Shown: one piece after another, positions 1 through 64,000 of the stretch
How positions within the stretch are numbered: position 1 is the stretch's first letter
How the letters are laid out: each line of letters starts with the position of its first letter
Assembly (NCBI GenBank): GCA_003576915.1
Contig: QEVF01000005.1
Coordinates: 1 to 64,000 of the forward strand
Length of the DNA stretch: 64,000 bases
From: Planctomycetota bacterium
GTDB lineage: Bacteria; Planctomycetota; UBA8742; UBA2392
Reading direction: 5' to 3'
Notes under the pieces: generated by a model
What the model was told of the DNA's origin: nothing
Database searches by the model: none
What the model saw: the letters and a program-made list of their open reading frames with translations, nothing else
Program-made: the position numbers and the translations under genes

Positions 1-138
1 CCGTATTCGCCACCGGGGTCAGGGGCGCGACGGCCGACGTCGCGTAAGCCCTGACGGGCAGAATCCGGAGTTCTTTGACAACTGCAGCGCCGCGGAACGC
101 TCGCCATCGAGGTCCCCCCGGTGACGGGGCGGAGCCTC
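1..138. other. Left edge, no gene recognised
   Basis: These bases precede the first repeat element. I see no convincing reading frame, RNA or terminator. Open frames here are short and arginine/proline rich, as expected by chance at this GC content. Confidence 0.5.
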
Positions 139-229
139 GCAGGCCGCCGAAACACCGCCTGCTCACGCAAGGCAGGGACGGTTTGCGCATTTCGAGCGGC
201 CGGACGCCGCTTCGTCAACAACCTGCTAG
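139..229 (+). repeat. Dispersed hairpin element, copy A (internally deleted)
   Basis: The left end GCAGGCCGCCGAA and right end CAACAACCTGCTAG match the ends of the longer copies at 48387 and 56415. The first hairpin (GCAGGC at 139-144 with GCCTGC at 157-162), the second (CGCAA at 166-170 with TTGCG at 183-187) and a GCGGC-CGGAC-GCCGC hairpin at 196-210 are present. The central part of the long form is missing. The terminal CTA at 226-228 is, on the minus strand, the stop codon of the SpoIID-like gene. Confidence 0.75.
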
Positions 230-1440
230 TACAGGGCTTCCAGCGCCGAGCCGGGGAACATCGCCTTGAGGATGCGATCGTGCCGCCAGCCGGCCTTGGC
301 CATGCCGTAGGCGCTCCATTGGCACATGCCGCAGCCGTGGCCGTAGCCCTTTCCGACGAAGACCCAGTCGGGGCCGTTGCGGTCTGCCTTGAAGTTTGTG
401 CTGGGCAGGCCCATCTTCATGCGGAAGTCGATGGCCCGCACATCGGTGGATTTTCCGTCGCGCGAGTAGAGCCGCAGGGTCATGGCGTGTCCGCTGGGGG
501 CGACGCGTGTGGCCTCGATACGGATCAGGTCGTTGATGCCCACGCGCCATTCAATGAGCCGGGCGTTGACCTCTCCTTTGCCCATCTGGATGGTCCAGTT
601 GAACTTGGGGCTTTCGCGGCAGAAGTCGCCGAGGTCGCTGCCGTTGAGGGGTTCAAGGCCGCCGGGCATGTCAAAGGCGGCCTCAGGGCTGGTGGTGATG
701 CCGCCGCTGGTGCTGTGGAAGAAGGCCTTAAAACCCTTGCCCTGATAGGTCAGGACCTGGCCGCTGGTCATCTGGCGGGCAGCCAGCACATTGGCGGATT
801 CGCGCCAAAGATTGGGTGATTGTGTGGGCCCCACGCCGCCATAGACCTGAAAGCGGGTGCTGTCATCGACGTCCCAGTGGTCGCCCGAGCCGCGACGTTC
901 CTGCATGCAGAAAAGCGCGTAGGTGCGCGAGGCCACGGCCTGGGCGGCCAGGGCCTCCACGGGCCAGTTGCGGATCATCTCCCAGCCCACGACGCCAGCG
1001 ACGTATTCTTCGAGGTCCACCACGTTCACGACGTCCCAGCCGGTGCCGGTGGCCACGAGCCGCAACTTGCCGCGGTAGGTGCGACCATCCAGCGAGAACG
1101 AAGCCGGGCTGCCTTCGGGTACGATTTCAACCGTGACGCCCGACCCCAGACCCGAGAGTGATACCCTGGCGTGGTCGTCTCGCATGAGTGACAGACTGCC
1201 CTGGGCGTCCTGACGGGCGCCGTCGATGAACACCTTGGCCTGGACCACATCCACTTTCACGCTGCTTCGTTTCGAAGCGTCGCTGAGGAGAACCCGCACC
1301 ACGGGAGCCGCGCCGTAGGCCGGAAACTGGGTCAGCAGGGCGGGGTTGGGAGTCACCTGTTTCTGGGCGCAGGCCGGGGCGAAAACGGAAACTGCGGCGA
1401 CGAGAGTCAGGAGCAGAAGTCGCTTCAGGGATGCGGTCAT
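226..1440 (-). CDS. SpoIID/LytB-domain lipoprotein
   Basis: This 404-residue exported protein starts with a basic, hydrophobic leader and a Cys at residue 24. The lipobox there is imperfect, so it is a probable rather than certain lipoprotein. The SpoIID hallmarks are clear: an EALAAQAVASRTYAL-type helix around residue 165 and a C-terminal GYGHGCGMCQWSAYGMA segment ending near the C-terminus. SpoIID proteins are peptidoglycan lytic transglycosylases acting on glycan strands stripped of peptides. Here the likely role is cell-wall remodelling in the periplasm rather than sporulation. The start has a strong GGAAGG site just upstream. The gene diverges from the VWA gene at 1510, and its stop codon lies in repeat copy A. 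Confidence 0.85.
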   Translation of the reverse strand: MTASLKRLLLLTLVAAVSVFAPACAQKQVTPNPALLTQFPAYGAAPVVRVLLSDASKRSSVKVDVVQAKVFIDGARQDAQGSLSLMRDDHARVSLSGLGSGVTVEIVPEGSPASFSLDGRTYRGKLRLVATGTGWDVVNVVDLEEYVAGVVGWEMIRNWPVEALAAQAVASRTYALFCMQERRGSGDHWDVDDSTRFQVYGGVGPTQSPNLWRESANVLAARQMTSGQVLTYQGKGFKAFFHSTSGGITTSPEAAFDMPGGLEPLNGSDLGDFCRESPKFNWTIQMGKGEVNARLIEWRVGINDLIRIEATRVAPSGHAMTLRLYSRDGKSTDVRAIDFRMKMGLPSTNFKADRNGPDWVFVGKGYGHGCGMCQWSAYGMAKAGWRHDRILKAMFPGSALEALY

Positions 1441-1509
1441 CGTTCTTTCCTTCCACGGAGAAGCAGACAGAATGCCGTTCTTCCTTCACGACTATCGGAC
1501 AGGTATTGC

Positions 1510-3894
1510 GTGAGCTTTAGTTTTCTCAGCCCATGGTGGTTGTTTGCGGCGGCGGCACTGGCGGTCATGGCCCTGTGGCTGCTGGCAAGGCGGCGCTTTG
1601 GGTCGGCCCTGTTCGTGCTTGGCGCGGCCTGCTTTGCGCTGCTGGCGGCTCATCCCGCTGTCGGCGGCGAAGGCAGCCAGACAATCCATGTGCTGGTCCT
1701 TGATGTTTCGGGCTCCATGGAAGCGCGGCGTGATGCCCTGCTCGATCAGACCAGTGCCGCGCTGGCGCGCCCCTGGCCTGAAGGCCATGGGTGGGAACGC
1801 CGCCAGCTTTCGGATGCCCTGCGGCCCGCAGGCTCGCCCTGGGGCGGCGCTACGCGCTACGGCGCGCTGCTGGCCCTGGAGCAGGACCCCGCCATCAACG
1901 GCCAGGTGCTGCTGGTGACGGACGGGCGCGGCCGCCTTGAAGAGCTGCTCACGGCCCTGGAGCCCTCGCGCCTGGTGCTGCTGCGGGCGCCGGCCGGCCC
2001 GCCTGACGCCGCGGTGAGGTCCGTGCGGGGGCCCTTTGCCCTGCCGCGGGGGGGCCTTGGGACCCTGCGCGTGCAGGTAGGCGCCAACCGCGACATGGAG
2101 GCGCGCTGGCGGGTCTTTGAGGGCGAGCGCGAAGCGGCCTCGGGTCGTCTCAGCCTCCTGGCCAACGTGACGCGCGAAGTGAGCCACAGCTTTGTGGCGC
2201 GCGAGACCGGCCTGCTCCGGCTGCGGTTCACGCTTCAGGCCGAGGGCGACGGCGAAGGGCGCAATGACGCGGCCACTCACGTGGTGGTGGTGGGCGGCAG
2301 GCGCCGCATTCTCTTCTGCCGCGACGGCCGCGTGCCGGAAGGGGGCGATGCCCTGCTCGCGCTGCTGCGCGCCGATGAACGCAATGACGTGAATGTCCTG
2401 TCGCGGCTGCCGGGCTCGGCAGACGAGCTTGCGGGCGTGGATGCCGTGGTGATTCACGATCTGGCGCTGTCCCAGAGCGGCCAGTCAAGGGAGGGCCTTG
2501 AGGCCGTGGCGGACTGGGTGCGCCGTGGCGGACGCCTGATGATGGCAGGCGCCCAGGGGGCCTTCGGTCCCGGCGGCTACCGCAAGACGGCGCTGGAAGA
2601 AGTCATGCCGCTGAGGTTCCGCCCCGAGAACGACAGGCCACGTCAGGTCGTGCTGCTGCTGGACTGTTCCGACTCCATGCGTGCCGCGGCAGGCAGCCAG
2701 ACGCGCCTGCACCTGCTCAGGCAGGCGGCCCTGCGCGTGCTGGACCACCTCGATACCGGAGACAGCGCGGCCATCGTTGGTTTTTCAGAAACCGCGGACT
2801 CCGTGGAGTTTCTGCCCCTGTCGAGGCGCGCGGAGCTGGACGAGCGGATTCGCAGACTGGAACCAAGGACCACGACGCGCATCGGAACGGCGCTGGCCCG
2901 GGTCATGGCGTCATTGACGCCTGGCGGGGAAAACCGCGTGCTGCTGGTGACGGACGGTGATGACGGAGAAAGCCGCAGCGAGGCAGGCTGGCGCGAGCTG
3001 GGCGCGGCCTGCAAGGCTGCGGGTTGCGCGCTGGACATCGTCTTGACCGAGAACGTGACACGGAACTGGGAGGGTTGGCTGCGATCGGCCGGCGCGCCGG
3101 GCAAGACGGCCTCGGTCGGCGGCGGCGGCTTTGGCGAGATTCTGGACGCCCTTGATCGCGCCCTGGCCGCAAGCGAACAGGGGCTGCTGGACGACGGCTC
3201 GTCTCACGGCGGCTTTGTGTCCGGGGGCCTCGCACTGCCCTTGACCCTGCTGTGCCGCACTTCTCCGCGCCCGGACCTTCGGCCCGGCGACCTGCTGCTC
3301 GAAGTCAAGGCCGCAGACGGCGAGGGGCCGGCGTGGCCCCTGTTGGCCCGGCGCGAAATGGCGGGGCGCAGCGTGGCCCTTTGCACGGAAGGCGCCGGCC
3401 CCGCCTGGATCGAGGGCGGCCCGCTGGTTCAGGCCGTTTCCGGGGCGCTGGGCTTCCTGCTGGCGGGCGCGGGCGAGGGCAAGCTGGAGCTGGTTTCGCG
3501 CGACGACAGGCTGGAGCTGGTGTGGGTCTCGGCTGAGGCCCCGCCCGACAGCGACCTGAAACTCTCCACGGGAGCCACGGCGCGCCTGCTTTTCAGCGGC
3601 CACTGGGAACTCGACGCCGTGCCCGCACTGCAAGAGGTCTCGGTGTTCGCCGGCGAACGCCTGATTCAGCGTATGGCCCTGCCGCAACTGCCGCCACGTG
3701 AACTGGCGTTCACGGGCGACGATGAAGCTTTCTTTGCCGCCGCCGCATCCCGGGGCGTGACCGTCGTGCGCGGCCTTCAGGCGTTGGAGCCGCAAGCCGC
3801 GCCCGAGCGTGGCGTTCACGTGGCGCTGGGTTGGTTGGCGGCGCTGGCGGGCATGGCGGCGCTGCTGGCGGGATTTGCACTGCGGCGGCGCTGA
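1510..3894 (+). CDS. Membrane-anchored double VWA-domain protein
   Basis: This 794-residue protein has a GTG start with an ACAGG site upstream. Two N-terminal membrane helices (about residues 8-25 and 31-50) are followed by a first VWA-like domain with DVSGS at 65-69. A glutamine-amidotransferase-like segment follows (VADWVRRGGRLMMAG region), then a second VWA domain with the MIDAS motif DCSDS at 385-389. A C-terminal helix lies near 770-790. Such BatA/YegM-like proteins are common in Planctomycetota, Acidobacteria and related groups; their molecular role is mostly unknown, with metal-dependent adhesion and complex assembly suggested. No MoxR ATPase lies beside it, which is unlike the classic Bat operon. 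Confidence 0.75.
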   Translation: MSFSFLSPWWLFAAAALAVMALWLLARRRFGSALFVLGAACFALLAAHPAVGGEGSQTIHVLVLDVSGSMEARRDALLDQTSAALARPWPEGHGWERRQLSDALRPAGSPWGGATRYGALLALEQDPAINGQVLLVTDGRGRLEELLTALEPSRLVLLRAPAGPPDAAVRSVRGPFALPRGGLGTLRVQVGANRDMEARWRVFEGEREAASGRLSLLANVTREVSHSFVARETGLLRLRFTLQAEGDGEGRNDAATHVVVVGGRRRILFCRDGRVPEGGDALLALLRADERNDVNVLSRLPGSADELAGVDAVVIHDLALSQSGQSREGLEAVADWVRRGGRLMMAGAQGAFGPGGYRKTALEEVMPLRFRPENDRPRQVVLLLDCSDSMRAAAGSQTRLHLLRQAALRVLDHLDTGDSAAIVGFSETADSVEFLPLSRRAELDERIRRLEPRTTTRIGTALARVMASLTPGGENRVLLVTDGDDGESRSEAGWRELGAACKAAGCALDIVLTENVTRNWEGWLRSAGAPGKTASVGGGGFGEILDALDRALAASEQGLLDDGSSHGGFVSGGLALPLTLLCRTSPRPDLRPGDLLLEVKAADGEGPAWPLLARREMAGRSVALCTEGAGPAWIEGGPLVQAVSGALGFLLAGAGEGKLELVSRDDRLELVWVSAEAPPDSDLKLSTGATARLLFSGHWELDAVPALQEVSVFAGERLIQRMALPQLPPRELAFTGDDEAFFAAAASRGVTVVRGLQALEPQAAPERGVHVALGWLAALAGMAALLAGFALRRR

Positions 3895-3903
3895 AGCGCG
3901 GCA

Positions 3904-5133
3904 TCAGGCGCCGGCCATGGCCTGGCCCGCGATCCAGCCCGTGGTCCAGGCCGCCTGAAAGTTGAAGCCTCCCGTCAGGCCATCGATGTCGAGCAGCTCG
4001 CCCGCAAAGTACAGTCCGGGACACAGGCGGCTCTCCATCGTCTTGAAGTTCACTTCGCGGAGGCGCACTCCGCCGCAGGTCACGAACTCATCTTTGTTCA
4101 AACTCTTGCCGGTGACGGGCAGCTCGGTTCGGGTCAACATCTGCGCCAGGTGGTGCTGCTGGGCGCGGCTGGCCTGGCTCCAGCGCGTGTCGCGGCCGAT
4201 GCCCGCGGCCAGCGCCAGAGCCTCCCACAGCCGCGCGGTCAGCGGGGCCACGGGCGTATTTGCCACCAGGCGGGCCGGGTGGGTTTGGCGCCGCTCTTCC
4301 AGCACGCTCTGCACCTCCGAGAGCGTGAGGGCCGGCAGCCAGTTCACATGCAGAGTGAACTGATAGCCCAGGGCCGCCAGCGTGCGCGCTCCCCAGGCCG
4401 AAAGCTTGAGCACGGCGGGCCCGCTGACGCCCCAGTGGGTCAGCAGCAGGATGCCGCGCTCCTTGAGGCCCGCGGAACTCACGGAAAGCTGCACGTCGTC
4501 GATGACGGCCCCGGCCAGGCGGCGCAGCCAGTCCACTTCGATGTGAAACGTGAAAAGCGAGGGAACCGGTGGTTCCAGCGTATGGCCCAGCGAGGCGGCC
4601 AGCGCCCCCATCGAGGCGACGCGGCAGCCGCCCGTGGCCAGAAGCAGGCGATCACAGGCCAGTATCTCGCCCTGCGGGAGGTGAAGCTTGAAGCCCGTGG
4701 CGCCATCGCGCCCGATGGCGTCGGGCGCGGCCAGCGTTCGCAGGTTGACGCCGGCCTTTTGGGCTGCGTTCATCAGGCAATCGATGATGGTCTGGGAGCG
4801 GTCGGACTCGGGAAACAGGCAGCCGTCGTCCTGGGTGTAGAGGCGCACGCCGCGCGCGGCAAACCAGTCCACGGTCTGGCGGGGGCCAAAGCGAGTGAAG
4901 GGGGCGCGCAGCTCGTGCCCGCCGCGCGGGTAGTGCCGGGACAAAGCGATGGGGTCAAAGCAGGCATGGGTCACGTTGCAGCGGCCGCCGCCGGAGATCT
5001 TGACCTTGTCGAGAAAGCGCGGGCCCTTCTCCAGGATCGTGACGCCGGCGGCGGGATTGGCCTCAGCGGCGGTAATGGCCGCAAAGAACCCCGCCGCTCC
5101 GCCGCCGACCACGACGATTCTGTCCCGTTGCAT
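3904..5133 (-). CDS. HI0933/YhiN-family FAD-dependent oxidoreductase
   Basis: This 409-residue flavoprotein has an N-terminal dinucleotide-binding motif (VVVGGGAAGFFAA, residues 7-19). The family signature KISGGGRCNVTH follows shortly after, and a C-terminal GELLDIDGLTGGFNFQ-AWTTG segment closes the FAD site. The whole family layout is present and the length is normal. Members are annotated as aminoacetone-oxidase-family or BaiN-like proteins; the physiological substrate is generally unknown. The gene converges with the VWA gene, with only nine bases between their ends, and diverges from the polyphosphate gene at 5215. Confidence 0.88.
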   Translation of the reverse strand: MQRDRIVVVGGGAAGFFAAITAAEANPAAGVTILEKGPRFLDKVKISGGGRCNVTHACFDPIALSRHYPRGGHELRAPFTRFGPRQTVDWFAARGVRLYTQDDGCLFPESDRSQTIIDCLMNAAQKAGVNLRTLAAPDAIGRDGATGFKLHLPQGEILACDRLLLATGGCRVASMGALAASLGHTLEPPVPSLFTFHIEVDWLRRLAGAVIDDVQLSVSSAGLKERGILLLTHWGVSGPAVLKLSAWGARTLAALGYQFTLHVNWLPALTLSEVQSVLEERRQTHPARLVANTPVAPLTARLWEALALAAGIGRDTRWSQASRAQQHHLAQMLTRTELPVTGKSLNKDEFVTCGGVRLREVNFKTMESRLCPGLYFAGELLDIDGLTGGFNFQAAWTTGWIAGQAMAGA

Positions 5134-5214
5134 GGTGCGAAGCTAGCAAGGGGGCGCGGGCTTGTCGCTTGGTGTACGGCAAGGCTATCGTGGGCCGGCA
5201 GGGGAGGGGCCGTC

Positions 5215-6717
5215 ATGTTCGAGTCAGCCGAGTTGGGTCGCCGCGTCAGCAAGGAGGCGTTTGAAAAGCAGGAGGCGAAGCTGCGCTCGGCGCTGCTGGA
5301 CGCGCAGTACGATCTGCTCAAGCAGCGCAAGTTTCCGGTGGTGGTGTTGATTGCCGGCGTGGACGGGGCGGGCAAGGGCGAAACGGTCAACCTGCTCAAT
5401 GAATGGATGGACCCGCGGCACATTGAGACCCTGGCCTTTGGCCTGCCGACGGATGTCGAGCGTGAAATGCCGCCCATGTGGCGCTTCTGGATGAACCTGC
5501 CCCCCAGGGGCCGCATCGGCATCCTTTTCGGACATTGGTATACGGCGCCGATCCTGCTTCGGGCCTACGGAGACATCGGAGATCGCGAACTGGACGGTCA
5601 CCTCAGCGAAATCACCCGCTTTGAGAAGATGCTGGTGGACGAGGGGACGTTGCTGCTCAAGTTCTGGTTCCACCTGTCGAAGAAAGACCAGAAGAAGCGC
5701 CTCAAGAAGCTGGCCTCCGACAAGGACACGGCCTGGCGTGTGACCAGGACGGACTGGAAACACTTCAAGCTCTACGACAAGTTCCGCAACATCTCCGAGC
5801 GCTCGCTGCGTGAAACCAGCCAGCCCTTCGCCCCCTGGACCATCGTGGAGGGCCTGGACCACCACTACTGCAGCCTCACGGTAGGCAGGACGCTGCTGGA
5901 TGCCCTGCGCCGGCGCATCAAGGCGCCCGAGCCCGCCACGACCTCGCTGCCGGTGCTGCCGGCAGTGGCCAGCCCCCGGGGCAAACGCGTCATCGACACG
6001 GTCGACCTGACGCAGAAGGTCTCGGACAAGGGCTATGAAAAGCAGCTCGAGAAGCTGCAGGGCCGCCTCAACCTCATGCTGCGTGATCCCGACTACCGCA
6101 GGCTTTCCGCCGTGCTGGTCTTCGAGGGTTGCGACGCGGCAGGCAAGGGGGGCACCATCCGCCGCGTGACCCAGGCCCTGGACGCCCGTCAATATCGCAT
6201 TGTGCCCATTGCCGCCCCCAGCGACGAAGAGCGCGCCCACCCCTATCTGTGGCGTTTCTGGCGCAAGCTTGGGCGGCGCGGCACGTTCACGATCTTTGAC
6301 CGCTCGTGGTACGGGCGCGTGCTGGTGGAGCGGGTGGAGGGGTTCTGCAGGCCGGAAGACTGGCAGCGGGCCTACACGGAAATCAACGACTTCGAGGAGC
6401 AGCTCACGAGGAACCGGATCGTGGTCATCAAGTTCTGGCTGCAGATCAGCAAGGACGAGCAGTTGAGGCGCTTCAAGGAGCGCGAGGCCACCGAGTTCAA
6501 GCGCTTCAAGATCACGGAAGAAGACTGGCGCAACCGCGAGAAGTGGGACGCCTACCAGGATGCCGTCAACGACATGGTCGAGCGCACCAGCACGGAGATT
6601 GCGCCCTGGCACCTGGTGTCATCGCAGGACAAGCGCTATGGACGGCTGCAGGTGCTGCGCGTCGTGACCGAGACGCTGGAACGGGCCCTGAAGAAGGCGG
6701 CCAGGGGCCGCGAGTAA
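5215..6717 (+). CDS. pap: Polyphosphate:AMP phosphotransferase (tandem PPK2 domains)
   Basis: This 500-residue protein consists of two fused PPK2 domains, the class II arrangement that transfers phosphate from polyphosphate to AMP to make ADP. The N-terminal domain has a Walker A (GVDGAGKG, 48-55) but reads FGHWYT where active domains read FDRSWY. The C-terminal domain has Walker A GCDAAGKG (305-312) and an intact FDRSWYGRVLVERV motif, so it should be the catalytic half. The frame stays open far upstream, but ATG 5215 follows a GGGGAGGGG site and matches the family N-terminus and length. It probably serves energy storage and nucleotide homeostasis in the cytoplasm. Confidence 0.9.
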   Translation: MFESAELGRRVSKEAFEKQEAKLRSALLDAQYDLLKQRKFPVVVLIAGVDGAGKGETVNLLNEWMDPRHIETLAFGLPTDVEREMPPMWRFWMNLPPRGRIGILFGHWYTAPILLRAYGDIGDRELDGHLSEITRFEKMLVDEGTLLLKFWFHLSKKDQKKRLKKLASDKDTAWRVTRTDWKHFKLYDKFRNISERSLRETSQPFAPWTIVEGLDHHYCSLTVGRTLLDALRRRIKAPEPATTSLPVLPAVASPRGKRVIDTVDLTQKVSDKGYEKQLEKLQGRLNLMLRDPDYRRLSAVLVFEGCDAAGKGGTIRRVTQALDARQYRIVPIAAPSDEERAHPYLWRFWRKLGRRGTFTIFDRSWYGRVLVERVEGFCRPEDWQRAYTEINDFEEQLTRNRIVVIKFWLQISKDEQLRRFKEREATEFKRFKITEEDWRNREKWDAYQDAVNDMVERTSTEIAPWHLVSSQDKRYGRLQVLRVVTETLERALKKAARGRE

Positions 6718-6733
6718 GGGTCCCTGCCGGCCG

Positions 6734-6782
6734 GCAGGCCGTTGAAACAGCGGCCGGATGGCACTTCTTCAGCAGGGCTTAG
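6734..6782 (+). repeat. Dispersed hairpin element, copy B (minimal form)
   Basis: This 49-base copy retains both ends of the element (GCAGGCCGTTGAA and TTCAGCAGGGCTTAG) around the GCCGGATGGC core, and lacks the internal hairpins. It sits between the convergent pap and phosphatase genes, where it may act as a bidirectional terminator. Its terminal TTA is the phosphatase stop codon (TAA on the minus strand). Confidence 0.7.
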
Positions 6783-8029
6783 AAGCTGTCCAGGGCGTCG
6801 TCGGCCGTGAACTCGCCGGTGTAGGTGGTTTCGTCCAGGGGCTCGCCTTCGAGGTCTACGCCTTCACGCGTGATGGAGATGATCAACACGTCGTCTTCGG
6901 CGCGATGGCCGGCCTGGGCGATGTTGGAGATGCTGCGGGCGACATCGACGTCGCTGGGCGTTTTGGCCAGCGCCTTGCGCAGGCCGGGATAGTCGAACTC
7001 TTCGCCGTCTTCCTGCTTGCACTCCAGAATGCCGTCACTGAACAGCACGATGCGCGCACCGGGCAGAAGATTGGTCTGGAACACCTCGACGGTGTCGGCC
7101 CAATGGGCGGACCGCTTGAGACCCAGGGCGAGTCCTGCGGTCACGATTTCCTCGATGCTGCCGTCAGGCTGCTGCAGCACGGGATGGGGAACGCCGCAGC
7201 GCGCGTGGTACCAGTCGCCGGAGACGGTGTCGAGGACCCCGACCAGGGCGGCCACGAACTTCCCCTGGGGCATGTCGGGCGCGATCTCGTCGTTGGAAAA
7301 GCGCAGGGCCTCGCGCACGTCGCCGCCATGGATGCGCAGGCCGATGGAGATGACCTTGCGCGCCATGCTCTGGATGACCGCGGCCTGAATGCCGTGGCCC
7401 GTGACGTCGCCCACGACCACGGCCAGGCGCCGGTTGTCCAGCCAGAAGAAATCGTAGAAATCGCCGCCCACGAATCCGCCCGCCGGGGCGAAATGGCAAT
7501 TGATGCGCACACCCTTGGGAGAGGGAGGCGCGGCCAGCATGGTCACGAAGTTCTGGGCGGCGTCCGTGAGATCGGCCGTGGTAGCGCTGATTTCACGCTC
7601 CAGACGCAGGATCTGGCTTTGCAGTTCGCTGCGCTCGCGGCGGCGGCTCTGTTTGTTGCGCACCGTCTGGCGAAGCACGGCCTCCGCCTGCACGCGGAGC
7701 TGCTCGGTGTCAACGGGCTTCTTCAGTATGGCGTAAATGTCGCACTGGTAGGTGCCCAGGATGGCCGAGTAGTTCTTGCCCTCCACGATCAGGATGATGG
7801 GCGTGCGCATGAGCTTGCGGTCCTTCTGCAGGCTCTCCAGAAAGCTGATTTCCTTGTCGCCCCCTTCCTTGAGGTCGGCAATGATCAGGTCCGGGCGCGC
7901 GGTATGGGCCGAAGCCAGTGCTTTGTCAGTGTCGGGCACAAATGCAACCGAGTGGCCGCCAGACTTAAGCTGGCCACCCAGCTCCTCGACGAGCTTTTCA
8001 TCTGCGCAGATGGAAAGGATATGCGCCAT
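6779..8029 (-). CDS. Response regulator with PPM (SpoIIE/RsbU-type) phosphatase domain
   Basis: This 416-residue protein begins with a receiver domain whose candidate phosphoacceptor is Asp52 (DLIIAD) and whose conserved Lys is near 103-104. The usual paired acidic residues near the N-terminus are reduced to ICADE. A linker (about 125-165) leads to a PPM/SpoIIE phosphatase domain with GGDFYDF, VGDVTGHG and ADDVLIISI metal-binding motifs. Such proteins dephosphorylate anti-sigma-factor antagonists in partner-switching stress pathways. No anti-sigma or antagonist gene is nearby. It is a paralogue of the gene directly upstream at 8147-9325 and is probably co-transcribed with it. Its stop codon lies in repeat copy B. 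Confidence 0.88.
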   Translation of the reverse strand: MAHILSICADEKLVEELGGQLKSGGHSVAFVPDTDKALASAHTARPDLIIADLKEGGDKEISFLESLQKDRKLMRTPIILIVEGKNYSAILGTYQCDIYAILKKPVDTEQLRVQAEAVLRQTVRNKQSRRRERSELQSQILRLEREISATTADLTDAAQNFVTMLAAPPSPKGVRINCHFAPAGGFVGGDFYDFFWLDNRRLAVVVGDVTGHGIQAAVIQSMARKVISIGLRIHGGDVREALRFSNDEIAPDMPQGKFVAALVGVLDTVSGDWYHARCGVPHPVLQQPDGSIEEIVTAGLALGLKRSAHWADTVEVFQTNLLPGARIVLFSDGILECKQEDGEEFDYPGLRKALAKTPSDVDVARSISNIAQAGHRAEDDVLIISITREGVDLEGEPLDETTYTGEFTADDALDSF

Positions 8030-8146
8030 GGTGCCAAGCCAACGGACATCGCCCCGGAATGCGGGGCGACTCTGAAAAGGATTCTATGAAGTTTCAACAA
8101 CCGAGTGAAACCCGCCGACGGATTTCGGGTCGGGCAACGCGCGGCT

Positions 8147-9325
8147 TCACATACGACGGGTAATGGAAATCAGTGTGACGTCGTCTTCCGCACGGTGGTC
8201 AACGTCGGCGGTTTCCGTGATGTGATCAATGCAGGACACGCCCTGGGGTGTGGCCTGGATGGCGCGGTGCACACCCTCGGCGTCGAACTGCTCGCCGTTT
8301 TCCATGTTCAGTTCGATGATGCCGTCCGAGATCAGCATCATGCCCTCCCCCGGCACCAGCGCACATTCATGCAGGCCGGCACTGAGCATGCGGTCGCTGT
8401 TCTGGGATAAGCCCAGAGGCCCTCCCGGCGTCATGATGTTCTCGACATGAACCTCGCTGCCGGAGCGTCTGAAAAACATCGGGTAGGGCAAACCACAGCG
8501 CACGTGTTTCCAGGTGTGGTGGCGCGTGTCCAGGATGCCGATGAGTGCTGCAACGAAGCTGCCCGGAGGCAGGTCGTTGGTCAACTCGCGGTTGGTGAAC
8601 TCGATGACACGCATCAGGTCGCCGCTTTCCTGTCGAAGCGCCAGGCTCAGCAGCTTGCGGGCCATCACCTGAAGCACGGCCGCCTGCACGCCATGTCCCG
8701 ACACGTCGCCCACGACGATGGCCAGCCGGTCGCGATCCAGCCACACGAAGTCGTAGAGGTCGCCTCCCAGTCGGCCCAGGGGCCGGTAGCAGACTTCGAT
8801 TTCGTATTCGTCGATCTTCGGCGCCTTGGGCTGCATCCAGCGGAAGTGGCGCTCGGCTTCGCCGATGTCTTCGTCCGTGGCGCGCATCTCTTTCTCGAGC
8901 CGCTCGATGCGGCTCATGTACATCTCCTTCGTGAGCTTGCGCGAGTGCTTGTAAGCCTGGCTCAGGCGCGTGTGGGCGCCGATCTTGGCCGCCAGCACGT
9001 CGGAGTTGAAAGGCTTGTGCACGAAGTCGACGACATCCCAGCGGAACGTCTTGACCAGCGTGTCCTGATCCGAGTCGGCCGCCATCACCATTACCGGCGT
9101 GCGCGCCAGATTGCTCTCCGCCCGGATGTCCTCCAGCACATGCAGGCCCTCCTTGTCCGGGAGGTTGATGTCCATGATGATCAGGTCGGGCTCGGCCTCG
9201 CGCGCCTGCTGCACCAACTGCTCCGCCGTGGAGGCCTCCAGAACGCGGTGGGCCGACTTCTCCAGCAGGCGGCGCAACTGCACACGCACGGCTTTGTCAT
9301 CGTCGGCTATGAGAACGAGAGGCAC
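8147..9325 (-). CDS. Response regulator with PPM (SpoIIE/RsbU-type) phosphatase domain, paralogue
   Basis: This 392-residue protein has a canonical receiver domain with acidic pair D8-D9, phosphoacceptor Asp52 in DLIIMDINLP, and Lys104 in VHKPF. A charged linker (about 115-165) connects to a PPM phosphatase domain with GGDLYDF, VGDVSGHG and EDDVTLISI motifs. The start is GTG with an AGGA site in front. Its receiver is better conserved than that of the downstream paralogue, so the two may respond to different inputs but feed the same type of partner-switching output. No histidine kinase is encoded nearby. Confidence 0.9.
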   Translation of the reverse strand: MPLVLIADDDKAVRVQLRRLLEKSAHRVLEASTAEQLVQQAREAEPDLIIMDINLPDKEGLHVLEDIRAESNLARTPVMVMAADSDQDTLVKTFRWDVVDFVHKPFNSDVLAAKIGAHTRLSQAYKHSRKLTKEMYMSRIERLEKEMRATDEDIGEAERHFRWMQPKAPKIDEYEIEVCYRPLGRLGGDLYDFVWLDRDRLAIVVGDVSGHGVQAAVLQVMARKLLSLALRQESGDLMRVIEFTNRELTNDLPPGSFVAALIGILDTRHHTWKHVRCGLPYPMFFRRSGSEVHVENIMTPGGPLGLSQNSDRMLSAGLHECALVPGEGMMLISDGIIELNMENGEQFDAEGVHRAIQATPQGVSCIDHITETADVDHRAEDDVTLISITRRM

Positions 9326-9462
9326 AAGGAAGTCCTGAGGTGCCCCAACATGCTAGATTCAAGTGATGTTGCGGCAAGGTGTTGCAACGCGCCACCTGTT
9401 GTTGCTCCGGGCACCATGGCCCACGGGCGGACAGGGAGGGTGCGCCATGGCACAATAGGCAG

Positions 9463-10050
9463 ATGGTTCGCCTCTTCCTGTTGCTGCTTTCCGCCCTGTG
9501 TTTGAGCGCCTGCGTCTCCACCCAATCGAGTCTCTCTCGGTCCCGTACTTCGGGCTCCCTCAATGCCACGCTGACTGAAGCCGTTGCCCAGGCCATGCGC
9601 GACATGCAGGCTGTCCGCCTCAACGAAGACATGGACCTGCAGTCCCGACGTGAAGCAGCCCGGCGCGACTACGTCCAGCCCATGCGCGTGGAGTATTGCC
9701 ACAACAGGACCTTCTCCGTGTTCTCGGCGCTTTACGTGGGGTCCCTGGGCCAGGCCCTCTCCGCGAGGGTTCCTGTCACGGTGGTCGTCAGCGACTGGCA
9801 CCGCGGTCTGCCCGGTCCCACCTGGGGCATCGTCCTGGGCTGGCACGATGGCGACCTCTGGGTCGATGGACAGGGACTGGGCCGTGTCGAGCGCGTCCGC
9901 GTTCAGAACATCCAGAGCCCCGGCGGATGGGTGGACCTTGGGCGGCGTCTGGTTCCAGGGCGCATGGTGAAGCTGCATTACGAACTTGATTGCCAGGGCC
10001 GCTTCCAGTTCCGTGATGGCCGGCGCCGCCTGCTGGCCCAGGTGGAGTAG
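9463..10050 (+). CDS. Small lipoprotein of unknown function
   Basis: This 195-residue protein starts with a classic lipoprotein leader and lipobox LSAC (Cys17), so it is predicted to be membrane-anchored outside the cytoplasm. The mature part has no family I recognise; the C-terminal half is rich in short beta-type segments with many Gly, Trp and Val. An upstream in-frame extension exists, but ATG 9463 places the leader correctly. It is three bases from the next lipoprotein gene, suggesting an operon with it and the putative oxygenase. Confidence 0.7.
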   Translation: MVRLFLLLLSALCLSACVSTQSSLSRSRTSGSLNATLTEAVAQAMRDMQAVRLNEDMDLQSRREAARRDYVQPMRVEYCHNRTFSVFSALYVGSLGQALSARVPVTVVVSDWHRGLPGPTWGIVLGWHDGDLWVDGQGLGRVERVRVQNIQSPGGWVDLGRRLVPGRMVKLHYELDCQGRFQFRDGRRRLLAQVE

Positions 10051-10053
10051 AAC

Positions 10054-10599
10054 GTGAAACTCCGCGCCCTGTGTTCATTCGCCGCCCTGCTTCTGCTTGG
10101 CGCCTGCGCCTTGGCCCCCGCGGAGACGGAGTCCCCAGACGAGCCCGACTTCTCCCTGCCGGCCACGGAGGCCGGCCTGACGATCATTGCCACCCGCGCC
10201 GACATTGAGGCCCTGCCCGCCGGCACGCGCGGCATCACTACGGGCGACCACGGCAGCCGGGAACTGAGCGACTCCGATGTCGAGGCACTTCTGCGCCTGA
10301 AGCAGTTGGAGCGCGTTCACCTGCGCCACTGTCACGGCATCGGCAATGACGCACTGCGCGCTCTGGCCCGGTTGCCCCGTCTGCGGGAGCTGGACCTTTC
10401 CGGCTGCAAGGGCGTGACGGACGCCGGGGTCATGGCGCTCAAGGACTGCCCAAGCCTGCGCACCATCCTCCTGAACCATTGCCCCAAGGTCACCAAGCCG
10501 GGCGTCCGGGAACTGGAACGGGCGCTGCCGCGCGCCGATGTGGTCTGGTCCAGCGCTGACGCCCCCATGGGCGGGCCCCCGGACTATCAGCCGAAATGA
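10054..10599 (+). CDS. Leucine-rich-repeat lipoprotein
   Basis: This 181-residue protein has a GTG start, a lipoprotein leader and lipobox LGAC (Cys18). Residues about 85-155 hold about three leucine-rich repeats of the cysteine-containing (F-box-like) type, with units resembling LRELDLSGCKGVTDAGV. These repeats form a curved solenoid used for protein binding; the partner is unknown. It begins three bases after the preceding lipoprotein gene and its stop overlaps the next start by four bases, so translation is probably coupled. Confidence 0.75.
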   Translation: MKLRALCSFAALLLLGACALAPAETESPDEPDFSLPATEAGLTIIATRADIEALPAGTRGITTGDHGSRELSDSDVEALLRLKQLERVHLRHCHGIGNDALRALARLPRLRELDLSGCKGVTDAGVMALKDCPSLRTILLNHCPKVTKPGVRELERALPRADVVWSSADAPMGGPPDYQPK

Positions 10600-11417
10600 G
10601 AGACTGGCACACCGAGTATGAGCGGCCGCCTGCCTATGACGCCGCCTTGCGCGAGCGCATCCTGCGTCAAGGAGAGATGGTGCGGGTGTGCGCCAGCGAT
10701 TCCACGAGGGCACTGGCCCGCTTCGTATGGATGGAGTTGCAGCGGGCGTTTGAATGCGTAGATCCCGCCCAGGCCCAGTTCCGCTTCAGCGCCGGCGAGT
10801 ACTTTGAGCGGCTCTCACGGCTGCGCGTGGAATTGCGCCGGCACCCTGGTTCGCGTCCACTGATTCGGGGCATGCTTCAGGAATTCAGGGCAGAGCTCGG
10901 GTGCCTGCGCTGCGACTTTCTACGGCTGCGAGCCGTCCAGAGCGGGGGTCACAGGAACCCCCTGGCAGCCAGCGCTTATCTGTTGCACCGGGATACCTGG
11001 TACGGCAACCCGGAAGCCCAGGTCAACTGGTGGCTCGCCATCAGCGATGTAAAGGAAGAAGAAGGCCCAGGCTTCTTCCCCGATCTCTACCAGACGCCGG
11101 TGAAGAACTCCTCCGCGCTGTTTGACTACGACATCTGGAAGAAACTCGGCGGGTGGCAGTCTCCCCACAGCGCCAAGCGCTTTCCCACGGTGACCGACGA
11201 ACCCCCCGGCATGGAGAGGCGCCTTTGGGCCCACGCCGGTGACCTCTGGCTCTTTGCGGGTCAACACCTTCACGGTACCCGGGGCCACGATTCCGGCCGC
11301 ACGCGGTTCTCGCTGGAACTGCGCGTGATTCATCATGACGATTTGGCTTCCATGGCCCCCGGCAATGTTGACAATGTATCCAGCGGCGACGCGTCGGCGG
11401 ACTACGTCGATCCGTGA
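10596..11417 (+). CDS. Putative Fe(II)/2-oxoglutarate-dependent oxygenase (phytanoyl-CoA dioxygenase-like)
   Basis: The 273-residue product has no signal peptide. It contains a HRD motif at 131-133 within SAYLLHRDTW. About 95 residues later come GDLWLFAGQHLHG and GRTRFSLELR, with His226 and Arg237 in the positions expected for the HxD...H iron triad and the 2-oxoglutarate-binding Arg of the double-stranded beta-helix oxygenases. The overall pattern, length and spacing fit the phytanoyl-CoA dioxygenase superfamily, but I cannot name a substrate. It overlaps the LRR lipoprotein gene by four bases. The main alternative is an unrelated cupin-fold protein. Confidence 0.5.
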   Translation: MRDWHTEYERPPAYDAALRERILRQGEMVRVCASDSTRALARFVWMELQRAFECVDPAQAQFRFSAGEYFERLSRLRVELRRHPGSRPLIRGMLQEFRAELGCLRCDFLRLRAVQSGGHRNPLAASAYLLHRDTWYGNPEAQVNWWLAISDVKEEEGPGFFPDLYQTPVKNSSALFDYDIWKKLGGWQSPHSAKRFPTVTDEPPGMERRLWAHAGDLWLFAGQHLHGTRGHDSGRTRFSLELRVIHHDDLASMAPGNVDNVSSGDASADYVDP

Positions 11418-11441
11418 CCGATTGGTCCAAATGTCGCATCC

Positions 11442-11469
11442 GTGACAATCTGCAATGATGTGGTAGACT
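11442..11469 (+). promoter_or_regulatory. Candidate sigma-70-type promoter for the TPR gene
   Basis: GTGACA (11442-11447) is followed by 16 bases and TAGACT (11464-11469). It lies in the short, locally AT-richer gap before an AAGGAG ribosome site at 11481. The evidence is positional and by consensus only. Confidence 0.35.
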
Positions 11470-11491
11470 CTAGATATCTCAAGGAGTTGCC

Positions 11492-13201
11492 GTGCCCCCC
11501 TTTGGTGCAGAAGACGTCTACCTCTTTGCTCATGACGTTTGGCGCCACCTCACTTATGAGGAACTTTCGCCCTTTGAGCATGCGCGCCTCCACGCCCTGG
11601 CCCTTGAGATCTACGAGCGCGGCCTGAGCATTGACGATTGTCCGCAGGACTTCGCCACAAAGGCGGCCGAGTTCGCCCAGCACGCCCAGGCGGCGCGGCT
11701 GGTGACTCCCAGCAACGTCGAGTACGAGTTGTTTCTGGCCAAGGAGGAAACCTGGGCCAGGGTCGCGGCGTCGCTGAACGTTCCCAGGTCCGGCGCGGGA
11801 GAGGCTGCGGGCATTCCCCGCACCCCCGGGGAGGCTTTGCGGGCGGCGGCCCGCTTCAAGGAGGCTGAGGCCTGGTACAACGAAGTGCTGGGCACCGCCG
11901 ATCCGTCAAAGCCGTGGCACCTGGCGGACCTGCTGTTGGGGCTGGCCGTGGTCTACATGGACACAGGCCGGCCCGCGGAAGCCCAGAAAATTCTGGGTCA
12001 GGCGGCGGAGCATTTCCGCGCCTGGGGAAACCGTCGCGGCCAGATCATCGCCCTGACGAACCTGGGCACGACTCACAAGCAGCTTGGCCACGTTGAAGCC
12101 GCGCGGCGCCACTATCGCGAGGCGGAGGAGTTGCAGGCCGAGGGCGGCACGCTGCTCACGAGGGGATATCTGCTGGTGCACCAGGCGGTTTTCTACCACG
12201 AAACGGGTCGCTTGATGCTGGCTCGTGTGGCTTACCTCGAGGCGCTCAACGCGCTGCGCGAGGTGGGAGACCGCCGCCTGGAGGGCATGACGCTGGGCGC
12301 CCTGGCCAACCTCTTCCGCCAGATCGGGTACACGGCTCGTGCCGAGGCCTGTTACCGCGAAGCGCTGGCGTTGCACGAGGCGGGGCGCGATGCGCGGGCG
12401 GCCGGCATCGTCCTGGGCAACCTGGCGAGCCTGTTCCAGGATTCCGGTCGTCTCGGAGAAGCGGAGGACGCCTACCTGCGCGCCATCGAGGCCGACCACG
12501 AGTGCGGCAACCTGCGCTCGGAGGCCATTGTGCGCGGCAACCTGGCCATTCTGTACCGCGAGACGGGGCGCTTTGCGGCGGCCAACCGCATGTTCATGCA
12601 GTCCATCGACATGCTTTCGCAGGTGCAGGACAAGTCCATACGGGCGGCCTTTGTGGCCCACCGCGGAGTGCTTTGCCTGCTGTGCGGGAACATCGACGGC
12701 GCACAAGCCGACGCCGCCGAAGTGCTGGAGCACCTGACGCCCGAACACTTCCCCACCCTGCGCCTGCAGCATGCCCTGCCGCTGAAGTTCCGGCTGCATG
12801 TGGCGCGGGCCCTGCCCCTGGATCTGACGGAAGTGGACGAAGCCCGCCGTGAGCGTGAACTGGCGGCGGCCCGCGCCACGCTGGGCGAGATCGAACGCCT
12901 GGCCCGCGAAGCGGGTCACACCTCGCTCTCGCTTTCCGCCCGGCTGGTCGAGAATTGTCAGGCGGTTCTGGATGAAGTTGCCGCCGCGTTTTCGCAGTGG
13001 CGCCCGCCTCGGGTGTTTCGCGGGCACCTGCCGTCGGAGCTCAATGTCAGGCTGCGCCTGGCGCTCCACGCCTGGCTCTCTGACCTGGACGCGGGCCTGC
13101 TTGATGCCATGCGCTGGCAGAACCCGGAGCTTCTGCAGGCCCTCACGCAGGGCGCAGACCGCGCCGAGTCGCCGGACTGGACCAGCCTGCCCAAGTCCTG
13201 A
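11492..13201 (+). CDS. Tetratricopeptide-repeat protein
   Basis: This 569-residue protein is translated from GTG with AAGGAG five bases upstream. An N-terminal helical region of about 70 residues looks like a zinc-finger-less anti-sigma or adaptor segment, but I see no defining motif. From about residue 110 to 430 there are many TPR units, each with the alternating small and aromatic positions of the family (for example LGNLASLFQDSGRLGEAEDAY). It has no signal peptide, kinase or DNA-binding domain, so a cytoplasmic scaffold or regulator role is likely. Confidence 0.75.
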   Translation: MPPFGAEDVYLFAHDVWRHLTYEELSPFEHARLHALALEIYERGLSIDDCPQDFATKAAEFAQHAQAARLVTPSNVEYELFLAKEETWARVAASLNVPRSGAGEAAGIPRTPGEALRAAARFKEAEAWYNEVLGTADPSKPWHLADLLLGLAVVYMDTGRPAEAQKILGQAAEHFRAWGNRRGQIIALTNLGTTHKQLGHVEAARRHYREAEELQAEGGTLLTRGYLLVHQAVFYHETGRLMLARVAYLEALNALREVGDRRLEGMTLGALANLFRQIGYTARAEACYREALALHEAGRDARAAGIVLGNLASLFQDSGRLGEAEDAYLRAIEADHECGNLRSEAIVRGNLAILYRETGRFAAANRMFMQSIDMLSQVQDKSIRAAFVAHRGVLCLLCGNIDGAQADAAEVLEHLTPEHFPTLRLQHALPLKFRLHVARALPLDLTEVDEARRERELAAARATLGEIERLAREAGHTSLSLSARLVENCQAVLDEVAAAFSQWRPPRVFRGHLPSELNVRLRLALHAWLSDLDAGLLDAMRWQNPELLQALTQGADRAESPDWTSLPKS

Positions 13202-13270
13202 CGTCTGCACCTGCCCTGAATCTGTCCCTGCACGCGCCCAAACCGGCCAGCCCTGCGCAGCCTCGCCGGA

Positions 13271-13317
13271 CCAGGTTGGAACAGTGGCGGGATGCCACTT
13301 CTTCAACGACCTGCTAA
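13271..13317 (+). repeat. Dispersed hairpin element, copy C (right-end hairpin)
   Basis: The copy reads CCAGGTTGGAACAGTGGC, then GGGAT and GCCACTTCTTCAACG, ending CCTGCTAA. The inner stem AGTGGC/GCCACT is perfect and the outer stem GTTGGAA/TTCAAC is nearly so. Only the right-hand hairpin of the long element remains. It lies directly upstream of lpxK and could terminate transcription from the TPR gene. Confidence 0.7.
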
Positions 13318-13320
13318 AAC

Positions 13321-14406
13321 GTGCCCGTGCAACAGCGCGACTTCATGGACCTGATTTCAGGCAGGCGCGAGGGCTTCGTCGCGGCCTGCCTGCGCCTGCT
13401 GCTCCGGCTCGCTTCGTTTGGTTATGCCGCGGCCGTCTGCCTGCGCCTGGCGCTTTACTCCGTGGGCCTGCTGCGCTCGAGACGGGCGGGCGCGCCCGTG
13501 ATCTGCGTGGGCAACCTCACCACCGGCGGGACAGGCAAGACTCCCGCCGTGGCCCACGTCGTCAGGACGCTGGGGGAGCTCGGAGCGCGGCCCGCCATTG
13601 TCAGCCGGGGCTACCGCGCAAAGTCTTCCGGCAACGATGAAATGAAGGTCCTGGCCGAGCTATGCCCGGGCGTGCTTCACATTCAGAATGCCCATCGCCT
13701 GGCCGGCGCCCGCCAGGCCATCGTCGAGGGCGCCGGCTGCATCGTGCTCGACGACGGCTTTTCCCACCTGCGGCTCGCCCGCGACCTTGACCTGCTTCTG
13801 CTCGACGCCCTGAATCCCTTTGGCTTTGGCCGCATGCTGCCGCGCGGCCTGCTGCGCGAGCCCCTGCGTTCCATGGGCCGCGCTTCCGCTGTCGTCATCA
13901 CCCGCGCCGACGTGGCACAGCCCGAGCGCCTGCGCGAGATTGAAGATGTCGCCCGCTGTTACGGCTTCGCGGGGCCCGTGATCCATGCGGCCCATCAGCC
14001 CGAGAAGCTGGCCGAGCTGGTCAGCGGCGCTCCCGTAGTATTGTCGGAGCTGCGCGGCAAGGTCGTTGCGCCGTTCTGCGGCATCGGCAACCCGCGGGGC
14101 TTTGAGCGCACCCTTGAATCCCTGGGCGCGGCCATTTCGCCCCTGGGCACACTGGTGCTCAACGACCACGCTTACATGGACGAGGGCGAGGTCACGCGCC
14201 AGGTCGAGCCCTTCCTGCGCGCGGCGCGCGAGCAGGGCGCGCAGATCGGCATCTGCACGCAGAAGGATGCCGTCAAGCTCAGGGGGCGCGCTCTGGCCGT
14301 CCCGGCGGACATGCCGGTGCTGGAGTTGCGGGTCCAATTCAGGATTCTGCGCGGCGAGGAGGAGTTGCGAGCTATGCTTGCACGCGTCATTGCACCCGGG
14401 AACTGA
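13321..14406 (+). CDS. lpxK: Tetraacyldisaccharide 4'-kinase
   Basis: LpxK adds the 4'-phosphate to the lipid A disaccharide at the inner membrane. The 361-residue product has a hydrophobic N-terminal anchor (about 20-50) and the family P-loop GNLTTGGTGKT (64-74). It also carries conserved SRGY, LDDGF.H and LLLLDA segments. The start is uncertain: GTG 13321, GTG 13327 and ATG 13345 are in frame and none has a good ribosome site. The MDLISGRR context suggests the ATG is possible. It heads a short run with two acyltransferase genes. Confidence 0.92.
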   Translation: MPVQQRDFMDLISGRREGFVAACLRLLLRLASFGYAAAVCLRLALYSVGLLRSRRAGAPVICVGNLTTGGTGKTPAVAHVVRTLGELGARPAIVSRGYRAKSSGNDEMKVLAELCPGVLHIQNAHRLAGARQAIVEGAGCIVLDDGFSHLRLARDLDLLLLDALNPFGFGRMLPRGLLREPLRSMGRASAVVITRADVAQPERLREIEDVARCYGFAGPVIHAAHQPEKLAELVSGAPVVLSELRGKVVAPFCGIGNPRGFERTLESLGAAISPLGTLVLNDHAYMDEGEVTRQVEPFLRAAREQGAQIGICTQKDAVKLRGRALAVPADMPVLELRVQFRILRGEEELRAMLARVIAPGN

Positions 14407-14414
14407 CGATCAGC

Positions 14415-15419
14415 GTGTCACCTCAGACCAAGAAGCAGCGCAAGAAGAGCCGCAGCCGCAAGCTCCAGACCTTCTGGCTGACGCGCTGGCCGCTGGAGGC
14501 CTTCCTCTGGGCGGGCGCCCAGTTCATCTTCTCCTTCGGCTGGCGGTGGGCCTATTTCTGGGCCAGGCGCATTGCCTGGGTCATGTGGGTGTTCATGGCC
14601 CGGCAGCGGGCCATTGCCCTGCGGAACATCGAGCTCTGCCTGCCCGAGCTCGATGAGACCAGGCGCCGCCAGGTCGCGCGCGAGAGCTTCAAGCACACCG
14701 TCTACGCCTTCTTCGACATGCTGCTGATCGAGCGCGTCTTCAGGGGCGAGCGCTGGAAGCGCCACGTCACCGTCGATGAAAGCGTGCAGCGCTATTACGC
14801 CTGGGCGCGTGAGGGCCGCGCTCCGCTCACGACGGCAGGCCACTTCGGAAGCTGGGAGGTCGGCGTTTTCGTCAATCATGCCCACGGCATGGAGCAGGCA
14901 GCGCTTTACCGGCCTCCGGACCTGCCGATCTTTGACCGCTGGCTTCGGCGCATGAGGGCTTTCTGCGGCGTGGTGCCCATCGAAAAGGAAGGGGGACTGC
15001 GGCAGCTTGTCAAGCGCGCCCGCGACAACCAGCCCCTGCTGGCCATCCTTGACCAGTACGGCGGCGACAGCGGCTTCGCGGCGCCGTTCTTCGGCGTAAA
15101 CACCCGCTGGCAGGCCGACGTGTTCAAGGTTTTCCTCCGCAGCGGCCTGAAGCTCTGCGTCTCGGAATGTGTGCGGCGCGGCGACACCTTTCACGTCGAC
15201 TACCGCGTGCTGCTGATGCGCGAGTTTCCCCCCGAGGCCGACGTCGGCGAGGTGATTGGCGCCTACGCCCGGGCGCTCGAGGACATGATCCGCCGCCATC
15301 CCGAGCAGTACTTCTGGCTCCACAAGCGCTTCAAAACGCGCAAGGAAGGCGAGCCTGACCGCTACGCGCACCCCGGCCGCAGTCTCACGCCGGACCAGCG
15401 GCAGGCCATGATTGCTTGA
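14415..15419 (+). CDS. LpxL/HtrB-family lysophospholipid (lipid A) acyltransferase
   Basis: The 334-residue product belongs to the LpxL/LpxM acyltransferase family, which adds secondary acyl chains to lipid A at the inner membrane. It has a hydrophobic helix near 35-60, the catalytic HX4E motif at His143-Glu148 (GHFGSWE), and conserved downstream segments such as LAILDQYGGDSG and the C-terminal WLHKRFKTR. The start is GTG, eight bases after lpxK. It is a close paralogue of the next gene. The acyl chain specificity cannot be read from sequence. Confidence 0.88.
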   Translation: MSPQTKKQRKKSRSRKLQTFWLTRWPLEAFLWAGAQFIFSFGWRWAYFWARRIAWVMWVFMARQRAIALRNIELCLPELDETRRRQVARESFKHTVYAFFDMLLIERVFRGERWKRHVTVDESVQRYYAWAREGRAPLTTAGHFGSWEVGVFVNHAHGMEQAALYRPPDLPIFDRWLRRMRAFCGVVPIEKEGGLRQLVKRARDNQPLLAILDQYGGDSGFAAPFFGVNTRWQADVFKVFLRSGLKLCVSECVRRGDTFHVDYRVLLMREFPPEADVGEVIGAYARALEDMIRRHPEQYFWLHKRFKTRKEGEPDRYAHPGRSLTPDQRQAMIA

Positions 15420-15452
15420 AAACGCGACAGGCCCGCGCTGAAATCCGCCCTG

Positions 15453-16466
15453 ATGTCAGGCAAGGGCAAGAAGAAAGCCAAGCGCAACACACTCACCCGC
15501 CGGCTGTTTGCCTGGGCGCCGACGCGCGCCCTCATTGAGCTTCAACTGCGACTGACCGTGTTTGCCCTCACCGCATTGGGCCCGGCCTGGGCCTACTTCT
15601 GGGGCCGCCGCATCGCCGGCCTCGGCTGGCTGCTCATGCCGCGCCTGCGCCACGTGGCGCTGCGCAACCTTGACCTGTGCCTGCCGGAGCTCCCGCGCGC
15701 CCGGCGCACCGAGATCGCGCGCGAGAGCTTCAAGCATTCGGTTTACACGTTTCTGGATGTGCTGATGGCCCCGCGCCTGCTGGCGGGGGAACGCTGGCGC
15801 GAGTTCATCCGGCTGGAGGGAGACTGCGAAAGCTACTTCAGGTGGGAAGGTGAGCCCAAGGCTTCTTTCAACCTGTCGGCTCATCTGGGCAACTGGGAGT
15901 TCCTGCTGCTGGTGACGGGGCGCATGGCGCGCGGGTTTGCCGTGGTCATGCGCGAAGCCAACCTGCCCCTGGTCACGCGCTGGCTGGTGCGCTACCGCAA
16001 CTTCGCGCACTGCGAAACCATCGACAAGGACGGCGCCCTCAAGGCGCTGCTGCACCGGGCGCGACAGGGCAAGCCCGTGGCCCTGCTGGCCGATCAGAAC
16101 GGAGGCGACCACGCCGTGGAGTTTCCTCTCTTTGGCGTGATGGCGCGCTGGCAGGCGGAGTTCACGCGCCTCTTGCCGCGCACGGGGGGGCGCGTGGCCC
16201 TGGGCTGGGTGTTGCGGGAGGGGGACCGGTTCCGGTTTGTGTTTCACGCGCCCCTCATGCGCACCTTTGAGGATGACGCCGAGCCCATGGAAATCCTGGC
16301 CTGGTACCGCGACTGGATCGAGGCGCGCCTGCGGCAGGCGCCCGAGCAGTACATGTGGGTGCATCGTCGCTTCAAGGGCCGGCCTCAGGGCGCGCCGGAC
16401 CGCTACCGTGACCTCGGCCGCCGGCTTGACTCCCACGAGCTTGAGGCCTTTCTGGCGGGCCGCTGA
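15453..16466 (+). CDS. LpxL/HtrB-family lipid A acyltransferase, paralogue
   Basis: This 337-residue paralogue of the preceding gene has the catalytic HX4E motif at His144-Glu149 (AHLGNWE), a matching ALLADQNGGDHA segment and a WVHRRFKGR C-terminal region. The N-terminus is basic and followed by a hydrophobic helix. Together with lpxK and the preceding acyltransferase it suggests lipid A with two secondary acyl chains. The pair probably arose by tandem duplication. Confidence 0.88.
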   Translation: MSGKGKKKAKRNTLTRRLFAWAPTRALIELQLRLTVFALTALGPAWAYFWGRRIAGLGWLLMPRLRHVALRNLDLCLPELPRARRTEIARESFKHSVYTFLDVLMAPRLLAGERWREFIRLEGDCESYFRWEGEPKASFNLSAHLGNWEFLLLVTGRMARGFAVVMREANLPLVTRWLVRYRNFAHCETIDKDGALKALLHRARQGKPVALLADQNGGDHAVEFPLFGVMARWQAEFTRLLPRTGGRVALGWVLREGDRFRFVFHAPLMRTFEDDAEPMEILAWYRDWIEARLRQAPEQYMWVHRRFKGRPQGAPDRYRDLGRRLDSHELEAFLAGR

Positions 16467-16490
16467 CTCCCCTTGTGCTATATTGCGCTC

Positions 16491-16784
16491 ATGGAAGAGG
16501 CGCTGGAATTTCTGGCCCAGGTGAATTGGGGGGCGGTGGCCGTAAGCCTCGCGCTGGTAGCGGTCACGCTGGTCCTCGGCATCTGGCTGCCGGGCCGTGT
16601 CATGGAGGAGCACACGCGGCAGCCCGCCGCCCGCTATGTCTGGTGGGCGGTAGGGGGCATGGTGCTGGTCATGATCTACATTTCAGCCTGGGGTTATGGC
16701 TGGTTCTGGAACAGCGTGGTGGAAAACGAGAAGGCCGACCCCTACCTGCGCGACGGGCGTGGCCGCAGCAGCGTGCGGCAGTAG
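16491..16784 (+). CDS. Small two-helix membrane protein, unknown
   Basis: This 97-residue protein has two predicted membrane helices (about 14-34 and 50-70) and a charged C-terminal tail. I do not recognise the family. It follows the lipid A genes closely and is followed by a terminator, so it is probably the last gene of that operon rather than part of the ATP synthase operon. Confidence 0.6.
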   Translation: MEEALEFLAQVNWGAVAVSLALVAVTLVLGIWLPGRVMEEHTRQPAARYVWWAVGGMVLVMIYISAWGYGWFWNSVVENEKADPYLRDGRGRSSVRQ

Positions 16785-16811
16785 GCCTGAAACGTCCCGC
16801 GTGACAGTCCT

Positions 16812-16839
16812 CAAACCCGCCTGTGAGGCGGGTTTTGCG
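16812..16839 (+). terminator. Intrinsic terminator after the lipid A operon
   Basis: An AAACCCGCC / GGCGGGTTT perfect stem with a short TGTGA loop is followed by TGCGTTG. It separates the lpxK group from the ATP synthase operon. Confidence 0.8.
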
Positions 16840-16925
16840 TTGCTCACATAGCTGTTGCATCTGCATGGACTCACTGTTAACGTTCCGCGCCCGCAAGGCA
16901 AAGGTGCGGGCCGTAAAGGCCATTT

Positions 16926-17279
16926 GTGGAGTCAGAGCCGGACAAGCAGCTCCCCTCGCCTGAGGAATACGCGCGGCTGAAGCGCGCGGCTGAGGAGTTG
17001 CGTGAGAAGCCCGCGGTCAGGGGCATGGGGGCTGACCGGCGGCAGGACCAGGGCTCCATGCAGGCCTGGCTGAGGTATTCGGGCCTGGGAGTGCAGTTTG
17101 TGGCCGTGCTGGGGCTTCCCATAGCCGGCGGCTTCTGGCTGGACCGCTGGTTGGGCACGCTGCCGGCTTTTCTGGTTTCGGGCGCGGTGCTGGGCATGGC
17201 GGCGGCGATGGCGGGGGTGATTCGCGCGGTCTCCCGCATGGAAGGGCAGGACGAGCGCCGCGCTTCCCGCAAGCCGTAG
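16926..17279 (+). CDS. atpZ: AtpZ/AtpI-family membrane protein
   Basis: This 117-residue protein has a hydrophilic N-terminal third and two membrane helices (about 56-75 and 80-100) with the family pattern GVQFVAVLGLPIAGGFWLDRWLG. AtpZ/AtpI proteins lie at the head of F-type ATP synthase operons and are linked to c-ring assembly or Mg2+ uptake. The start is GTG with an AAGG site. It is the first gene after the 16812 terminator, so it probably opens the atp operon. Confidence 0.75.
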   Translation: MESEPDKQLPSPEEYARLKRAAEELREKPAVRGMGADRRQDQGSMQAWLRYSGLGVQFVAVLGLPIAGGFWLDRWLGTLPAFLVSGAVLGMAAAMAGVIRAVSRMEGQDERRASRKP

Positions 17280-17296
17280 CGCCAGAGGCCAAGAGC

Positions 17297-17698
17297 ATGG
17301 GCTGGCAGATCTACGGGATTGGCGCCATTGCGGTGTTGTCCGGCGCGCTGCTGGTGCTGGCCGTCAAGTTGATGGGCTGGTCGGCGGAGATGGGGGTCGG
17401 AATCGCAAGCGGGTTGGGCCTGGGGTTGGTGCTGCTGGTGCTGGGATATTTCGGCACGCGGCGGGCCCTGCGCGAGAAGGACATGAAGGCCGCAATGAGT
17501 CACGCGCTGGGGGGCTTTTTCTTCCGGCTCGTGACGCTGGTGGCAGGGGTCTTTGCCCTGGTTTATACAGGCTGGGCCAATCCCCTGGGCTTTGCCCTGA
17601 GCTACCTGGTGACGGTGTTCGCGTTCCTGGCCCTGGAAGTGGTCATGGTTCAGAACGCGCTCGACAAAGGCAAGGATGACGCGGCAATGCCGCGCTGA
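17297..17698 (+). CDS. atpI: ATP synthase protein I-like membrane protein
   Basis: This 133-residue protein has four predicted membrane helices arranged like ATP synthase subunit I (UncI). A basic stretch follows the second helix (TRRALREKDMKAAMSHALGGFFFRL), as is typical of that family. It lies directly between atpZ and atpB, which supports the assignment. Subunit I helps c-ring assembly and is usually dispensable. Confidence 0.65.
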   Translation: MGWQIYGIGAIAVLSGALLVLAVKLMGWSAEMGVGIASGLGLGLVLLVLGYFGTRRALREKDMKAAMSHALGGFFFRLVTLVAGVFALVYTGWANPLGFALSYLVTVFAFLALEVVMVQNALDKGKDDAAMPR

Positions 17699-17711
17699 CG
17701 AGAGGTTGGAC

Positions 17712-18791
17712 GTGGGCATTGAACTCAAGAAGCTGGTCATCGCCGCGGCGCCCGCCAAGGATGCGAAGGAAGGCAAGGACGGGCAGGCCGAGCACAAAGA
17801 GGAAGGGTTCAACCCGGTGGCGGAGCTGTATGACCGCGACTCGGTGTTCAAGACGCTGGACTTTGAGACGGGCGGAAAGATTTACCACGGCACGGCCTTC
17901 GTGGACTCGTGGAACGGCGCGACGCCCCCGTTCCTGCATCTGTCGCAGCACGTGTTCCAGATTTTCTGGGCCACGCTGATCGTGCTGATCATCGGCCTGT
18001 ATGTCACGCTGCTGCGCAACTCCCGTGTTCCGCGCGGCCTGCGCAATTTCATTGAGCCCATCGCGCTGTTCATGCGCAATGAAGTGGCGCGGCCCAACAT
18101 CCGCAACTATCACCCCCATCACGACCACGGCGACGGGCACCAGCACGGCGATCAGGGTCACGGGCATGAGCACAAGCATGATGCCCACGCCCAGGAACAC
18201 AAACACGACGACCACGGCCACGCGAAGGAAGGCGCGAAGGAAGACGAGCACGCCACGGCCGACAAGTTCGCTCCGTATCTGCTGGCGACCTTTCTGTTCA
18301 TCGCGACGATCAACCTTCTGGGCCTGATACCAGGCGCCACGACGCCCACGAGCGCCTGGAGTTCGACGGTGGGCTTTGCGGCCATTACGCTGACGACCTA
18401 TGTGGTGGGGGCAATCGTGTTGCAGGGGCCCAAGGCCTGGTTGATGAACCTGGTGCCCTACCAGTTCTCGACCAAGCCCCTGGACCTGGCCATCTGGTTT
18501 CTCCTGTTCGGCATTGAGTTGGTGGGCCTGGTGACCAAGCCCTTTGCCCTCACCGTGCGCCTGTTCGCGAACATGACGGCGGGGCACTGCGTGATCCTGA
18601 GCCTGCTGTTCATCAATCAGCTCGTGGCGACGCTGGCGGGCGGCTACTGGCCCCTGGCTTCGGGCGTGCCCACGGTGCTGATGAGCGTTGCGATTTACGC
18701 CCTGGAGATCTTCGTGTCGATTCTTCAGGCGTACATTTTCACCTATCTTTCGGCGATCTTTATCGGCGGATACCTGGCACCGGAACATTGA
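17712..18791 (+). CDS. atpB: F0F1 ATP synthase subunit a
   Basis: This subunit forms the proton channel next to the c-ring. The 359-residue frame from GTG 17712 (GAGAGG upstream) contains the expected membrane helices and the essential Arg in VRLFANMTAGH. An odd feature is a histidine-rich loop at residues 134-170, with 15 His in 37 residues, between the first and second core helices, on the side expected to be cytoplasmic. Similar His-rich loops occur in some Bacteroidota and other phyla, so it may be a family trait, but its role is unknown. An in-frame upstream extension is possible but less likely. Confidence 0.9.
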   Translation: MGIELKKLVIAAAPAKDAKEGKDGQAEHKEEGFNPVAELYDRDSVFKTLDFETGGKIYHGTAFVDSWNGATPPFLHLSQHVFQIFWATLIVLIIGLYVTLLRNSRVPRGLRNFIEPIALFMRNEVARPNIRNYHPHHDHGDGHQHGDQGHGHEHKHDAHAQEHKHDDHGHAKEGAKEDEHATADKFAPYLLATFLFIATINLLGLIPGATTPTSAWSSTVGFAAITLTTYVVGAIVLQGPKAWLMNLVPYQFSTKPLDLAIWFLLFGIELVGLVTKPFALTVRLFANMTAGHCVILSLLFINQLVATLAGGYWPLASGVPTVLMSVAIYALEIFVSILQAYIFTYLSAIFIGGYLAPEH

Positions 18792-18921
18792 CCTGCGTGC
18801 GCAAGCCGCTTGCGGCTTGCGAAGCGCCGCCTCGCCAAAGTCGGCGGGGCCAAGCCGAAAGTGGCGCTTACCGGCAGGGGGCGGGTGGAAGTCGAAGGCA
18901 ACAAGGAAAAGGGAAGAGACA

Positions 18922-19197
18922 ATGGACATTGGAAACTTCGGCCTCGCCTATCTCGGCGCCGGCCTGGGTGCGGGCTTTGCTGCTTTCGCGGCCGGCTTCG
19001 GCATCGGCAAGATCTCGGCGGCTGCCAACGAAGCCATGGCGCGCCAGCCTGAGGCCGCCAAGGACATCCGCGGCTCAACGATCGTCACCTCAGCCTTCAT
19101 CGAAGGCGCGGCGCTGTTCGGCGTGGTGGTCTGCCTGCTGATCCCGATCTTCGCGGGCTCGCTGGTGGAAGCCGCCAAGGCCGCGGCCGGCAAGTAG
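18922..19197 (+). CDS. atpE: F0F1 ATP synthase subunit c
   Basis: This 91-residue two-helix subunit has the polar-loop motif ARQPE (40-44) and the ion-carrying Glu61 in FIEGAALFG. The residue after Glu is Gly and the helix-1 position that is Gln in sodium-dependent rings is Ile, so proton coupling is predicted. The start ATG follows a GGGAAGAG site. The gene lies in the order a-c-b of bacterial atp operons. Confidence 0.95.
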   Translation: MDIGNFGLAYLGAGLGAGFAAFAAGFGIGKISAAANEAMARQPEAAKDIRGSTIVTSAFIEGAALFGVVVCLLIPIFAGSLVEAAKAAAGK

Positions 19198-19275
19198 TCG
19201 GGTGGGGTCGGGGGCGCGCCAGCGCGCCCCCGACTTGCCCAACCGCAATTCGAGTCATCGAGTCAAGGAAAAGAC

Positions 19276-19869
19276 ATGCGCGTTTTGAAGCTCATCGCTT
19301 TGGCCCTGCCGGCCCTGCTTGCAGCGCCTGCGTTTGCCGCGGGCGGCGTGAATCATGACCAGCACGGCGGCGCCGGCGTGCTGCAGTTCCTGCCCAATGT
19401 GCTGTTCTGGGAGTACGTCGCGTTCGGCATCATCCTCGTGGTGCTGGGCGGCTTCGTGTTTCCCAAGCTGTTCAAGCAGCTCGATGCGCGCCAGAAGGGC
19501 ATCCAGGACGCGCTGGACAAGGCCGACCAGGTGCGGGCCGAAGCCGAAGTGCTGCTCAAGAAGCACGAAGACCTCATGCGCCGTGCCAACGACGACGCCA
19601 AGAAGATCACCGATGAAGCCGTGGCCGCGGGCAAACAGGCGCGCGAGAAGATCGAACAGGCCGGACAGCAGGCCGCCCTGGAACTCAAGCAGCGCGCCGA
19701 GCGCGAAGTTGAACTCATGGCGCGCAAGGCCGAAGCCGAGCTGCGCGAGCGTGCCGTGGAGCTGGCGCTGCTGGCCGCGGGCAAGGTTCTCGAGCGTTCC
19801 GTCTCCGCGGACGACCAGCGGCGCCTGGCGCGCGAAGTGGTGGACAAAGCGGCGGCCATGCGCAACTAG
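19276..19869 (+). CDS. atpF: F0F1 ATP synthase subunit b
   Basis: This 197-residue subunit forms the peripheral stalk. An N-terminal hydrophobic leader with AFAA at residues 19-22 resembles a signal peptide. It is followed by a His/Gly-rich segment, one membrane helix (about 43-62), and a long charged coiled coil to the C-terminus. A second hydrophobic N-terminal segment is known in b subunits of some phyla. ATG 19276 follows an AAGGAAAAG site. Confidence 0.92.
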   Translation: MRVLKLIALALPALLAAPAFAAGGVNHDQHGGAGVLQFLPNVLFWEYVAFGIILVVLGGFVFPKLFKQLDARQKGIQDALDKADQVRAEAEVLLKKHEDLMRRANDDAKKITDEAVAAGKQAREKIEQAGQQAALELKQRAEREVELMARKAEAELRERAVELALLAAGKVLERSVSADDQRRLAREVVDKAAAMRN

Positions 19870-19932
19870 CAGGCCGATGGGCCGGTCCGGCCGTCAGCCC
19901 GCACCGGAGACAGGGACCACGAGACAGGATTT

Positions 19933-20475
19933 ATGGCTACCAACGTTTCAGAACCCGTCGCACGTATGTACGCCCTGGCCCTGCTGGAGATCGGGCGCGA
20001 GCGCGGCATCGTCGGCAAGGTCCATGAAGGACTGATGCTTCTGGCTGATGCCTGGAAGGATTCCAGCTTCAAGGACTTCTTCACCAGCCCGCGGCTGAAC
20101 AAGGATGACAAGGCCAAGGCCCTGACCCTGGCGCTCCAGGGCAAGGTGGCGCCGGAGTTCCTGAATTTCGTGCTGCTGCTGATCAAGAAGCGCCGCGAGG
20201 CGATCTTCGACAACATTGTGGGCGCCTTCGAGAAGTACCGCGACGAGGCCGAGAACCGCGTCCACGCCTACGTGCAGGCGGGTTCACCCTTCAACGAGGC
20301 GGAAAAGGAAGCCCTCAAGCAGAGCCTGCGCCAGGCTTCGGGGGGCAAGGACGTTGTGCTTCACTACGAAGACCAGCCCGAGCTTCTGGGCGGGGCGCGC
20401 GTGCGCCTGGGAGACCTGGTGGTGGATACCACTCTCAAGCGGCGCCTGAGTGTGCTGGCGCGCAAGCTGGCGTAG
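19933..20475 (+). CDS. atpH: F0F1 ATP synthase subunit delta
   Basis: This 180-residue soluble subunit joins the peripheral stalk to the alpha/beta hexamer. It shows an N-terminal helical bundle (ARMYALALLEIGRE start) and the conserved C-terminal GARVRLGDLVVDTTLKRRL segment. The length is normal, and its position after atpF fits the usual order. Confidence 0.93.
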   Translation: MATNVSEPVARMYALALLEIGRERGIVGKVHEGLMLLADAWKDSSFKDFFTSPRLNKDDKAKALTLALQGKVAPEFLNFVLLLIKKRREAIFDNIVGAFEKYRDEAENRVHAYVQAGSPFNEAEKEALKQSLRQASGGKDVVLHYEDQPELLGGARVRLGDLVVDTTLKRRLSVLARKLA

Positions 20476-20492
20476 GAACCCCGGGGTTAGCC

Positions 20493-20909
20493 ATGGCCAG
20501 GATCACTTTGCTCTGCTTTCTGCTGCTCGCGCTCACGGGCGCGGGCTGCAGCAAGCCCGCGCAGGCGCCCAAGCAGAACACCCCCGCCAACAAGGCGGCC
20601 CCCGCTCCGGCCAGGAAGAGCTACCGCGCTGACTATGACCGCGACATGCCTCTGGCCTTCAAGGCCCACGATGCCTGGGAGGCCAGCAAGTCCGACGCGG
20701 ACTACATCGAGTGGACCGTGAAGATGCATGCCGCGCTGAAGTGGGTGAACCTGCACCGCAAGGAAAACGGCGACGGCAGCGTGGGAAGCTGGCCGCGCCT
20801 GCAGGAACTCAAGGAGTTGCGCAGCGGCTACTGGAAGAATGCCAAGGGCCCCATGAACGATCCGGCCGTGAAGGCGGCCATCGATGACTGGGGCAAGTCA
20901 GGAAACTAG
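20493..20909 (+). CDS. Small lipoprotein inserted in the atp operon
   Basis: This 138-residue protein has a hydrophobic leader ending in GAGC (Cys19), so it is a probable lipoprotein. An Ala/Pro/Lys-rich linker leads to a compact charged domain with several Trp and Tyr. I do not recognise the family. It starts 18 bases after atpH and ends 53 bases before atpA with no terminator between, so it should be co-transcribed with them. A role in ATP synthase assembly or envelope anchoring is conceivable but unproven. Confidence 0.7.
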   Translation: MARITLLCFLLLALTGAGCSKPAQAPKQNTPANKAAPAPARKSYRADYDRDMPLAFKAHDAWEASKSDADYIEWTVKMHAALKWVNLHRKENGDGSVGSWPRLQELKELRSGYWKNAKGPMNDPAVKAAIDDWGKSGN

Positions 20910-20962
20910 ATTCTGAACGATTGCCCAGAAGGCCGCATGGCGGCTGAACACGAGAGAGAAAC

Positions 20963-22639
<1,677 letters not shown>

Positions 22640-22664
22640 CTCAAGGTGGCGTATCAGTTCCAGC

Positions 22665-22694
22665 ATCGCGCCGGCCTTGGCCGGCGCGATTTTC
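22665..22694 (+). terminator. Strong intrinsic terminator after atpA
   Basis: A perfect 12-base-pair stem (ATCGCGCCGGCC with GGCCGGCGCGAT) encloses TT at its tip and is followed by TTTC. It marks the end of the atp transcript and shows that the operon really stops at atpA. Confidence 0.8.
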
Positions 22695-22705
22695 TGAGGT
22701 GACCT

Positions 22706-23086
22706 ATGGCCACACTCAAGGCCGCCATTCCCATCCTGCCCGCCGACGACATGCCCAGAGCGCTGGAGTTCTACACAGCGAGGCTTGGCTTCAAGGAACG
22801 CTTCCGCGACGACAGCCAGGCGCCCAGGTACGTCGGCATCGAACGCGACGGAATCATGCTGCATCTGGTCGAGGTCACGCCGGCACCGACGGCCAGGCTC
22901 GTGGCAAGCCAGACCATGTGCCGCTTCCTCGTGGACGACGTTGACGCGCTCTACGCCGAGTTCAGCAGACACGCAGGCGTCATCCACCCCAACGGGAAGC
23001 TTGCCCCCAAACCCTGGGGCACGCGCGAGTTCGGCGTGCTCGACCCCGCGGGCGTCTGCCTCACGTTTTTCGTCGTCAATTCCTGA
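22706..23086 (+). CDS. VOC-family (glyoxalase/bleomycin-resistance-like) protein
   Basis: This 126-residue protein has the two-module VOC fold. Its start LPADDMPRALEFYTARLGF and its end FGVLDPAGVCLTFF are typical. VOC proteins may be metal-dependent enzymes or ligand-binding resistance proteins; here the candidate metal ligands are incomplete, with His near residue 55 and few clear partners, so a binding role is possible. A GAGGTGA site precedes the ATG. Confidence 0.75.
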   Translation: MATLKAAIPILPADDMPRALEFYTARLGFKERFRDDSQAPRYVGIERDGIMLHLVEVTPAPTARLVASQTMCRFLVDDVDALYAEFSRHAGVIHPNGKLAPKPWGTREFGVLDPAGVCLTFFVVNS

Positions 23087-23136
23087 GGCCAAGCCCCCCG
23101 TGACCTTGCTAACCTTTCGCGGGCAAAGGGGGAGCC

Positions 23137-23592
23137 ATGGACGACCAGCGCGAATTGCTGCGCCACTTCGTATCCGCGCTCAGTTATCGCCTCAGGCGCG
23201 CGGCTTCCGGCGCGCCGGACAGCTTCGGCGAGTTCAAGCAGGGCGACGCGCGCACGCCCACGGAGATCCTGCATCACATCAACGACCTGCTGCGTTTTGC
23301 CAACGGCCGCTTCCGCGCCCAGGCAACGCAGATGATTGCCAGGGGCAAGTGGGCCGATGAACTGAAGATTTTCGGGCTGCAGGCCTCCGACCTGGACCAC
23401 GCGCTGCTGGAGTTGCCGCTCAAGGGCGTGGTCAACGGGCGGCCCATGACGATCGAGCAGTTGCTCCAGGGTCCCCTGTGTGATGCCATGACCCATGTGG
23501 GGCAGATCGCGCTTCTGCGCCGGCTGGCGGGCTCGCCCGTGGCGGCCGAGAACTACGTTCGAGCGGACATCCGGGCCGGGCGCCTGGATTGA
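23137..23592 (+). CDS. DinB/YfiT-like four-helix-bundle protein
   Basis: This 151-residue protein has a helical pattern with conserved His positions in EILHHINDLL and DAMTHVGQIALLRRLAG, as in the DinB superfamily of metal-binding four-helix bundles. Such proteins often act as thiol-transferases or stress proteins, but the substrate is unknown. The ATG follows a GGGGGAG site and it may be co-transcribed with the VOC gene. Confidence 0.65.
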   Translation: MDDQRELLRHFVSALSYRLRRAASGAPDSFGEFKQGDARTPTEILHHINDLLRFANGRFRAQATQMIARGKWADELKIFGLQASDLDHALLELPLKGVVNGRPMTIEQLLQGPLCDAMTHVGQIALLRRLAGSPVAAENYVRADIRAGRLD

Positions 23593-23931
23593 ACGTCAGG
23601 CAGATCATGGTCCTGGCAGCGGGTTGCCGCTTTTCTGTCACCGGCAGTCCATGTCGTTCGACGCGGGCCTATATGGATTGCGGCGTGGGGCAAAGCCGCT
23701 ACAATGGCTCCCCATGGCAAGGCTTGGACCCACTCCACAATGGAGTCTGTGCGCGGGGGGCACGCACGTGCTCCTTTCGGGCTTTGGCTGAGTCCTTTAA
23801 TCGCTGCCGGTCGGTGGCTTGAGTGGTCGTGCGTCTTCCGCCCTCATCCCGACATCGTTTCTCACTAACTCAGAATTGGGGCTTTCGCGGCCAGGCGATT
23901 TGTCGCCTGCCCGCCTTTCAGGATTCCTTCC
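23593..23931 (+). promoter_or_regulatory. Structured leader region of the ABC importer operon
   Basis: This 339-base gap has no gene. It contains a GGGGCAC-GCAC-GTGCTCC hairpin at 23757-23774 and an ACTCCA-CAA-TGGAGT hairpin around 23731-23745. A CAGGCGA-TTTG-TCGCCTG hairpin lies at 23892-23909, just before the AGGA ribosome site at 23920. The run of hairpins suggests RNA-based control of the binding-protein gene. I could not match it to a known riboswitch class. Confidence 0.4.
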
Positions 23932-24897
23932 ATGCTGAATCGTTCCTTTCTCGCTTTGAAACTGTTCTGTGCCATGGCCGCCCTGGCTGCGGTCGCCGTT
24001 CACCCCGTCAGCGCTTCAGAGGCCAGGCCGGCCTTGAGCAAGCCCCTCGACCAGCGCATCGCCGACGGTGACATCAAGGAACTGCGGATCTCCGCGATTC
24101 CTGACTCCGACGCCAAGACCATCGAGGAAAAGTGCAACCTTGTGTGCGAGATGCTTGCCAAGGTCCTGGGCATTCCCGTCAAGTTCATGCCTCAGCAGAA
24201 CTACGCGGCCTGCGTCACGGGGCTGGCCACCGACCAGCTTGACCTCGTGTGGTTTGGCGGCGTGACGGGCGTGCAGGCGGACCAGAAGATGGGCGACAAG
24301 TGCGTGTTTGTGGCCTGCCGTGAATCCGACAAGCAGTACAAGAGCTACTTCATCGCCAACAAGGAGGCCAAGATCGGCCCCGTGAAGGACCTCAAGGAAC
24401 TCGCGGCCAAGGCCGAGGGCATGAAGTTCACCTTCGGTTCCAAGAGCAGCACCTCGGGTCACGTCATGCCTCGCCATTTCTTCCAGGACCAGACGGGCGA
24501 AAAGCCCGAAGACGTCTTCGGCAAGGACAATGTGGCCTATTCCGGCAGCCACGACGCGACGCTGCGCAACGTGGCGGCGGGCACAGCTCAGGTCGGCGCC
24601 CTGAACTTCAAGAACTGGGACAACGCCAAGGATGAGCTGGCCAAGGCCAAGGACAAGTGCGAGCTCATTTACACCACGCCTTTCTACGTCGATTACATGT
24701 GGGCCGCGCGCACCGGCGTGGGTGAGGCCAACATCAAGAAGATCAGGGACGCCTTCCTCGCCCTGGATCACACGAAAGAGGCGGACAACAAGATTCTCGC
24801 CGCCTGGGGGGCCAAGGGCAGCAAGTTCGTGGCCTGCGAGAAAAAGGAATGGGACGGCATCCGCAAAGTGTTGGAGTCCGGTGTGGACGTGGGTTGA
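23932..24897 (+). CDS. PhnD-family periplasmic substrate-binding protein (phosphonate/phosphite/selenate type)
   Basis: This 321-residue protein has a signal peptide (residues 1 to about 28) and a type-2 periplasmic binding fold. Family motifs include LVWFGGVTGVQA, KSYFIANKEAK, FTFGSKSSTSGHVMPRHFF and SGSHDATLRNVAAGTAQVGA. The family binds oxyanions such as phosphonates, phosphite or, by annotation of close relatives, selenate; the ligand cannot be fixed from sequence. It heads an importer operon with the ATPase and fused permease genes that follow. Confidence 0.85.
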   Translation: MLNRSFLALKLFCAMAALAAVAVHPVSASEARPALSKPLDQRIADGDIKELRISAIPDSDAKTIEEKCNLVCEMLAKVLGIPVKFMPQQNYAACVTGLATDQLDLVWFGGVTGVQADQKMGDKCVFVACRESDKQYKSYFIANKEAKIGPVKDLKELAAKAEGMKFTFGSKSSTSGHVMPRHFFQDQTGEKPEDVFGKDNVAYSGSHDATLRNVAAGTAQVGALNFKNWDNAKDELAKAKDKCELIYTTPFYVDYMWAARTGVGEANIKKIRDAFLALDHTKEADNKILAAWGAKGSKFVACEKKEWDGIRKVLESGVDVG

Positions 24898-24913
24898 CCC
24901 GTGGGGAATCAGG

Positions 24914-24943
24914 CAGGCGGGGTGCGCGGCGCCCCGCCTGTTT
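24914..24943 (+). terminator. Attenuator-like hairpin between binding-protein and ATPase genes
   Basis: CAGGCGGGG (24914-24922) pairs perfectly with CCCCGCCTG (24932-24940), followed by TTT. Partial termination here would keep the binding protein more abundant than the ATPase and permease, as is common in importers. Its position also argues for the ATPase start at ATG 24949 rather than an upstream GTG. Confidence 0.6.
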
Positions 24944-24948
24944 CATCC

Positions 24949-25791
24949 ATGCTGACGCGAACCAAAACAGAGGCGGACCATCCTGTCGTCCCGTCGCCAC
25001 GGGCCGGGGCTGCCTTTGTGCTGGACCGTGTTTCGCTGAGCTATGGCCGCCATGAGGTGCTCAAGGACATCAGCCTGGACATTCCGCGCGGTCAGCAGGT
25101 GGCCGTGATCGGTCCTTCGGGCTCCGGCAAGACCACACTGTTTCGCCTGCTCTCAGGCTTCCTTATGCCCACGGCGGGCCGCATCCTGAGCCTGGGCCAG
25201 GACACGCGGGGACTGCGCGGCAGGCGCCTGCGCGCCCTGCGGCGCGACATCGGGGTCATTTACCAGAACGACAATCTCATCCCCAGCCTGCGCGTGGTCC
25301 ACAACGTGCTGATGGGCCGTCTGGGCCACTGGTGGTTTGGCCGCGCGCTGCTGAGCCTGTTCTGGCCCCAGCAGCTTCAGGCGGCGCGCGACGCCCTGCG
25401 CGAGGTCGAAATCGAGGACAAGCTCTGGGCCATGCCCGGCGAGCTTTCCGGCGGCCAGCAGCAGCGCGTGGCCATTGCCCGACTGCTGGTGCAGAACCCG
25501 GGGGTGGTGCTGGCCGATGAGCCCGTGAGCCAGCTCGACTTGCGCCTGGGGCGCGACGTGATCGAGCTGCTGACCCGCTTCACGCGGCAGCGGCATTCGA
25601 CGCTTCTGGTCAATCTGCACACGCTGGACCTGCTCCAGGGCAACTTCGAGCGCGTGATTGCCCTGCGCGAGGGCCGCGTGTTTTATGACGGCGCGCCGGC
25701 GGGCATCTCGCGCCCCATGCTGTCGGAACTCTACGGGGCGGAGTATCGCGCCCTGCACCTCGACCAGCTCGATCTCGGGGAGGCGCCGTGA
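24949..25791 (+). CDS. PhnC-type ABC transporter ATP-binding protein
   Basis: This 280-residue ATPase has Walker A GPSGSGKT (55-62), signature LSGGQQQRVAIARLL and Walker B VVLADEPVS. It belongs to the phosphonate-type importer ATPases and energises the permease encoded next. The start is ATG 24949, after the hairpin at 24914. It overlaps the permease gene by four bases (GTGA), which suggests tight translational coupling. Confidence 0.88.
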   Translation: MLTRTKTEADHPVVPSPRAGAAFVLDRVSLSYGRHEVLKDISLDIPRGQQVAVIGPSGSGKTTLFRLLSGFLMPTAGRILSLGQDTRGLRGRRLRALRRDIGVIYQNDNLIPSLRVVHNVLMGRLGHWWFGRALLSLFWPQQLQAARDALREVEIEDKLWAMPGELSGGQQQRVAIARLLVQNPGVVLADEPVSQLDLRLGRDVIELLTRFTRQRHSTLLVNLHTLDLLQGNFERVIALREGRVFYDGAPAGISRPMLSELYGAEYRALHLDQLDLGEAP

Positions 25792-27998
25792 GCCGCCCCT
25801 CGCCCGCTTCGGCCCGGTATGCCATACGCCGCCCGCTCTGGAGCTACCTGGCATGGGCCGGCGTGCTGCTGGCGCTCTACGTTGCCTTCTTTTCCGTCGA
25901 TCTTGATGAGGGCAGTCTCTGGACCTTCGACTCACGCGTCTGGGACCTCTCCAGTTTCACCGACCCCGCCAAGTTCGAGCGCGCCATGGAGCGCCTTGGA
26001 CTGTTTTGTGGCGCCTTTGCCAACCCGGACGCCAGCCCCGAATTCATCGGCCGCGCCTGGGAACTGGTCTGGCAGACGCTTTCCACAGCGCTGCTGGGCA
26101 CGGCCATCGGCGTCGTGCTGGGCTACCTGCTGGCGCTGGGCGCGGCGCGTTCAGTATGCGTCGGCGAAGAGCGGGGCCGGCGCTGGCTGCGCTGGTTTCC
26201 CCTGCGCAGCCCTTCGGCCCTGATCTGCTCCCTGTGCCGCGTCGTGCTCGATGTGCTGCGGGCCGTGCCGGACTTTGCCTGGGCGGTGATGCTGGTGCCG
26301 CTGCTGGGTATCGGACCCATGACGGGCATGATTGCCCTGGCCGTGTCCGTGACCGGTATCCTGGGCAAGATCTACAGCGAGATCTGGGACAGCATTGATC
26401 CCCAGAAGTACGAAAACGTCCGCGCCGCCGGCGGCTCGCGCTTTCACACGTTTGTCTACGGCATCCGCCCGCTGGCCTCGCGCAGTGTGCTGTCGTACAC
26501 GCTGATGCGCGCGGAGTGCGCCGTGCGCAACGCGGCCGTGATCGGCGCGGTGGGCGGCGGCGGCGTGGGGGCGGAGATCATGCTGCGGCTGGGCTATGAC
26601 GAGTACGACCGCGTGGCCACCATGGTCATTTTCACGCTGGCGCTCACCCTGGCCGTGGACCTTCTGGCCAACTTCATCCGCCGCCAGTTGCGCACGGACC
26701 CCAATCACCCGCGCGCGGCACGCCATCAGCCGCTGGCGGCGCAGATCGCGCGCAAGTGGGCGGCCGCGGGCACCGTGGCGGTCCTGGTGCTCTGGTCAGC
26801 GTGGTATCAGCTTCAGCCCCATCCGCTCACGGTGAACGAGCCGCAGTTGCAGCGCCTCACCGGCCTGTTCAAGGCCGAGGGCTGGGAGCGCATGTCGTAC
26901 TTCAAGGAGCTGCTCGAACCCGAGCTGGGCTGGACCATCGAGCGCGAAGGCGCGCTGGTGCAGACCCATTTCATGGGCCGTACCCAGGACTGGCCCTCGC
27001 GCGAGGAGGACGCCGCCAGGTTCCTTGATGGCATCCGGGGCAAGCGCCTCGTGCTCGGGCCGCCGGGCCGCGAGCCCGCCCATGAAGGTCCCCGCAGCTA
27101 CCTTGAAAGGCTGGCCGGACAGCCACTGGAGCAGGTGTTCAGCCAAGTCGTGATTTCTTCTGGCGACAAGGAAACCATTCTTTTGATCGCGCGCGGCGAG
27201 GCCGACATCGGCGCCATCGAGTGGGAGTCCTACGCGGACTCCCGCAAGTGGCCCGAAACCGCGCCCTACCGCAAGCGGCGCAACACGGCGGTCGACTTTG
27301 CGCATACCACCCCCTTCTACCGCGCCACGAAGGTCGAGCAGGGCTCCCTGCCCATCAGCCTCAAGAGCGCGACGATTCCCGTCGCCATGGCCATCGTCGG
27401 AACCCTTGCGGGAGTGCTGCTGGCCATGGGTCTGGCCTTCCTGCACTCTTTTGCCTTCCAGATCGAGCCCCACCACTTCACCGGCGAGTCTCCCTCGTGG
27501 GCGGCGCGGGCGCTGCGCTGGCTTTCGGTCGTGCTTTCGCGCTTTGTGGCGCTGGTGGCGCGCGGCATTCCCGAGGTCATGTGGGCGATGTTCTTTGTGG
27601 CATTTTTCGGCATGGGCGTGGTGGCCGGCGCCGCGGCCATGGCGCTTCACACGCTGGGGCTGCTGGCTCGGGTGTTCAGCGAGACGGTGGACAACATTCC
27701 CTATCGCCGCTTTGAGCAGTCCTTTGGCGGGTCCAGACTCGCCACGTTCAGCTATGCCGCGGTGCCCATGTCGTGGCGGGACTGGATCACCTACTCGTTC
27801 TTCCAGTTCGAGAGCAATGTGCGCGCCGGCGTGGTGCTGGGCATCATCGGCAGCGCCGGCCTGGGGTTCATCTTCGCGTTCAACTTCGAGCACTTCCATT
27901 ATCACAAGGCGGCCACCAATCTCGTGGTCATCATCGGGCTGACGGTGGTCATCGACCGGCTTTCGCGCCTGCTGAAAGTCAGCCGGGTCACGACCTGA
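25788..27998 (+). CDS. Fused double PhnE-type permease with embedded binding-protein-like segment
   Basis: This 736-residue protein fuses two PhnE-type permease modules. Module 1 covers about residues 20-300 and module 2 about 525-735; each has the inner-membrane helices and the TGILGKIYSE or LGLLARVFSE type loop. Between them a helix (about 324-340) leads to an exported segment, about 360-515, that resembles the C-terminal lobe of the PhnD protein encoded upstream. It shares GxPxExVF spacing, an SGDKETI-type motif, GEADIGAIEW and the pentapeptide TTPFY at 507-511. A binding lobe tethered inside the permease would be unusual for this family. The start is GTG. Confidence 0.8.
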   Translation: MSRPSPASARYAIRRPLWSYLAWAGVLLALYVAFFSVDLDEGSLWTFDSRVWDLSSFTDPAKFERAMERLGLFCGAFANPDASPEFIGRAWELVWQTLSTALLGTAIGVVLGYLLALGAARSVCVGEERGRRWLRWFPLRSPSALICSLCRVVLDVLRAVPDFAWAVMLVPLLGIGPMTGMIALAVSVTGILGKIYSEIWDSIDPQKYENVRAAGGSRFHTFVYGIRPLASRSVLSYTLMRAECAVRNAAVIGAVGGGGVGAEIMLRLGYDEYDRVATMVIFTLALTLAVDLLANFIRRQLRTDPNHPRAARHQPLAAQIARKWAAAGTVAVLVLWSAWYQLQPHPLTVNEPQLQRLTGLFKAEGWERMSYFKELLEPELGWTIEREGALVQTHFMGRTQDWPSREEDAARFLDGIRGKRLVLGPPGREPAHEGPRSYLERLAGQPLEQVFSQVVISSGDKETILLIARGEADIGAIEWESYADSRKWPETAPYRKRRNTAVDFAHTTPFYRATKVEQGSLPISLKSATIPVAMAIVGTLAGVLLAMGLAFLHSFAFQIEPHHFTGESPSWAARALRWLSVVLSRFVALVARGIPEVMWAMFFVAFFGMGVVAGAAAMALHTLGLLARVFSETVDNIPYRRFEQSFGGSRLATFSYAAVPMSWRDWITYSFFQFESNVRAGVVLGIIGSAGLGFIFAFNFEHFHYHKAATNLVVIIGLTVVIDRLSRLLKVSRVTT

Positions 27999-28044
27999 GC
28001 GTGCCGCCCTTGAGGATTCGCAGCGGCGGCTCTAAAACCGCATC

Positions 28045-29586
28045 ATGATCGTGCGAATCCTGAGTGCGGGTGTCGTCGGTATCGAGGCCACCGGCGTCGA
28101 CGTTGAAGTCGATGGCGCGCGCGCCCTGCAGGACCCCAGCTTCACCACCGTCGGGCTGCCTGACAAAAGCGTGAGCGAGAGCAAGGAGCGCGTTCGCGCG
28201 GCCATTGCCAACTCCGGTTACGACTTCCCCGTGCAGCGCATCACCGTGAATCTCGCGCCCGCCGACCTCAAGAAAGAGGGGCCCGCCTATGATCTGCCCA
28301 TTGCCGTGGGGCTGCTGGCCGTGAGCCACCAGGTGGACCCCAATGCCGTCACGCGCTATGCCATGGCGGGGGAACTCGCCCTCGATGGCCGCATCCGGCG
28401 CGTCTCCGGCGCCTTGCCCATGGCGCTGGCGCTGCGCGCGCGCAACGTGAAATCCCTGATCCTGCCCGAGGAAAACGCCGCCGAGGCAGCCGTGGCCGAC
28501 GGCATCGACATCATTCCCGTGGGGCACCTGCGTGAAGTCGTGGGTCTGATCAACGGAACTTCGCCCATCGAGCCCTGCCGCGTCGACCTGGAGAAGTTCT
28601 TCGAGGAAGCGGACCACCCCGGCTTTGACTTTTCCGATGTGCGCGGGCAGGAGTCGGCCAAGCGCGCGCTGATCATCGCGGCGGCGGGCGGTCACAACGT
28701 GCTGATGGTGGGCAATCCCGGCGTGGGCAAGAGCATGCTTTCCAAGCGCCTGCCCACAATCCTGCCGCGCATGACCCTGGCCGAAGCGCTGGAAACGACC
28801 AAAGTATGGTCCGTGGCCGGGCTCGTCACCAAGGAGCGACCGTTGATCACGACGCGCCCGTTTCGCTCGCCGCACCACACGATCTCCGACGCCGGCATCG
28901 TGGGCGGAGGCGCCAACCCGCGCCCCGGCGAAATCAGCCTGGCCCACAACGGCGTGCTGTTTCTGGACGAATTCCCCGAGTTCAACCGCAAGACGCTGGA
29001 GGTCATGCGCCAGCCGCTGGAAGACGGCACCGTTACCATTTCGCGCGCCGCGGGCTCCCTGACCTTTCCGGCCAAGCTGATGCTCGTTGCCGCCATGAAC
29101 CCCTGCCCCTGCGGTTACCTGGGCCACCCCAGCAAACCCTGCCAGTGCACGCCCCGGCAGGTGGCCCAGTATCGCAGCAGGATTTCGGGCCCGCTGCTGG
29201 ATCGCATCGACATTCACCTCGAAGTGCCGGCCGTGGACCTCAGGGAGCTTTCCGGCGAGCGCACGGGCATGTCCAGCGCGGAAATGTTCAGGCAGGTGCA
29301 GGCCGCGCGGGACATCCAGACCCGGCGCTTCAAGGGAGCCCGCGAAGGACTGCATAACAACGCCGCCATGAATGACAAAGAGGTGCGGCAGTTTGCCCAC
29401 CTTGACGCGCCCGTGAAGGCCCTGCTGGACGGCGCCATGGAGACGCTCCAGCTTTCCGCGCGTGCCTACACCCGCATCCGCAAGATCGCCCGCACCATCG
29501 CCGACCTCGCCGGCGCCCCCGAAATCGGCCCGGAGCACGTCACCGAAGCGATTGGCTATCGCTCGCTCGACCGCGGTGAACGTTAG
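28045..29586 (+). CDS. comM: YifB/ComM-family Mg-chelatase-like AAA+ ATPase
   Basis: This 513-residue protein begins with the Lon-substrate-like ChlI domain and has Walker A GNPGVGKS (223-230). A Walker B-type LFLDEFPEF follows, then the C-terminal Mg-chelatase domain with four Cys in the MNPCPCGYLGHPSKPCQC region. ComM is a helicase that promotes branch migration during natural transformation and recombination. The length is normal. Its TAG stop overlaps the stop of the converging gene at 29583. Confidence 0.92.
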   Translation: MIVRILSAGVVGIEATGVDVEVDGARALQDPSFTTVGLPDKSVSESKERVRAAIANSGYDFPVQRITVNLAPADLKKEGPAYDLPIAVGLLAVSHQVDPNAVTRYAMAGELALDGRIRRVSGALPMALALRARNVKSLILPEENAAEAAVADGIDIIPVGHLREVVGLINGTSPIEPCRVDLEKFFEEADHPGFDFSDVRGQESAKRALIIAAAGGHNVLMVGNPGVGKSMLSKRLPTILPRMTLAEALETTKVWSVAGLVTKERPLITTRPFRSPHHTISDAGIVGGGANPRPGEISLAHNGVLFLDEFPEFNRKTLEVMRQPLEDGTVTISRAAGSLTFPAKLMLVAAMNPCPCGYLGHPSKPCQCTPRQVAQYRSRISGPLLDRIDIHLEVPAVDLRELSGERTGMSSAEMFRQVQAARDIQTRRFKGAREGLHNNAAMNDKEVRQFAHLDAPVKALLDGAMETLQLSARAYTRIRKIARTIADLAGAPEIGPEHVTEAIGYRSLDRGER

Positions 29587-30047
29587 TTGCGGCGGCCCTT
29601 GCGTGCGGCGCGCTGCGCGCTGAGCATTTCAGACAGCGTGGCGGAAGCCGGGCAGCAGCGCGGCAGGTCAGCCAGAGCTTTGGCCACGCGCCCGTGGGCC
29701 AGCACCACTTCGGGTCTTCCCTGCAGGGCATCGAGGTAGCGCTCGGTGAACGTCGTGGGGCACTCGCTGCAGGGTTCAACCAGCGAGCGCACCTCGGCGC
29801 CGATGGAGCCCAGTTCGACATCCGTGAAGGGCTCCACGCGTTCGAGCAGTTCATCGACATCGGCCAGCAGGCGTGAAAGGGGGCGCAGCCAGCCAAAGTA
29901 GGGGTCGGTGGTCAGCAGGCGCAAGAGCTCAAAGGGGCCGCGCACGGGGCCGCTCTTCTGTTCGTAGGCCGCGCGCACCGCGTCAATCAGAACCTTGTGC
30001 AGGTCCAGCAGGGCGGAGTTGAGCTGTTCGAGTCGGGTGCGGTTCAA
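29583..30047 (-). CDS. Conserved-looking small helical protein, unknown
   Basis: This 154-residue protein has a helical, Leu-rich N-terminal half (HKVLIDAVRAAYE, PYFGWLRPLSRLLADVDELLE) and a middle with two Cys-Pro segments (EPCSECPTTF). I do not recognise the family. The likely start is TTG at 30047, whose last two bases overlap the rhomboid TGA stop as TTGA, suggesting coupled translation. An in-frame extension across the rhomboid gene exists, but it is a low-complexity shadow. Confidence 0.55.
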   Translation of the reverse strand: MNRTRLEQLNSALLDLHKVLIDAVRAAYEQKSGPVRGPFELLRLLTTDPYFGWLRPLSRLLADVDELLERVEPFTDVELGSIGAEVRSLVEPCSECPTTFTERYLDALQGRPEVVLAHGRVAKALADLPRCCPASATLSEMLSAQRAARKGRRN

Positions 30048-30757
30048 GCGGCGGATCCCTTCTGGCGCGGGGGCGGGTTCTTGGCGAGCACGGCGGCATA
30101 AACCATGCCGATGGCAAAACCGCCAATGTGGGCCCACCAGGCCACGCCGGAGTCGCCCTCGCCGCCAAAGCGCATGACCTTCAGCGCGTTGATGACGTTC
30201 ATGCCTATCCAGAAGAACAAATAGACCAGCGCCGGTATTCGCAGGATCACGGGCACGACGACAATGGGGATCAGGCTGACGACGCGGGCCTTGGGGAACA
30301 TCACGAAGAACGCGCCCATGATTCCCGCGATGGCGCCCGACGCGCCCACAATGGGCGTGCTGTCGTTGAGATGGAAGACGACGTGCGTGATAACGGCCGC
30401 CAGGCCGCAGGCGAAGTAAACCACGATGAAGCGCAGGTGGCCAAAGCGGTCTTCGACGTTGGGGCCAAACACCATCAGCGCCAGCATGTTGCCCAGGATG
30501 TGCCAGCCATCGCCGTGCACGAACATGTGCGTCAAGATGGGCCAGAGGTTCTGGGGCGTCAGCGCGGTGTTGCCGGGGTTGCGCAGGTTGTAATGGCTGG
30601 GGACGAGCCACCAGGTTTCCATGAACCGGCGGTAGGCCCCATCGCCGGCCTGAAACGCCATCAACATCTCGAAGAAGGCCCACAGATTCAGGCCGATCAG
30701 CAACCAGGTCACGACGGGCCAGGTGTAGCAGCGCTCGGTGGTCTTCAGCGGAAACAT
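30044..30757 (-). CDS. Rhomboid-family intramembrane serine protease
   Basis: This 237-residue membrane protein shows the rhomboid catalytic pair: Ser140 in GASGAIAG and His210 in AHIGGFAIG. The HGDGWHILGNM segment (81-91) is the conserved first-loop/second-helix region. Six to seven membrane helices are predicted. Such proteases cleave membrane proteins within the bilayer; the substrate is unknown. The small downstream gene overlaps its stop and is probably translated with it. Confidence 0.92.
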   Translation of the reverse strand: MFPLKTTERCYTWPVVTWLLIGLNLWAFFEMLMAFQAGDGAYRRFMETWWLVPSHYNLRNPGNTALTPQNLWPILTHMFVHGDGWHILGNMLALMVFGPNVEDRFGHLRFIVVYFACGLAAVITHVVFHLNDSTPIVGASGAIAGIMGAFFVMFPKARVVSLIPIVVVPVILRIPALVYLFFWIGMNVINALKVMRFGGEGDSGVAWWAHIGGFAIGMVYAAVLAKNPPPRQKGSAA

Positions 30758-30912
30758 CCAGCCAGCTTACAGCGGCAAGGGCCCAGGGCCAATGGCGGCG
30801 GGCCTGTCGCGAGGCGTTGTAGCATCCGCCCCGGGAGGACCAGGCCCAGCGGCCGTTTCTGACACCGATTCACGTCCTTGCATTGGCGAGGAAGCGGGCC
30901 TAGGACCAAGCC

Positions 30913-33063
30913 ATGGCGCGCATCACCCACATCCGCAACCACGACGGCGAACTCGTGCCCTTCCGGCGCGCGCGCATCGTGCGGGCCATTCTGGCTGCCG
31001 TGCGGCAGGCCGGCTCCAGCGAGGAATGGGTGGCGGAGGCCCTGACGGACACCGTGGTCTATTTTCTGGACCAGCGCCACGGCCAATCCAAGGAGCCGCC
31101 CAGCGCCTTTGACCTCGATGACGTCATTGAAACGGTCCTCACCGCCCAGCCCGATCTCGCCCGGGTCGCGCGGGCATTCATGGACTCCCGCCGCCAGCGG
31201 GCCCAGATCCGCGAACTGGAGGAAAGCATCCGCCAGACGCGCGGCCCTGAAGTCAGCCAGCCGGCCCGCGGCCTGGAAACCTGGAACCGCGCGCGCATCG
31301 CCGCCGCGCTGGTGCGTGAAAACGGCCTGCCGCCGCGGGAGGCCAACGAGATCGCGGAGGCCGTGGAGCGCCGCGTGCAGAGTTTCAAGCTGCCCCGCCT
31401 CTCCACGGGTCTGATTCGCGAGCTCGTGGACGTCGAGCTGCTCTCGCGCGGCCTCATGGAAGACGGGCGCCCGGGATCCGTGGCCGTGCCCCGCTATGAC
31501 CTCGATCAATGGCTGTTTCCGCGCGACGAGCAGGAACCCGCAGGCACCCAGCAGGAGTTCAGCGAGCGCGCCTCAAGACGCGTCTTGACCGAGTACACGC
31601 TTACGGGCGTGCATGACGCCCGGGTGCGCGAAGGCCACGAGACCGGGCGCCTGCACCTCGAGGCGCTGGATGCTCCCGCGGCTCTGAGCGAGGTGCGGCT
31701 GGACGCCGCCGCGCTGCTCTCGCCCGGCGCGGGCATGGGGCTGCAGCGCCACTTCGCAGGTCCGACGCAGAGCCTGGCCGCGGGTTTTTCGCGGCTGGCG
31801 CGGGTGGTGCGGGAGGTTTCCACCATCACGCGCCATCTTGTGGTGCTCGAAGACCTGGATCGGGCCCTGGCCCCGCTGATTGCGCCCGAGACGCCACAGC
31901 GTGCGCGCCTGGCGCTGCAGGAGGGGATGGCCCTGCTGGCCCACAACGGCGCGCCGAAACTGCGCATGACCCTGGGGGCCCCGCGGGGAGACGCCGGCGA
32001 CTTCGCCACGCTCGCCTTCCTCGATGCCCTGTGCGGCGAGGATTCCGGCATGCGCTCGCGCGTCGAGATCTTTCTGGGCGTCAACGCCGCCGCATTTGAA
32101 GACGAGGCCCGGCTCCGGTTGCTGGAGCGCGCGGCCTCCGCGGCCAGCTTCTGCGGCCAGCCGCTGTTTGCCCTGAGAGACGCAGCCCGCGCCGGAGAGC
32201 GCGGCATGTTCGGCGACCTCGGCGAAGGCCGGCTTCATCGAGCGATCCTGGCCCGCGCGGGGCTCAACCTGGTCACGACCGCGCTGGAGGTGGCCCCGGG
32301 CGACATGGCGGCCTTTCTCGCGCTGCTGGAGGATCGCGTGCAGCTCGCGGTTGATGCCCTGGTTCAGCGGGCGCGGTTTGTCGAGCGCGTGGCCAAGCGT
32401 GACCTGCCCCAGCCCGTGGGGCTGGGCGCCCGCATGGCCCGCAGTCTGGTGCTGGCCTCGCGCGATCTGTGCCTGGTGCCGGTGGGATTGCAGCAGGCGG
32501 CGTGTCTGGTTTCCGGGGCGCCCGGCGCTTCATCCCCCGCCGCCCAGCGGGCGGCCCAGCAGGCGCTCAGCTATATGGCATTCAAGTCAGCCGAAGTGGC
32601 GGCCCGCGCGGGCATGAAGTGCCTGCTGGGCGGCCGACTGGCCGAAGATTGCGCCGCGCGCCTGCGCCACGAAGACCGCACGCGTCTGGGGGGCAACAGC
32701 CGCCTTCCGGCCTCGGCTGAGGGCTATGGGGCGGGCACGCAATGCGGCGAGCCCCTGAGTTTCGAGCAGCGCCTGAGCTGCGAGTCGTCCCTGCACAGCC
32801 TCACGACGCTCGATGCCCGCCTGGTCGGCGGTATGGGCGAGCGCGCCACCCAGGCCAAGGTGCTGGCCTGGCTGCGGCAGTGTCTGGCGGAACCTTCGCG
32901 CTGCCCGGCCGCCCTGGAAATCGCCGTGGCATCCCGCATCTGCCGTGACTGCGGCAACATCTCTCCAGCCGAGCTTGCGGCTTGTCCGGCCTGTGGAAGC
33001 CAGGCCTGGGCCGTTCCTCCGGGGCAGCGCTTCCTGTTCGACCCCAGCGCCGAGCAGGCCTGA
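30913..33063 (+). CDS. NrdD-like protein with two ATP cones, lacking the glycyl-radical motif
   Basis: This 716-residue protein carries an N-terminal ATP-cone domain (about 3-95) and a second ATP-cone-like module (about 123-190). A long central region aligns loosely with anaerobic ribonucleotide reductase. The end is a zinc ribbon with Cys677, Cys680, Cys691 and Cys694. In active NrdD the ribbon is followed by a glycyl-radical loop (RVxGY type); here it ends in GQRFLF with no such Gly. It may therefore be a catalytically dead paralogue with a nucleotide-sensing role. No NrdG activase gene is nearby. Confidence 0.65.
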   Translation: MARITHIRNHDGELVPFRRARIVRAILAAVRQAGSSEEWVAEALTDTVVYFLDQRHGQSKEPPSAFDLDDVIETVLTAQPDLARVARAFMDSRRQRAQIRELEESIRQTRGPEVSQPARGLETWNRARIAAALVRENGLPPREANEIAEAVERRVQSFKLPRLSTGLIRELVDVELLSRGLMEDGRPGSVAVPRYDLDQWLFPRDEQEPAGTQQEFSERASRRVLTEYTLTGVHDARVREGHETGRLHLEALDAPAALSEVRLDAAALLSPGAGMGLQRHFAGPTQSLAAGFSRLARVVREVSTITRHLVVLEDLDRALAPLIAPETPQRARLALQEGMALLAHNGAPKLRMTLGAPRGDAGDFATLAFLDALCGEDSGMRSRVEIFLGVNAAAFEDEARLRLLERAASAASFCGQPLFALRDAARAGERGMFGDLGEGRLHRAILARAGLNLVTTALEVAPGDMAAFLALLEDRVQLAVDALVQRARFVERVAKRDLPQPVGLGARMARSLVLASRDLCLVPVGLQQAACLVSGAPGASSPAAQRAAQQALSYMAFKSAEVAARAGMKCLLGGRLAEDCAARLRHEDRTRLGGNSRLPASAEGYGAGTQCGEPLSFEQRLSCESSLHSLTTLDARLVGGMGERATQAKVLAWLRQCLAEPSRCPAALEIAVASRICRDCGNISPAELAACPACGSQAWAVPPGQRFLFDPSAEQA

Positions 33064-33200
33064 AAGGGCCCCTGGGCGCCGGGTCCTGCGTGGGGGACGT
33101 GCCCCGCGGCCTCACTTCGCCGGACTTGCGCTTGTGGCTGTGTACGCCGGGGCTTTGCGCTATACTTGGGCTCCCCGTGAGCCCCGCACCTGAAACTGGC

Positions 33201-34718
33201 ATGAGAATCGCATCCTTCCTGGTTCTGGCCCTGCTGCTTGCGGCCTGCGCCGGCACGACGGAAAAACCCGGCAACGGCGGCGGCGCGGAAGGTTTTGAGC
33301 GCGACGGCATCCTGCACAACGCCCAGACCGCCGAAGACTTCATCGTGCGCAAGCTCTCCTACTCCGCGGGGCTCGTGAACTATGTGGATCCCCGCCGCGC
33401 CAAACTCACCACGCGCGAGGTCAGCGGCGAGAGCATCGTGTTTCGGCTCGATAACGCCGGCGACACCGGAGAGTTCCACAAGGCAGCCCTCGAGCGCGCG
33501 GCCGAACTGGCCGTCAGGCTGGCCTGGCCCGACGTCATGATCGAGCAGGAGCAGGACCGCGAGGGGCACCTGGCCTATGTGCGCATCGAGACCGTGGGCA
33601 CGCCCACGGATGCCTCGCTGGGCGCGACCTTGCCCGTGCGCATCGTGTGTATGGGCAACGCCGTGGATATCCGCGGCGGCTACCTCTACCCCACGCCCAT
33701 CAAAAATCGGGAGGGTCGCACGGTGGCCCTGTGGGAGGGCGGCTATCTGCCTGCCGCCGGCGAACTGCCCGGCCAGCGCGACGGCAAGCCGGTCAAGAAG
33801 CCCCTGATGGACGCGCGCACGGGCCAGCAGGCCCTGGACCCCGAAACCGGCGCGCCCCTTTGGGAGGAAGCCCTGGAGCGACGCCAGAACCTCGGACGCG
33901 TCAGCTACATCCTGCGCGAGGGGGTGCGCATCGTGTCGACCGTGCCCGCAGACGAACTCAGCGCCGAATTCATTGAACTGCCTCTGGACCGCGTCATCGA
34001 CCTCTATGAGGGGGTCTACGTTTTGCCCGTGAGCGCAGAGATGATTCCCATGCTTGTCAACGGCATTGAGCGCGGCATGGCTGCCAAGGGCCTGCCCTGC
34101 AAGGTGGAGGCCGAGGGCGTGCAGCGCCTGATCGTCACGCCCCTTGGCGTTCGCGAAAAGACGCTGCAGCAGATTTTTGATGAACTTCAGACGGTGGACA
34201 TCACGTTCGAGCCCAAGACCCACTGCATCGTCGTCTTTGACGAAGAACGCAAACGTGTCGTGATTTACGGGCCTTTGGCGCGGCGCTTTCTGGTGGGGGA
34301 TGTGCTTCTGGGAACGGACCCCTTCACCGTGGGCCGCGACCCCATCACCCGCAAGAATCGGGTCCCGCAGCAGCTTCAGTTCAGGGTCAGTGTGCGCCTT
34401 CTCGAACGCGCCGTGCCCGGGCGCGGCGGCAAGTATGGCGTGGCCAGCCCCGAAGACCAGAAAGCGGGCATCACCCCGCCCGGCAGCAAGGGCAAGGTCA
34501 ACCTCTCCTGGACCTACCGCGACCGCAGGGGCAACCTGATCAGGGAGGGCGAAGAAGTCCTCCACAGCGCCGACATGGCCGACGTGCTTCGGCACCTGTG
34601 GCTGCGCGGCATGGGTCCCCGCGAAGTACTCGCGTTCTGCGTGGTGGCCAAAGACAGCGCGGCGGTCATCGCGGAGCTGGGGTTCAATCCAAAGCGTGTG
34701 AAAGTGGACGACAAGTAG
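33201..34718 (+). CDS. FlgI (flagellar P-ring)-like lipoprotein, function unknown
   Basis: This 505-residue protein has lipobox LAAC (Cys16). The middle carries segments resembling the P-ring protein FlgI: a VRIVCMGNAVDIRGGYLYPTPI stretch near residue 160, a following GRVSYILREGVRI segment and a beta-rich C-terminal part with VVIYGPL. In FlgI the matching parts are DVTVSSIGDAxSLxGGTLLxTPL and GRIPNGAxVERE. No flagellar gene lies in the window, so a ring or secretin-like role elsewhere in the envelope is possible. ATG 33201 is chosen over a longer frame because it gives a proper leader. Confidence 0.45.
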   Translation: MRIASFLVLALLLAACAGTTEKPGNGGGAEGFERDGILHNAQTAEDFIVRKLSYSAGLVNYVDPRRAKLTTREVSGESIVFRLDNAGDTGEFHKAALERAAELAVRLAWPDVMIEQEQDREGHLAYVRIETVGTPTDASLGATLPVRIVCMGNAVDIRGGYLYPTPIKNREGRTVALWEGGYLPAAGELPGQRDGKPVKKPLMDARTGQQALDPETGAPLWEEALERRQNLGRVSYILREGVRIVSTVPADELSAEFIELPLDRVIDLYEGVYVLPVSAEMIPMLVNGIERGMAAKGLPCKVEAEGVQRLIVTPLGVREKTLQQIFDELQTVDITFEPKTHCIVVFDEERKRVVIYGPLARRFLVGDVLLGTDPFTVGRDPITRKNRVPQQLQFRVSVRLLERAVPGRGGKYGVASPEDQKAGITPPGSKGKVNLSWTYRDRRGNLIREGEEVLHSADMADVLRHLWLRGMGPREVLAFCVVAKDSAAVIAELGFNPKRVKVDDK

Positions 34719-34905
34719 TCTGTTCACGAATGTTCCACAGGTCTTCCACGGGCGCTGACGGGCGCTTGCGCGGGTAACATGACCTCGCAGGGGCGTTTTT
34801 GCCGGATTCTCCAAAGTTGCGCCCTGATTTTGGCCGATTCAGCGGGAACTGGGGGTAGGGGGCGTTGTCCATTGCACCCTCGCCCGTTGATTTCGCGAGG
34901 CAACC

Positions 34906-37900
34906 ATGCGCATTACCCGGCTGGAACTTGATGGCTTCAAGTCGTTCGGGCGCCCGACGCTGTTTGACTTTGAAGCCCCCATGACGGGCATTGTCGGCCC
35001 CAACGGCTGCGGCAAGAGCAACGTGGTCGATGCCGTGCGCTGGGTGCTGGGCGAGGCCAGCCGCAAGGCCCTGCGCGCCAAGGAGTCGACGGATGTGGTG
35101 TTTTCCGGCAGCGCTTCGCGCAAGGCCGCGCGGCAGGCGGAAGTCAGCATCACGTTTGACAACTCCGACGGCTCCATGGGTGTCGCCCACAAGTCGGTCA
35201 AGGTGACGCGGCGGCTCTCGGCCGGCGGCGACAGCGAGTACTTCATCAACGGCGAAGAGGCCAAGCTCAAGGACATCAAGGGAGTGCTGCAGGGCACGGG
35301 CGCGGGCATGAGCGCCTACTGCATCATGGAGCAGGGCAAGATGGACGCCCTGCTGCAGGCCAACCCGCTGGAGCGCCGGCGCGTGTTCGACGAGGCTGCC
35401 GGCATTGGCAACCTGCGCAAGCAGCAGGAAGATGCGCAATCCAAGCTCACGGTGGTGGACCAGAATCTGGGGGCGCTGAAGAACATCCTCGATGAAGTGC
35501 GCGGGCAGCTGCGCAAGATCAAGGGTCAGGCCACGCGGGCGCTGCGCTACACCGAACTCAGGGAGCGGCAGCGCCTGCTGCAGATGAAGCTGGCCCTGCG
35601 TGACTTCCACGGCTTTGACAAGGCGCGTGAAGCGCTGCTGTCGAGGATTTCAGACGCGGGCGCCCGTGAAGGCGCCATCCAGGCCGAGATGGCCAAGACC
35701 AGGATGGACCTCGAGGACGCCGAGGCCAAGCTCAACCACAGCGAAAACGAATTCCGCCGCATCAGCGAAAGCGTGCACAAGCTCGAACTGCGCATCACCT
35801 CCGAGGCCAGCCGGCGCGACAACGCCCTGTCCCGCGTGGAGAGCCTCAAGCAGGCCATTGCGCGCGTGAGGGAGCAGGCCGAGCGCGTGCGCGAGAACAC
35901 TGCCTCGCTGAAGGTGCGCCGCCAGAACCTGGCGCAGAAGGCCGAAACCACCAAGGCCGAGCTGGGCGAAATGGCCCAGCGCCTCGCCGCGCTGTCCGAG
36001 GCCGAACATGCCGTGGCTAAGGCCGCCGAGACGCTGGAGGCCGATCTCAAGGCCACCCGCGCGAAGCTGCTGGATGCCATCGGCCCGGCCAACCAGAGCC
36101 TCAATGAGCGCATGCGCCTCGATGCGGAAATGCGCACGGCGCGGCGGCGCCTCGAGAGCCTTTCGGCCCGGGCGGGAGAGGTGGAACGCGAGCTGGGAGA
36201 AATCGAGACGCGTCGCGGCGCGGCCCAGGGCGAGCGTGACACGGAAGAGGCGCGCCTGGCCGGGCTGAAGGCGGAGATGGCCCAGGTCGAGGCGGAAGCC
36301 TCACCCCTGGCCCTGCGCGTGAACGAGCTGCGCCAGCGCAAGCACGGCCTGGAACTCAAGCAGGGCCAGAAGTCCGAACGCAAGGGCGTGCTGGAAGGCA
36401 TGGCCCAGCAGCGCGTGGGACTGGACGAAACGGCCGTCAAGTTGCTCTCTGATGAAACGCGCGCCCGCAGTTTCGGCATTCTTGGCGTGTTCGCCGACGC
36501 CGTCCGCGTGGACCTGGCCTTTGCCGCGGGCCTTGAGCGCGTGCTGGGTGATCTGGGCAGCGCGATCATCGTGGACAGCCGCGAGCACGCCCACGACCTG
36601 TTTGACTGGCTGGCCGGACGCGGCAGCGTGAACATCAGCCTGGTGGCGCGCGACGAGTTCAAGGCGGGCAAGGTTCCGGCGTTTCCCTCGGGACATGGCG
36701 TCATCGGGCCCATGATCGAGCAGGTCAAGGTCAAGGCGGGCTTTGAGGCGCTGGCCCAGTCCCTGCTGGGCGACGTGCTGCTGGTGGCTGACCGCAGTGT
36801 GGCGCGGCGCCTGATGGAGCGCGGGGCGCGGAACTACCGCATCGTCACGCCCACGGGCGAGCTGTTCAGCCCGCCGGGCGCCTTTGCGCTGGCCTTCGGC
36901 GAAGGTCGCAGCGGCATCATCACCCGTCAGAGCGAGATTGACCGCCTGCAGCGCGAGATCGGAGAACTGGGCGCGGAAATCGAGGCTTCAGCCCAGGAAC
37001 TCGGCGCGGCGTTGAACCTTCAGGCCCAGTTGCAGGCGCGGGCCGGCGAACTGCGCAATGCCATCTACGACGCGAGCATGGAAGCGGCCGGCAAGCGCGT
37101 GGCTCTGGACTCTCTCAAGCGGGAAGCCGCGCGCCTGGGCGAGGAGCAGGGCCTGCTTTCGCGCGAGCAGCAGCAGCTCAAGGCCGCCATGGAGGCCGAC
37201 CTCGGCCGGCACGGCAAGTTGAGCGAAGCCATTGCCCTGGCCGAAGAGGCCAAGCAGTCCTGCGAACAAAGGCTGGCCTCTCTCAATGAAGAAAGCACGC
37301 TGCGGCGCGAGCAGCTTGCCGAGGCGCGCCAGAAGCTGACAGAGGCCAAGGTGGCCGAGGCCACCTGCCGCACCGAATGCCGGCAGGCGGAGGAAGCCCT
37401 CAAGGGCATTGATGACGCTCTGGCGCGCTACGCCGATGAAATCGCGCGCGGCGCCGGCGAGGCCGAGGCCCACGCCAAGCAGATCCGGGAGCTGGAGCAC
37501 GAAGCCAGGGCCAGCGTGGAAGTGCAGGCCGAACTGGAGCGCGAGGCGCGTGAGCTTCGCGAGCGGCGCCTGTCAGGCGACGGCTCCCTGACGCTGCTGC
37601 GCAACGGCGTGGAGCAGGCCCGGCAGAGCCTGGCCACGCTGCAGGAGACGCTCTATCGCGAGCGTGAAAGCGTGCAGCAGGCGCGCATTGATGAGAACAC
37701 CCTGTTCATGAAGATGGACCAGGTGCGGCGGCGCATGGCCGAACTGCACAATGCGGACATTGACACGCTGTACCGCGAGTACGACCCCCAGGCCGACACG
37801 GTGAACGAAGAAGCGGCCCAGGCCGAGCTGGACGCCCTGAACGAGCAACTGGCCAAGCTGGGCAATGTGAACATGGAGGCCATGGACGAACTGAGGGAAG

Positions 37901-38487
37901 TCGAGGACCGCAACAACTTCTTTTCGCGCCAGGAGCAGGACCTGATCAAGGCCAAGCGCACGCTGAGCGACGCCATCGCCCGCATCGAGCGGGAATCCAG
38001 GCGCCTGTTTGTGACGACGTTTGAGGCCATCCGCACCAATTTCCAGCGCATATTCCGGCGCCTGTTCGGCGGGGGCTCAGCCGACATCATCCTGCAGAAT
38101 CCCGAAGACCCGCTGAACAGCGGCGTGGACATCATTGCCAAGCCTCCGGGCAAGGAGGCGCTGAGCATCTCCATGCGTTCGGGCGGCGAGCGGGCGCTGA
38201 TTTCGGTGGCGATGATGTTCTCGATCTACGAAATCAATCCCGCGCCCTTTGCCATCCTCGACGAAGTCGATGCGCCTCTGGACGAAGCCAACGTGGACCG
38301 CTTCTGCGATATCGTGCGCGAGTACGCCAGGCTTTCGCAGTTCATCGTGATCACGCACCACAAGAAAACCATGACCGCCTGTGACATGCTCTATGGCGTG
38401 ACCATGCAGGAGCCCGGCGTGAGCACCAAAGTGAGTGTGGACCTGCGCGCATCCGAACAGCCCGAGTTGGCCGCGGCCGGAGCCTGA
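34906..38487 (+). CDS. smc: Chromosome segregation protein SMC
   Basis: This 1193-residue condensin subunit has an N-terminal Walker A GPNGCGKSN (31-39), two long coiled coils and a hinge around 520-660. The C-terminal head has signature SGGERAL (1092-1098) and Walker B with D1119-E1120 (AILDEVDAP). The length is typical. A GAGG site precedes ATG 34906. The scpA and scpB partners are not in this window. Confidence 0.96.
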   Translation: MRITRLELDGFKSFGRPTLFDFEAPMTGIVGPNGCGKSNVVDAVRWVLGEASRKALRAKESTDVVFSGSASRKAARQAEVSITFDNSDGSMGVAHKSVKVTRRLSAGGDSEYFINGEEAKLKDIKGVLQGTGAGMSAYCIMEQGKMDALLQANPLERRRVFDEAAGIGNLRKQQEDAQSKLTVVDQNLGALKNILDEVRGQLRKIKGQATRALRYTELRERQRLLQMKLALRDFHGFDKAREALLSRISDAGAREGAIQAEMAKTRMDLEDAEAKLNHSENEFRRISESVHKLELRITSEASRRDNALSRVESLKQAIARVREQAERVRENTASLKVRRQNLAQKAETTKAELGEMAQRLAALSEAEHAVAKAAETLEADLKATRAKLLDAIGPANQSLNERMRLDAEMRTARRRLESLSARAGEVERELGEIETRRGAAQGERDTEEARLAGLKAEMAQVEAEASPLALRVNELRQRKHGLELKQGQKSERKGVLEGMAQQRVGLDETAVKLLSDETRARSFGILGVFADAVRVDLAFAAGLERVLGDLGSAIIVDSREHAHDLFDWLAGRGSVNISLVARDEFKAGKVPAFPSGHGVIGPMIEQVKVKAGFEALAQSLLGDVLLVADRSVARRLMERGARNYRIVTPTGELFSPPGAFALAFGEGRSGIITRQSEIDRLQREIGELGAEIEASAQELGAALNLQAQLQARAGELRNAIYDASMEAAGKRVALDSLKREAARLGEEQGLLSREQQQLKAAMEADLGRHGKLSEAIALAEEAKQSCEQRLASLNEESTLRREQLAEARQKLTEAKVAEATCRTECRQAEEALKGIDDALARYADEIARGAGEAEAHAKQIRELEHEARASVEVQAELEREARELRERRLSGDGSLTLLRNGVEQARQSLATLQETLYRERESVQQARIDENTLFMKMDQVRRRMAELHNADIDTLYREYDPQADTVNEEAAQAELDALNEQLAKLGNVNMEAMDELREVEDRNNFFSRQEQDLIKAKRTLSDAIARIERESRRLFVTTFEAIRTNFQRIFRRLFGGGSADIILQNPEDPLNSGVDIIAKPPGKEALSISMRSGGERALISVAMMFSIYEINPAPFAILDEVDAPLDEANVDRFCDIVREYARLSQFIVITHHKKTMTACDMLYGVTMQEPGVSTKVSVDLRASEQPELAAAGA

Positions 38488-38509
38488 CGTTCCACGCGAC
38501 GGTAAAACG

Positions 38510-38540
38510 AAGAACGGGCCCGACGGCCCGTTCTTTGTTT
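38510..38540. terminator. Bidirectional intrinsic terminator between smc and the converging gene
   Basis: AAGAACGGGCC (38510-38520), CGAC and GGCCCGTTCTT (38525-38535) form a perfect stem-loop. It has TTTGTTTT on one side and an A-rich stretch on the other, so it can serve both converging genes. Confidence 0.85.
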
Positions 38541-38560
38541 TCGCGCCAGGGCGGCGTGAA

Positions 38561-39013
38561 TCAGATTCCGATCTGCACTTCCATGGGCTGGCGCTGATAA
38601 TAGGCGATGGCCGAGGTCGGCACGCCGCTCTCGATCTGCTTGCGCGTGAACTCGACAGCCTGGTCACGGCCGGTGAATTCGTGGGTCTCGGGACCGGAGG
38701 CGCCGCGAATCACGACCACGTGCTGCGGAAGGCCGCTGAGCGTGCGCTGGACCCGGGCAGCCGCCTTGTCGGACTTGCGGCGGCCCGCCTTGCGCGGCGT
38801 CTGCGCGGCATTGGCCTGGGCGCGGCGGCCGCGATTCTCGATCTTGCCGCCGATGCGCTCCCACACTTCTTTGAGCTTGGGAAACGCGAGCTGCGTGCCG
38901 AACTTCTGGCGCACCAGCTTCCCGATCTGATTCATCGTCAGTTTCGGGTTTTCCTTGTGCTGCTCTTCCACGAAAGCCTGCTTCTTGAGCGTATTCTCAA
39001 TCGAACGGGACAC
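38561..39013 (-). CDS. Small basic protein, unknown
   Basis: This 150-residue protein starts at GTG 39013, five bases after an AGGAAG site; a longer ATG start upstream lacks one. The N-terminal part is helical and helix-turn-helix-like (NQIGKLVRQKFG...FPKLKEVW). It is followed by a basic linker (RRAQANAAQTPRKAGRRKSDK) and a C-terminal segment with VVVIRGASGPETHEF. DNA or RNA binding is possible from the charge pattern, but I do not recognise a family. Confidence 0.55.
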   Translation of the reverse strand: MSRSIENTLKKQAFVEEQHKENPKLTMNQIGKLVRQKFGTQLAFPKLKEVWERIGGKIENRGRRAQANAAQTPRKAGRRKSDKAAARVQRTLSGLPQHVVVIRGASGPETHEFTGRDQAVEFTRKQIESGVPTSAIAYYQRQPMEVQIGI

Positions 39014-39085
39014 GGTGTCTTCCTCTCTCACACAGTTCAAAGAAGTGCTTCAGAAGGGCGGCATGGTGCGCATACTTCGGGGCCA

Positions 39086-39091
39086 TGTCAA
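39086..39091 (-). promoter_or_regulatory. Perfect -35 box (TTGACA) upstream of the small basic protein gene
   Basis: The minus strand has TTGACA at 39091-39086. The region 17 bases downstream (CACCAT) is only a weak -10 match, so this is a tentative promoter. Confidence 0.35.
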
Positions 39092-39155
39092 TACTCAAAT
39101 TCGGTGCCGCAGCCGAATTTCACTTAAATCTCAGTGATATTTCAGTTGTGGCACA

Positions 39156-40184
39156 TCAGGCAGGCTGGGGCCCGATCGCTACTTCAAAACTTCCATCTTC
39201 CAGCCTGGCGATCTGAATATCCACCGGCAGAAACATGGCAATGACTTCGGCGTTGGTCTGGGCGTGGCGCGTGGGTTTGACCGTGCGGAAGCGCCCGCCG
39301 CCCGCCAGCGCCAGCGGCAGCATGAGCTGGTCGCACAGGTAACGCCCGACGGGCGCCGTCGAGGCCAGATACTCGCGCGACTCGGTCAGGGCCTCCTCGG
39401 CGAATTCCTCGGGTGTGATGCCGCGCCGGCCGAAAGCGGTGAAGACTTCCGTGATCTGCTCGTGCTCGACCTCAATGCAGACGACATTGCCGGCGCTGTC
39501 GTTGCCAGTGATGGATTCCGGGTGAATGTCGCCGGCGCCCAGTCCCAGCTTCTGTGCGATGATGTCAAGCTCGCGGATGGCGAAGGTCATGGAAAGGTTG
39601 CTGACCAGGGCCCGCGCCCTCGTGCGCACGTGGTCGCCGCGCTCGAGCAGTTCAAATCCCTTCAGCTCTTCGACGGGCTGCACCTGAACCTTCATGCGGC
39701 CCCCGCCCGCGGGATAAAAGCCGTGGCGTTCCAGTGAAGCCTGCACCACGGGCCCCATGCGCGCCAGGGCAGGCAGATAGGTCAGGGCCAGGAAATCATA
39801 GGGCGGCGCAAAGGGGTTGTGAGTCCCCCCTTCCAGGGTGATCTCGGAGGGGCCGGGGGCCAGCATGAGCGCGGGAAGCACTGTCTGCAGCACCAGCGAG
39901 GTGCTGCCCGCCGTGCCGACGGAATAGAAATAGCGCCCGTTTCCGATCACGCCGGGCTCGAATGTGAGTTCCGTCGAGCCCTCGCGCATGCCTTCCACCC
40001 TGGCGTTGCTGACGGCCTTGGCGGCCTTCACGGCCGTGAGGTGTTGGGCCATCATGCCCGGGTTTTCGCGGTTGGCGCGGATGTTGGAGATGCGAAAGGG
40101 CGTGCCGGTCACCATGGACAGCGACAGCGCCGTGCGCAGCACCTGGCCGCCGCCTTCTCCCTTGGCACCGTCGATTTCCAGCAT
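39156..40184 (-). CDS. rtcA: RNA 3'-terminal phosphate cyclase
   Basis: This 342-residue enzyme converts RNA 3'-phosphates to 2',3'-cyclic phosphates using ATP. The family start (EIDGAKGEGGGQVLRTALSLS), the YPAGGG segment and a C-terminal RHAQTN motif carrying the candidate catalytic His are present. Length is normal. No rtcB or rtcR lies beside it. The gene reads away from the carotenoid cluster. Confidence 0.93.
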   Translation of the reverse strand: MLEIDGAKGEGGGQVLRTALSLSMVTGTPFRISNIRANRENPGMMAQHLTAVKAAKAVSNARVEGMREGSTELTFEPGVIGNGRYFYSVGTAGSTSLVLQTVLPALMLAPGPSEITLEGGTHNPFAPPYDFLALTYLPALARMGPVVQASLERHGFYPAGGGRMKVQVQPVEELKGFELLERGDHVRTRARALVSNLSMTFAIRELDIIAQKLGLGAGDIHPESITGNDSAGNVVCIEVEHEQITEVFTAFGRRGITPEEFAEEALTESREYLASTAPVGRYLCDQLMLPLALAGGGRFRTVKPTRHAQTNAEVIAMFLPVDIQIARLEDGSFEVAIGPQPA

Positions 40185-40643
40185 GTTCGCTCCGACTCGC
40201 GTCAGAACCGGCGGGCGCCCCCTGGGGCCCTTGCTCCACCGGTCCAGGCCAAGGGTTTAGCGGCGTGGCCGGTTTCGTCAACGGCACACGCCATCGCGGC
40301 ACCGGGGCCGTGACCGTCTTTCCGTCCAGGCTTGGAAGCTTTCCGGGCTCCTCCATCTGCCGGCAACTCGCGGACAAAGTCTCATGGGGCCGCCTTCTCA
40401 ACCCCGTAGGGCCGCCGTGAATCGGGCCCAGGCGCCCATACAAGCGCCTTTCCAGCCGCCTCAACTGCTCAGGCATTCTCTGGCGGGCGTCTGCGGGACG
40501 CGCCGCATCGGGCTGCTGAAAGTGTCTGATTAGGCAAAAATACTTTCTTTCAGGTCAAAAATTTTCTTTCAAAGAACATGGAATTGCGCTACAGTAAAGA
40601 ACGTTGTCCTCCAAGTGAAAGCCCAACAGCGGAGTCCCAGCCC
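40185..40643. promoter_or_regulatory. Divergent intergenic region between rtcA and crtB
   Basis: This gap of 459 bases contains no supported gene. Its right part, about 40524-40600, is conspicuously AT-rich against a GC-rich background. It contains a direct repeat TTTCTTTCA at about 40551 and 40565, 14 bases apart. This is the likely promoter and operator region of the carotenoid operon. I found no clear consensus for a known light-dependent regulator site. Confidence 0.4.
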
Positions 40644-41657
40644 ATGTTCCAGCTCCTTGCATCTCATCGCGCCTCTTCCCACGGGACGCCAGAGCAATGG
40701 GAGGCTGAAAGCAGCCGCGCCGCGCAGCGGGCCCTGGCCGGGGATGAAGGGCAGGCGAGGCAGGTGCTGACGCGGATGGCGCGGGGGGTGCTGCGACGGT
40801 ACAGCTCGAGTTTCTTCATGGTCACGCGCTTTCTGCCCCCCGCCAAGCGTGCCCGGGTGGAACTGATTTACGCCGCGGTGCGTTATCCGGACGAAGTGGT
40901 GGACACTTTCGCCCTGTCCCCCGGCCACAAGCGGCTGCTGCTGTCAAGCTGGCGGCAATCTTTCATGCGCGCCCTGACGTCAGGCTCAATGCTTGAGGCG
41001 CTGCGCCAGGGGCTTCCTCCGATACTGGCGGGTTTTGCTGAGGTCGTGCGCGAGTCAGGAATTCCGCCGCGGCACTACCACGCCTTTCTGGATGCCATGG
41101 AGGCCGACATCGAGCCGCGGCGTTATGCCACGCTGGCGGATCTCACGGCGCAGTACATCTACGGCAGCGCCATTGTGGTCGGGTACTTTCTGGCCCATGT
41201 GTATGGGGCGTCGGGTCCCGCGGAGTTCCCGCGGGTCATGGAAGTGAGCCGTCGCCTGGGCATCGCGCTGCAACTGACCAATTTCCTGCGCGATGTGGTG
41301 GAAGATCGCGGTCGCGGGCGCCTCTATCTGCCCCAGGACGTGCTGCGCGCCGAAGGTCTCCTTGAGCCTGACCTGGCGTCACTGCGAGGTCGGGAGGCCA
41401 CGGCCCGCGTGTTGGCGCGGCTGGGAGAGGTGGCTCGGGCGGACTATGCCTTTGCGCGTGACCACGCGGGGGCCTTTGCGCCGGACAGCCAGCCCGCCAT
41501 CAGAGCCTGTATCGAAGTTTACGGGCTGCTCAACGATCAGGTTTCAACGGCCTCGGCGCTGCAACGACGCCAGAGCGTTTCGGCCTATCGCAAGTTTCTG
41601 TCCCTTCCGGCGAGCAAGTACTGGCGCCTGCCCCTGGCATATCTTGGCGCCATCTGA
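40644..41657 (+). CDS. crtB: Phytoene/squalene synthase
   Basis: This 337-residue enzyme joins two prenyl diphosphates head to head. The first Asp-rich motif is DEVVD within YAAVRYPDEVVD, and the second is DVVED within LQLTNFLRDVVEDRGRGRLYLP. Length and context fit phytoene synthase. ATG 40644, with GGAG ten bases upstream, is preferred to an upstream ATG at 40578 that has no ribosome site and lies in the AT-rich leader. It is the first gene of the carotenoid operon. Confidence 0.88.
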   Translation: MFQLLASHRASSHGTPEQWEAESSRAAQRALAGDEGQARQVLTRMARGVLRRYSSSFFMVTRFLPPAKRARVELIYAAVRYPDEVVDTFALSPGHKRLLLSSWRQSFMRALTSGSMLEALRQGLPPILAGFAEVVRESGIPPRHYHAFLDAMEADIEPRRYATLADLTAQYIYGSAIVVGYFLAHVYGASGPAEFPRVMEVSRRLGIALQLTNFLRDVVEDRGRGRLYLPQDVLRAEGLLEPDLASLRGREATARVLARLGEVARADYAFARDHAGAFAPDSQPAIRACIEVYGLLNDQVSTASALQRRQSVSAYRKFLSLPASKYWRLPLAYLGAI

Positions 41658-41680
41658 CAACCCTCAGCGGAGCACCAGTC

Positions 41681-43243
41681 ATGACCACAGAACTTCTGCT
41701 GCCTGTCGCAAACTCAGCGACCGGCGCTGCCGCCCTCACGGGCCCGGTGTCGGAAAGGGGCCGCCGCGTGGCCGTCATCGGGGCGGGGTTGGGGGGGCTG
41801 TCGGCGGCCATACACCTGCGGTTGAAGGGCTTTGATGTCACGATCCTGGAAGCCAACGAGCGCGTGGGCGGCAGGGCCAGCCGCCTTGAGCTTGAGGGCT
41901 TCGCCTTTGACACCGGTCCTTCGCTGCTCAATTACCCCTGGGTCTTTGAGCAACTCTTCGCCGCCGCAGGACGCAGATTCTCGGATTACGTCGAACTTCG
42001 TCCCGTCGAGCCATCTGTGAGTTTTCAATGGCCCGAGGGTCGCCGCCTGGAACTCTCAAGCGACTATTCGAAACTTCTGGCCGCCTTCAGTGAATTTGAG
42101 CCGGCGGCAGGGCCCAGGCTTTCGGCATGGCTTCACGACTGCTCCGAAAAATATCGCATCAGTTTCGACAAGCTGGTCACGCGCAACGCTGACAGTCTGC
42201 TCTCATGGTTCTCCGCTCTGAGCCTTTCCGAGCTGCGGCGAACGGCCGTGTGGCGCTCTCTGGACTCCGAACTCAAACGCTTCTTCAAGAGCCGGCACAT
42301 CCGCGAAGCCCTGGGCGCTTACGGCATGTATCTGGGCGGCTCGCCTTTCACCCTGCCGGGCATTTTCACGATCCTCGCCTACGGCGAGCTGGCCTATGGT
42401 CTGTGGCTTCCCAAAGGCGGCATATATGGCCTGGTGCGCGGCATCGAACGGCTGGCCCTGGAACTGGGTGTAAGGATTGAGACGAACGCTCGTGTGCAAC
42501 GCATCGTGGCCGATGGGGGGCGCGTCCTGGGCGTGGAGATGGTCTCGGGGGCTGTGCGGTCCTTTCCGCTTGTGGTCTCAAACGTAGACGTGCCCACGAC
42601 CCAGAGTGAACTCCTGCCCGAAGAGTTTCTGGCCAGGGGCCGCCGCGAAGCTTCGCGTACGCGCATGACTCCCGGCGTGATGACCTTCTACTGGGGTGTG
42701 CGCGGCCAGGTCCGGGGTCTGGGCCACCACACCATTTTTCTGCCCGGCGACTACCGCGGCGCCTTCAAGGACCTGACGGAGCGCGGGCGCATACCCGCTG
42801 ATCTGCCCTTCTACGTCGCCGTGCCCTCGGCCACGGACCCGTCCATGGCCCCCGGCGGAGATTCCGCCGTTTTCGTGCTGGTGCCAACGCCGGTGCTGAG
42901 CGAGCTGGGCCGGCAGGACTGGGACAGCGTGCTCAAAGAGACCAGGGCCCGCGTGTTGAGCCGCCTCGCGGCGCAGGGTGCGGAGCTGGCGCCCGAGCGC
43001 ATTGTGGTCGAGCAGGCCTGGTCTCCCGAGACCTGGCGCGCCCGCTTCGGTCTCTACAACGGCTCGGCCTTTGGCGCGGCTCACAATCTCTTTCAGGTAG
43101 GGCCCTTCCGGGCGCCCAACTGGTCGAAGGCGCTCCGGGGCCTCTATTTCGTGGGCGCGGGCACCACGCCGGGTACGGGCATGCCCATGGTCGTTCTGAG
43201 CGGTCGCCTCGTGGCCGAAAGGATGGCGGCCCATGTTCTCTAA
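41681..43243 (+). CDS. Phytoene desaturase-family (CrtI/CrtN) oxidoreductase
   Basis: This 520-residue flavoprotein has the dinucleotide-binding motif GAGLGG (34-39), with the following LEANERVGGRAS and FDTGPSLL family motifs. A C-terminal GLYFVGAGTTPGTGMPMVV segment is typical of carotenoid desaturases. It probably desaturates phytoene in the membrane. A second paralogue lies at 45990, so the two may divide successive desaturation or end-group reactions. It overlaps the hydrolase gene. Confidence 0.88.
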   Translation: MTTELLLPVANSATGAAALTGPVSERGRRVAVIGAGLGGLSAAIHLRLKGFDVTILEANERVGGRASRLELEGFAFDTGPSLLNYPWVFEQLFAAAGRRFSDYVELRPVEPSVSFQWPEGRRLELSSDYSKLLAAFSEFEPAAGPRLSAWLHDCSEKYRISFDKLVTRNADSLLSWFSALSLSELRRTAVWRSLDSELKRFFKSRHIREALGAYGMYLGGSPFTLPGIFTILAYGELAYGLWLPKGGIYGLVRGIERLALELGVRIETNARVQRIVADGGRVLGVEMVSGAVRSFPLVVSNVDVPTTQSELLPEEFLARGRREASRTRMTPGVMTFYWGVRGQVRGLGHHTIFLPGDYRGAFKDLTERGRIPADLPFYVAVPSATDPSMAPGGDSAVFVLVPTPVLSELGRQDWDSVLKETRARVLSRLAAQGAELAPERIVVEQAWSPETWRARFGLYNGSAFGAAHNLFQVGPFRAPNWSKALRGLYFVGAGTTPGTGMPMVVLSGRLVAERMAAHVL

Positions 43244-44009
43244 GGTCTGGGGAAACGGAGCACAAGTCATTGTCGGATTGCACGGCTGGGGCGGCAGCCA
43301 CGAGACGTTTGCGCCTCTGGCCGAGCGCCTGCCGGAGCACTGCGCGCTGGTCGCCTGTGACCTGCCGGGCTTTGGAAGGACCCCCGCGCCTGCACGCTTT
43401 GACCGGGACGAAATCTCGGCCGGCCTGGCCCGCTGGATCGACGGGCTGGGGTTCGAGCGCGTGTGCCTGCTGGGTAACTGTTCCGGGGCGCTCGCGGCGC
43501 TTTTGGCAGCGCCACGGCTCAAGACGCCCGTTTCGCGCCTGATCCTGCTCGATGCCTTTGCCTTTGTGCCCTGGTATTTCCGCGTGTTCAGCAACGGGGT
43601 GTTTGGGCACTACGCCTACTCCATGGCTTTCGCCAACCCCCTGGGTCGCTGGCTGACCAACCGCGGTCTGGCGGCGCGGCGCAGGCCCGGCACAGACATG
43701 ACGGGGTCCTTTGCCCGCGCTGACCACGTGTCCACGCTGGGCTGGCTGCGCCTTCTGGCCGCCATCCCCGGACACGAGTTCTTTCGCCCCGTGCGCGCCC
43801 CCGTGGAGCTGGTGTACGGCGAGCGCACCTTCGGCGCCGTGAAGCGCTCGGTCGCGCTCTGGAGAGAGCTCTGGCCTGAGGCACCCGTCACCGTACTCAG
43901 GGGCGCCGGCCATCTGGGCATTGCCGAGGCGCCCCAGGAGCTGGCCCGCATCGTTTTCAAACCCCGCGACGCCCGTGTGGCCCTGCCGCACGCGGCGGCG
44001 ACTTCATGA
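43233..44009 (+). CDS. Alpha/beta-hydrolase with cysteine at the nucleophile position
   Basis: This 258-residue alpha/beta hydrolase has the oxyanion HGWGGS motif, a catalytic-type His in GAGHLGIAE and an acidic residue after VYGERT. The nucleophile elbow reads GNCSG (81-85), so the usual Ser is replaced by Cys83, as in dienelactone hydrolase. The gene overlaps the desaturase by 11 bases and the prenyltransferase by four, which puts it firmly in the carotenoid operon. It could cleave or form an ester on a carotenoid or fatty acyl group; that is inference. Confidence 0.75.
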   Translation: MFSKVWGNGAQVIVGLHGWGGSHETFAPLAERLPEHCALVACDLPGFGRTPAPARFDRDEISAGLARWIDGLGFERVCLLGNCSGALAALLAAPRLKTPVSRLILLDAFAFVPWYFRVFSNGVFGHYAYSMAFANPLGRWLTNRGLAARRRPGTDMTGSFARADHVSTLGWLRLLAAIPGHEFFRPVRAPVELVYGERTFGAVKRSVALWRELWPEAPVTVLRGAGHLGIAEAPQELARIVFKPRDARVALPHAAATS

Positions 44010-44863
44010 AAGACAAAGTCATGTCCAAGGTACTGCAGGCATTCATGCAGCAGCATCGACTCGCGATAGAGACCGAACTGGAGCGGCGTCTGCCGCGAGG
44101 CAACATGCCTCAGCTCAAGGCACTCGACGACGCCATGGAGCATGCCCTGTTCACCGGCGGCAAGCGCATGCGTCCCGTGCTTTGCCTGGCTTCAGCGTCG
44201 GTGTGCGGCTTTGCGCCCGCGGAGGCGCTGAAGGTTGCGGCGGCGCTCGAGTTTCTGCACTCGGCCTCGCTGATCTTTGACGATCTGCCCTGCATGGATT
44301 GCTCGCTGGAGCGAAGGGGCGAGGACACTGTCCACGTCAAGTTCGGCGAGGGAGTTGCCGTGTTGGCGGGGCTGGCCCTGCTCAATGAAACCTATGCGTT
44401 GCTCGCACAGGCCGATGGCACGGGCGCGCTCATGGGGCAGGCCGCCCAATGCATCGGGGCCCGGGGCATGATCGCCGGACAGTGCCTGGACCTGAGGCAC
44501 GAGCGCGCCCCGAGCCTCGATGACCTCGAGGCGCCCTACCTGAAGACCACCGCCCTGCTCAAGCTTTCCCTCGTGGCCGCGCCGCTTTCACTGGGGGCGC
44601 CGGGCGCCGCGGTCGAGGCCCTGGCCCTCTATGGCCAGAAGCTCGGCATGGCCTACCAGTTGCTTGACGACGAACTGGACCAGGACGAATCCACCGTGGC
44701 CGGTGCAGACCTCGCGTCCGTGCTGGGCAAGGCCCGGGCCTGGATCGAAGAAGCCAAGGGCGCACTTGCGGCCCGGTTCGGCCCGGGGCCGGCCCGCGAC
44801 GCGCTGTGTGAATTTGCCGAAAGCGTCTGGGCCCGCGCCCTTCAGGACGTGCGCAGCCGTTGA
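44006..44863 (+). CDS. Polyprenyl diphosphate synthase (GGPP/farnesyl type)
   Basis: This 285-residue trans-prenyltransferase has first Asp-rich motif DDLPCMD (92-98) and a second motif DDELDQD (near 219). The GGKRMRPVL start of the family is at 51-59. It makes the allylic diphosphate, probably geranylgeranyl or farnesyl diphosphate, used by the phytoene synthase. The residue pattern before the first motif does not fix the chain length. Confidence 0.88.
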   Translation: MKDKVMSKVLQAFMQQHRLAIETELERRLPRGNMPQLKALDDAMEHALFTGGKRMRPVLCLASASVCGFAPAEALKVAAALEFLHSASLIFDDLPCMDCSLERRGEDTVHVKFGEGVAVLAGLALLNETYALLAQADGTGALMGQAAQCIGARGMIAGQCLDLRHERAPSLDDLEAPYLKTTALLKLSLVAAPLSLGAPGAAVEALALYGQKLGMAYQLLDDELDQDESTVAGADLASVLGKARAWIEEAKGALAARFGPGPARDALCEFAESVWARALQDVRSR

Positions 44864-44880
44864 CCCCTCAAGGAACTGCC

Positions 44881-45993
44881 ATGACTCTGGCTGCCTCCGT
44901 CGTGCTTTTGCTTGCCGCGCTCAGCCTTCTGATGGTGCTGGGAAACGTGCTGTTCTGGCCGCGCGTGAGAGCGCGTTGCGCGCCGGGTCGCGTCTCGGTG
45001 CTGATTCCCGCGCGCAACGAAGAGCAGGCGCTGCCTTGCCTGCTGGAGAGTCTGCGCGGTCAGTCCGGCATTGAGGAGATTCTGGTCGCGAACGATCACT
45101 CGACCGATCGCACCCAGGCCGTCATCGAGGATTTCTCTGCGCGGGACTTCCGCATCGGCTCCCTGACGCCCGCCCCCCTGCCCGCGGGCTGGTGCGGCAA
45201 GAACTGGGCCTGCGCGAGCCTGGCCGAAGAGGCAACGGGCGAGTGGCTGCTGTTTCTGGATGCGGACACGCAGCTCGAACCCGGCGCGGTGGAGTCGCTG
45301 CTGGGCGAGGCGCAGGCGCGTCAACTGACGTTTCTGAGTTGCTGGCCCGCGCTGGAAATGCGCAGCTTTGCCGAGCGGCTGCTGATGCCCATGCTGAACT
45401 TCGTACTGCTGACGCTCTTTCCGGCGCCGCTGGCGAGCTGGCAGATGAATCATGCGTCCCTCGGTCTTGGCCATGGTGCATGCATGTTCATGCGCCGCGC
45501 CGAGTACCTGCGGGTGGGAGGGCACCGTGCGGTACGCGGCGAGATCTTTGAGGACAGCCGCCTGGCCCAGCTCTGGCGGCGGCAGGGACTGCGCGGCCTG
45601 TGCCTCGACGGGCGCAAGATAATCTCCGTGCGCATGTATCGCAGCCTCGGTGAAATCTGGCGCGGCTTCTCCAAGAATCTGTTTCCCGCCTTCCGGCGCC
45701 AGGCCAGTTTCTGGCTGTTCTGGCTTCTGCATGGGACCGTGTATCTCGCCCCGTTTGCCCTGCTGTGGATTCCCGGGCCGGCCCCGGCGCTGTTCATGGC
45801 CTCCGCTGCCTGTGTGGTGGGGGCGAGGTTGGCCTTGGCGGCGAGATTCGGTCATTCGTGGTGGTCGGCACTGCTGCATCCCCTGGCGCAGGTCTTCGTT
45901 CTGGCTCTGGGCCTGGCATCGTGGCTGAGCGTGATCAGCGGGCGCGGCGTGACGTGGAAGGGACGCAGATATCTTCAGGCGGAGGCGTCATGA
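44881..45993 (+). CDS. Family 2 glycosyltransferase (CruG/CrtQ-like)
   Basis: This 370-residue glycosyltransferase has an N-terminal helix, the GT-A start SVLIPARNEE (39-48), the metal-binding DAD at 127-129 (FLDADT) and an FEDSRLAQ acceptor-site segment. Three to four C-terminal membrane helices anchor it. CruG- and CrtQ-type enzymes glycosylate carotenoids, and the presence of a CruF homologue nearby favours CruG-like chemistry. ATG 44881 follows an AAGGA site, preferred to an upstream TTG. Confidence 0.8.
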   Translation: MTLAASVVLLLAALSLLMVLGNVLFWPRVRARCAPGRVSVLIPARNEEQALPCLLESLRGQSGIEEILVANDHSTDRTQAVIEDFSARDFRIGSLTPAPLPAGWCGKNWACASLAEEATGEWLLFLDADTQLEPGAVESLLGEAQARQLTFLSCWPALEMRSFAERLLMPMLNFVLLTLFPAPLASWQMNHASLGLGHGACMFMRRAEYLRVGGHRAVRGEIFEDSRLAQLWRRQGLRGLCLDGRKIISVRMYRSLGEIWRGFSKNLFPAFRRQASFWLFWLLHGTVYLAPFALLWIPGPAPALFMASAACVVGARLALAARFGHSWWSALLHPLAQVFVLALGLASWLSVISGRGVTWKGRRYLQAEAS

Positions 45994-47447
45994 AAACACT
46001 GGTTATCATCGGCAGCGGCCTGGGCGCACTGGGGCTCGCCGTGCGCATGGCGGCGATGCGCTGGCGCGTGACGGTGTGCGAGCAGGGGCCAAGCCTCGGC
46101 GGCAAACTCAACCGTTGGCAGCAGGACGGCTACACGTTTGATACAGGCCCTTCGCTGATCACGATGCCCTGGGTATTCGATGAAACCTTTGCGGCGGCCG
46201 GCGCGCGGCTGGGGGAGTTCGTTCAGTTCCAGCGCCTGGAGCCCATTGCCCACTACGTCTACCCCGACGGCATCCGCCTGGACTGGTCAAGCCGTCTGCC
46301 GGTGATGCTGGATACGCTGAAACGCATCGAGCCGCGCGACGTTGACGGTTTCATGCGCCTGCTGCAACTGGGTGCGCGGCTCTATGAACTGAGCCAGGAG
46401 ACATTCCTGAGGCGGGCAGCGAGCGAACCTCCCGATGGACGCACCTTCAAGGCCCTGCGCCACCTGCCGCTGCGCTATGGCTGGGGCAATTATGATAAAA
46501 CCGTGCGCGCGCACCTGCGCAGCCCGCACCTGATCCAGCTTTTCAACCGTTATCCCACCTATGTGGGGTCTTCGCCCTATGGCTGTCCGGCGACATTGCT
46601 GGTGATTCCCTACATAGAGTTTGCCTTCGGCGGCCACTACGCCCCGGGCGGCCTCTATCGCATTGCCGAGGGTCTGGTGCAGGTGGGTCGCGGGCTCGGC
46701 GTGGAGTATCGCACCGGCGCATCCGTTGAAGGCATCGAGCGCGAACGCGGCGCCGTGCGCGCCGTGCGGCTTTCCGGCGGGGAGCGCATCGACTGTGACG
46801 TCGCCTGCATGAACGGCGACGCCTCGCATCTGGAGCGTCTTCTGGGCCACGCCGGTCCGTCGGAAGCAAGTCCTGAAGAGCGCTCGCTGTCCGGTTTTCT
46901 GCTGCTGCGGGGGCTGCGGCGCGATGGGCCGGAGCTGGCTCACCACACCGTCTACTTCTCGCAGAACTACGAGCGAGAGTTCACACAGCTTTTCGCCGAG
47001 CGCCGCTTTCCCGAGGACCCGACGGTATACGTCAACGCGCCCTCGCGCAGTGACAGGTCTCTGGTCCCGGGCCGGGGCGAAACGCTTTTCGTCATGGCCA
47101 ACGCCGCGGCCGATGCCGGTCCCTGGGACAAATCACACACGGCGCTTGCCCGCGAGCGAGTGCTGGCCCGCCTGGCAGCCAGCGGACTTGCTCTGAGCGA
47201 CGACGACATCGCCATCGAGCAGGTCTGGACGCCCCGCACCATGGCCGCGCGCTATGCCATGCCGGGGGGGTCTATCTACGGCAAACACAGCCACGGATTC
47301 AGACGTGCGTTCCTGCGCCCGGGCAACCGTCAGGGCCGCGGGCTTTATCTGGTGAGCGGCAGCGGGCACCCCGGGGGCGGCACGCCCATGGTTCTGACTT
47401 CGGCCAAAATCACGAGCGAACTGATTGCGAAGTATGAGCACGCCTGA
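45990..47447 (+). CDS. Second phytoene desaturase-family (CrtI/CrtD-like) oxidoreductase
   Basis: This 485-residue flavoprotein has the dinucleotide motif GSGLGA (8-13), then the FDTGPSLITMPWVFDETF signature and the C-terminal GSGHPGGGTPMV segment. It differs from the first desaturase in many positions, so it is not a recent duplicate. A role in a later desaturation or in CrtD-like 3,4-desaturation of an acyclic end fits the cluster. It overlaps the glycosyltransferase by four bases. Confidence 0.88.
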   Translation: MKTLVIIGSGLGALGLAVRMAAMRWRVTVCEQGPSLGGKLNRWQQDGYTFDTGPSLITMPWVFDETFAAAGARLGEFVQFQRLEPIAHYVYPDGIRLDWSSRLPVMLDTLKRIEPRDVDGFMRLLQLGARLYELSQETFLRRAASEPPDGRTFKALRHLPLRYGWGNYDKTVRAHLRSPHLIQLFNRYPTYVGSSPYGCPATLLVIPYIEFAFGGHYAPGGLYRIAEGLVQVGRGLGVEYRTGASVEGIERERGAVRAVRLSGGERIDCDVACMNGDASHLERLLGHAGPSEASPEERSLSGFLLLRGLRRDGPELAHHTVYFSQNYEREFTQLFAERRFPEDPTVYVNAPSRSDRSLVPGRGETLFVMANAAADAGPWDKSHTALARERVLARLAASGLALSDDDIAIEQVWTPRTMAARYAMPGGSIYGKHSHGFRRAFLRPGNRQGRGLYLVSGSGHPGGGTPMVLTSAKITSELIAKYEHA

Positions 47448-48180
47448 ACTCACAATTCCGCTTCAGCCCGGCGGGCCTTTGGCGGCCCTGCGTCGGCTGC
47501 TGGCCATGGCCTATGCCTTCCTCTGTGTGGGCGGCGTTGTGAGCTATGCCTTCACGAGTGGGCCGCCCGAGGGCCTGACCTGGACCGCGCCGGCCTATCT
47601 TGCACTGTCGGGAGCGCTGGTGCTGGCCTGCACACCCTTGAAGCAGTGGCAGGGTCCGCTCACCGCAGCCCTGATCGGCTTTGCCAGTGAACTCAGCGGC
47701 GTCGCGTTCGGACTTCCCTATGGTCATTACGAATACACGCCGGTGCTCGGGCCGGCGCTGCTGGGTGTGCCCCTCGTCCTGACCTGCGCCTGGCTTGTGC
47801 TCGCCGCCCATGTGCGCGGGGCCCTGGATGCCTGGCGCGTGCCGGCATCGGCGCAGCCCGTCCTGGGCGCGGCATGGATGACCGCCCTCGACCTCGTTAT
47901 CGACCCCCTGGCGGCCGGGCCGCTGGGATACTGGAGCTGGAGCGCCGGCGGCGTTTATTACGGGATTCCTGCCACAAACTTCGCGGGCTGGTTTGTGGTG
48001 AGCATGGTCATCTTCCTGGCCCTGCCCGCAAGCTGGCGGCCGCAACGGTCTCTGGTGTGGCTGGGCGCCAGTGTCATGGCCTTCTTTGCCGCGCTGGCGC
48101 TGTTACTGGGCTACGTCTGGCTTGGTGCGCTGAGTCTGGTGCTCGTGGCGCTGGGATTGGGCGGGCGGCGCCTGCCGTAA
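47434..48180 (+). CDS. Carotenoid biosynthesis protein, CruF (DUF422) family
   Basis: This 248-residue membrane protein has about seven predicted helices and the CruF/DUF422 pattern with YGHYEY, GVPLVLTCAW and ALDLVIDPLA segments. CruF proteins are carotenoid 1',2'-hydratases. With the CruG-like transferase it suggests a hydroxylated, glycosylated carotenoid. It overlaps the preceding gene by 14 bases. The usual acidic and His motif residues appear present, but I could not verify all of them. Confidence 0.78.
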   Translation: MSTPELTIPLQPGGPLAALRRLLAMAYAFLCVGGVVSYAFTSGPPEGLTWTAPAYLALSGALVLACTPLKQWQGPLTAALIGFASELSGVAFGLPYGHYEYTPVLGPALLGVPLVLTCAWLVLAAHVRGALDAWRVPASAQPVLGAAWMTALDLVIDPLAAGPLGYWSWSAGGVYYGIPATNFAGWFVVSMVIFLALPASWRPQRSLVWLGASVMAFFAALALLLGYVWLGALSLVLVALGLGGRRLP

Positions 48181-48186
48181 TCCATG

Positions 48187-48208
48187 GGGCGCTCGCGGCG
48201 GAGCGCCC
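48187..48208 (+). terminator. Hairpin after the carotenoid cluster
   Basis: GGGCGCTC (48187-48194) pairs with GAGCGCCC (48201-48208), with no T-tract. It may be a weak terminator. Confidence 0.4.
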
Positions 48209-48386
48209 GGGCGGCTCGCTGCGCCGCCATGCGAAGCCGTGCGTCGCCGTGGGCCTTGAAGACGCGTTCGGGTGTCCCCGACAAGCAATTCGGATGGATG
48301 GCCCGCATTTCCCCCACGCAGAGGATGGAAAGTGGAGGCCCCGGAATCGTCCGTGCAGTTCAGCCCCGCCGAAGGCCGATAGCTAT

Positions 48387-48540
48387 AGCAGGCCGTTGCA
48401 GTAAGGCCTGCGGGTGCAAGCCTTGGATGGCTTGCGTATTTCCGGCGGTTGAAGGGCCGCTTGAAATGGAGGTCGGGACAAGCTCACTTCGATCCGACCA
48501 GGTTGAAGGGCGGCCCGACGCCGCTCCTTCAACGACCTGA
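48387..48540 (+). repeat. Dispersed hairpin element, copy D (full length)
   Basis: This copy of about 154 bases has five hairpins in order: GCAGGCC/GGCCTGC, GCAAGCC/GGCTTGC, a GCGG-CCGC stem, GGTCGG/CCGACC and GTTGAAGG/CCTTCAAC with an inner GCGGC/GCCGC. Several stems differ from copy E at both paired positions while pairing is kept. It lies just before alr. Bases 48181-48386 and 48541-48562 hold no gene. Confidence 0.8.
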
Positions 48541-48562
48541 AAGTGCGCTTGCGGGTGCGGCC

Positions 48563-49681
48563 ATGTCCAGACTTCCCCAGCGCGTGTGGGCTGAAATCAG
48601 CCTCGACCACGCGCGGCACAACCTGAAACAGATTCGGCGCGCGGCGGGCCGGCGCAAGGTCATGGCCGTGCTGAAGGCCAACGCCTACGGCCACGGCGCC
48701 GCGGAAATGGCGCGGGTGTTCGTGCGTGAGGGCGTGGACGCCATCGGCGTGGGCGATTCCGGTGAAGCACTGGAACTGCGGGAAGCGGGCATCAAGGCCC
48801 CCATCCTGATCGTGGGGGCCATCATTGAAGGCGAGATGCCCGCCGTCGTCGAGCAGGACCTGGAAGTGAACCTGCACACCGTGGAAATGGCTGAAGCGCT
48901 GAACCAGGAAGCCGCGCGTCAGGGCAAACGGGTGCGGGTGCACTTGAAAATTGACACCGGCATGGGCCGCCTGGGCATGCAGCCCTTTCAGGCCGTGCCG
49001 TTTCTGCACCGCATGCACAACCTCGCCAACCTTGAACTGGTGGGCATGTGCACGCACTTCAGCTACCCCTACGAAGAGAATCCCAGCTTCACGCTGCGCC
49101 AGATCGAGCGTTTCAATGTCGCCGTGGATGTCGCGCGCCGCCTGGGCTACGACAATCTCACGCTGCACGCGGCTTCGAGCCTGGCCCTGTTCCGGCGCAA
49201 AGAGTCGCTGTTCAACATGGTGAGGCCGGGCGTGGCCCTGTGGGGGCTGCTGCCGGGCGACGAGCGGGGCCTGGCGCAGAAACTGAAGCCGGTGCTGTCG
49301 TGGAAGACGCGCATCGTGTTTTTGAAGGACGTGCCCGAAGGCCAGCCCATCGGCTACAACCGCACCTACTACACGCCCAACCCCACGAAAATCGCCACGC
49401 TGCCCGTGGGCTACAATGACGGCTACCGCCGCGCTCTGAGCAACAGGGCGGAAGTGCTGATCCGCGGAAAACGCTGCCCGGTCGTCGGCCTTGTAAGCAT
49501 GGACTACACCACGGTGGATGTCAGCGCGGTGCCGCAGGCGCAGGTGGGCGACGTTGTAACGCTCATCGGCTCGGACGGCAGGCAGGCGATCTCCGCCGAA
49601 GGTCTCGCGGCGGCCGCGGGCGTCAGCGTTTATGAACTGCTGTGCGGCCTTGGGCGCCGCGTGGTGCGGGTTTATTCTTAG
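48563..49681 (+). CDS. alr: Alanine racemase
   Basis: This 372-residue PLP enzyme interconverts L- and D-alanine for peptidoglycan. The PLP Lys38 is in AVLKANAYGHG and the second catalytic Tyr265 is in IGYNRTY. The rest of the fold shows TGMGRLG, a THFSY segment and GYNDGYRR. Length is normal. ATG 48563 is preferred; a longer frame runs into repeat copy D. Confidence 0.95.
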   Translation: MSRLPQRVWAEISLDHARHNLKQIRRAAGRRKVMAVLKANAYGHGAAEMARVFVREGVDAIGVGDSGEALELREAGIKAPILIVGAIIEGEMPAVVEQDLEVNLHTVEMAEALNQEAARQGKRVRVHLKIDTGMGRLGMQPFQAVPFLHRMHNLANLELVGMCTHFSYPYEENPSFTLRQIERFNVAVDVARRLGYDNLTLHAASSLALFRRKESLFNMVRPGVALWGLLPGDERGLAQKLKPVLSWKTRIVFLKDVPEGQPIGYNRTYYTPNPTKIATLPVGYNDGYRRALSNRAEVLIRGKRCPVVGLVSMDYTTVDVSAVPQAQVGDVVTLIGSDGRQAISAEGLAAAAGVSVYELLCGLGRRVVRVYS

Positions 49682-49769
49682 GCATGCTTCCGCTGCTGAA
49701 CTTCGGCCCCAAGGGGCGGCCCTGGCCCGTCGATCACGGCGCCCGTGCGCCACAAATTGGCGAAAATGG

Positions 49770-52130
49770 TCATTTTCCCATTGTCACCACTGCGCACTTA
49801 CCTTCGACGACTTGGACAAGGGCAGACCAGCGCGCACTAAATGATCTTGTTTGGCTTTCTGCCTTCGCCGTGGTGGAAGTAAGGACAAAGGCATAGACAC
49901 CCAGGGGCACACTCTCGAATGTGACCGAGGTCTGATACTTGAAGTTGGCCCCGAGTCCAGTAAGCACCCACACCGCGTTGCCTTGTTTCTGAAAAAACGG
50001 GCTCACCCCGACGTGATGCGATGCGCTGTCCGGGGAAATCGACGGGTCAAGCACGCACTGGAAACTGCTGGCATACTTCTGGGCTGCCTCTTCCACAATC
50101 CTTGTACCGTCCTTTTCCTGCCTACTGATTGTGACCTTGAAAAGACCCCTGGCGCCAAGGCAGATGTGGGGCAAAGCTGCAACCGCCGGCAGTGTACCCG
50201 AAGCGCGGAGCCGGTACTCCGTTCCCTTGAAAGGCAAACAGCGTGGGAAGAACTGCCGAAACTCATGGATCGGCATCTGGCCCAGCGCCCAGGCCGTCTG
50301 CTCGTCCAAGTCAGGCGGCAATAACCGCGCCCCCTGGAGGTTCGCGGGCAGCACCACAGCATATTCGTGTGTTGGCTCTATCTTTATAACAGCTTCACTG
50401 GCAATCAGCGGGTCGAAATCGATAGTGTGGCTGCGTAGTCCCAGGGTGCCGCCCAACAGTATTGTGTACTTTCCTCCCGTTCGCACGTGGGTATAGATAC
50501 GATGCTCCACCCGAAGGGGCGATGCACTGAAGTCAGACTGTTTTTGCGCATTGCCTTGGTCGGGAACAATCACGTAGGGTATGTGCCCGCCTGTGTCGAC
50601 TGGCGCTCCGGCAAGTACCAGAATCAGCGTGCGTGAAGCCTCCGCGCCCAGGCGTAAGACAATTTCAAATGGCTGACCGGACTCATCATAGGCTACTTCG
50701 ATTTTGGCCGACGGCCTCCCCTCCACCAAAGGAAGCGTCGCGGATTGGCCCGAGATCTCAAGATAGATACCAGCCTTACCCATCAGGCCTCCGACAGCAA
50801 CCTGGCCTTGCGCGTCGCTCACTGTTTCCATGGACATGAGTCCCTTGGCCTGAGCGGTACCATCGAATCGCTGGATCAGTCTCAACCGCATTCGATAATC
50901 GGGAACGGGGCGATCATCGACGTTTCGCACCTTGATCACCCCCCCCCATGTGTATGAAATGGGAAGCGCAACCACTTCAGCCAGGAAGTCCGACGCCCTG
51001 ACCACCGTCCGGCCTTCCGCTAGAGGTCGGCGAGATGATTCCATGGCCACCACAGTACAGAGGAGTGCCGCGCCGTCGGTGACCTTGGGAAGAACAAATT
51101 CGCAGACAAAGACAGTACCTATCTGAAGAATTCGCTCGGGGCGACCAACGTGGTAAACCCCGACCGCATGATCCTTGGATGGCTCCTGTGACACCACGTT
51201 CACGCCAAGCGGCACATGCTCGGGCGCGACCTCACGCCCAGCCCTCTTGGATTGAGATTCGGCAGCCATTCGTAAGCCTTGCTCCCAAACTCCACCGACG
51301 GAATCTTGCACCTGAAGTTTGACTAGAAAGCCCGGGCCAAGCTCGATGTGAACCAGGTCTCCTTCGCGCGGAGGAGATCCATTCAGGCTATCACTCAACT
51401 TGTAGACTCTGGTACTGTCACACCATACAGCGATGGAATTGCGCAATTGCGGCAGGACCGCTCGCACCGGTTCGCCGACTTGCGTCCTCACCGTCCGGCT
51501 CAGGTTCGACACCACTCTCGCAACTCCCCCAACCTCAATCATGAATGCGCAATGAACTTGGACCTGTTTGCCTACCAGAGCGGGGTACGTAGCACTCGGC
51601 AGAATCGAAACAGTCGCCATCGCGACCGCAGGCAGTATCCCCTGTCCACTGGCGAAGGGGCTGAACACCGCCAAGACCCCGCTGGAACAGATAATTGTCG
51701 CTCCGGGAAAGACGACAGAAGAAGTGCCTTGGAGATCGAACACACCGTCCCGGGCTGGAACCATGACGTAAGCGAAATCCGCGTCAAACTCCAACTCAAG
51801 CGCCTCTTGCGAGTCTCGCGACACCGCCAAAGCATGTACCCTCTCCCGCAGAGGAGGCGCGGCGGACAACCACTCCAACGAGAACTTCTGGACGCTTGCC
51901 GCTGTAGACTGTTCCTTGAGCGGTTCGCCACAACCGGCAACTTCCGAGCGGGGACGTTCACCATCGCTGACGGGGCTCGGGTCGGCGTCGCCGGGAGCGG
52001 CCCCGCGCGAAGCAGCCGGCGTGCCGCCCCAATGTGACGTTAACACGGGCCACGTGATCGCGAACGCCGCAATGAGCAGCGCGACGACAACCGCAGTTCT
52101 TCGTGCCGATCTCTCTTGCATTGTCCACAC
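49770..52130 (-). CDS. Large exported protein, unknown, in a lower-GC island
   Basis: This 786-residue protein has an N-terminal membrane helix (about 12-32) followed by a long extracytoplasmic part with many beta-type segments and no recognised domain. A possible carboxypeptidase-regulatory-like fold lies near 400-480 (VSDAQGQVAVGGL). Base composition here is visibly lower in GC than the flanks, suggesting recent acquisition. The start could be ATG 52130 or ATG 52121. It lies 16 bases downstream of the next secreted gene on the same strand and is probably co-transcribed with it. Confidence 0.65.
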   Translation of the reverse strand: MWTMQERSARRTAVVVALLIAAFAITWPVLTSHWGGTPAASRGAAPGDADPSPVSDGERPRSEVAGCGEPLKEQSTAASVQKFSLEWLSAAPPLRERVHALAVSRDSQEALELEFDADFAYVMVPARDGVFDLQGTSSVVFPGATIICSSGVLAVFSPFASGQGILPAVAMATVSILPSATYPALVGKQVQVHCAFMIEVGGVARVVSNLSRTVRTQVGEPVRAVLPQLRNSIAVWCDSTRVYKLSDSLNGSPPREGDLVHIELGPGFLVKLQVQDSVGGVWEQGLRMAAESQSKRAGREVAPEHVPLGVNVVSQEPSKDHAVGVYHVGRPERILQIGTVFVCEFVLPKVTDGAALLCTVVAMESSRRPLAEGRTVVRASDFLAEVVALPISYTWGGVIKVRNVDDRPVPDYRMRLRLIQRFDGTAQAKGLMSMETVSDAQGQVAVGGLMGKAGIYLEISGQSATLPLVEGRPSAKIEVAYDESGQPFEIVLRLGAEASRTLILVLAGAPVDTGGHIPYVIVPDQGNAQKQSDFSASPLRVEHRIYTHVRTGGKYTILLGGTLGLRSHTIDFDPLIASEAVIKIEPTHEYAVVLPANLQGARLLPPDLDEQTAWALGQMPIHEFRQFFPRCLPFKGTEYRLRASGTLPAVAALPHICLGARGLFKVTISRQEKDGTRIVEEAAQKYASSFQCVLDPSISPDSASHHVGVSPFFQKQGNAVWVLTGLGANFKYQTSVTFESVPLGVYAFVLTSTTAKAESQTRSFSARWSALVQVVEGKCAVVTMGK

Positions 52131-52146
52131 TCTTGCTCAGGCAATA

Positions 52147-53205
52147 TCAAGGCGTGTTCGGTTGACCGAAACTATGATTCTGATAGACGACCGCAGGGCA
52201 AAGAAAGTCGCTGGTATCGAAGTTCTGAAGCAGCTGGACCTCCCAAACGAAGATATAATTCCCGTACCGGTGCCAGCAGGTCAACTGCGATTCCTTCGTG
52301 GGATCCAGCGCTGCGGGAGGCGAGGTGAGGTCCTCCACGGTGAGGTTCCACGATCCGTAAACGTCATACGAATACTGATCAGAGTCAGGCGTGCTGGTCG
52401 AGGAGTACGTCGTCATGACGGTAGTCTCGTACCAGCCATCGATCAACACGGAATATGAGTTGTTAGCGGCGGCAGTCCACGTCCACTCTCCGTCGCTTTC
52501 ATTGCCTTGGTGCTCGACCTGCCAGCCGCTGCCGGAGTTTGTGCGGGCCGAGACGTCAATGGGCATCGGCGTGTCTCCCTCGTATATGTGCGACCTGAGG
52601 CCCGTCGCGGTAATGGCGACATTGCCGCCATCATAGGAGCCTGTGACACGTGTCGTATTGTAATTGCCCTTGATATCCATGGACTCAATATAGGCGTCGA
52701 AGTTTGTAGATTGGCTGGGAGCCGCCGCGTCCCATTGAACATAAACCTGGTGCCACGCACGCTGGACAAGAAGCACGGACCAAATTGCCTCGCCGTCCTG
52801 GCTGGACGTCGTCTCCACCTGGACCGTCTCGGCCTCCCAGGCATTGGAGGCTGTCTGCTCACCGCGGCCATTGGGCGTGTTGGTGCCCTGGGTTATTCCG
52901 AGCGCGATGTGGACATCCGCGTCAATCTCCACGTCGGACTCTGCTTCCACCGAGGAAAAGAATTCCGTATAGCCGCCCTCATTGTTCGGCAGATTCACCA
53001 CATTCGGGGCAGGCACGTTCTGGTTTGGGCCGCTCTGATCGTTCAGACTCACGGTTATGTATCCTTCATTGAGCTTGTCCGGAAAGGCAATCGGCAACCC
53101 GTAGGCACTGACCCCCCTTATACCGGTGGCACGTCCCGCAAACGCGGTGGCAATCAACACTACGGCCAGTAGTACTGCCAGAAAGCGCTTCCCGTTTCCG
53201 TTCAT
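52147..53205 (-). CDS. Secreted protein, unknown, in a lower-GC island
   Basis: This 352-residue protein has a signal peptide (residues 1 to about 27). Its mature part is rich in Ser, Thr, Asn and Tyr, with many beta-strand-like stretches and few Lys or Cys, as in secreted or surface proteins. No family is recognised. It shares the lower-GC composition of its downstream neighbour. A possible promoter with homopolymer tracts lies just upstream. Confidence 0.65.
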   Translation of the reverse strand: MNGNGKRFLAVLLAVVLIATAFAGRATGIRGVSAYGLPIAFPDKLNEGYITVSLNDQSGPNQNVPAPNVVNLPNNEGGYTEFFSSVEAESDVEIDADVHIALGITQGTNTPNGRGEQTASNAWEAETVQVETTSSQDGEAIWSVLLVQRAWHQVYVQWDAAAPSQSTNFDAYIESMDIKGNYNTTRVTGSYDGGNVAITATGLRSHIYEGDTPMPIDVSARTNSGSGWQVEHQGNESDGEWTWTAAANNSYSVLIDGWYETTVMTTYSSTSTPDSDQYSYDVYGSWNLTVEDLTSPPAALDPTKESQLTCWHRYGNYIFVWEVQLLQNFDTSDFLCPAVVYQNHSFGQPNTP

Positions 53206-53541
53206 GTTATCTTTCCAGAAAACACTGATAATTAATCCATACGACCATGTGGTGACACGATAACCCCCCCCAAAAAAAAGAATTTGTCAACAGGATTGCC
53301 GTATTGTCTTCATTCAATTTCAATTTTATGAAGAGTGCCCCAAACTATGTCGTAACGGCGCCGCGCCTCGCATCCGAGCGCGCACCGCCGGAGTCAGGAT
53401 CGACCAAGCCCGCCACGACGCTCGCAGCCTCGCATTAAACGCAGAACCCTTTCCGCGCCACACCGGCCGTCAGTTCGGGAACCCTTGTGGGGGGCGGCGG
53501 CCGTCATAAAGGCCGGAAGGGGCGCATGTCAAAGCCGCACT
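53206..53541 (-). promoter_or_regulatory. Intergenic region with homopolymer block and candidate promoter
   Basis: These 336 bases hold no gene. On the minus strand TTGACA (53290-53285) and TTATCG (53263-53258) are separated by 21 bases that contain eight T followed by eight G; on the plus strand these are C8 at 53264-53271 and A8 at 53272-53279. Slipped-strand change of either tract would alter promoter spacing. The left part is AT-rich; the rest is ordinary. Confidence 0.4.
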
Positions 53542-56304
53542 TCATGAACGGGTTTGGGCAAGCTCATTCAAGAGCGCCTGGGTCTGGTCCAGTTCGCGCT
53601 GGCGCACGATGTTGCCGCTCTGGATCATCTGCGAATACTCGCGGGCGGCCGCTTCCAGCAAGGCGCGGCAGCGAGCGATGGGATCGCCGGTCACCGCGCC
53701 CTGGGCCGCAAGCGAGGGCCCGTGCTTCATCAGGAAAGGCACAAAGCGCAAAACCAGGTCGCCCTTGGCCATTTCCTCGCTGGTCATGCCCAGAGCCGTG
53801 AGTTCGTCAAACTTCGCCAGGCTTTCGTCAAAGCGACGGCAGGCGTCAACCAGCTTGCCGTCGTGGGCCAGCAACTCGCCCTCCAGCGCCAGATTCATGG
53901 CCTCGAAGTCAATCTGACCCTGCGCCACGGAAGTCTGCCGCGCCGTGGCCACCAGGTCGCGGGCGTCTGCCATGCGGCCCAGGGCCACGTAGGCCCGCGC
54001 CAAGCCCGTCTCGATGACGGGCAGCGCCGCGGTCGTGCCGGCGTTGATGCACTCCGAGCGCGCCTCGCTCAGGCGTGCCACGGCCTGTTCGTGGCGCCCG
54101 CCATAGAGCGCGATGAGCCCCAGGTTGAGCAGGCAGTAAAGCGTGGCGGCGGCCTCGTCGCGCCGGCGCGCATTACTCAGGATGTTCTCGTAGGTCTGCA
54201 CCGCTTCCTCGATGCGGCCCTGCCAGTAGTAAACCGAGCCCAGGTTGAGCCGGGCCATTTCCGCGCGGCCGATGTCGCCGATGGCGACGAGCAGGTCATA
54301 GGCTTTCTTGAAGGCGGCCTCGCCTTCCAGGGGGCGGCCGCGGTGGGCCTTGACGGAACCCAGGGCCAGGAGCGTGCCCGCAAGATCAAAGCGGTTGGCC
54401 GTCTTTCCGGTCAACTCGTAGGCTTCGTCCAGCAGCAGCTCGGCCTGATCGAGCCTGTTTTCCTGCCGGTAAACATTGGCGGCCTGGTGCAGGCAATCCA
54501 GCGCGCGGCCGTGAAGCCCCTGCGTCAGGAAGATCTCGCGAGCGACAAAGAACAGGTCCCTTGCGCGCTCAGTTTCGCCGCGCCGGCGCACAATAACGCC
54601 GAAGGAGAAGGCCAGTTCCGCGTAATCCAGCGTGCCGCGCGGGGTCAGAGAAAGGGCGACCTCCAGTTCAGCCACGATCTCGGGGTGGCGGCCAGAAACC
54701 ACGTAGACGTCGGCCGTCTCACACAGGGCAAGTCGCAAGGTCTCGGCGTCGAGCAGGGCGCGATCCGGCAGCCGCCCGATGACCTCCGCCGCCCGACCGT
54801 AATTGCCAAGCTTGATGTGGGCGCGCGTAAGCGCCAGCAGCAAGGCGGCCTTCTGGGCCACGGTTTCCGGGCTGTCCTTGACCTGCCCCAGCACCGGCAG
54901 GATGCGGTCTGCCAGTTCCACGACCCCGAGAAACAGGCCTCGCTTGATGGCGTCACGGGCGGCGACAGCCGCCCAGTTCAGCGCCTCGGCGTGGTCGTGG
55001 CATTCCAGTGCGTGGTGCATCTGCAGGCAGGCCATGCGCTGGGGCAGGGCCGCCGTGAAGGGCGCCAGCGCGTTGAGGGCGGCGCGGTGGAACTGGCGCT
55101 GGTCGGCCGCCGGCATGACCATTTCGCAGGCATCGCGGAACACGGGGTGCCGGAACACCCAGTCGCCCTCGGCGCGCTGCAGGGGCTTGAGAAACCCCTG
55201 TTTGATCAGGCGCACGGCGTGGCGTGGCAGGTCTTCAATGTCGCCGCCGAGCTCACGGATCATGGCCACGAGCATGGGCTGGGGCGCGCGCAGGCCAATG
55301 GCGCCGGCCGCGACAATGGCCTGAAGCGTGGGCCCCGGCAGGCCGCGCAGGTTGTCGGCGATCATGGGCGCCGTGGACTTGGTCGAGCCCGCGCTTTCGA
55401 CGCCTTCGGCCACCGTCCAGGTGTTCTCCGCGCTGCTGATGATGATGTGCTGCGTGACCAGCAGGCGGATCTGCTGTTCGAGCACCAGCGCGTTGCCGTT
55501 GCTGCGGCGCCACAAGGTTTCATTGAGGCGGCGCGGCAGCACCGTGCCCTTGAGAATACGGCTGATGAAGACGCTTTGCTCTTCGGCCGTGAACGCCGGA
55601 ACATGCACCACCGCGGGCTCGCGACCGAGCGAGCGCACGCGGGAAAGGGCCTCGGCCGAACTGGCGCAGGTGGCAACGATCACCGGCGATTCGGCATCGC
55701 CCAGTCCCTGGAGTGCGCGGCCGATCAACTGGCCGCTGGATGAATCGGCGCGGTCAAGATCGTCCATGACCAGCAGCAGGCGCTGGCCCCTGCCCCGCGC
55801 ATCCAGCGTCAGGCAGCCAAGCAGGCCGCGCAAGGCGGCCACCAGCTCGCCGAAGTAGCCGTACTTCGTCAGCGAACGCTCCAGCGTGTCCGCTGCGTCG
55901 TAGCCCGCACTCCTCAACAGATAGGGCAAGCCGGCCTTGAGGTCCTTGCCGCGCGCTGTTTCCTGGTGGCGCTGGGCCAGTTCAGACAACTGGGCCCGCA
56001 GTTTCTCGACGGGGTCCTGAATGGACTCGTTTTCGTCCAGGAGGGCGAGCAGCAGCTCCATGACCAGAGACCCGGGTACGCTCACGGGGCGCGGCGCCGT
56101 GACGGTCAGTACCTGGAATTCGGGGCGGTCCTTGACGGCCTGCATCACCAGCCGCGACTTGCCCACGCCGGCGTCGCCCGTGACCAGAATGATGGGCGCT
56201 TGATCCGGCGCGGAAAGGCTTTGGGCCAGTTGTGCCAGCTGGGTCTGCCGGCCGACAAACTCCGGCACCGCCGGCAACGTGAGAAGTACGCGCGTGTAGG
56301 CCAT
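53542..56304 (-). CDS. AAA-ATPase/TPR regulator-like (STAND) protein
   Basis: This 920-residue protein has an N-terminal NTPase with Walker A GDAGVGKS (43-50) and a Walker B-like LLLVMDDLDRAD near 180. It is followed by a winged-helix-type region and many TPR units to about residue 880. It resembles the ATPase-TPR half of MalT/LuxR-type STAND regulators, but no DNA-binding or kinase domain is attached, so it may act through a partner. ATG 56304 is chosen because the upstream frame runs through repeat copy E. Confidence 0.75.
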   Translation of the reverse strand: MAYTRVLLTLPAVPEFVGRQTQLAQLAQSLSAPDQAPIILVTGDAGVGKSRLVMQAVKDRPEFQVLTVTAPRPVSVPGSLVMELLLALLDENESIQDPVEKLRAQLSELAQRHQETARGKDLKAGLPYLLRSAGYDAADTLERSLTKYGYFGELVAALRGLLGCLTLDARGRGQRLLLVMDDLDRADSSSGQLIGRALQGLGDAESPVIVATCASSAEALSRVRSLGREPAVVHVPAFTAEEQSVFISRILKGTVLPRRLNETLWRRSNGNALVLEQQIRLLVTQHIIISSAENTWTVAEGVESAGSTKSTAPMIADNLRGLPGPTLQAIVAAGAIGLRAPQPMLVAMIRELGGDIEDLPRHAVRLIKQGFLKPLQRAEGDWVFRHPVFRDACEMVMPAADQRQFHRAALNALAPFTAALPQRMACLQMHHALECHDHAEALNWAAVAARDAIKRGLFLGVVELADRILPVLGQVKDSPETVAQKAALLLALTRAHIKLGNYGRAAEVIGRLPDRALLDAETLRLALCETADVYVVSGRHPEIVAELEVALSLTPRGTLDYAELAFSFGVIVRRRGETERARDLFFVAREIFLTQGLHGRALDCLHQAANVYRQENRLDQAELLLDEAYELTGKTANRFDLAGTLLALGSVKAHRGRPLEGEAAFKKAYDLLVAIGDIGRAEMARLNLGSVYYWQGRIEEAVQTYENILSNARRRDEAAATLYCLLNLGLIALYGGRHEQAVARLSEARSECINAGTTAALPVIETGLARAYVALGRMADARDLVATARQTSVAQGQIDFEAMNLALEGELLAHDGKLVDACRRFDESLAKFDELTALGMTSEEMAKGDLVLRFVPFLMKHGPSLAAQGAVTGDPIARCRALLEAAAREYSQMIQSGNIVRQRELDQTQALLNELAQTRS

Positions 56305-56414
56305 GCGAGATTCACTGCCCGAAAGGGAACGTGACACAAGTGTATAGGTTGGCGAACCGGCGGGGCCAATGGTTTGCTTGCGGGACGTCTCTCGAATATC
56401 GTGGATGCCAAACA

Positions 56415-56572
56415 AGCAGGCCGTTGAAGTACGGCCTGCTGACGCAAGCCACGGATGGCTTGCGCATTTCATGCGGCTGAGAAGCCGCTGGAAAGGGAGG
56501 TCGGGACGAATTCACTTCGGCCCGGCCGGGTTGAAAAAGTAGCCGGATGCCAGTTTTTCAACAACTTCCTAG
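56415..56572 (+). repeat. Dispersed hairpin element, copy E (full length)
   Basis: The best copy, 158 bases. Five hairpins: AGCAGGCCGT/ACGGCCTGCT (56415-56440), CGCAAGCCA/TGGCTTGCG (56443-56464) and GCGGCT-GAGA-AGCCGC with a GNRA-type loop (56473-56488). The fourth is a 12-pair stem with one mismatch (56499-56527), the fifth GTTGAAAAA/TTTTTCAAC (56530-56562). It ends CTAG. The ends form a terminal inverted repeat of about 14 bases. Confidence 0.85.
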
Positions 56573-56584
56573 TGGAGCCAGCCG

Positions 56585-57064
56585 ATGCCCGATGTTTCCG
56601 AAGAAATGCAGGCCCTGGGGCGAATCCCCTCGGGGTTGTTCATCGTGACCGCCGAAAACTCCGGTCAGCGTGCGGCCTTTCTCGCCAGTTGGGTCATGCA
56701 GGCGGGGTTTTCGCCGCCGTCGGTGAGCGTGGCAGTAAAGCAGGATCGTCCCATCATGCGACAAATGGGCAGGGGCGCCCGGCTCGCCGTCAACATTCTG
56801 GCCAAGGACGACAAGGCGCTGCTGGGTCAGTTCGCCAAGGGATTTCCCCTGGACGCTGACCCCTTTGCGGGCGCGAAGATCGCTCGCACGGCCAACGGCA
56901 CTCCCTATCTGCTCGACGCCCTGGGCTTTCTTGAGCTCAATGTGATCCGCGTGCTGGAGCCCTCGACGGAACATAACCTGATCGTGGGCGAAGTCATCTC
57001 GGGCAAGATGCTCAAGGAGGGCGAGCCCTGGGTTCACGTGCGCAAGAACGGGGCGAACTATTAG
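56585..57064 (+). CDS. Flavin reductase-like FMN-binding protein
   Basis: This 159-residue protein belongs to the flavin reductase-like (split-barrel FMN-binding) family. A PSGLFIVTAENSGQRAAFLASWVMQAGFSPPSVSVA start, the RLAVNIL strand and an HNLIVGEV C-terminal segment are characteristic. It probably binds FMN and reduces a flavin or small electron acceptor; the partner is unknown. The stop codon TAG lies within a repeat fragment. Confidence 0.82.
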   Translation: MPDVSEEMQALGRIPSGLFIVTAENSGQRAAFLASWVMQAGFSPPSVSVAVKQDRPIMRQMGRGARLAVNILAKDDKALLGQFAKGFPLDADPFAGAKIARTANGTPYLLDALGFLELNVIRVLEPSTEHNLIVGEVISGKMLKEGEPWVHVRKNGANY

Positions 57065-57088
57065 CAGGTCGCGTTTCAACGGCTTGCT
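57061..57088 (-). repeat. Dispersed hairpin element, copy G (end fragment)
   Basis: TTAGCAGGTCGCGTTTCAACGG followed by CTTGCT matches the first hairpin of the long form in reverse orientation. AGCAGGTCG pairs with CGGCTTGCT using two wobbles. Its TAG (57062-57064) is the stop codon of the flavin reductase gene. Confidence 0.6.
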
Positions 57089-57135
57089 GGGGGCAGGTGT
57101 CGGACGCTTTTCAATCTTGATGGGGCCCGTCAGCC

Positions 57136-57531
57136 ATGGACATGTGTGAAATCCTGCGGACTTCCCGCCGCATTGCAGTTCTGGGGGCTTCGCCCCGGCC
57201 TGACCGCACGGCCCACGACATTGCCCTTTACCTCTCGCGCCACGGCTATGAAGTCGTGCCGGTGAATCCGCGCTACGAGGAGATTCAGGGCGCGCGCTGC
57301 TACAAAACCCTGGCCGAGGTTCCGCAGCCGGTGGACATTGTGGACGTCTTTCGCGCCGCGGAGCACGAAGATGAAGTGGCCGAGGAGATTCTCGCCATGA
57401 AGGTCAAGCCGCGCGCCGTGTGGTTTCAGTTGTTCGCGGGGGGCGAGGGGGTGCGTGAAACTCTGGAGCAGGCCGGCATCACGGTGTTTGTCGATCAGTG
57501 CATCAAAGTGGATCACTCTGCCTGCTCCTGA
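57136..57531 (+). CDS. CoA-binding protein (YccU-like)
   Basis: This 131-residue protein has the compact CoA_binding fold of YccU: RIAVLGASPRPDRTAHDIALYL at the start, then VVPVNPRYEEIQG, PVDIVDVFR, AVWFQLFAG and VDQCIKVDH motifs. It binds CoA in vitro in relatives, but its physiological role is unclear. Length is normal. Confidence 0.88.
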   Translation: MDMCEILRTSRRIAVLGASPRPDRTAHDIALYLSRHGYEVVPVNPRYEEIQGARCYKTLAEVPQPVDIVDVFRAAEHEDEVAEEILAMKVKPRAVWFQLFAGGEGVRETLEQAGITVFVDQCIKVDHSACS

Positions 57532-57590
57532 AGGCAGGTGCCTTGAGCGCGCGGCGCTGATAAAAGGCTGCGGGGCGAATCGGCCAGACC

Positions 57591-59090
57591 ATGAACCGCA
57601 CCTTTGACGAAGTCCACGCCTTCATACGCACCAACGAGCTGCTCGAGCGCGGCGAGAGCGTCCTGCTCGGGTTTTCCGGCGGCCCGGACAGCATGTTTCT
57701 CGCCTTTGCCCTCAAATCCATCAGCCAGACCTACAAGTACGGCTGGGACCTGACGCTGGCCCACCTCAACCACGGCATCACCCCGCGCGCCGCCGAGAAC
57801 GAGGCTTTCTGCCGCAAGGCAGCCTCCGATTTCTTCAAGCTGCCCCTGCTGGTTCAGAGTTCGAACGTGCCGGAGCTTCATGCCAGACCGGGCAACCGCG
57901 GCTTCTCCGTCGAATCGCTCGCCCGTCGCGAGCGCTACCGCTTCTTCATTGACACCTGCCGCGAGCGCGGCATCTCCAAACTCGCCACGGGGCACCAGCT
58001 TGACGATCAGGCTGAAACCGTGCTCATGCGCGCCATCGGCGGCTCCTGGCTCATCGGCATGGCCGGCATCCCCGTGCGCCGGCCCCTGGCGCGCGGCATC
58101 AGCACGGAGGTCGTCCGGCCCCTGCTGCGCATTTCGCGCGAGCAGGTGGAAGATTTCCTGCGCTCCGAGAAAATCTACTGGTTCGAAGACCAGTCCAACG
58201 CCGATCTGCGCTACGCGCGCAATCGCGTGCGTCACCAGCTCATGCCCATGCTGGTCCGGGAGTTCAACCCCAACGCGCGGCTGCACCTCGCCAGCCTGGG
58301 TATGCAGGCGGCCGAACTGGAGCAGGAGCTGGCGCGCATGAGCGCCGGCTTCTTCGACCCGCCGCAGACTCGCGCCGGGCAAACCAGCGCCCGCATCGAC
58401 ATTGAGCGCCTGCGCAAGCAGGGACCACTGGTGCAGCGTTACATCCTGCGCAACGCGCTTTTGGGTGTGGGCATGCCCATCCGCGAAGTGACCCACCGCC
58501 GCGTCGAGAGCATCCGGGACCTGCTTTCAAGCGAGCGGCGCGGCATCGTCGTCAAGCTCACGGACTCCGCCACGGTGCGGCTGGACGATCGCGAACTGGT
58601 CCTACTGCTCTCGCATGAAGAGCTGGAAGGCGAACACCTCCAGCATGCGGAATTCACCATCTGCAGCGACGGCTCGTGGCTGGCGGAGCTGAATGCGGGC
58701 CCCTATTCGCGGGTGCGCGCGGAAATGCTGGCCATGCCGGCGGGCGGCGTGAAGGAGCTGCTTCAGGGCAAGCCGCCGGAAGTGGAATACGTGGACGCCT
58801 CCAAGGTCCTGTTTCCGCTTTATGTGCGCAGCCGCAAAGATGGCGACCGCATCCGCCCCCTGGGCATGGAAGGCGAAAAAAAGCTTCAGGACCTGCTGAC
58901 CGACACCAAGGTGCCACGCGATCAGCGCGACCTGGTTCCCCTCGTCTGCGACAGCAACGGCATTGTCTGGGTGGTGGGTCAGACGATTGCCAACCATCTC
59001 AAGGTCACTGAGCGCAGCAGCCAGGTTCTGGCCCTGAGCGTGCTGGCGCGCACCGCCGAGCAAAGCGGCTGGCTCCCCGCCGTCGAGTAA
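57591..59090 (+). CDS. tilS: tRNA(Ile)-lysidine synthase
   Basis: TilS converts cytidine 34 of the tRNA-Ile CAU anticodon to lysidine, which is essential for reading AUA. The 499-residue product has the PP-loop SGGPDS (29-34), the HLNHGI and GHQLDDQAETVLMR motifs, and the C-terminal domain with DRIRPLGMEGEKKLQDLLTD. Length is normal. The next gene, on the opposite strand, ends directly against its stop codon. Confidence 0.93.
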   Translation: MNRTFDEVHAFIRTNELLERGESVLLGFSGGPDSMFLAFALKSISQTYKYGWDLTLAHLNHGITPRAAENEAFCRKAASDFFKLPLLVQSSNVPELHARPGNRGFSVESLARRERYRFFIDTCRERGISKLATGHQLDDQAETVLMRAIGGSWLIGMAGIPVRRPLARGISTEVVRPLLRISREQVEDFLRSEKIYWFEDQSNADLRYARNRVRHQLMPMLVREFNPNARLHLASLGMQAAELEQELARMSAGFFDPPQTRAGQTSARIDIERLRKQGPLVQRYILRNALLGVGMPIREVTHRRVESIRDLLSSERRGIVVKLTDSATVRLDDRELVLLLSHEELEGEHLQHAEFTICSDGSWLAELNAGPYSRVRAEMLAMPAGGVKELLQGKPPEVEYVDASKVLFPLYVRSRKDGDRIRPLGMEGEKKLQDLLTDTKVPRDQRDLVPLVCDSNGIVWVVGQTIANHLKVTERSSQVLALSVLARTAEQSGWLPAVE

Positions 59091-59441
59091 TCACTTGCGG
59101 TCGTCGAGGTTCTTCAGGATTGCCTTGGTGTGGGGCCCATAGAAGCGGTCGTGCTGCAGTTCCGTGGCGCGCTTGACCACATCAAACTGCTGCTCCTGCT
59201 CCTTGAGATACTCCAGGCCCTCCGCCGCCGGCCTTGTCAGGGCTTCGCGATAAATGGCCAGGTCTTCAGTCGTGATCAGGTGAACGTCCAGGCCGCGCAT
59301 GTGATTGAGCACTTCCGCGGCGCAGACATCGGCGCCTTGCGAGCTGGTCTTCTTGGCCCAGTTCATCACGGCCTGGCTCGTGAGCTGGCCATCCTCCCAC
59401 TGCCGGAATACGCGGAGCAATTCATCACGCAGCTTGTTCAT
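59091..59441 (-). CDS. Small soluble protein, unknown
   Basis: This 116-residue protein is mostly helical, with an N-terminal DELLRVFRQWEDGQLTSQAVMNWAKK segment. I do not recognise the family. ATG 59441 is preferred, because upstream codons in the frame belong to repeat copy F. It converges on tilS with no spacer. Confidence 0.55.
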   Translation of the reverse strand: MNKLRDELLRVFRQWEDGQLTSQAVMNWAKKTSSQGADVCAAEVLNHMRGLDVHLITTEDLAIYREALTRPAAEGLEYLKEQEQQFDVVKRATELQHDRFYGPHTKAILKNLDDRK

Positions 59442-59451
59442 GAAGTGCACT

Positions 59452-59598
59452 CTAGCAGGCTGCTGAAGAAGTGGCATCCGGCCACTTTTTCAGCCCGGTC
59501 GGGCCACTGTCAATGTCGTACCGACTTCCCACGTGAAGCGGCCATCCAGCCGCGACAACTGGGCCCGCCTTCCCTGACTTGCGCTGTCAACGGCCTGC
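59452..59598 (-). repeat. Dispersed hairpin element, copy F (reverse orientation)
   Basis: This near full-length copy is inverted relative to copies D and E. It begins CTAGCAGGCTGCTGAAGAAG. The GTGGC/GCCAC hairpin is followed by a CGGTCGGGCC segment, GCGGCCATCCAGCCGC and, at the far end, CAACGGCCTGC. The gap to the next gene (59599-59694) holds nothing recognised. Confidence 0.75.
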
Positions 59599-59694
59599 GG
59601 GCAGTCGTGCAACGGCTGCGGGCTTTGATTTGCCGGTCCCAAGGCCGCGAAGAGCCTCTGGCAATCGCGGCCCGTCCATCCATAATCACCGGAC

Positions 59695-60090
59695 ATGGAA
59701 GACCTGCTGACCGCCCTGGAACCCTACGCCAGCTTCCGTTTCACGCTGGGGCTCGTGCTCACGGGGCTGACCATCTACCTCACGGTCAGCAGCCTGATTT
59801 CACTGCGCCAGTTCCTTGCTTTCCTCAACGACCTCGATCGCCAGGCCAAAGGACAGCGATTGCTCGACAATGCCCGCCTCGCCCTCGACCCCGCATGCGA
59901 TCTCGGCCGCCTGCCTGCGCTCAGGGCCAGGCCGGGTCACATCATCAAGACCGCCGTGTTTCTCGCGTGCCTGCGCCTGCTTTCGTGGCGCACCCTGGCG
60001 CGGCATTGGGTCCAGTGGCTGACCCTGGCGGCCCTCACGGGGGCCAGCTTGCCGATGTACTGGTACGTGTTCAAATTCGGCGGAGTTTAA
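59695..60090 (+). CDS. Small membrane protein, unknown
   Basis: This 131-residue protein has an N-terminal hydrophobic helix (about 13-38), a soluble stretch and a second helix (about 105-125). I see no family signature. It is followed by a terminator hairpin shared with the converging gene. Confidence 0.55.
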   Translation: MEDLLTALEPYASFRFTLGLVLTGLTIYLTVSSLISLRQFLAFLNDLDRQAKGQRLLDNARLALDPACDLGRLPALRARPGHIIKTAVFLACLRLLSWRTLARHWVQWLTLAALTGASLPMYWYVFKFGGV

Positions 60091-60096
60091 ATGAGA

Positions 60097-60116
60097 GAGC
60101 CGGCCAAGGCCGGCTC
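60097..60116. terminator. Hairpin between converging genes
   Basis: GAGCCGGCC (60097-60105) pairs with GGCCGGCTC (60108-60116). It has only a weak T-rich tail, so it is a plausible bidirectional terminator. Confidence 0.6.
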
Positions 60117-60133
60117 CCGTGTTTGCGGCTGAT

Positions 60134-60736
60134 TTACTCGCCCGCCTTGAACTCCTCAAGCGTCATGGTCTGGCCCATGCCGCCGCCTTCAAATGTCATC
60201 TTGACCAGCGTGCCTGCCTTGTCCTTGGGGAACCAGTACTTCGTCGTGCTCTCGCCGCGGGTCGTGGATTCCGTGCGCGTGTAGACCTTGCAGTCCCACT
60301 CCGCACCGGCCAGCGTCAGCTTCTCCTCGGTCACCGTTGTGGCGGCCTTGCTGAACTTCATGTTGCCCATGTACTCCGACCACTTCTTGGTGCTTTCCCT
60401 GGCCTTGCCGACTTCCTTCTTTTCGGCATCCATTCGAACCTGGCGCTGGGTGTAGGTTTCGTCGGTGACTGCGGTGATCTCGATCTTCTGGTACTCGGTG
60501 ATCTTCTCGTCGCCCCGGCTCTGTTCGACCTTGAACAGCATCATCATGCCTTTCTTGACGCCCTTTTTGATTTCATCGGCCGTCCAGGGAAGGGAGATGG
60601 TTTCCTCAGCCTTGGGTTCTTCTTTCTTGGGCTCTTCTTTCTTCGGTGGCTCCGGCGCGGAATCGGCCAGCACGGCAGTCACACCCATCGAAGCTGCAAA
60701 CACCGCGGCAAACATCAGGCTCCATACACTGCGCAT
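60134..60736 (-). CDS. Exported protein with one copy of a tandem-family domain
   Basis: This 200-residue protein has a signal peptide (1 to about 25) and a KKEEP-rich linker. One copy follows of a domain of about 150 residues that starts SLPWTADEIKKG and contains CKVYTRTEST and a W-F-P-K-D strand. It is a member of the paralogous family encoded by the next three genes, though the shortest. Function is unknown; the domain is likely periplasmic or secreted. Confidence 0.75.
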   Translation of the reverse strand: MRSVWSLMFAAVFAASMGVTAVLADSAPEPPKKEEPKKEEPKAEETISLPWTADEIKKGVKKGMMMLFKVEQSRGDEKITEYQKIEITAVTDETYTQRQVRMDAEKKEVGKARESTKKWSEYMGNMKFSKAATTVTEEKLTLAGAEWDCKVYTRTESTTRGESTTKYWFPKDKAGTLVKMTFEGGGMGQTMTLEEFKAGE

Positions 60737-60812
60737 ATCAATCCTCGATCCTTGAATGGCCGCGATCAGCCCCGCGGCCACCGGCCGGACGGTCAAAGCC
60801 GCCCGAAACTCA

Positions 60813-61871
60813 CTACTTGCCCCATTTGAGCTCGACCAAAGTCCAGATCTCCAGGTCTTTGGCGCCCTCTTGCCCGCCTTCAATGCTCATCATGACCACG
60901 ATTCCTGGGTCTTTCTTCGAGTAGTAGATCCGCTGGGTGGAACTGCCGCCCTCGCGCTTTTCACTCCTGGCGAACAGGAGGCACTCGAAGCTGCCCGCCT
61001 TGGTCTCCAGCACCTCTTCGCTGAGCTTGGCGTCGTGCGACGGCGGCGCAAGTTCGCGCAGCCAGCTCTCCCAGCGCGTGACCCGCGGCTCGTCCGTCCG
61101 CGGATCGCGGCCTTCAATGGCCAGAGTCCGCGTCATCGTGAAGCCCTCGGCGTTGACCTCGGTGATCGTCATCGACGCCCAGCCGCTTTCCCCGGTCTCC
61201 GACGTGATGGCGTACTTCAACGTCAGGCCCGCTTTCCACGCCTCCTGCACCTGGGCAAGGCTCCAGGGCAGGGATATGCGCGGGAGGTCCACGGACGCCA
61301 GTTCCCAGCTGTCCACGCGCTTGGTGTCGTCGTGGCGCAGTTCCGTGCGCTCGGCTTTGACGAAAATGCCCGGCACCGAGCTCGAGAGCCAGTACTTCTG
61401 CGTTCGGGTCGCCGCGCGGGTGGCAATCACCACGCTGTAGCAGGTGCAGGTGTATTTGCCCGCCTTCACCTCGATTTCAACTTCCTCGGTTTCGGCGCCC
61501 TTCAACTGCGTCTTCAGGGAGTTGATGTGCTCCTCCCAGGTTTTTTTGTCCGGCTTGTCCTTGTGCTCGACGCCTTCAACCTGAAGCGCGGTCGTCAGCG
61601 TGAATCCATCTTTCGTGACGGGGTCGGCCGTCATGGTCGCCTGGCCGGCCTTGCCGCCGATGCTGACGGCAAACGAGAAGACGCGTCCCTGCTTCCAGTC
61701 TTCGCTGACCTCTTCGATGCCCCAGGGAAGTTTGACTTCCTCGGCTGCAGCGGGCGGGGCCTCGGGCTGGGGCTGGGGCTTTGGGCGCTCCGGTGCCTTG
61801 TCCGCCACGACGGCGGCCGATCCCAGCACGATGAAGCTGAGCGCAAGGGCCCAGCGGCAAATGCTGAACAT
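60813..61871 (-). CDS. Exported protein with two copies of the tandem-family domain
   Basis: This 352-residue protein has a signal peptide (to about residue 23) and a Pro/Lys/Glu linker. Two copies of the domain follow, starting at KLPWGIEEVSEDWKQG and SLPWSLAQVQEAWKAG. Each has GFTLTTAL- or GFTMTRTL-like strands, a KTWEEHIN- or TRWESWL-type helix and a PGI(V/F)V strand near its end. The start is ATG 61871. It is a paralogue of its neighbours; the function is unknown. Confidence 0.75.
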   Translation of the reverse strand: MFSICRWALALSFIVLGSAAVVADKAPERPKPQPQPEAPPAAAEEVKLPWGIEEVSEDWKQGRVFSFAVSIGGKAGQATMTADPVTKDGFTLTTALQVEGVEHKDKPDKKTWEEHINSLKTQLKGAETEEVEIEVKAGKYTCTCYSVVIATRAATRTQKYWLSSSVPGIFVKAERTELRHDDTKRVDSWELASVDLPRISLPWSLAQVQEAWKAGLTLKYAITSETGESGWASMTITEVNAEGFTMTRTLAIEGRDPRTDEPRVTRWESWLRELAPPSHDAKLSEEVLETKAGSFECLLFARSEKREGGSSTQRIYYSKKDPGIVVMMSIEGGQEGAKDLEIWTLVELKWGK

Positions 61872-61911
61872 GCGTTGCTCCTGAACGGTTCTGCCAAGGC
61901 GCCGGCGCGGC

Positions 61912-62949
61912 CTACTTGCCCTTGACGAACTCCGTGAGTTCCATGTTGTAGAACATCTTCTTGTCGCCGAACTGCTGCTCCACTTCACAGCGCACCATCA
62001 GGCCGGGCTCATTCTTGGCCAACCACACTTTCTGCGACGCCTTGCCGCCCTCAGACTCGGTGCTGTGGGCGAATACCACGCACTCGAACTCTCCGGCCGG
62101 GGTCTTGATCTTCTCCTCGCTGGTCTTGGTGTCATAGCGCGGCGGCACAAAGTAGCGCAGGTAGCCGTCCCAGCTTGTGGTGGCCGGTTCAGCCTTCTTG
62201 GGCTCACCGCCGCCTTGGGATTCCGTGGCGGTGAATGTCATGCCCTTGATGTCGCTGGCGTCGACGTGGTACTCGATTCGGGCGTCACCCTGGCTCGACT
62301 TGCCGGCATAAACCGTCTTGGTGCCCGCCTTGAAGTTCTCGGCGATCTTGTCGAAGTTCCAGGGTGCCTGGCACACCGGTGCATCGATGCTGCGCAGGGT
62401 GTACCTCTCGAGATGGGGCTTCTCTCCACGCTCGCCTTCGAGTTCCATCATGACCACCATGCCGGGAACACGGGCGCTGAGCGCGACTTTCTGGGTGCCT
62501 TCACTTTTGGTGATGGTGTAGATGTCGCACTCGAACTTGCCGTAGGGAACTTCCACTTCTCCCTTCGACTTGACGGCGCCGGCCAGCTCCTCCTTGAGGC
62601 TGCCCAGATGCTTGTCCCACGTCCGCGGGCGAGGCTTGCCGAAGTGCGGAGCAGAGTCGTTCTTGCACTGGATTTCGACCTCGTCGAAACCCTTTTCCGT
62701 GATGTTTTCGGCCTCCCACCGCATCCAGCCCCTGTCCGTTCCTGACTCAACATCGAGCAGGAACGACACACCTTTGCCCCAGCCTTTGCGGATGTCTTCG
62801 ACGGTCCAGGGCAATTCGATTTCGGCCGTCTTCTCGGGCTTGGGCTCGGGCCGGGGCTTGGGACGCTCCGGCGCCTCATCCGCGGCGACGGTCAACCCCA
62901 GAGGGGTCAGCAGCAGCAACGCCATGGAAAACAGGATCGTGCGATTCAT
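61912..62949 (-). CDS. Exported protein with two copies of the tandem-family domain
   Basis: This 345-residue protein has a signal peptide (to about residue 23) and a Pro/Lys/Glu-rich linker. Two repeat domains follow: ELPWTVEDIRKGWGKG near residue 45 and APWNFDKIAENFKAG near residue 195. Each ends in a Lys/Glu-rich C-terminal strand. It is more similar to the gene at 63004 than to those below. Function is unknown. Confidence 0.75.
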   Translation of the reverse strand: MNRTILFSMALLLLTPLGLTVAADEAPERPKPRPEPKPEKTAEIELPWTVEDIRKGWGKGVSFLLDVESGTDRGWMRWEAENITEKGFDEVEIQCKNDSAPHFGKPRPRTWDKHLGSLKEELAGAVKSKGEVEVPYGKFECDIYTITKSEGTQKVALSARVPGMVVMMELEGERGEKPHLERYTLRSIDAPVCQAPWNFDKIAENFKAGTKTVYAGKSSQGDARIEYHVDASDIKGMTFTATESQGGGEPKKAEPATTSWDGYLRYFVPPRYDTKTSEEKIKTPAGEFECVVFAHSTESEGGKASQKVWLAKNEPGLMVRCEVEQQFGDKKMFYNMELTEFVKGK

Positions 62950-63003
62950 GTTTCATCCTCTGAATGAGCGGGATCGACGCCCGCTTGAAGTTGCAGACGT
63001 TCC

Positions 63004-64000
63004 TTACTTACCCTTCTTGAACTCGGCCAGTTCCAGCACGAAGCTCTGGGCCTTGTCGCCGGTCGTCACGGTCTGCTCCATGCGCACCAGCACGCCCGGC
63101 TTGTCCTTGGCCAGCCAGACCTTCTGCGACAGTTTCATGTCTTCCTTGGCCGACTCGTGGTGAAACAGGATGCAGTTCGTTTCGCCCAGCACGGTCTTGA
63201 GGGTCTCTTCGCTGGTCTTGGTGCCGTGGCGCGGCGTGGACATGTGACGGAAGAAGGCGTCCCAGGTTTCCGTGCGGGCCTCGCCCGTTGTCGGCTCCTG
63301 GCCATCGTGGGCTTCCAGCGTCGTGTAGGTCACGCCGTCAATATCCGCCGCCGAAATCGCCACCTCAAAGCGGCCCTGTCCGTCGTCGGACTTCGAGGTG
63401 AACTTCAGGGTGGCCCCGTCCTTGAAGTGCTCGGCCAGCTTGTCGGCCGTCCAGGGCGCAAGCATGGAAGGCTCTTCCATGGCCCGCAGGGAGAGCTTCT
63501 CGTAGTCCACCTTCTCGCCGCGCTTGAACTCCCGCTCCATCTGGACGAAGAGCCCCGGCACGCCCGAGTGCAGCCAGAGCTTCTGCCAGCCGCCTTCGCG
63601 CTTGATGGTGTACTGCACGCAGGTCAGGGTCATGTAGGGCACGGTCAGCTCGACTTCGGCCTTCTCGGCCGTTTTGAGCATGCTTTTCAGCTCGCCGAGG
63701 TGACGCTCCCAGGTGGTTTCACCGGGGCTCTGGCGCTTCTCTGCCTTGCCCTTTTCGCACATGATGCCGCTGCGCTTGAAGCCCTTCTCCGTCACATCTT
63801 CGGTTTCAAAACGGGCCCAGCCCTTGCCGTTATCCTCGACTTCCATGTCGTAGAGGAAGGAGCGGCCCTTGCCCCAGGCTTCGCGGATCTCATCGACGGT
63901 CCAGGGCAACTCCACTTCGGCCGTCTTTTCTTCGGGCTTGGGTTCAGGCTTGGGCTTGGGCGGAGGAATGTCAGCCAGGGCGGGAACAGTCAGAAGCGCC
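63004..64000 (-). CDS. Exported protein with two copies of the tandem-family domain (5' end outside window)
   Basis: This gene runs off the right edge; the visible part encodes the end of a leader, a PKPKPEPKPEEK-like linker, and two domains starting ELPWTVDEIREAWGKG and APWTADKLAEHFKDG. The motifs match the gene at 61912. It is probably the first gene in view of an operon reading leftward through four paralogues. Confidence 0.75.
   Translation of the reverse strand, partial: ALLTVPALADIPPPKPKPEPKPEEKTAEVELPWTVDEIREAWGKGRSFLYDMEVEDNGKGWARFETEDVTEKGFKRSGIMCEKGKAEKRQSPGETTWERHLGELKSMLKTAEKAEVELTVPYMTLTCVQYTIKREGGWQKLWLHSGVPGLFVQMEREFKRGEKVDYEKLSLRAMEEPSMLAPWTADKLAEHFKDGATLKFTSKSDDGQGRFEVAISAADIDGVTYTTLEAHDGQEPTTGEARTETWDAFFRHMSTPRHGTKTSEETLKTVLGETNCILFHHESAKEDMKLSQKVWLAKDKPGVLVRMEQTVTTGDKAQSFVLELAEFKKGK

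Follow-up and report, generated by a model that had tools for sequence, protein, structure and literature searches.

Several families of short, non-coding repeats are known to reach high copy number in bacterial genomes while retaining strong folding, as described for the BOX, RUP and SPRITE elements of Streptococcus pneumoniae, which are enriched between convergent genes (PMC3049150). In BOX and RUP, terminal inverted repeats are accompanied by target duplications, and a resident insertion sequence (IS) is believed to mobilise them; the pneumococcal elements have been linked to ISSpn2 and IS630-Spn1. BOX also provides the stop codon for 36 annotated genes (PMC3049150). For IS5 itself, the target duplication is Py-T-A-Pu, most often CTAG (PMC5493358). 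The repeat analysed here was found in a 64,000-nt stretch of the draft genome (3.9 Mb, 59 contigs) of a Planctomycetota bacterium, referred to below as the window. It represents a new MITE family whose interior is unusual in carrying several hairpins and whose copies frequently land on stop codons. Two further genomes were used for comparison, namely that of a sister species of the same genus (G002) and that of a member of the same family but a different genus (G006).

Architecture and copies of the repeat

The repeat unit is about 157 nt long, comprises five stems in fixed order and is present in about 90 copies in the draft genome. Copies were sampled by a sequence search, from which 40 were scored and used to build a covariance model; the 114 matches listed for this model include some copies hit a second time on the other strand. 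With a sequence profile, 87 copies were retrieved from the own genome and 10 from the sister species. The consensus stems are GCAGGCCG/CGGCCTGC in hairpin 1, CGCAAGCC/GGCTTGCG in hairpin 2, ATTTCAAGCGGCT/AGCCGCTTGAAAT in hairpin 3, which carries a GAAA-type loop (GAAA or GGAA in most copies), GGTCGGGCCAGA/TTTGGCCCGACC in hairpin 4 and GCTGAAAAAGTGGC/GCCACTTTTTCAGC in hairpin 5. The element holds no transposase gene and has stops within it.

Folding was considerably stronger than that of dinucleotide shuffles, with a mean z of -6.6 over 94 copies. The plus strand gave the more stable fold in 73 of these 94 copies; this was set aside as evidence for an RNA, as the two consensus strands already differ by 3 kcal/mol. 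No family was found at the gathering score in an Rfam search, and the TD-2 match at E 0.2 was rejected as chance. Consensus hairpin 5 consists of a GC stem followed by a U run on both strands, and a terminator scan of positions 48000-60000 flagged none of the copies.

Two copies in the window, D and E, were confirmed to be full-length members of one repeat with the five stems in identical order, as the first-pass annotation had described. Copy D (48386-48545) lies on the plus strand; taken with its 4-bp target duplication it was placed at 48385-48543 (covariance model 140 bits; folding z -3.5), made up of ATAG (48385-48388), the element core (48389-48539) and AAAG (48540-48543), a mutated second target copy. 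With the structure mapped from A1, its hairpin 1, formed by the left terminal repeat and its local complement, was placed at 48388-48411, hairpin 2 at 48415-48436, hairpin 3 at 48438-48467, hairpin 4 at 48471-48499 and hairpin 5, which has a one-base deletion, at 48502-48533. Copy E (56414-56574), also on the plus strand, was placed at 56413-56572 (163 bits; z -8.5) including its target 4-mers CAAG (56413-56416) and CTAG (56569-56572), with mapped hairpins at 56416-56439, 56443-56464, 56466-56495, 56499-56527 and 56530-56562; the GAGA loop reported for its hairpin 3 is indeed present.

The other copies in the window are incomplete or decayed. A third, older copy on the minus strand (59450-59609; 66 bits) has its hairpin-1 region deleted and is an insertion also found in the sister species, with flanks that are 85% identical. 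A degenerate copy lies at 40358-40518 on the minus strand (29.9 bits, E 2.8e-6). On the plus strand, alignment of a deleted copy at 137-231 (40.9 bits) showed the left half of the element fused to its right end, adjoining the CTAG stop codon of a gene called at 226-1440 on the minus strand, and a remnant at 13223-13319 (22 bits, E 3e-4) retains hairpin 5 and the right end. A short palindromic remnant of the left end and hairpin 5 (6732-6775, plus strand; end pattern at 6732, weak model match) forms an inverted repeat with 59460-59492.

Ends, target sites and the probable partner insertion sequence

The repeat had been suspected of being mobile, and this was borne out by its ends, its 4-bp target duplication and its empty sites. 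The terminal inverted repeats are about 15-18 bp long with ends TAGCAGGCYGYTGAAATA, and the motif TAGCAGGCYGYTGAA, present at both element ends, gave 103 matches in the genome compared with 1 in a reversed control. Copies D and E were absent at the orthologous sites of the sister species, where precise empty sites with one 4-bp target copy were observed (GCTATAGTGCGC versus GCTATAG-element-AAAGTGCGC for copy D, and GCCTACTCGTGGAG versus GCCAAACAAG-element-CTAGTGGAG for copy E). The target lies at CTAG-like (CYRG) sites; empty sites have a single copy of it, and occupied sites one on either side of the element. CTAG was the commonest boundary 4-mer on both sides, followed by CTGG, CCAG and CCGG, and left and right 4-mers agreed by letter significantly more than when shuffled; identical pairs (11 of 76) were not significant by identity alone (p 0.16), target duplications often being decayed. 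The target also matches the Py-T-A-Pu rule of IS5.

At ten contig ends the assembly breaks off about 80-170 nt into a longer element that has the 18-bp ends of the MITE. Five are left ends (contigs C6, C12, C36, C45 and C56), in which a reading frame begins MRGHKNR, and five are right ends (C28, C29, C40, C52 and C55); the longest right end encodes AGATYNLLRMKNLKLA-stop, with YNLLRMKNL-stop as in the complete transposase. The transposase of this IS was seen in the own genome only as short N- and C-terminal matches, its interior not being assembled, and searches with PF13751, PF05598 and the transposase of locus L167 as queries found no complete transposase there, which we attribute to collapse of the IS copies at contig ends. 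An N-terminal transposase fragment also lies at a contig end in genome G001. The partner IS is known from its two ends and its relatives.

When the GTDB genome collection was scanned with the 20-nt end, 76 stretches were returned from Proteobacteria, Planctomycetota and Verrucomicrobia. Among them were complete elements (1270-1358 bp) and further MITEs (135-190 bp), for the most part with CTAG flanks. Two complete transposases, from elements with ends identical to those of the MITE, scored 242 and 278 bits against NF033581 (cut-off 140), which places them in the IS5 family. An IS1182-type partner was dropped, the IS1182 model having scored below its own cut-off. The 20-nt IS5-type end was additionally seen at many broken contig ends of Candidatus Paraburkholderia calva (Alphaproteobacterial/Paraburkholderia loci L148-L223), which suggests a heavily expanded IS in that organism. 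The own genome also has a Y1 (IS200/RAYT-like) transposase gene with a strong score of 97.6 bits, at positions 36814-37155 of contig C56 (G000:C56:36814-37155); it is not associated with the MITE.

Insertion at stop codons and orientation

Gene calls at the element flanks were made with a simple codon-usage score. With these calls, the boundary TAG was the in-frame stop codon of the facing gene at 31 of 64 gene ends in the own genome, 4 of 8 in G002 and 18 of 32 in G006. Much of this landing on stop codons is explained by the availability of CTAG, which is all but absent from genes and survives at C-TAG stops: in the window (1-64000) the tetranucleotide occurs 11 times, below the 206 that base composition would give and the 39 of a Markov model, and these 11 sites include three stop codons and two element ends, with only one lying inside a called gene.

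The left end of the element faces the gene more often than the right (stops 21:10 in the own genome, 13:5 in G006). Between tandem gene pairs, the element was co-directional with transcription in ratios of 15:6 in the own genome, 8:1 in G006 and 6:0 in G002, two of the last six not being shared with the own genome. Pooled without shared insertions, the ratio was 25:7 (two-sided binomial p about 0.002), single genomes being weaker (p 0.08 and 0.04). As the target is palindromic, insertion chemistry alone does not predict this bias, which is the best remaining hint of an RNA-level effect, or of an insertion strand bias.

Covariation between stem arms

According to the first-pass annotation, both sides of a stem often change together where copies D and E differ, but this was found to be an overstatement. 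At 76% identity between the two copies, 18 of the 55 pairs differ. Three of these 18, all in hairpin 5, are the only ones to have changed on both sides while staying Watson-Crick. In a further 13 one side alone differs, with wobble or mismatched pairs arising or being lost; another differs on both sides but pairs in neither copy, and the last coincides with the deletion. The example GTTGAAGG/CCTTCAAC given in support is compensatory and corresponds to the three hairpin-5 pairs; that from hairpin 4 (GGTCGG/CCGACC against GGTCGGG/CCCGGCC), however, is one-sided, with T-A against T-G and G-T against G-C.

The proposed check by covariation over many copies was carried out on 88 copies against two tree-preserving null models. 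These replaced the significance from a column-shuffle control (0/500), since that shuffle ignores the relatedness of the copies. The outcome of the check was divided: none of the 55 structural pairs was individually significant (best E 0.055 and 0.06 under the two nulls), whereas the sum of compensatory events, defined as both partners changing on one branch and ending as a standard pair, exceeded the null (30 versus 15.6±3.8, with a maximum of 27 in 300 simulations). The top structural pair, 118-148 in hairpin 5 (T-A 40, C-G 25), ranked first of 12,403 column pairs, and four structural pairs were among the top 100 compared with 0.4 expected. One-sided changes showed a mild excess of G-U over A-C (177:135), mainly in hairpin 3 (43:19), and most one-sided stem changes disrupt the pair. 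The total compensatory excess is therefore real, without the pair-level support expected of a conserved RNA.

It may be argued that this covariation reflects nothing but shared ancestry, a few old subfamilies having been amplified with no process acting on pairing. At the covarying columns most copies do belong to one of a small number of combinations, and no individual pair covaries significantly once the null preserves the tree. Such an account, however, leaves compensatory events at about twice the null expectation, and those listed fall mostly on terminal branches and at scattered positions. Furthermore, a different element in G006 also swaps T-A for C-G in its hairpin 1 (14 versus 12 copies, and once G-C for T-A). 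Shared ancestry as the sole cause is consequently considered rather unlikely.

Divergence of stems and loops after insertion

Six of the 10 copies in G002 share both flanks with copies in the own genome (85-99% identity) and were therefore taken as the same insertions. Across these six, stems differed at 88 of 650 positions (13.5%) and loops at 42 of 265 (15.8%), giving no indication of stem constraint (p=0.40). On internal branches of the copy tree, stems accumulated 1.49 changes per column versus 2.79 in loops, about half, and on terminal branches 6.37 versus 8.31, a ratio of about 0.77. We infer that structure is kept in lineages that are still mobile and not in resident copies.

These data bear directly on the suggestion that secondary structure is selected as RNA in the host, the copies being kept for a function as 3'-UTR stabiliser, transcription terminator or regulatory RNA. 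In keeping with this, the repeats fold strongly, have GNRA-like loops, lie directly behind stop codons in co-orientation with flanking genes, and show both the summed excess of compensatory events and the mild G-U over A-C excess. However, no single pair was significant, stems diverged like loops in the shared insertions, and one-sided stem changes mostly broke the pair; no Rfam family reached the gathering score, the terminator scan flagged none of the window copies, and the element has moved recently, as shown by empty sites in the sister species. Host selection on an RNA is therefore not supported and appears improbable. The hairpins are real, and there is no sign of the host preserving them once a copy has landed.

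Repair of the arms through template switching, or a constraint acting while the element spreads, accounts better for these findings than host RNA selection. Template switching can yield compensatory changes in one step without selection, and exact inversion of a loop is a known mark of such switching between arms (PMC8794818). The hairpin-3 loop at locus L044 is exactly inverted, and as this was the sole clear loop inversion found, template switching is thinly supported. The compensatory excess, the slower stems of internal branches and the orientation bias are also compatible with template-switch repair or with selection during spread.

Proposed mode of spread

The repeat is very probably a MITE moved in trans by an IS5-type transposase, its arms being matched during spread and not measurably maintained by the host. 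As read from the shared ends, an IS would supply the transposase in trans, with DDE cut-and-paste acting on double-stranded ends. The element often lands on a C-TAG stop codon, which the duplicated TAG restores, and the five hairpins follow in the gene's 3' untranslated region, a placement given by their position and a predicted transcript. The stem arms are probably kept in step mainly while the element spreads, one arm being copied from the other by template switching between inverted repeats, or selection acting for spread or harmlessness, or both; after landing, the hairpins would not be measurably maintained. Against this explanation stand the lack of a complete transposase gene in the own assembly, the frequent decay of target duplications, the finding of a single clear loop inversion and the orientation bias (25:7), which a palindromic target leaves unexplained and which hints at some effect on the transcript. 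Transposition as single-stranded DNA (IS200/IS605 or RAYT/REP type), also raised in the first-pass annotation and with hairpins as Y1 transposase substrate, is most improbable, for although the hairpins have a TAG-containing tetranucleotide at their foot and the genome has three Y1_Tnp genes, it is largely refuted by the 4-bp target sequence repeated on both sides and by inverted ends common to an IS5-family DDE element, and around the four Y1 loci examined no real match to the element lay within about 1.5 kb.

More tentatively, the two different hairpin-array MITEs of this one planctomycete family might be adapted as 3' untranslated regions acting in cis on the transcript, although we consider this doubtful. 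If so, they would enter C-TAG stops, recreate the stop through the target duplication that they cause, and mostly be kept with the left hairpin transcribed first, the array blocking read-through or decay and so making the insertion tolerable or useful.

Landing on self-restoring stop codons, in a genome poor in other CTAG sites, offers a simple account of how a repeat may spread densely without breaking genes. The case also shows that a mobile element can look like a functional RNA when covariation is assessed between its paralogous copies. With shared insertions, empty sites and dozens of copies, it provides a clean test case for RNA selection versus template-switch repair of inverted repeats.

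Related hairpin arrays and deletion forms

The G006 element has a different hairpin array enclosed by near-identical ends (TAGCAGGGYGTTGAAATAG...CAACGGCCTGCTAG). The own genome also has a second MITE type (C25:36351-36496, locus L058; C5:67051, locus L061), which combines the ends of the MITE with other hairpins, one of them (GGCCCG..CGGGCC) being common to the G006 type. Deletion forms extend down to about 50 nt (C10:29605). Together, the differing arrays and deletion forms indicate that hairpin modules are gained and lost between constant ends. Further deletion forms, at L057 (C52:72419-72562 and C52:74878-74984) and L056 (C45:20908-21043), have their junctions at the repeated motif GCTGAAA, which occurs at the left end, in hairpin 3 and in hairpin 5, and suggest hairpin loss by recombination between short repeats. 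In both species, an old shared copy (L111 / L083) nearly fills the spacer between two genes; it has lost hairpin 1, and the stem of its hairpin 2 is extended, with changes in both arms (CGGGCAGGCC/GGCTTGCCCG).

Comparison with known systems

The planctomycete MITE resembles BOX, RUP and SPRITE in being short, non-coding, high-copy and strongly folded. Those elements are linked to other IS and have other sequences and targets, whereas the ends of the present MITE belong to an IS5-type element. Five separate GC-rich hairpins in a row make up its interior, and it is the target duplication that restores the stop codon. Its 4-bp CTAG-like target is shared with the IS5 family (NF033581; E. coli IS5) (PMC5493358), and its ends are those of complete IS5-type elements in Paraburkholderia xenovorans and a planctomycete; unlike these, it has no transposase gene, and its interior is unrelated to the IS. 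With REP/BIME sequences, which are moved by RAYT (Y1) transposases, it shares many intergenic hairpin copies with TAG at the foot, but it is much longer, has true terminal inverted repeats and a 4-bp target duplication, and shows no association with Y1 genes. Other MITEs, of Alphaproteobacteria and Phycisphaerales (L158, L187, L195 and L202), have the same ends (TAGCAGGCTGTTGAAATAGG), a length of 135-190 nt and CTAG flanks; most of these, however, fold with both ends paired in one long terminal stem, and their interiors differ.
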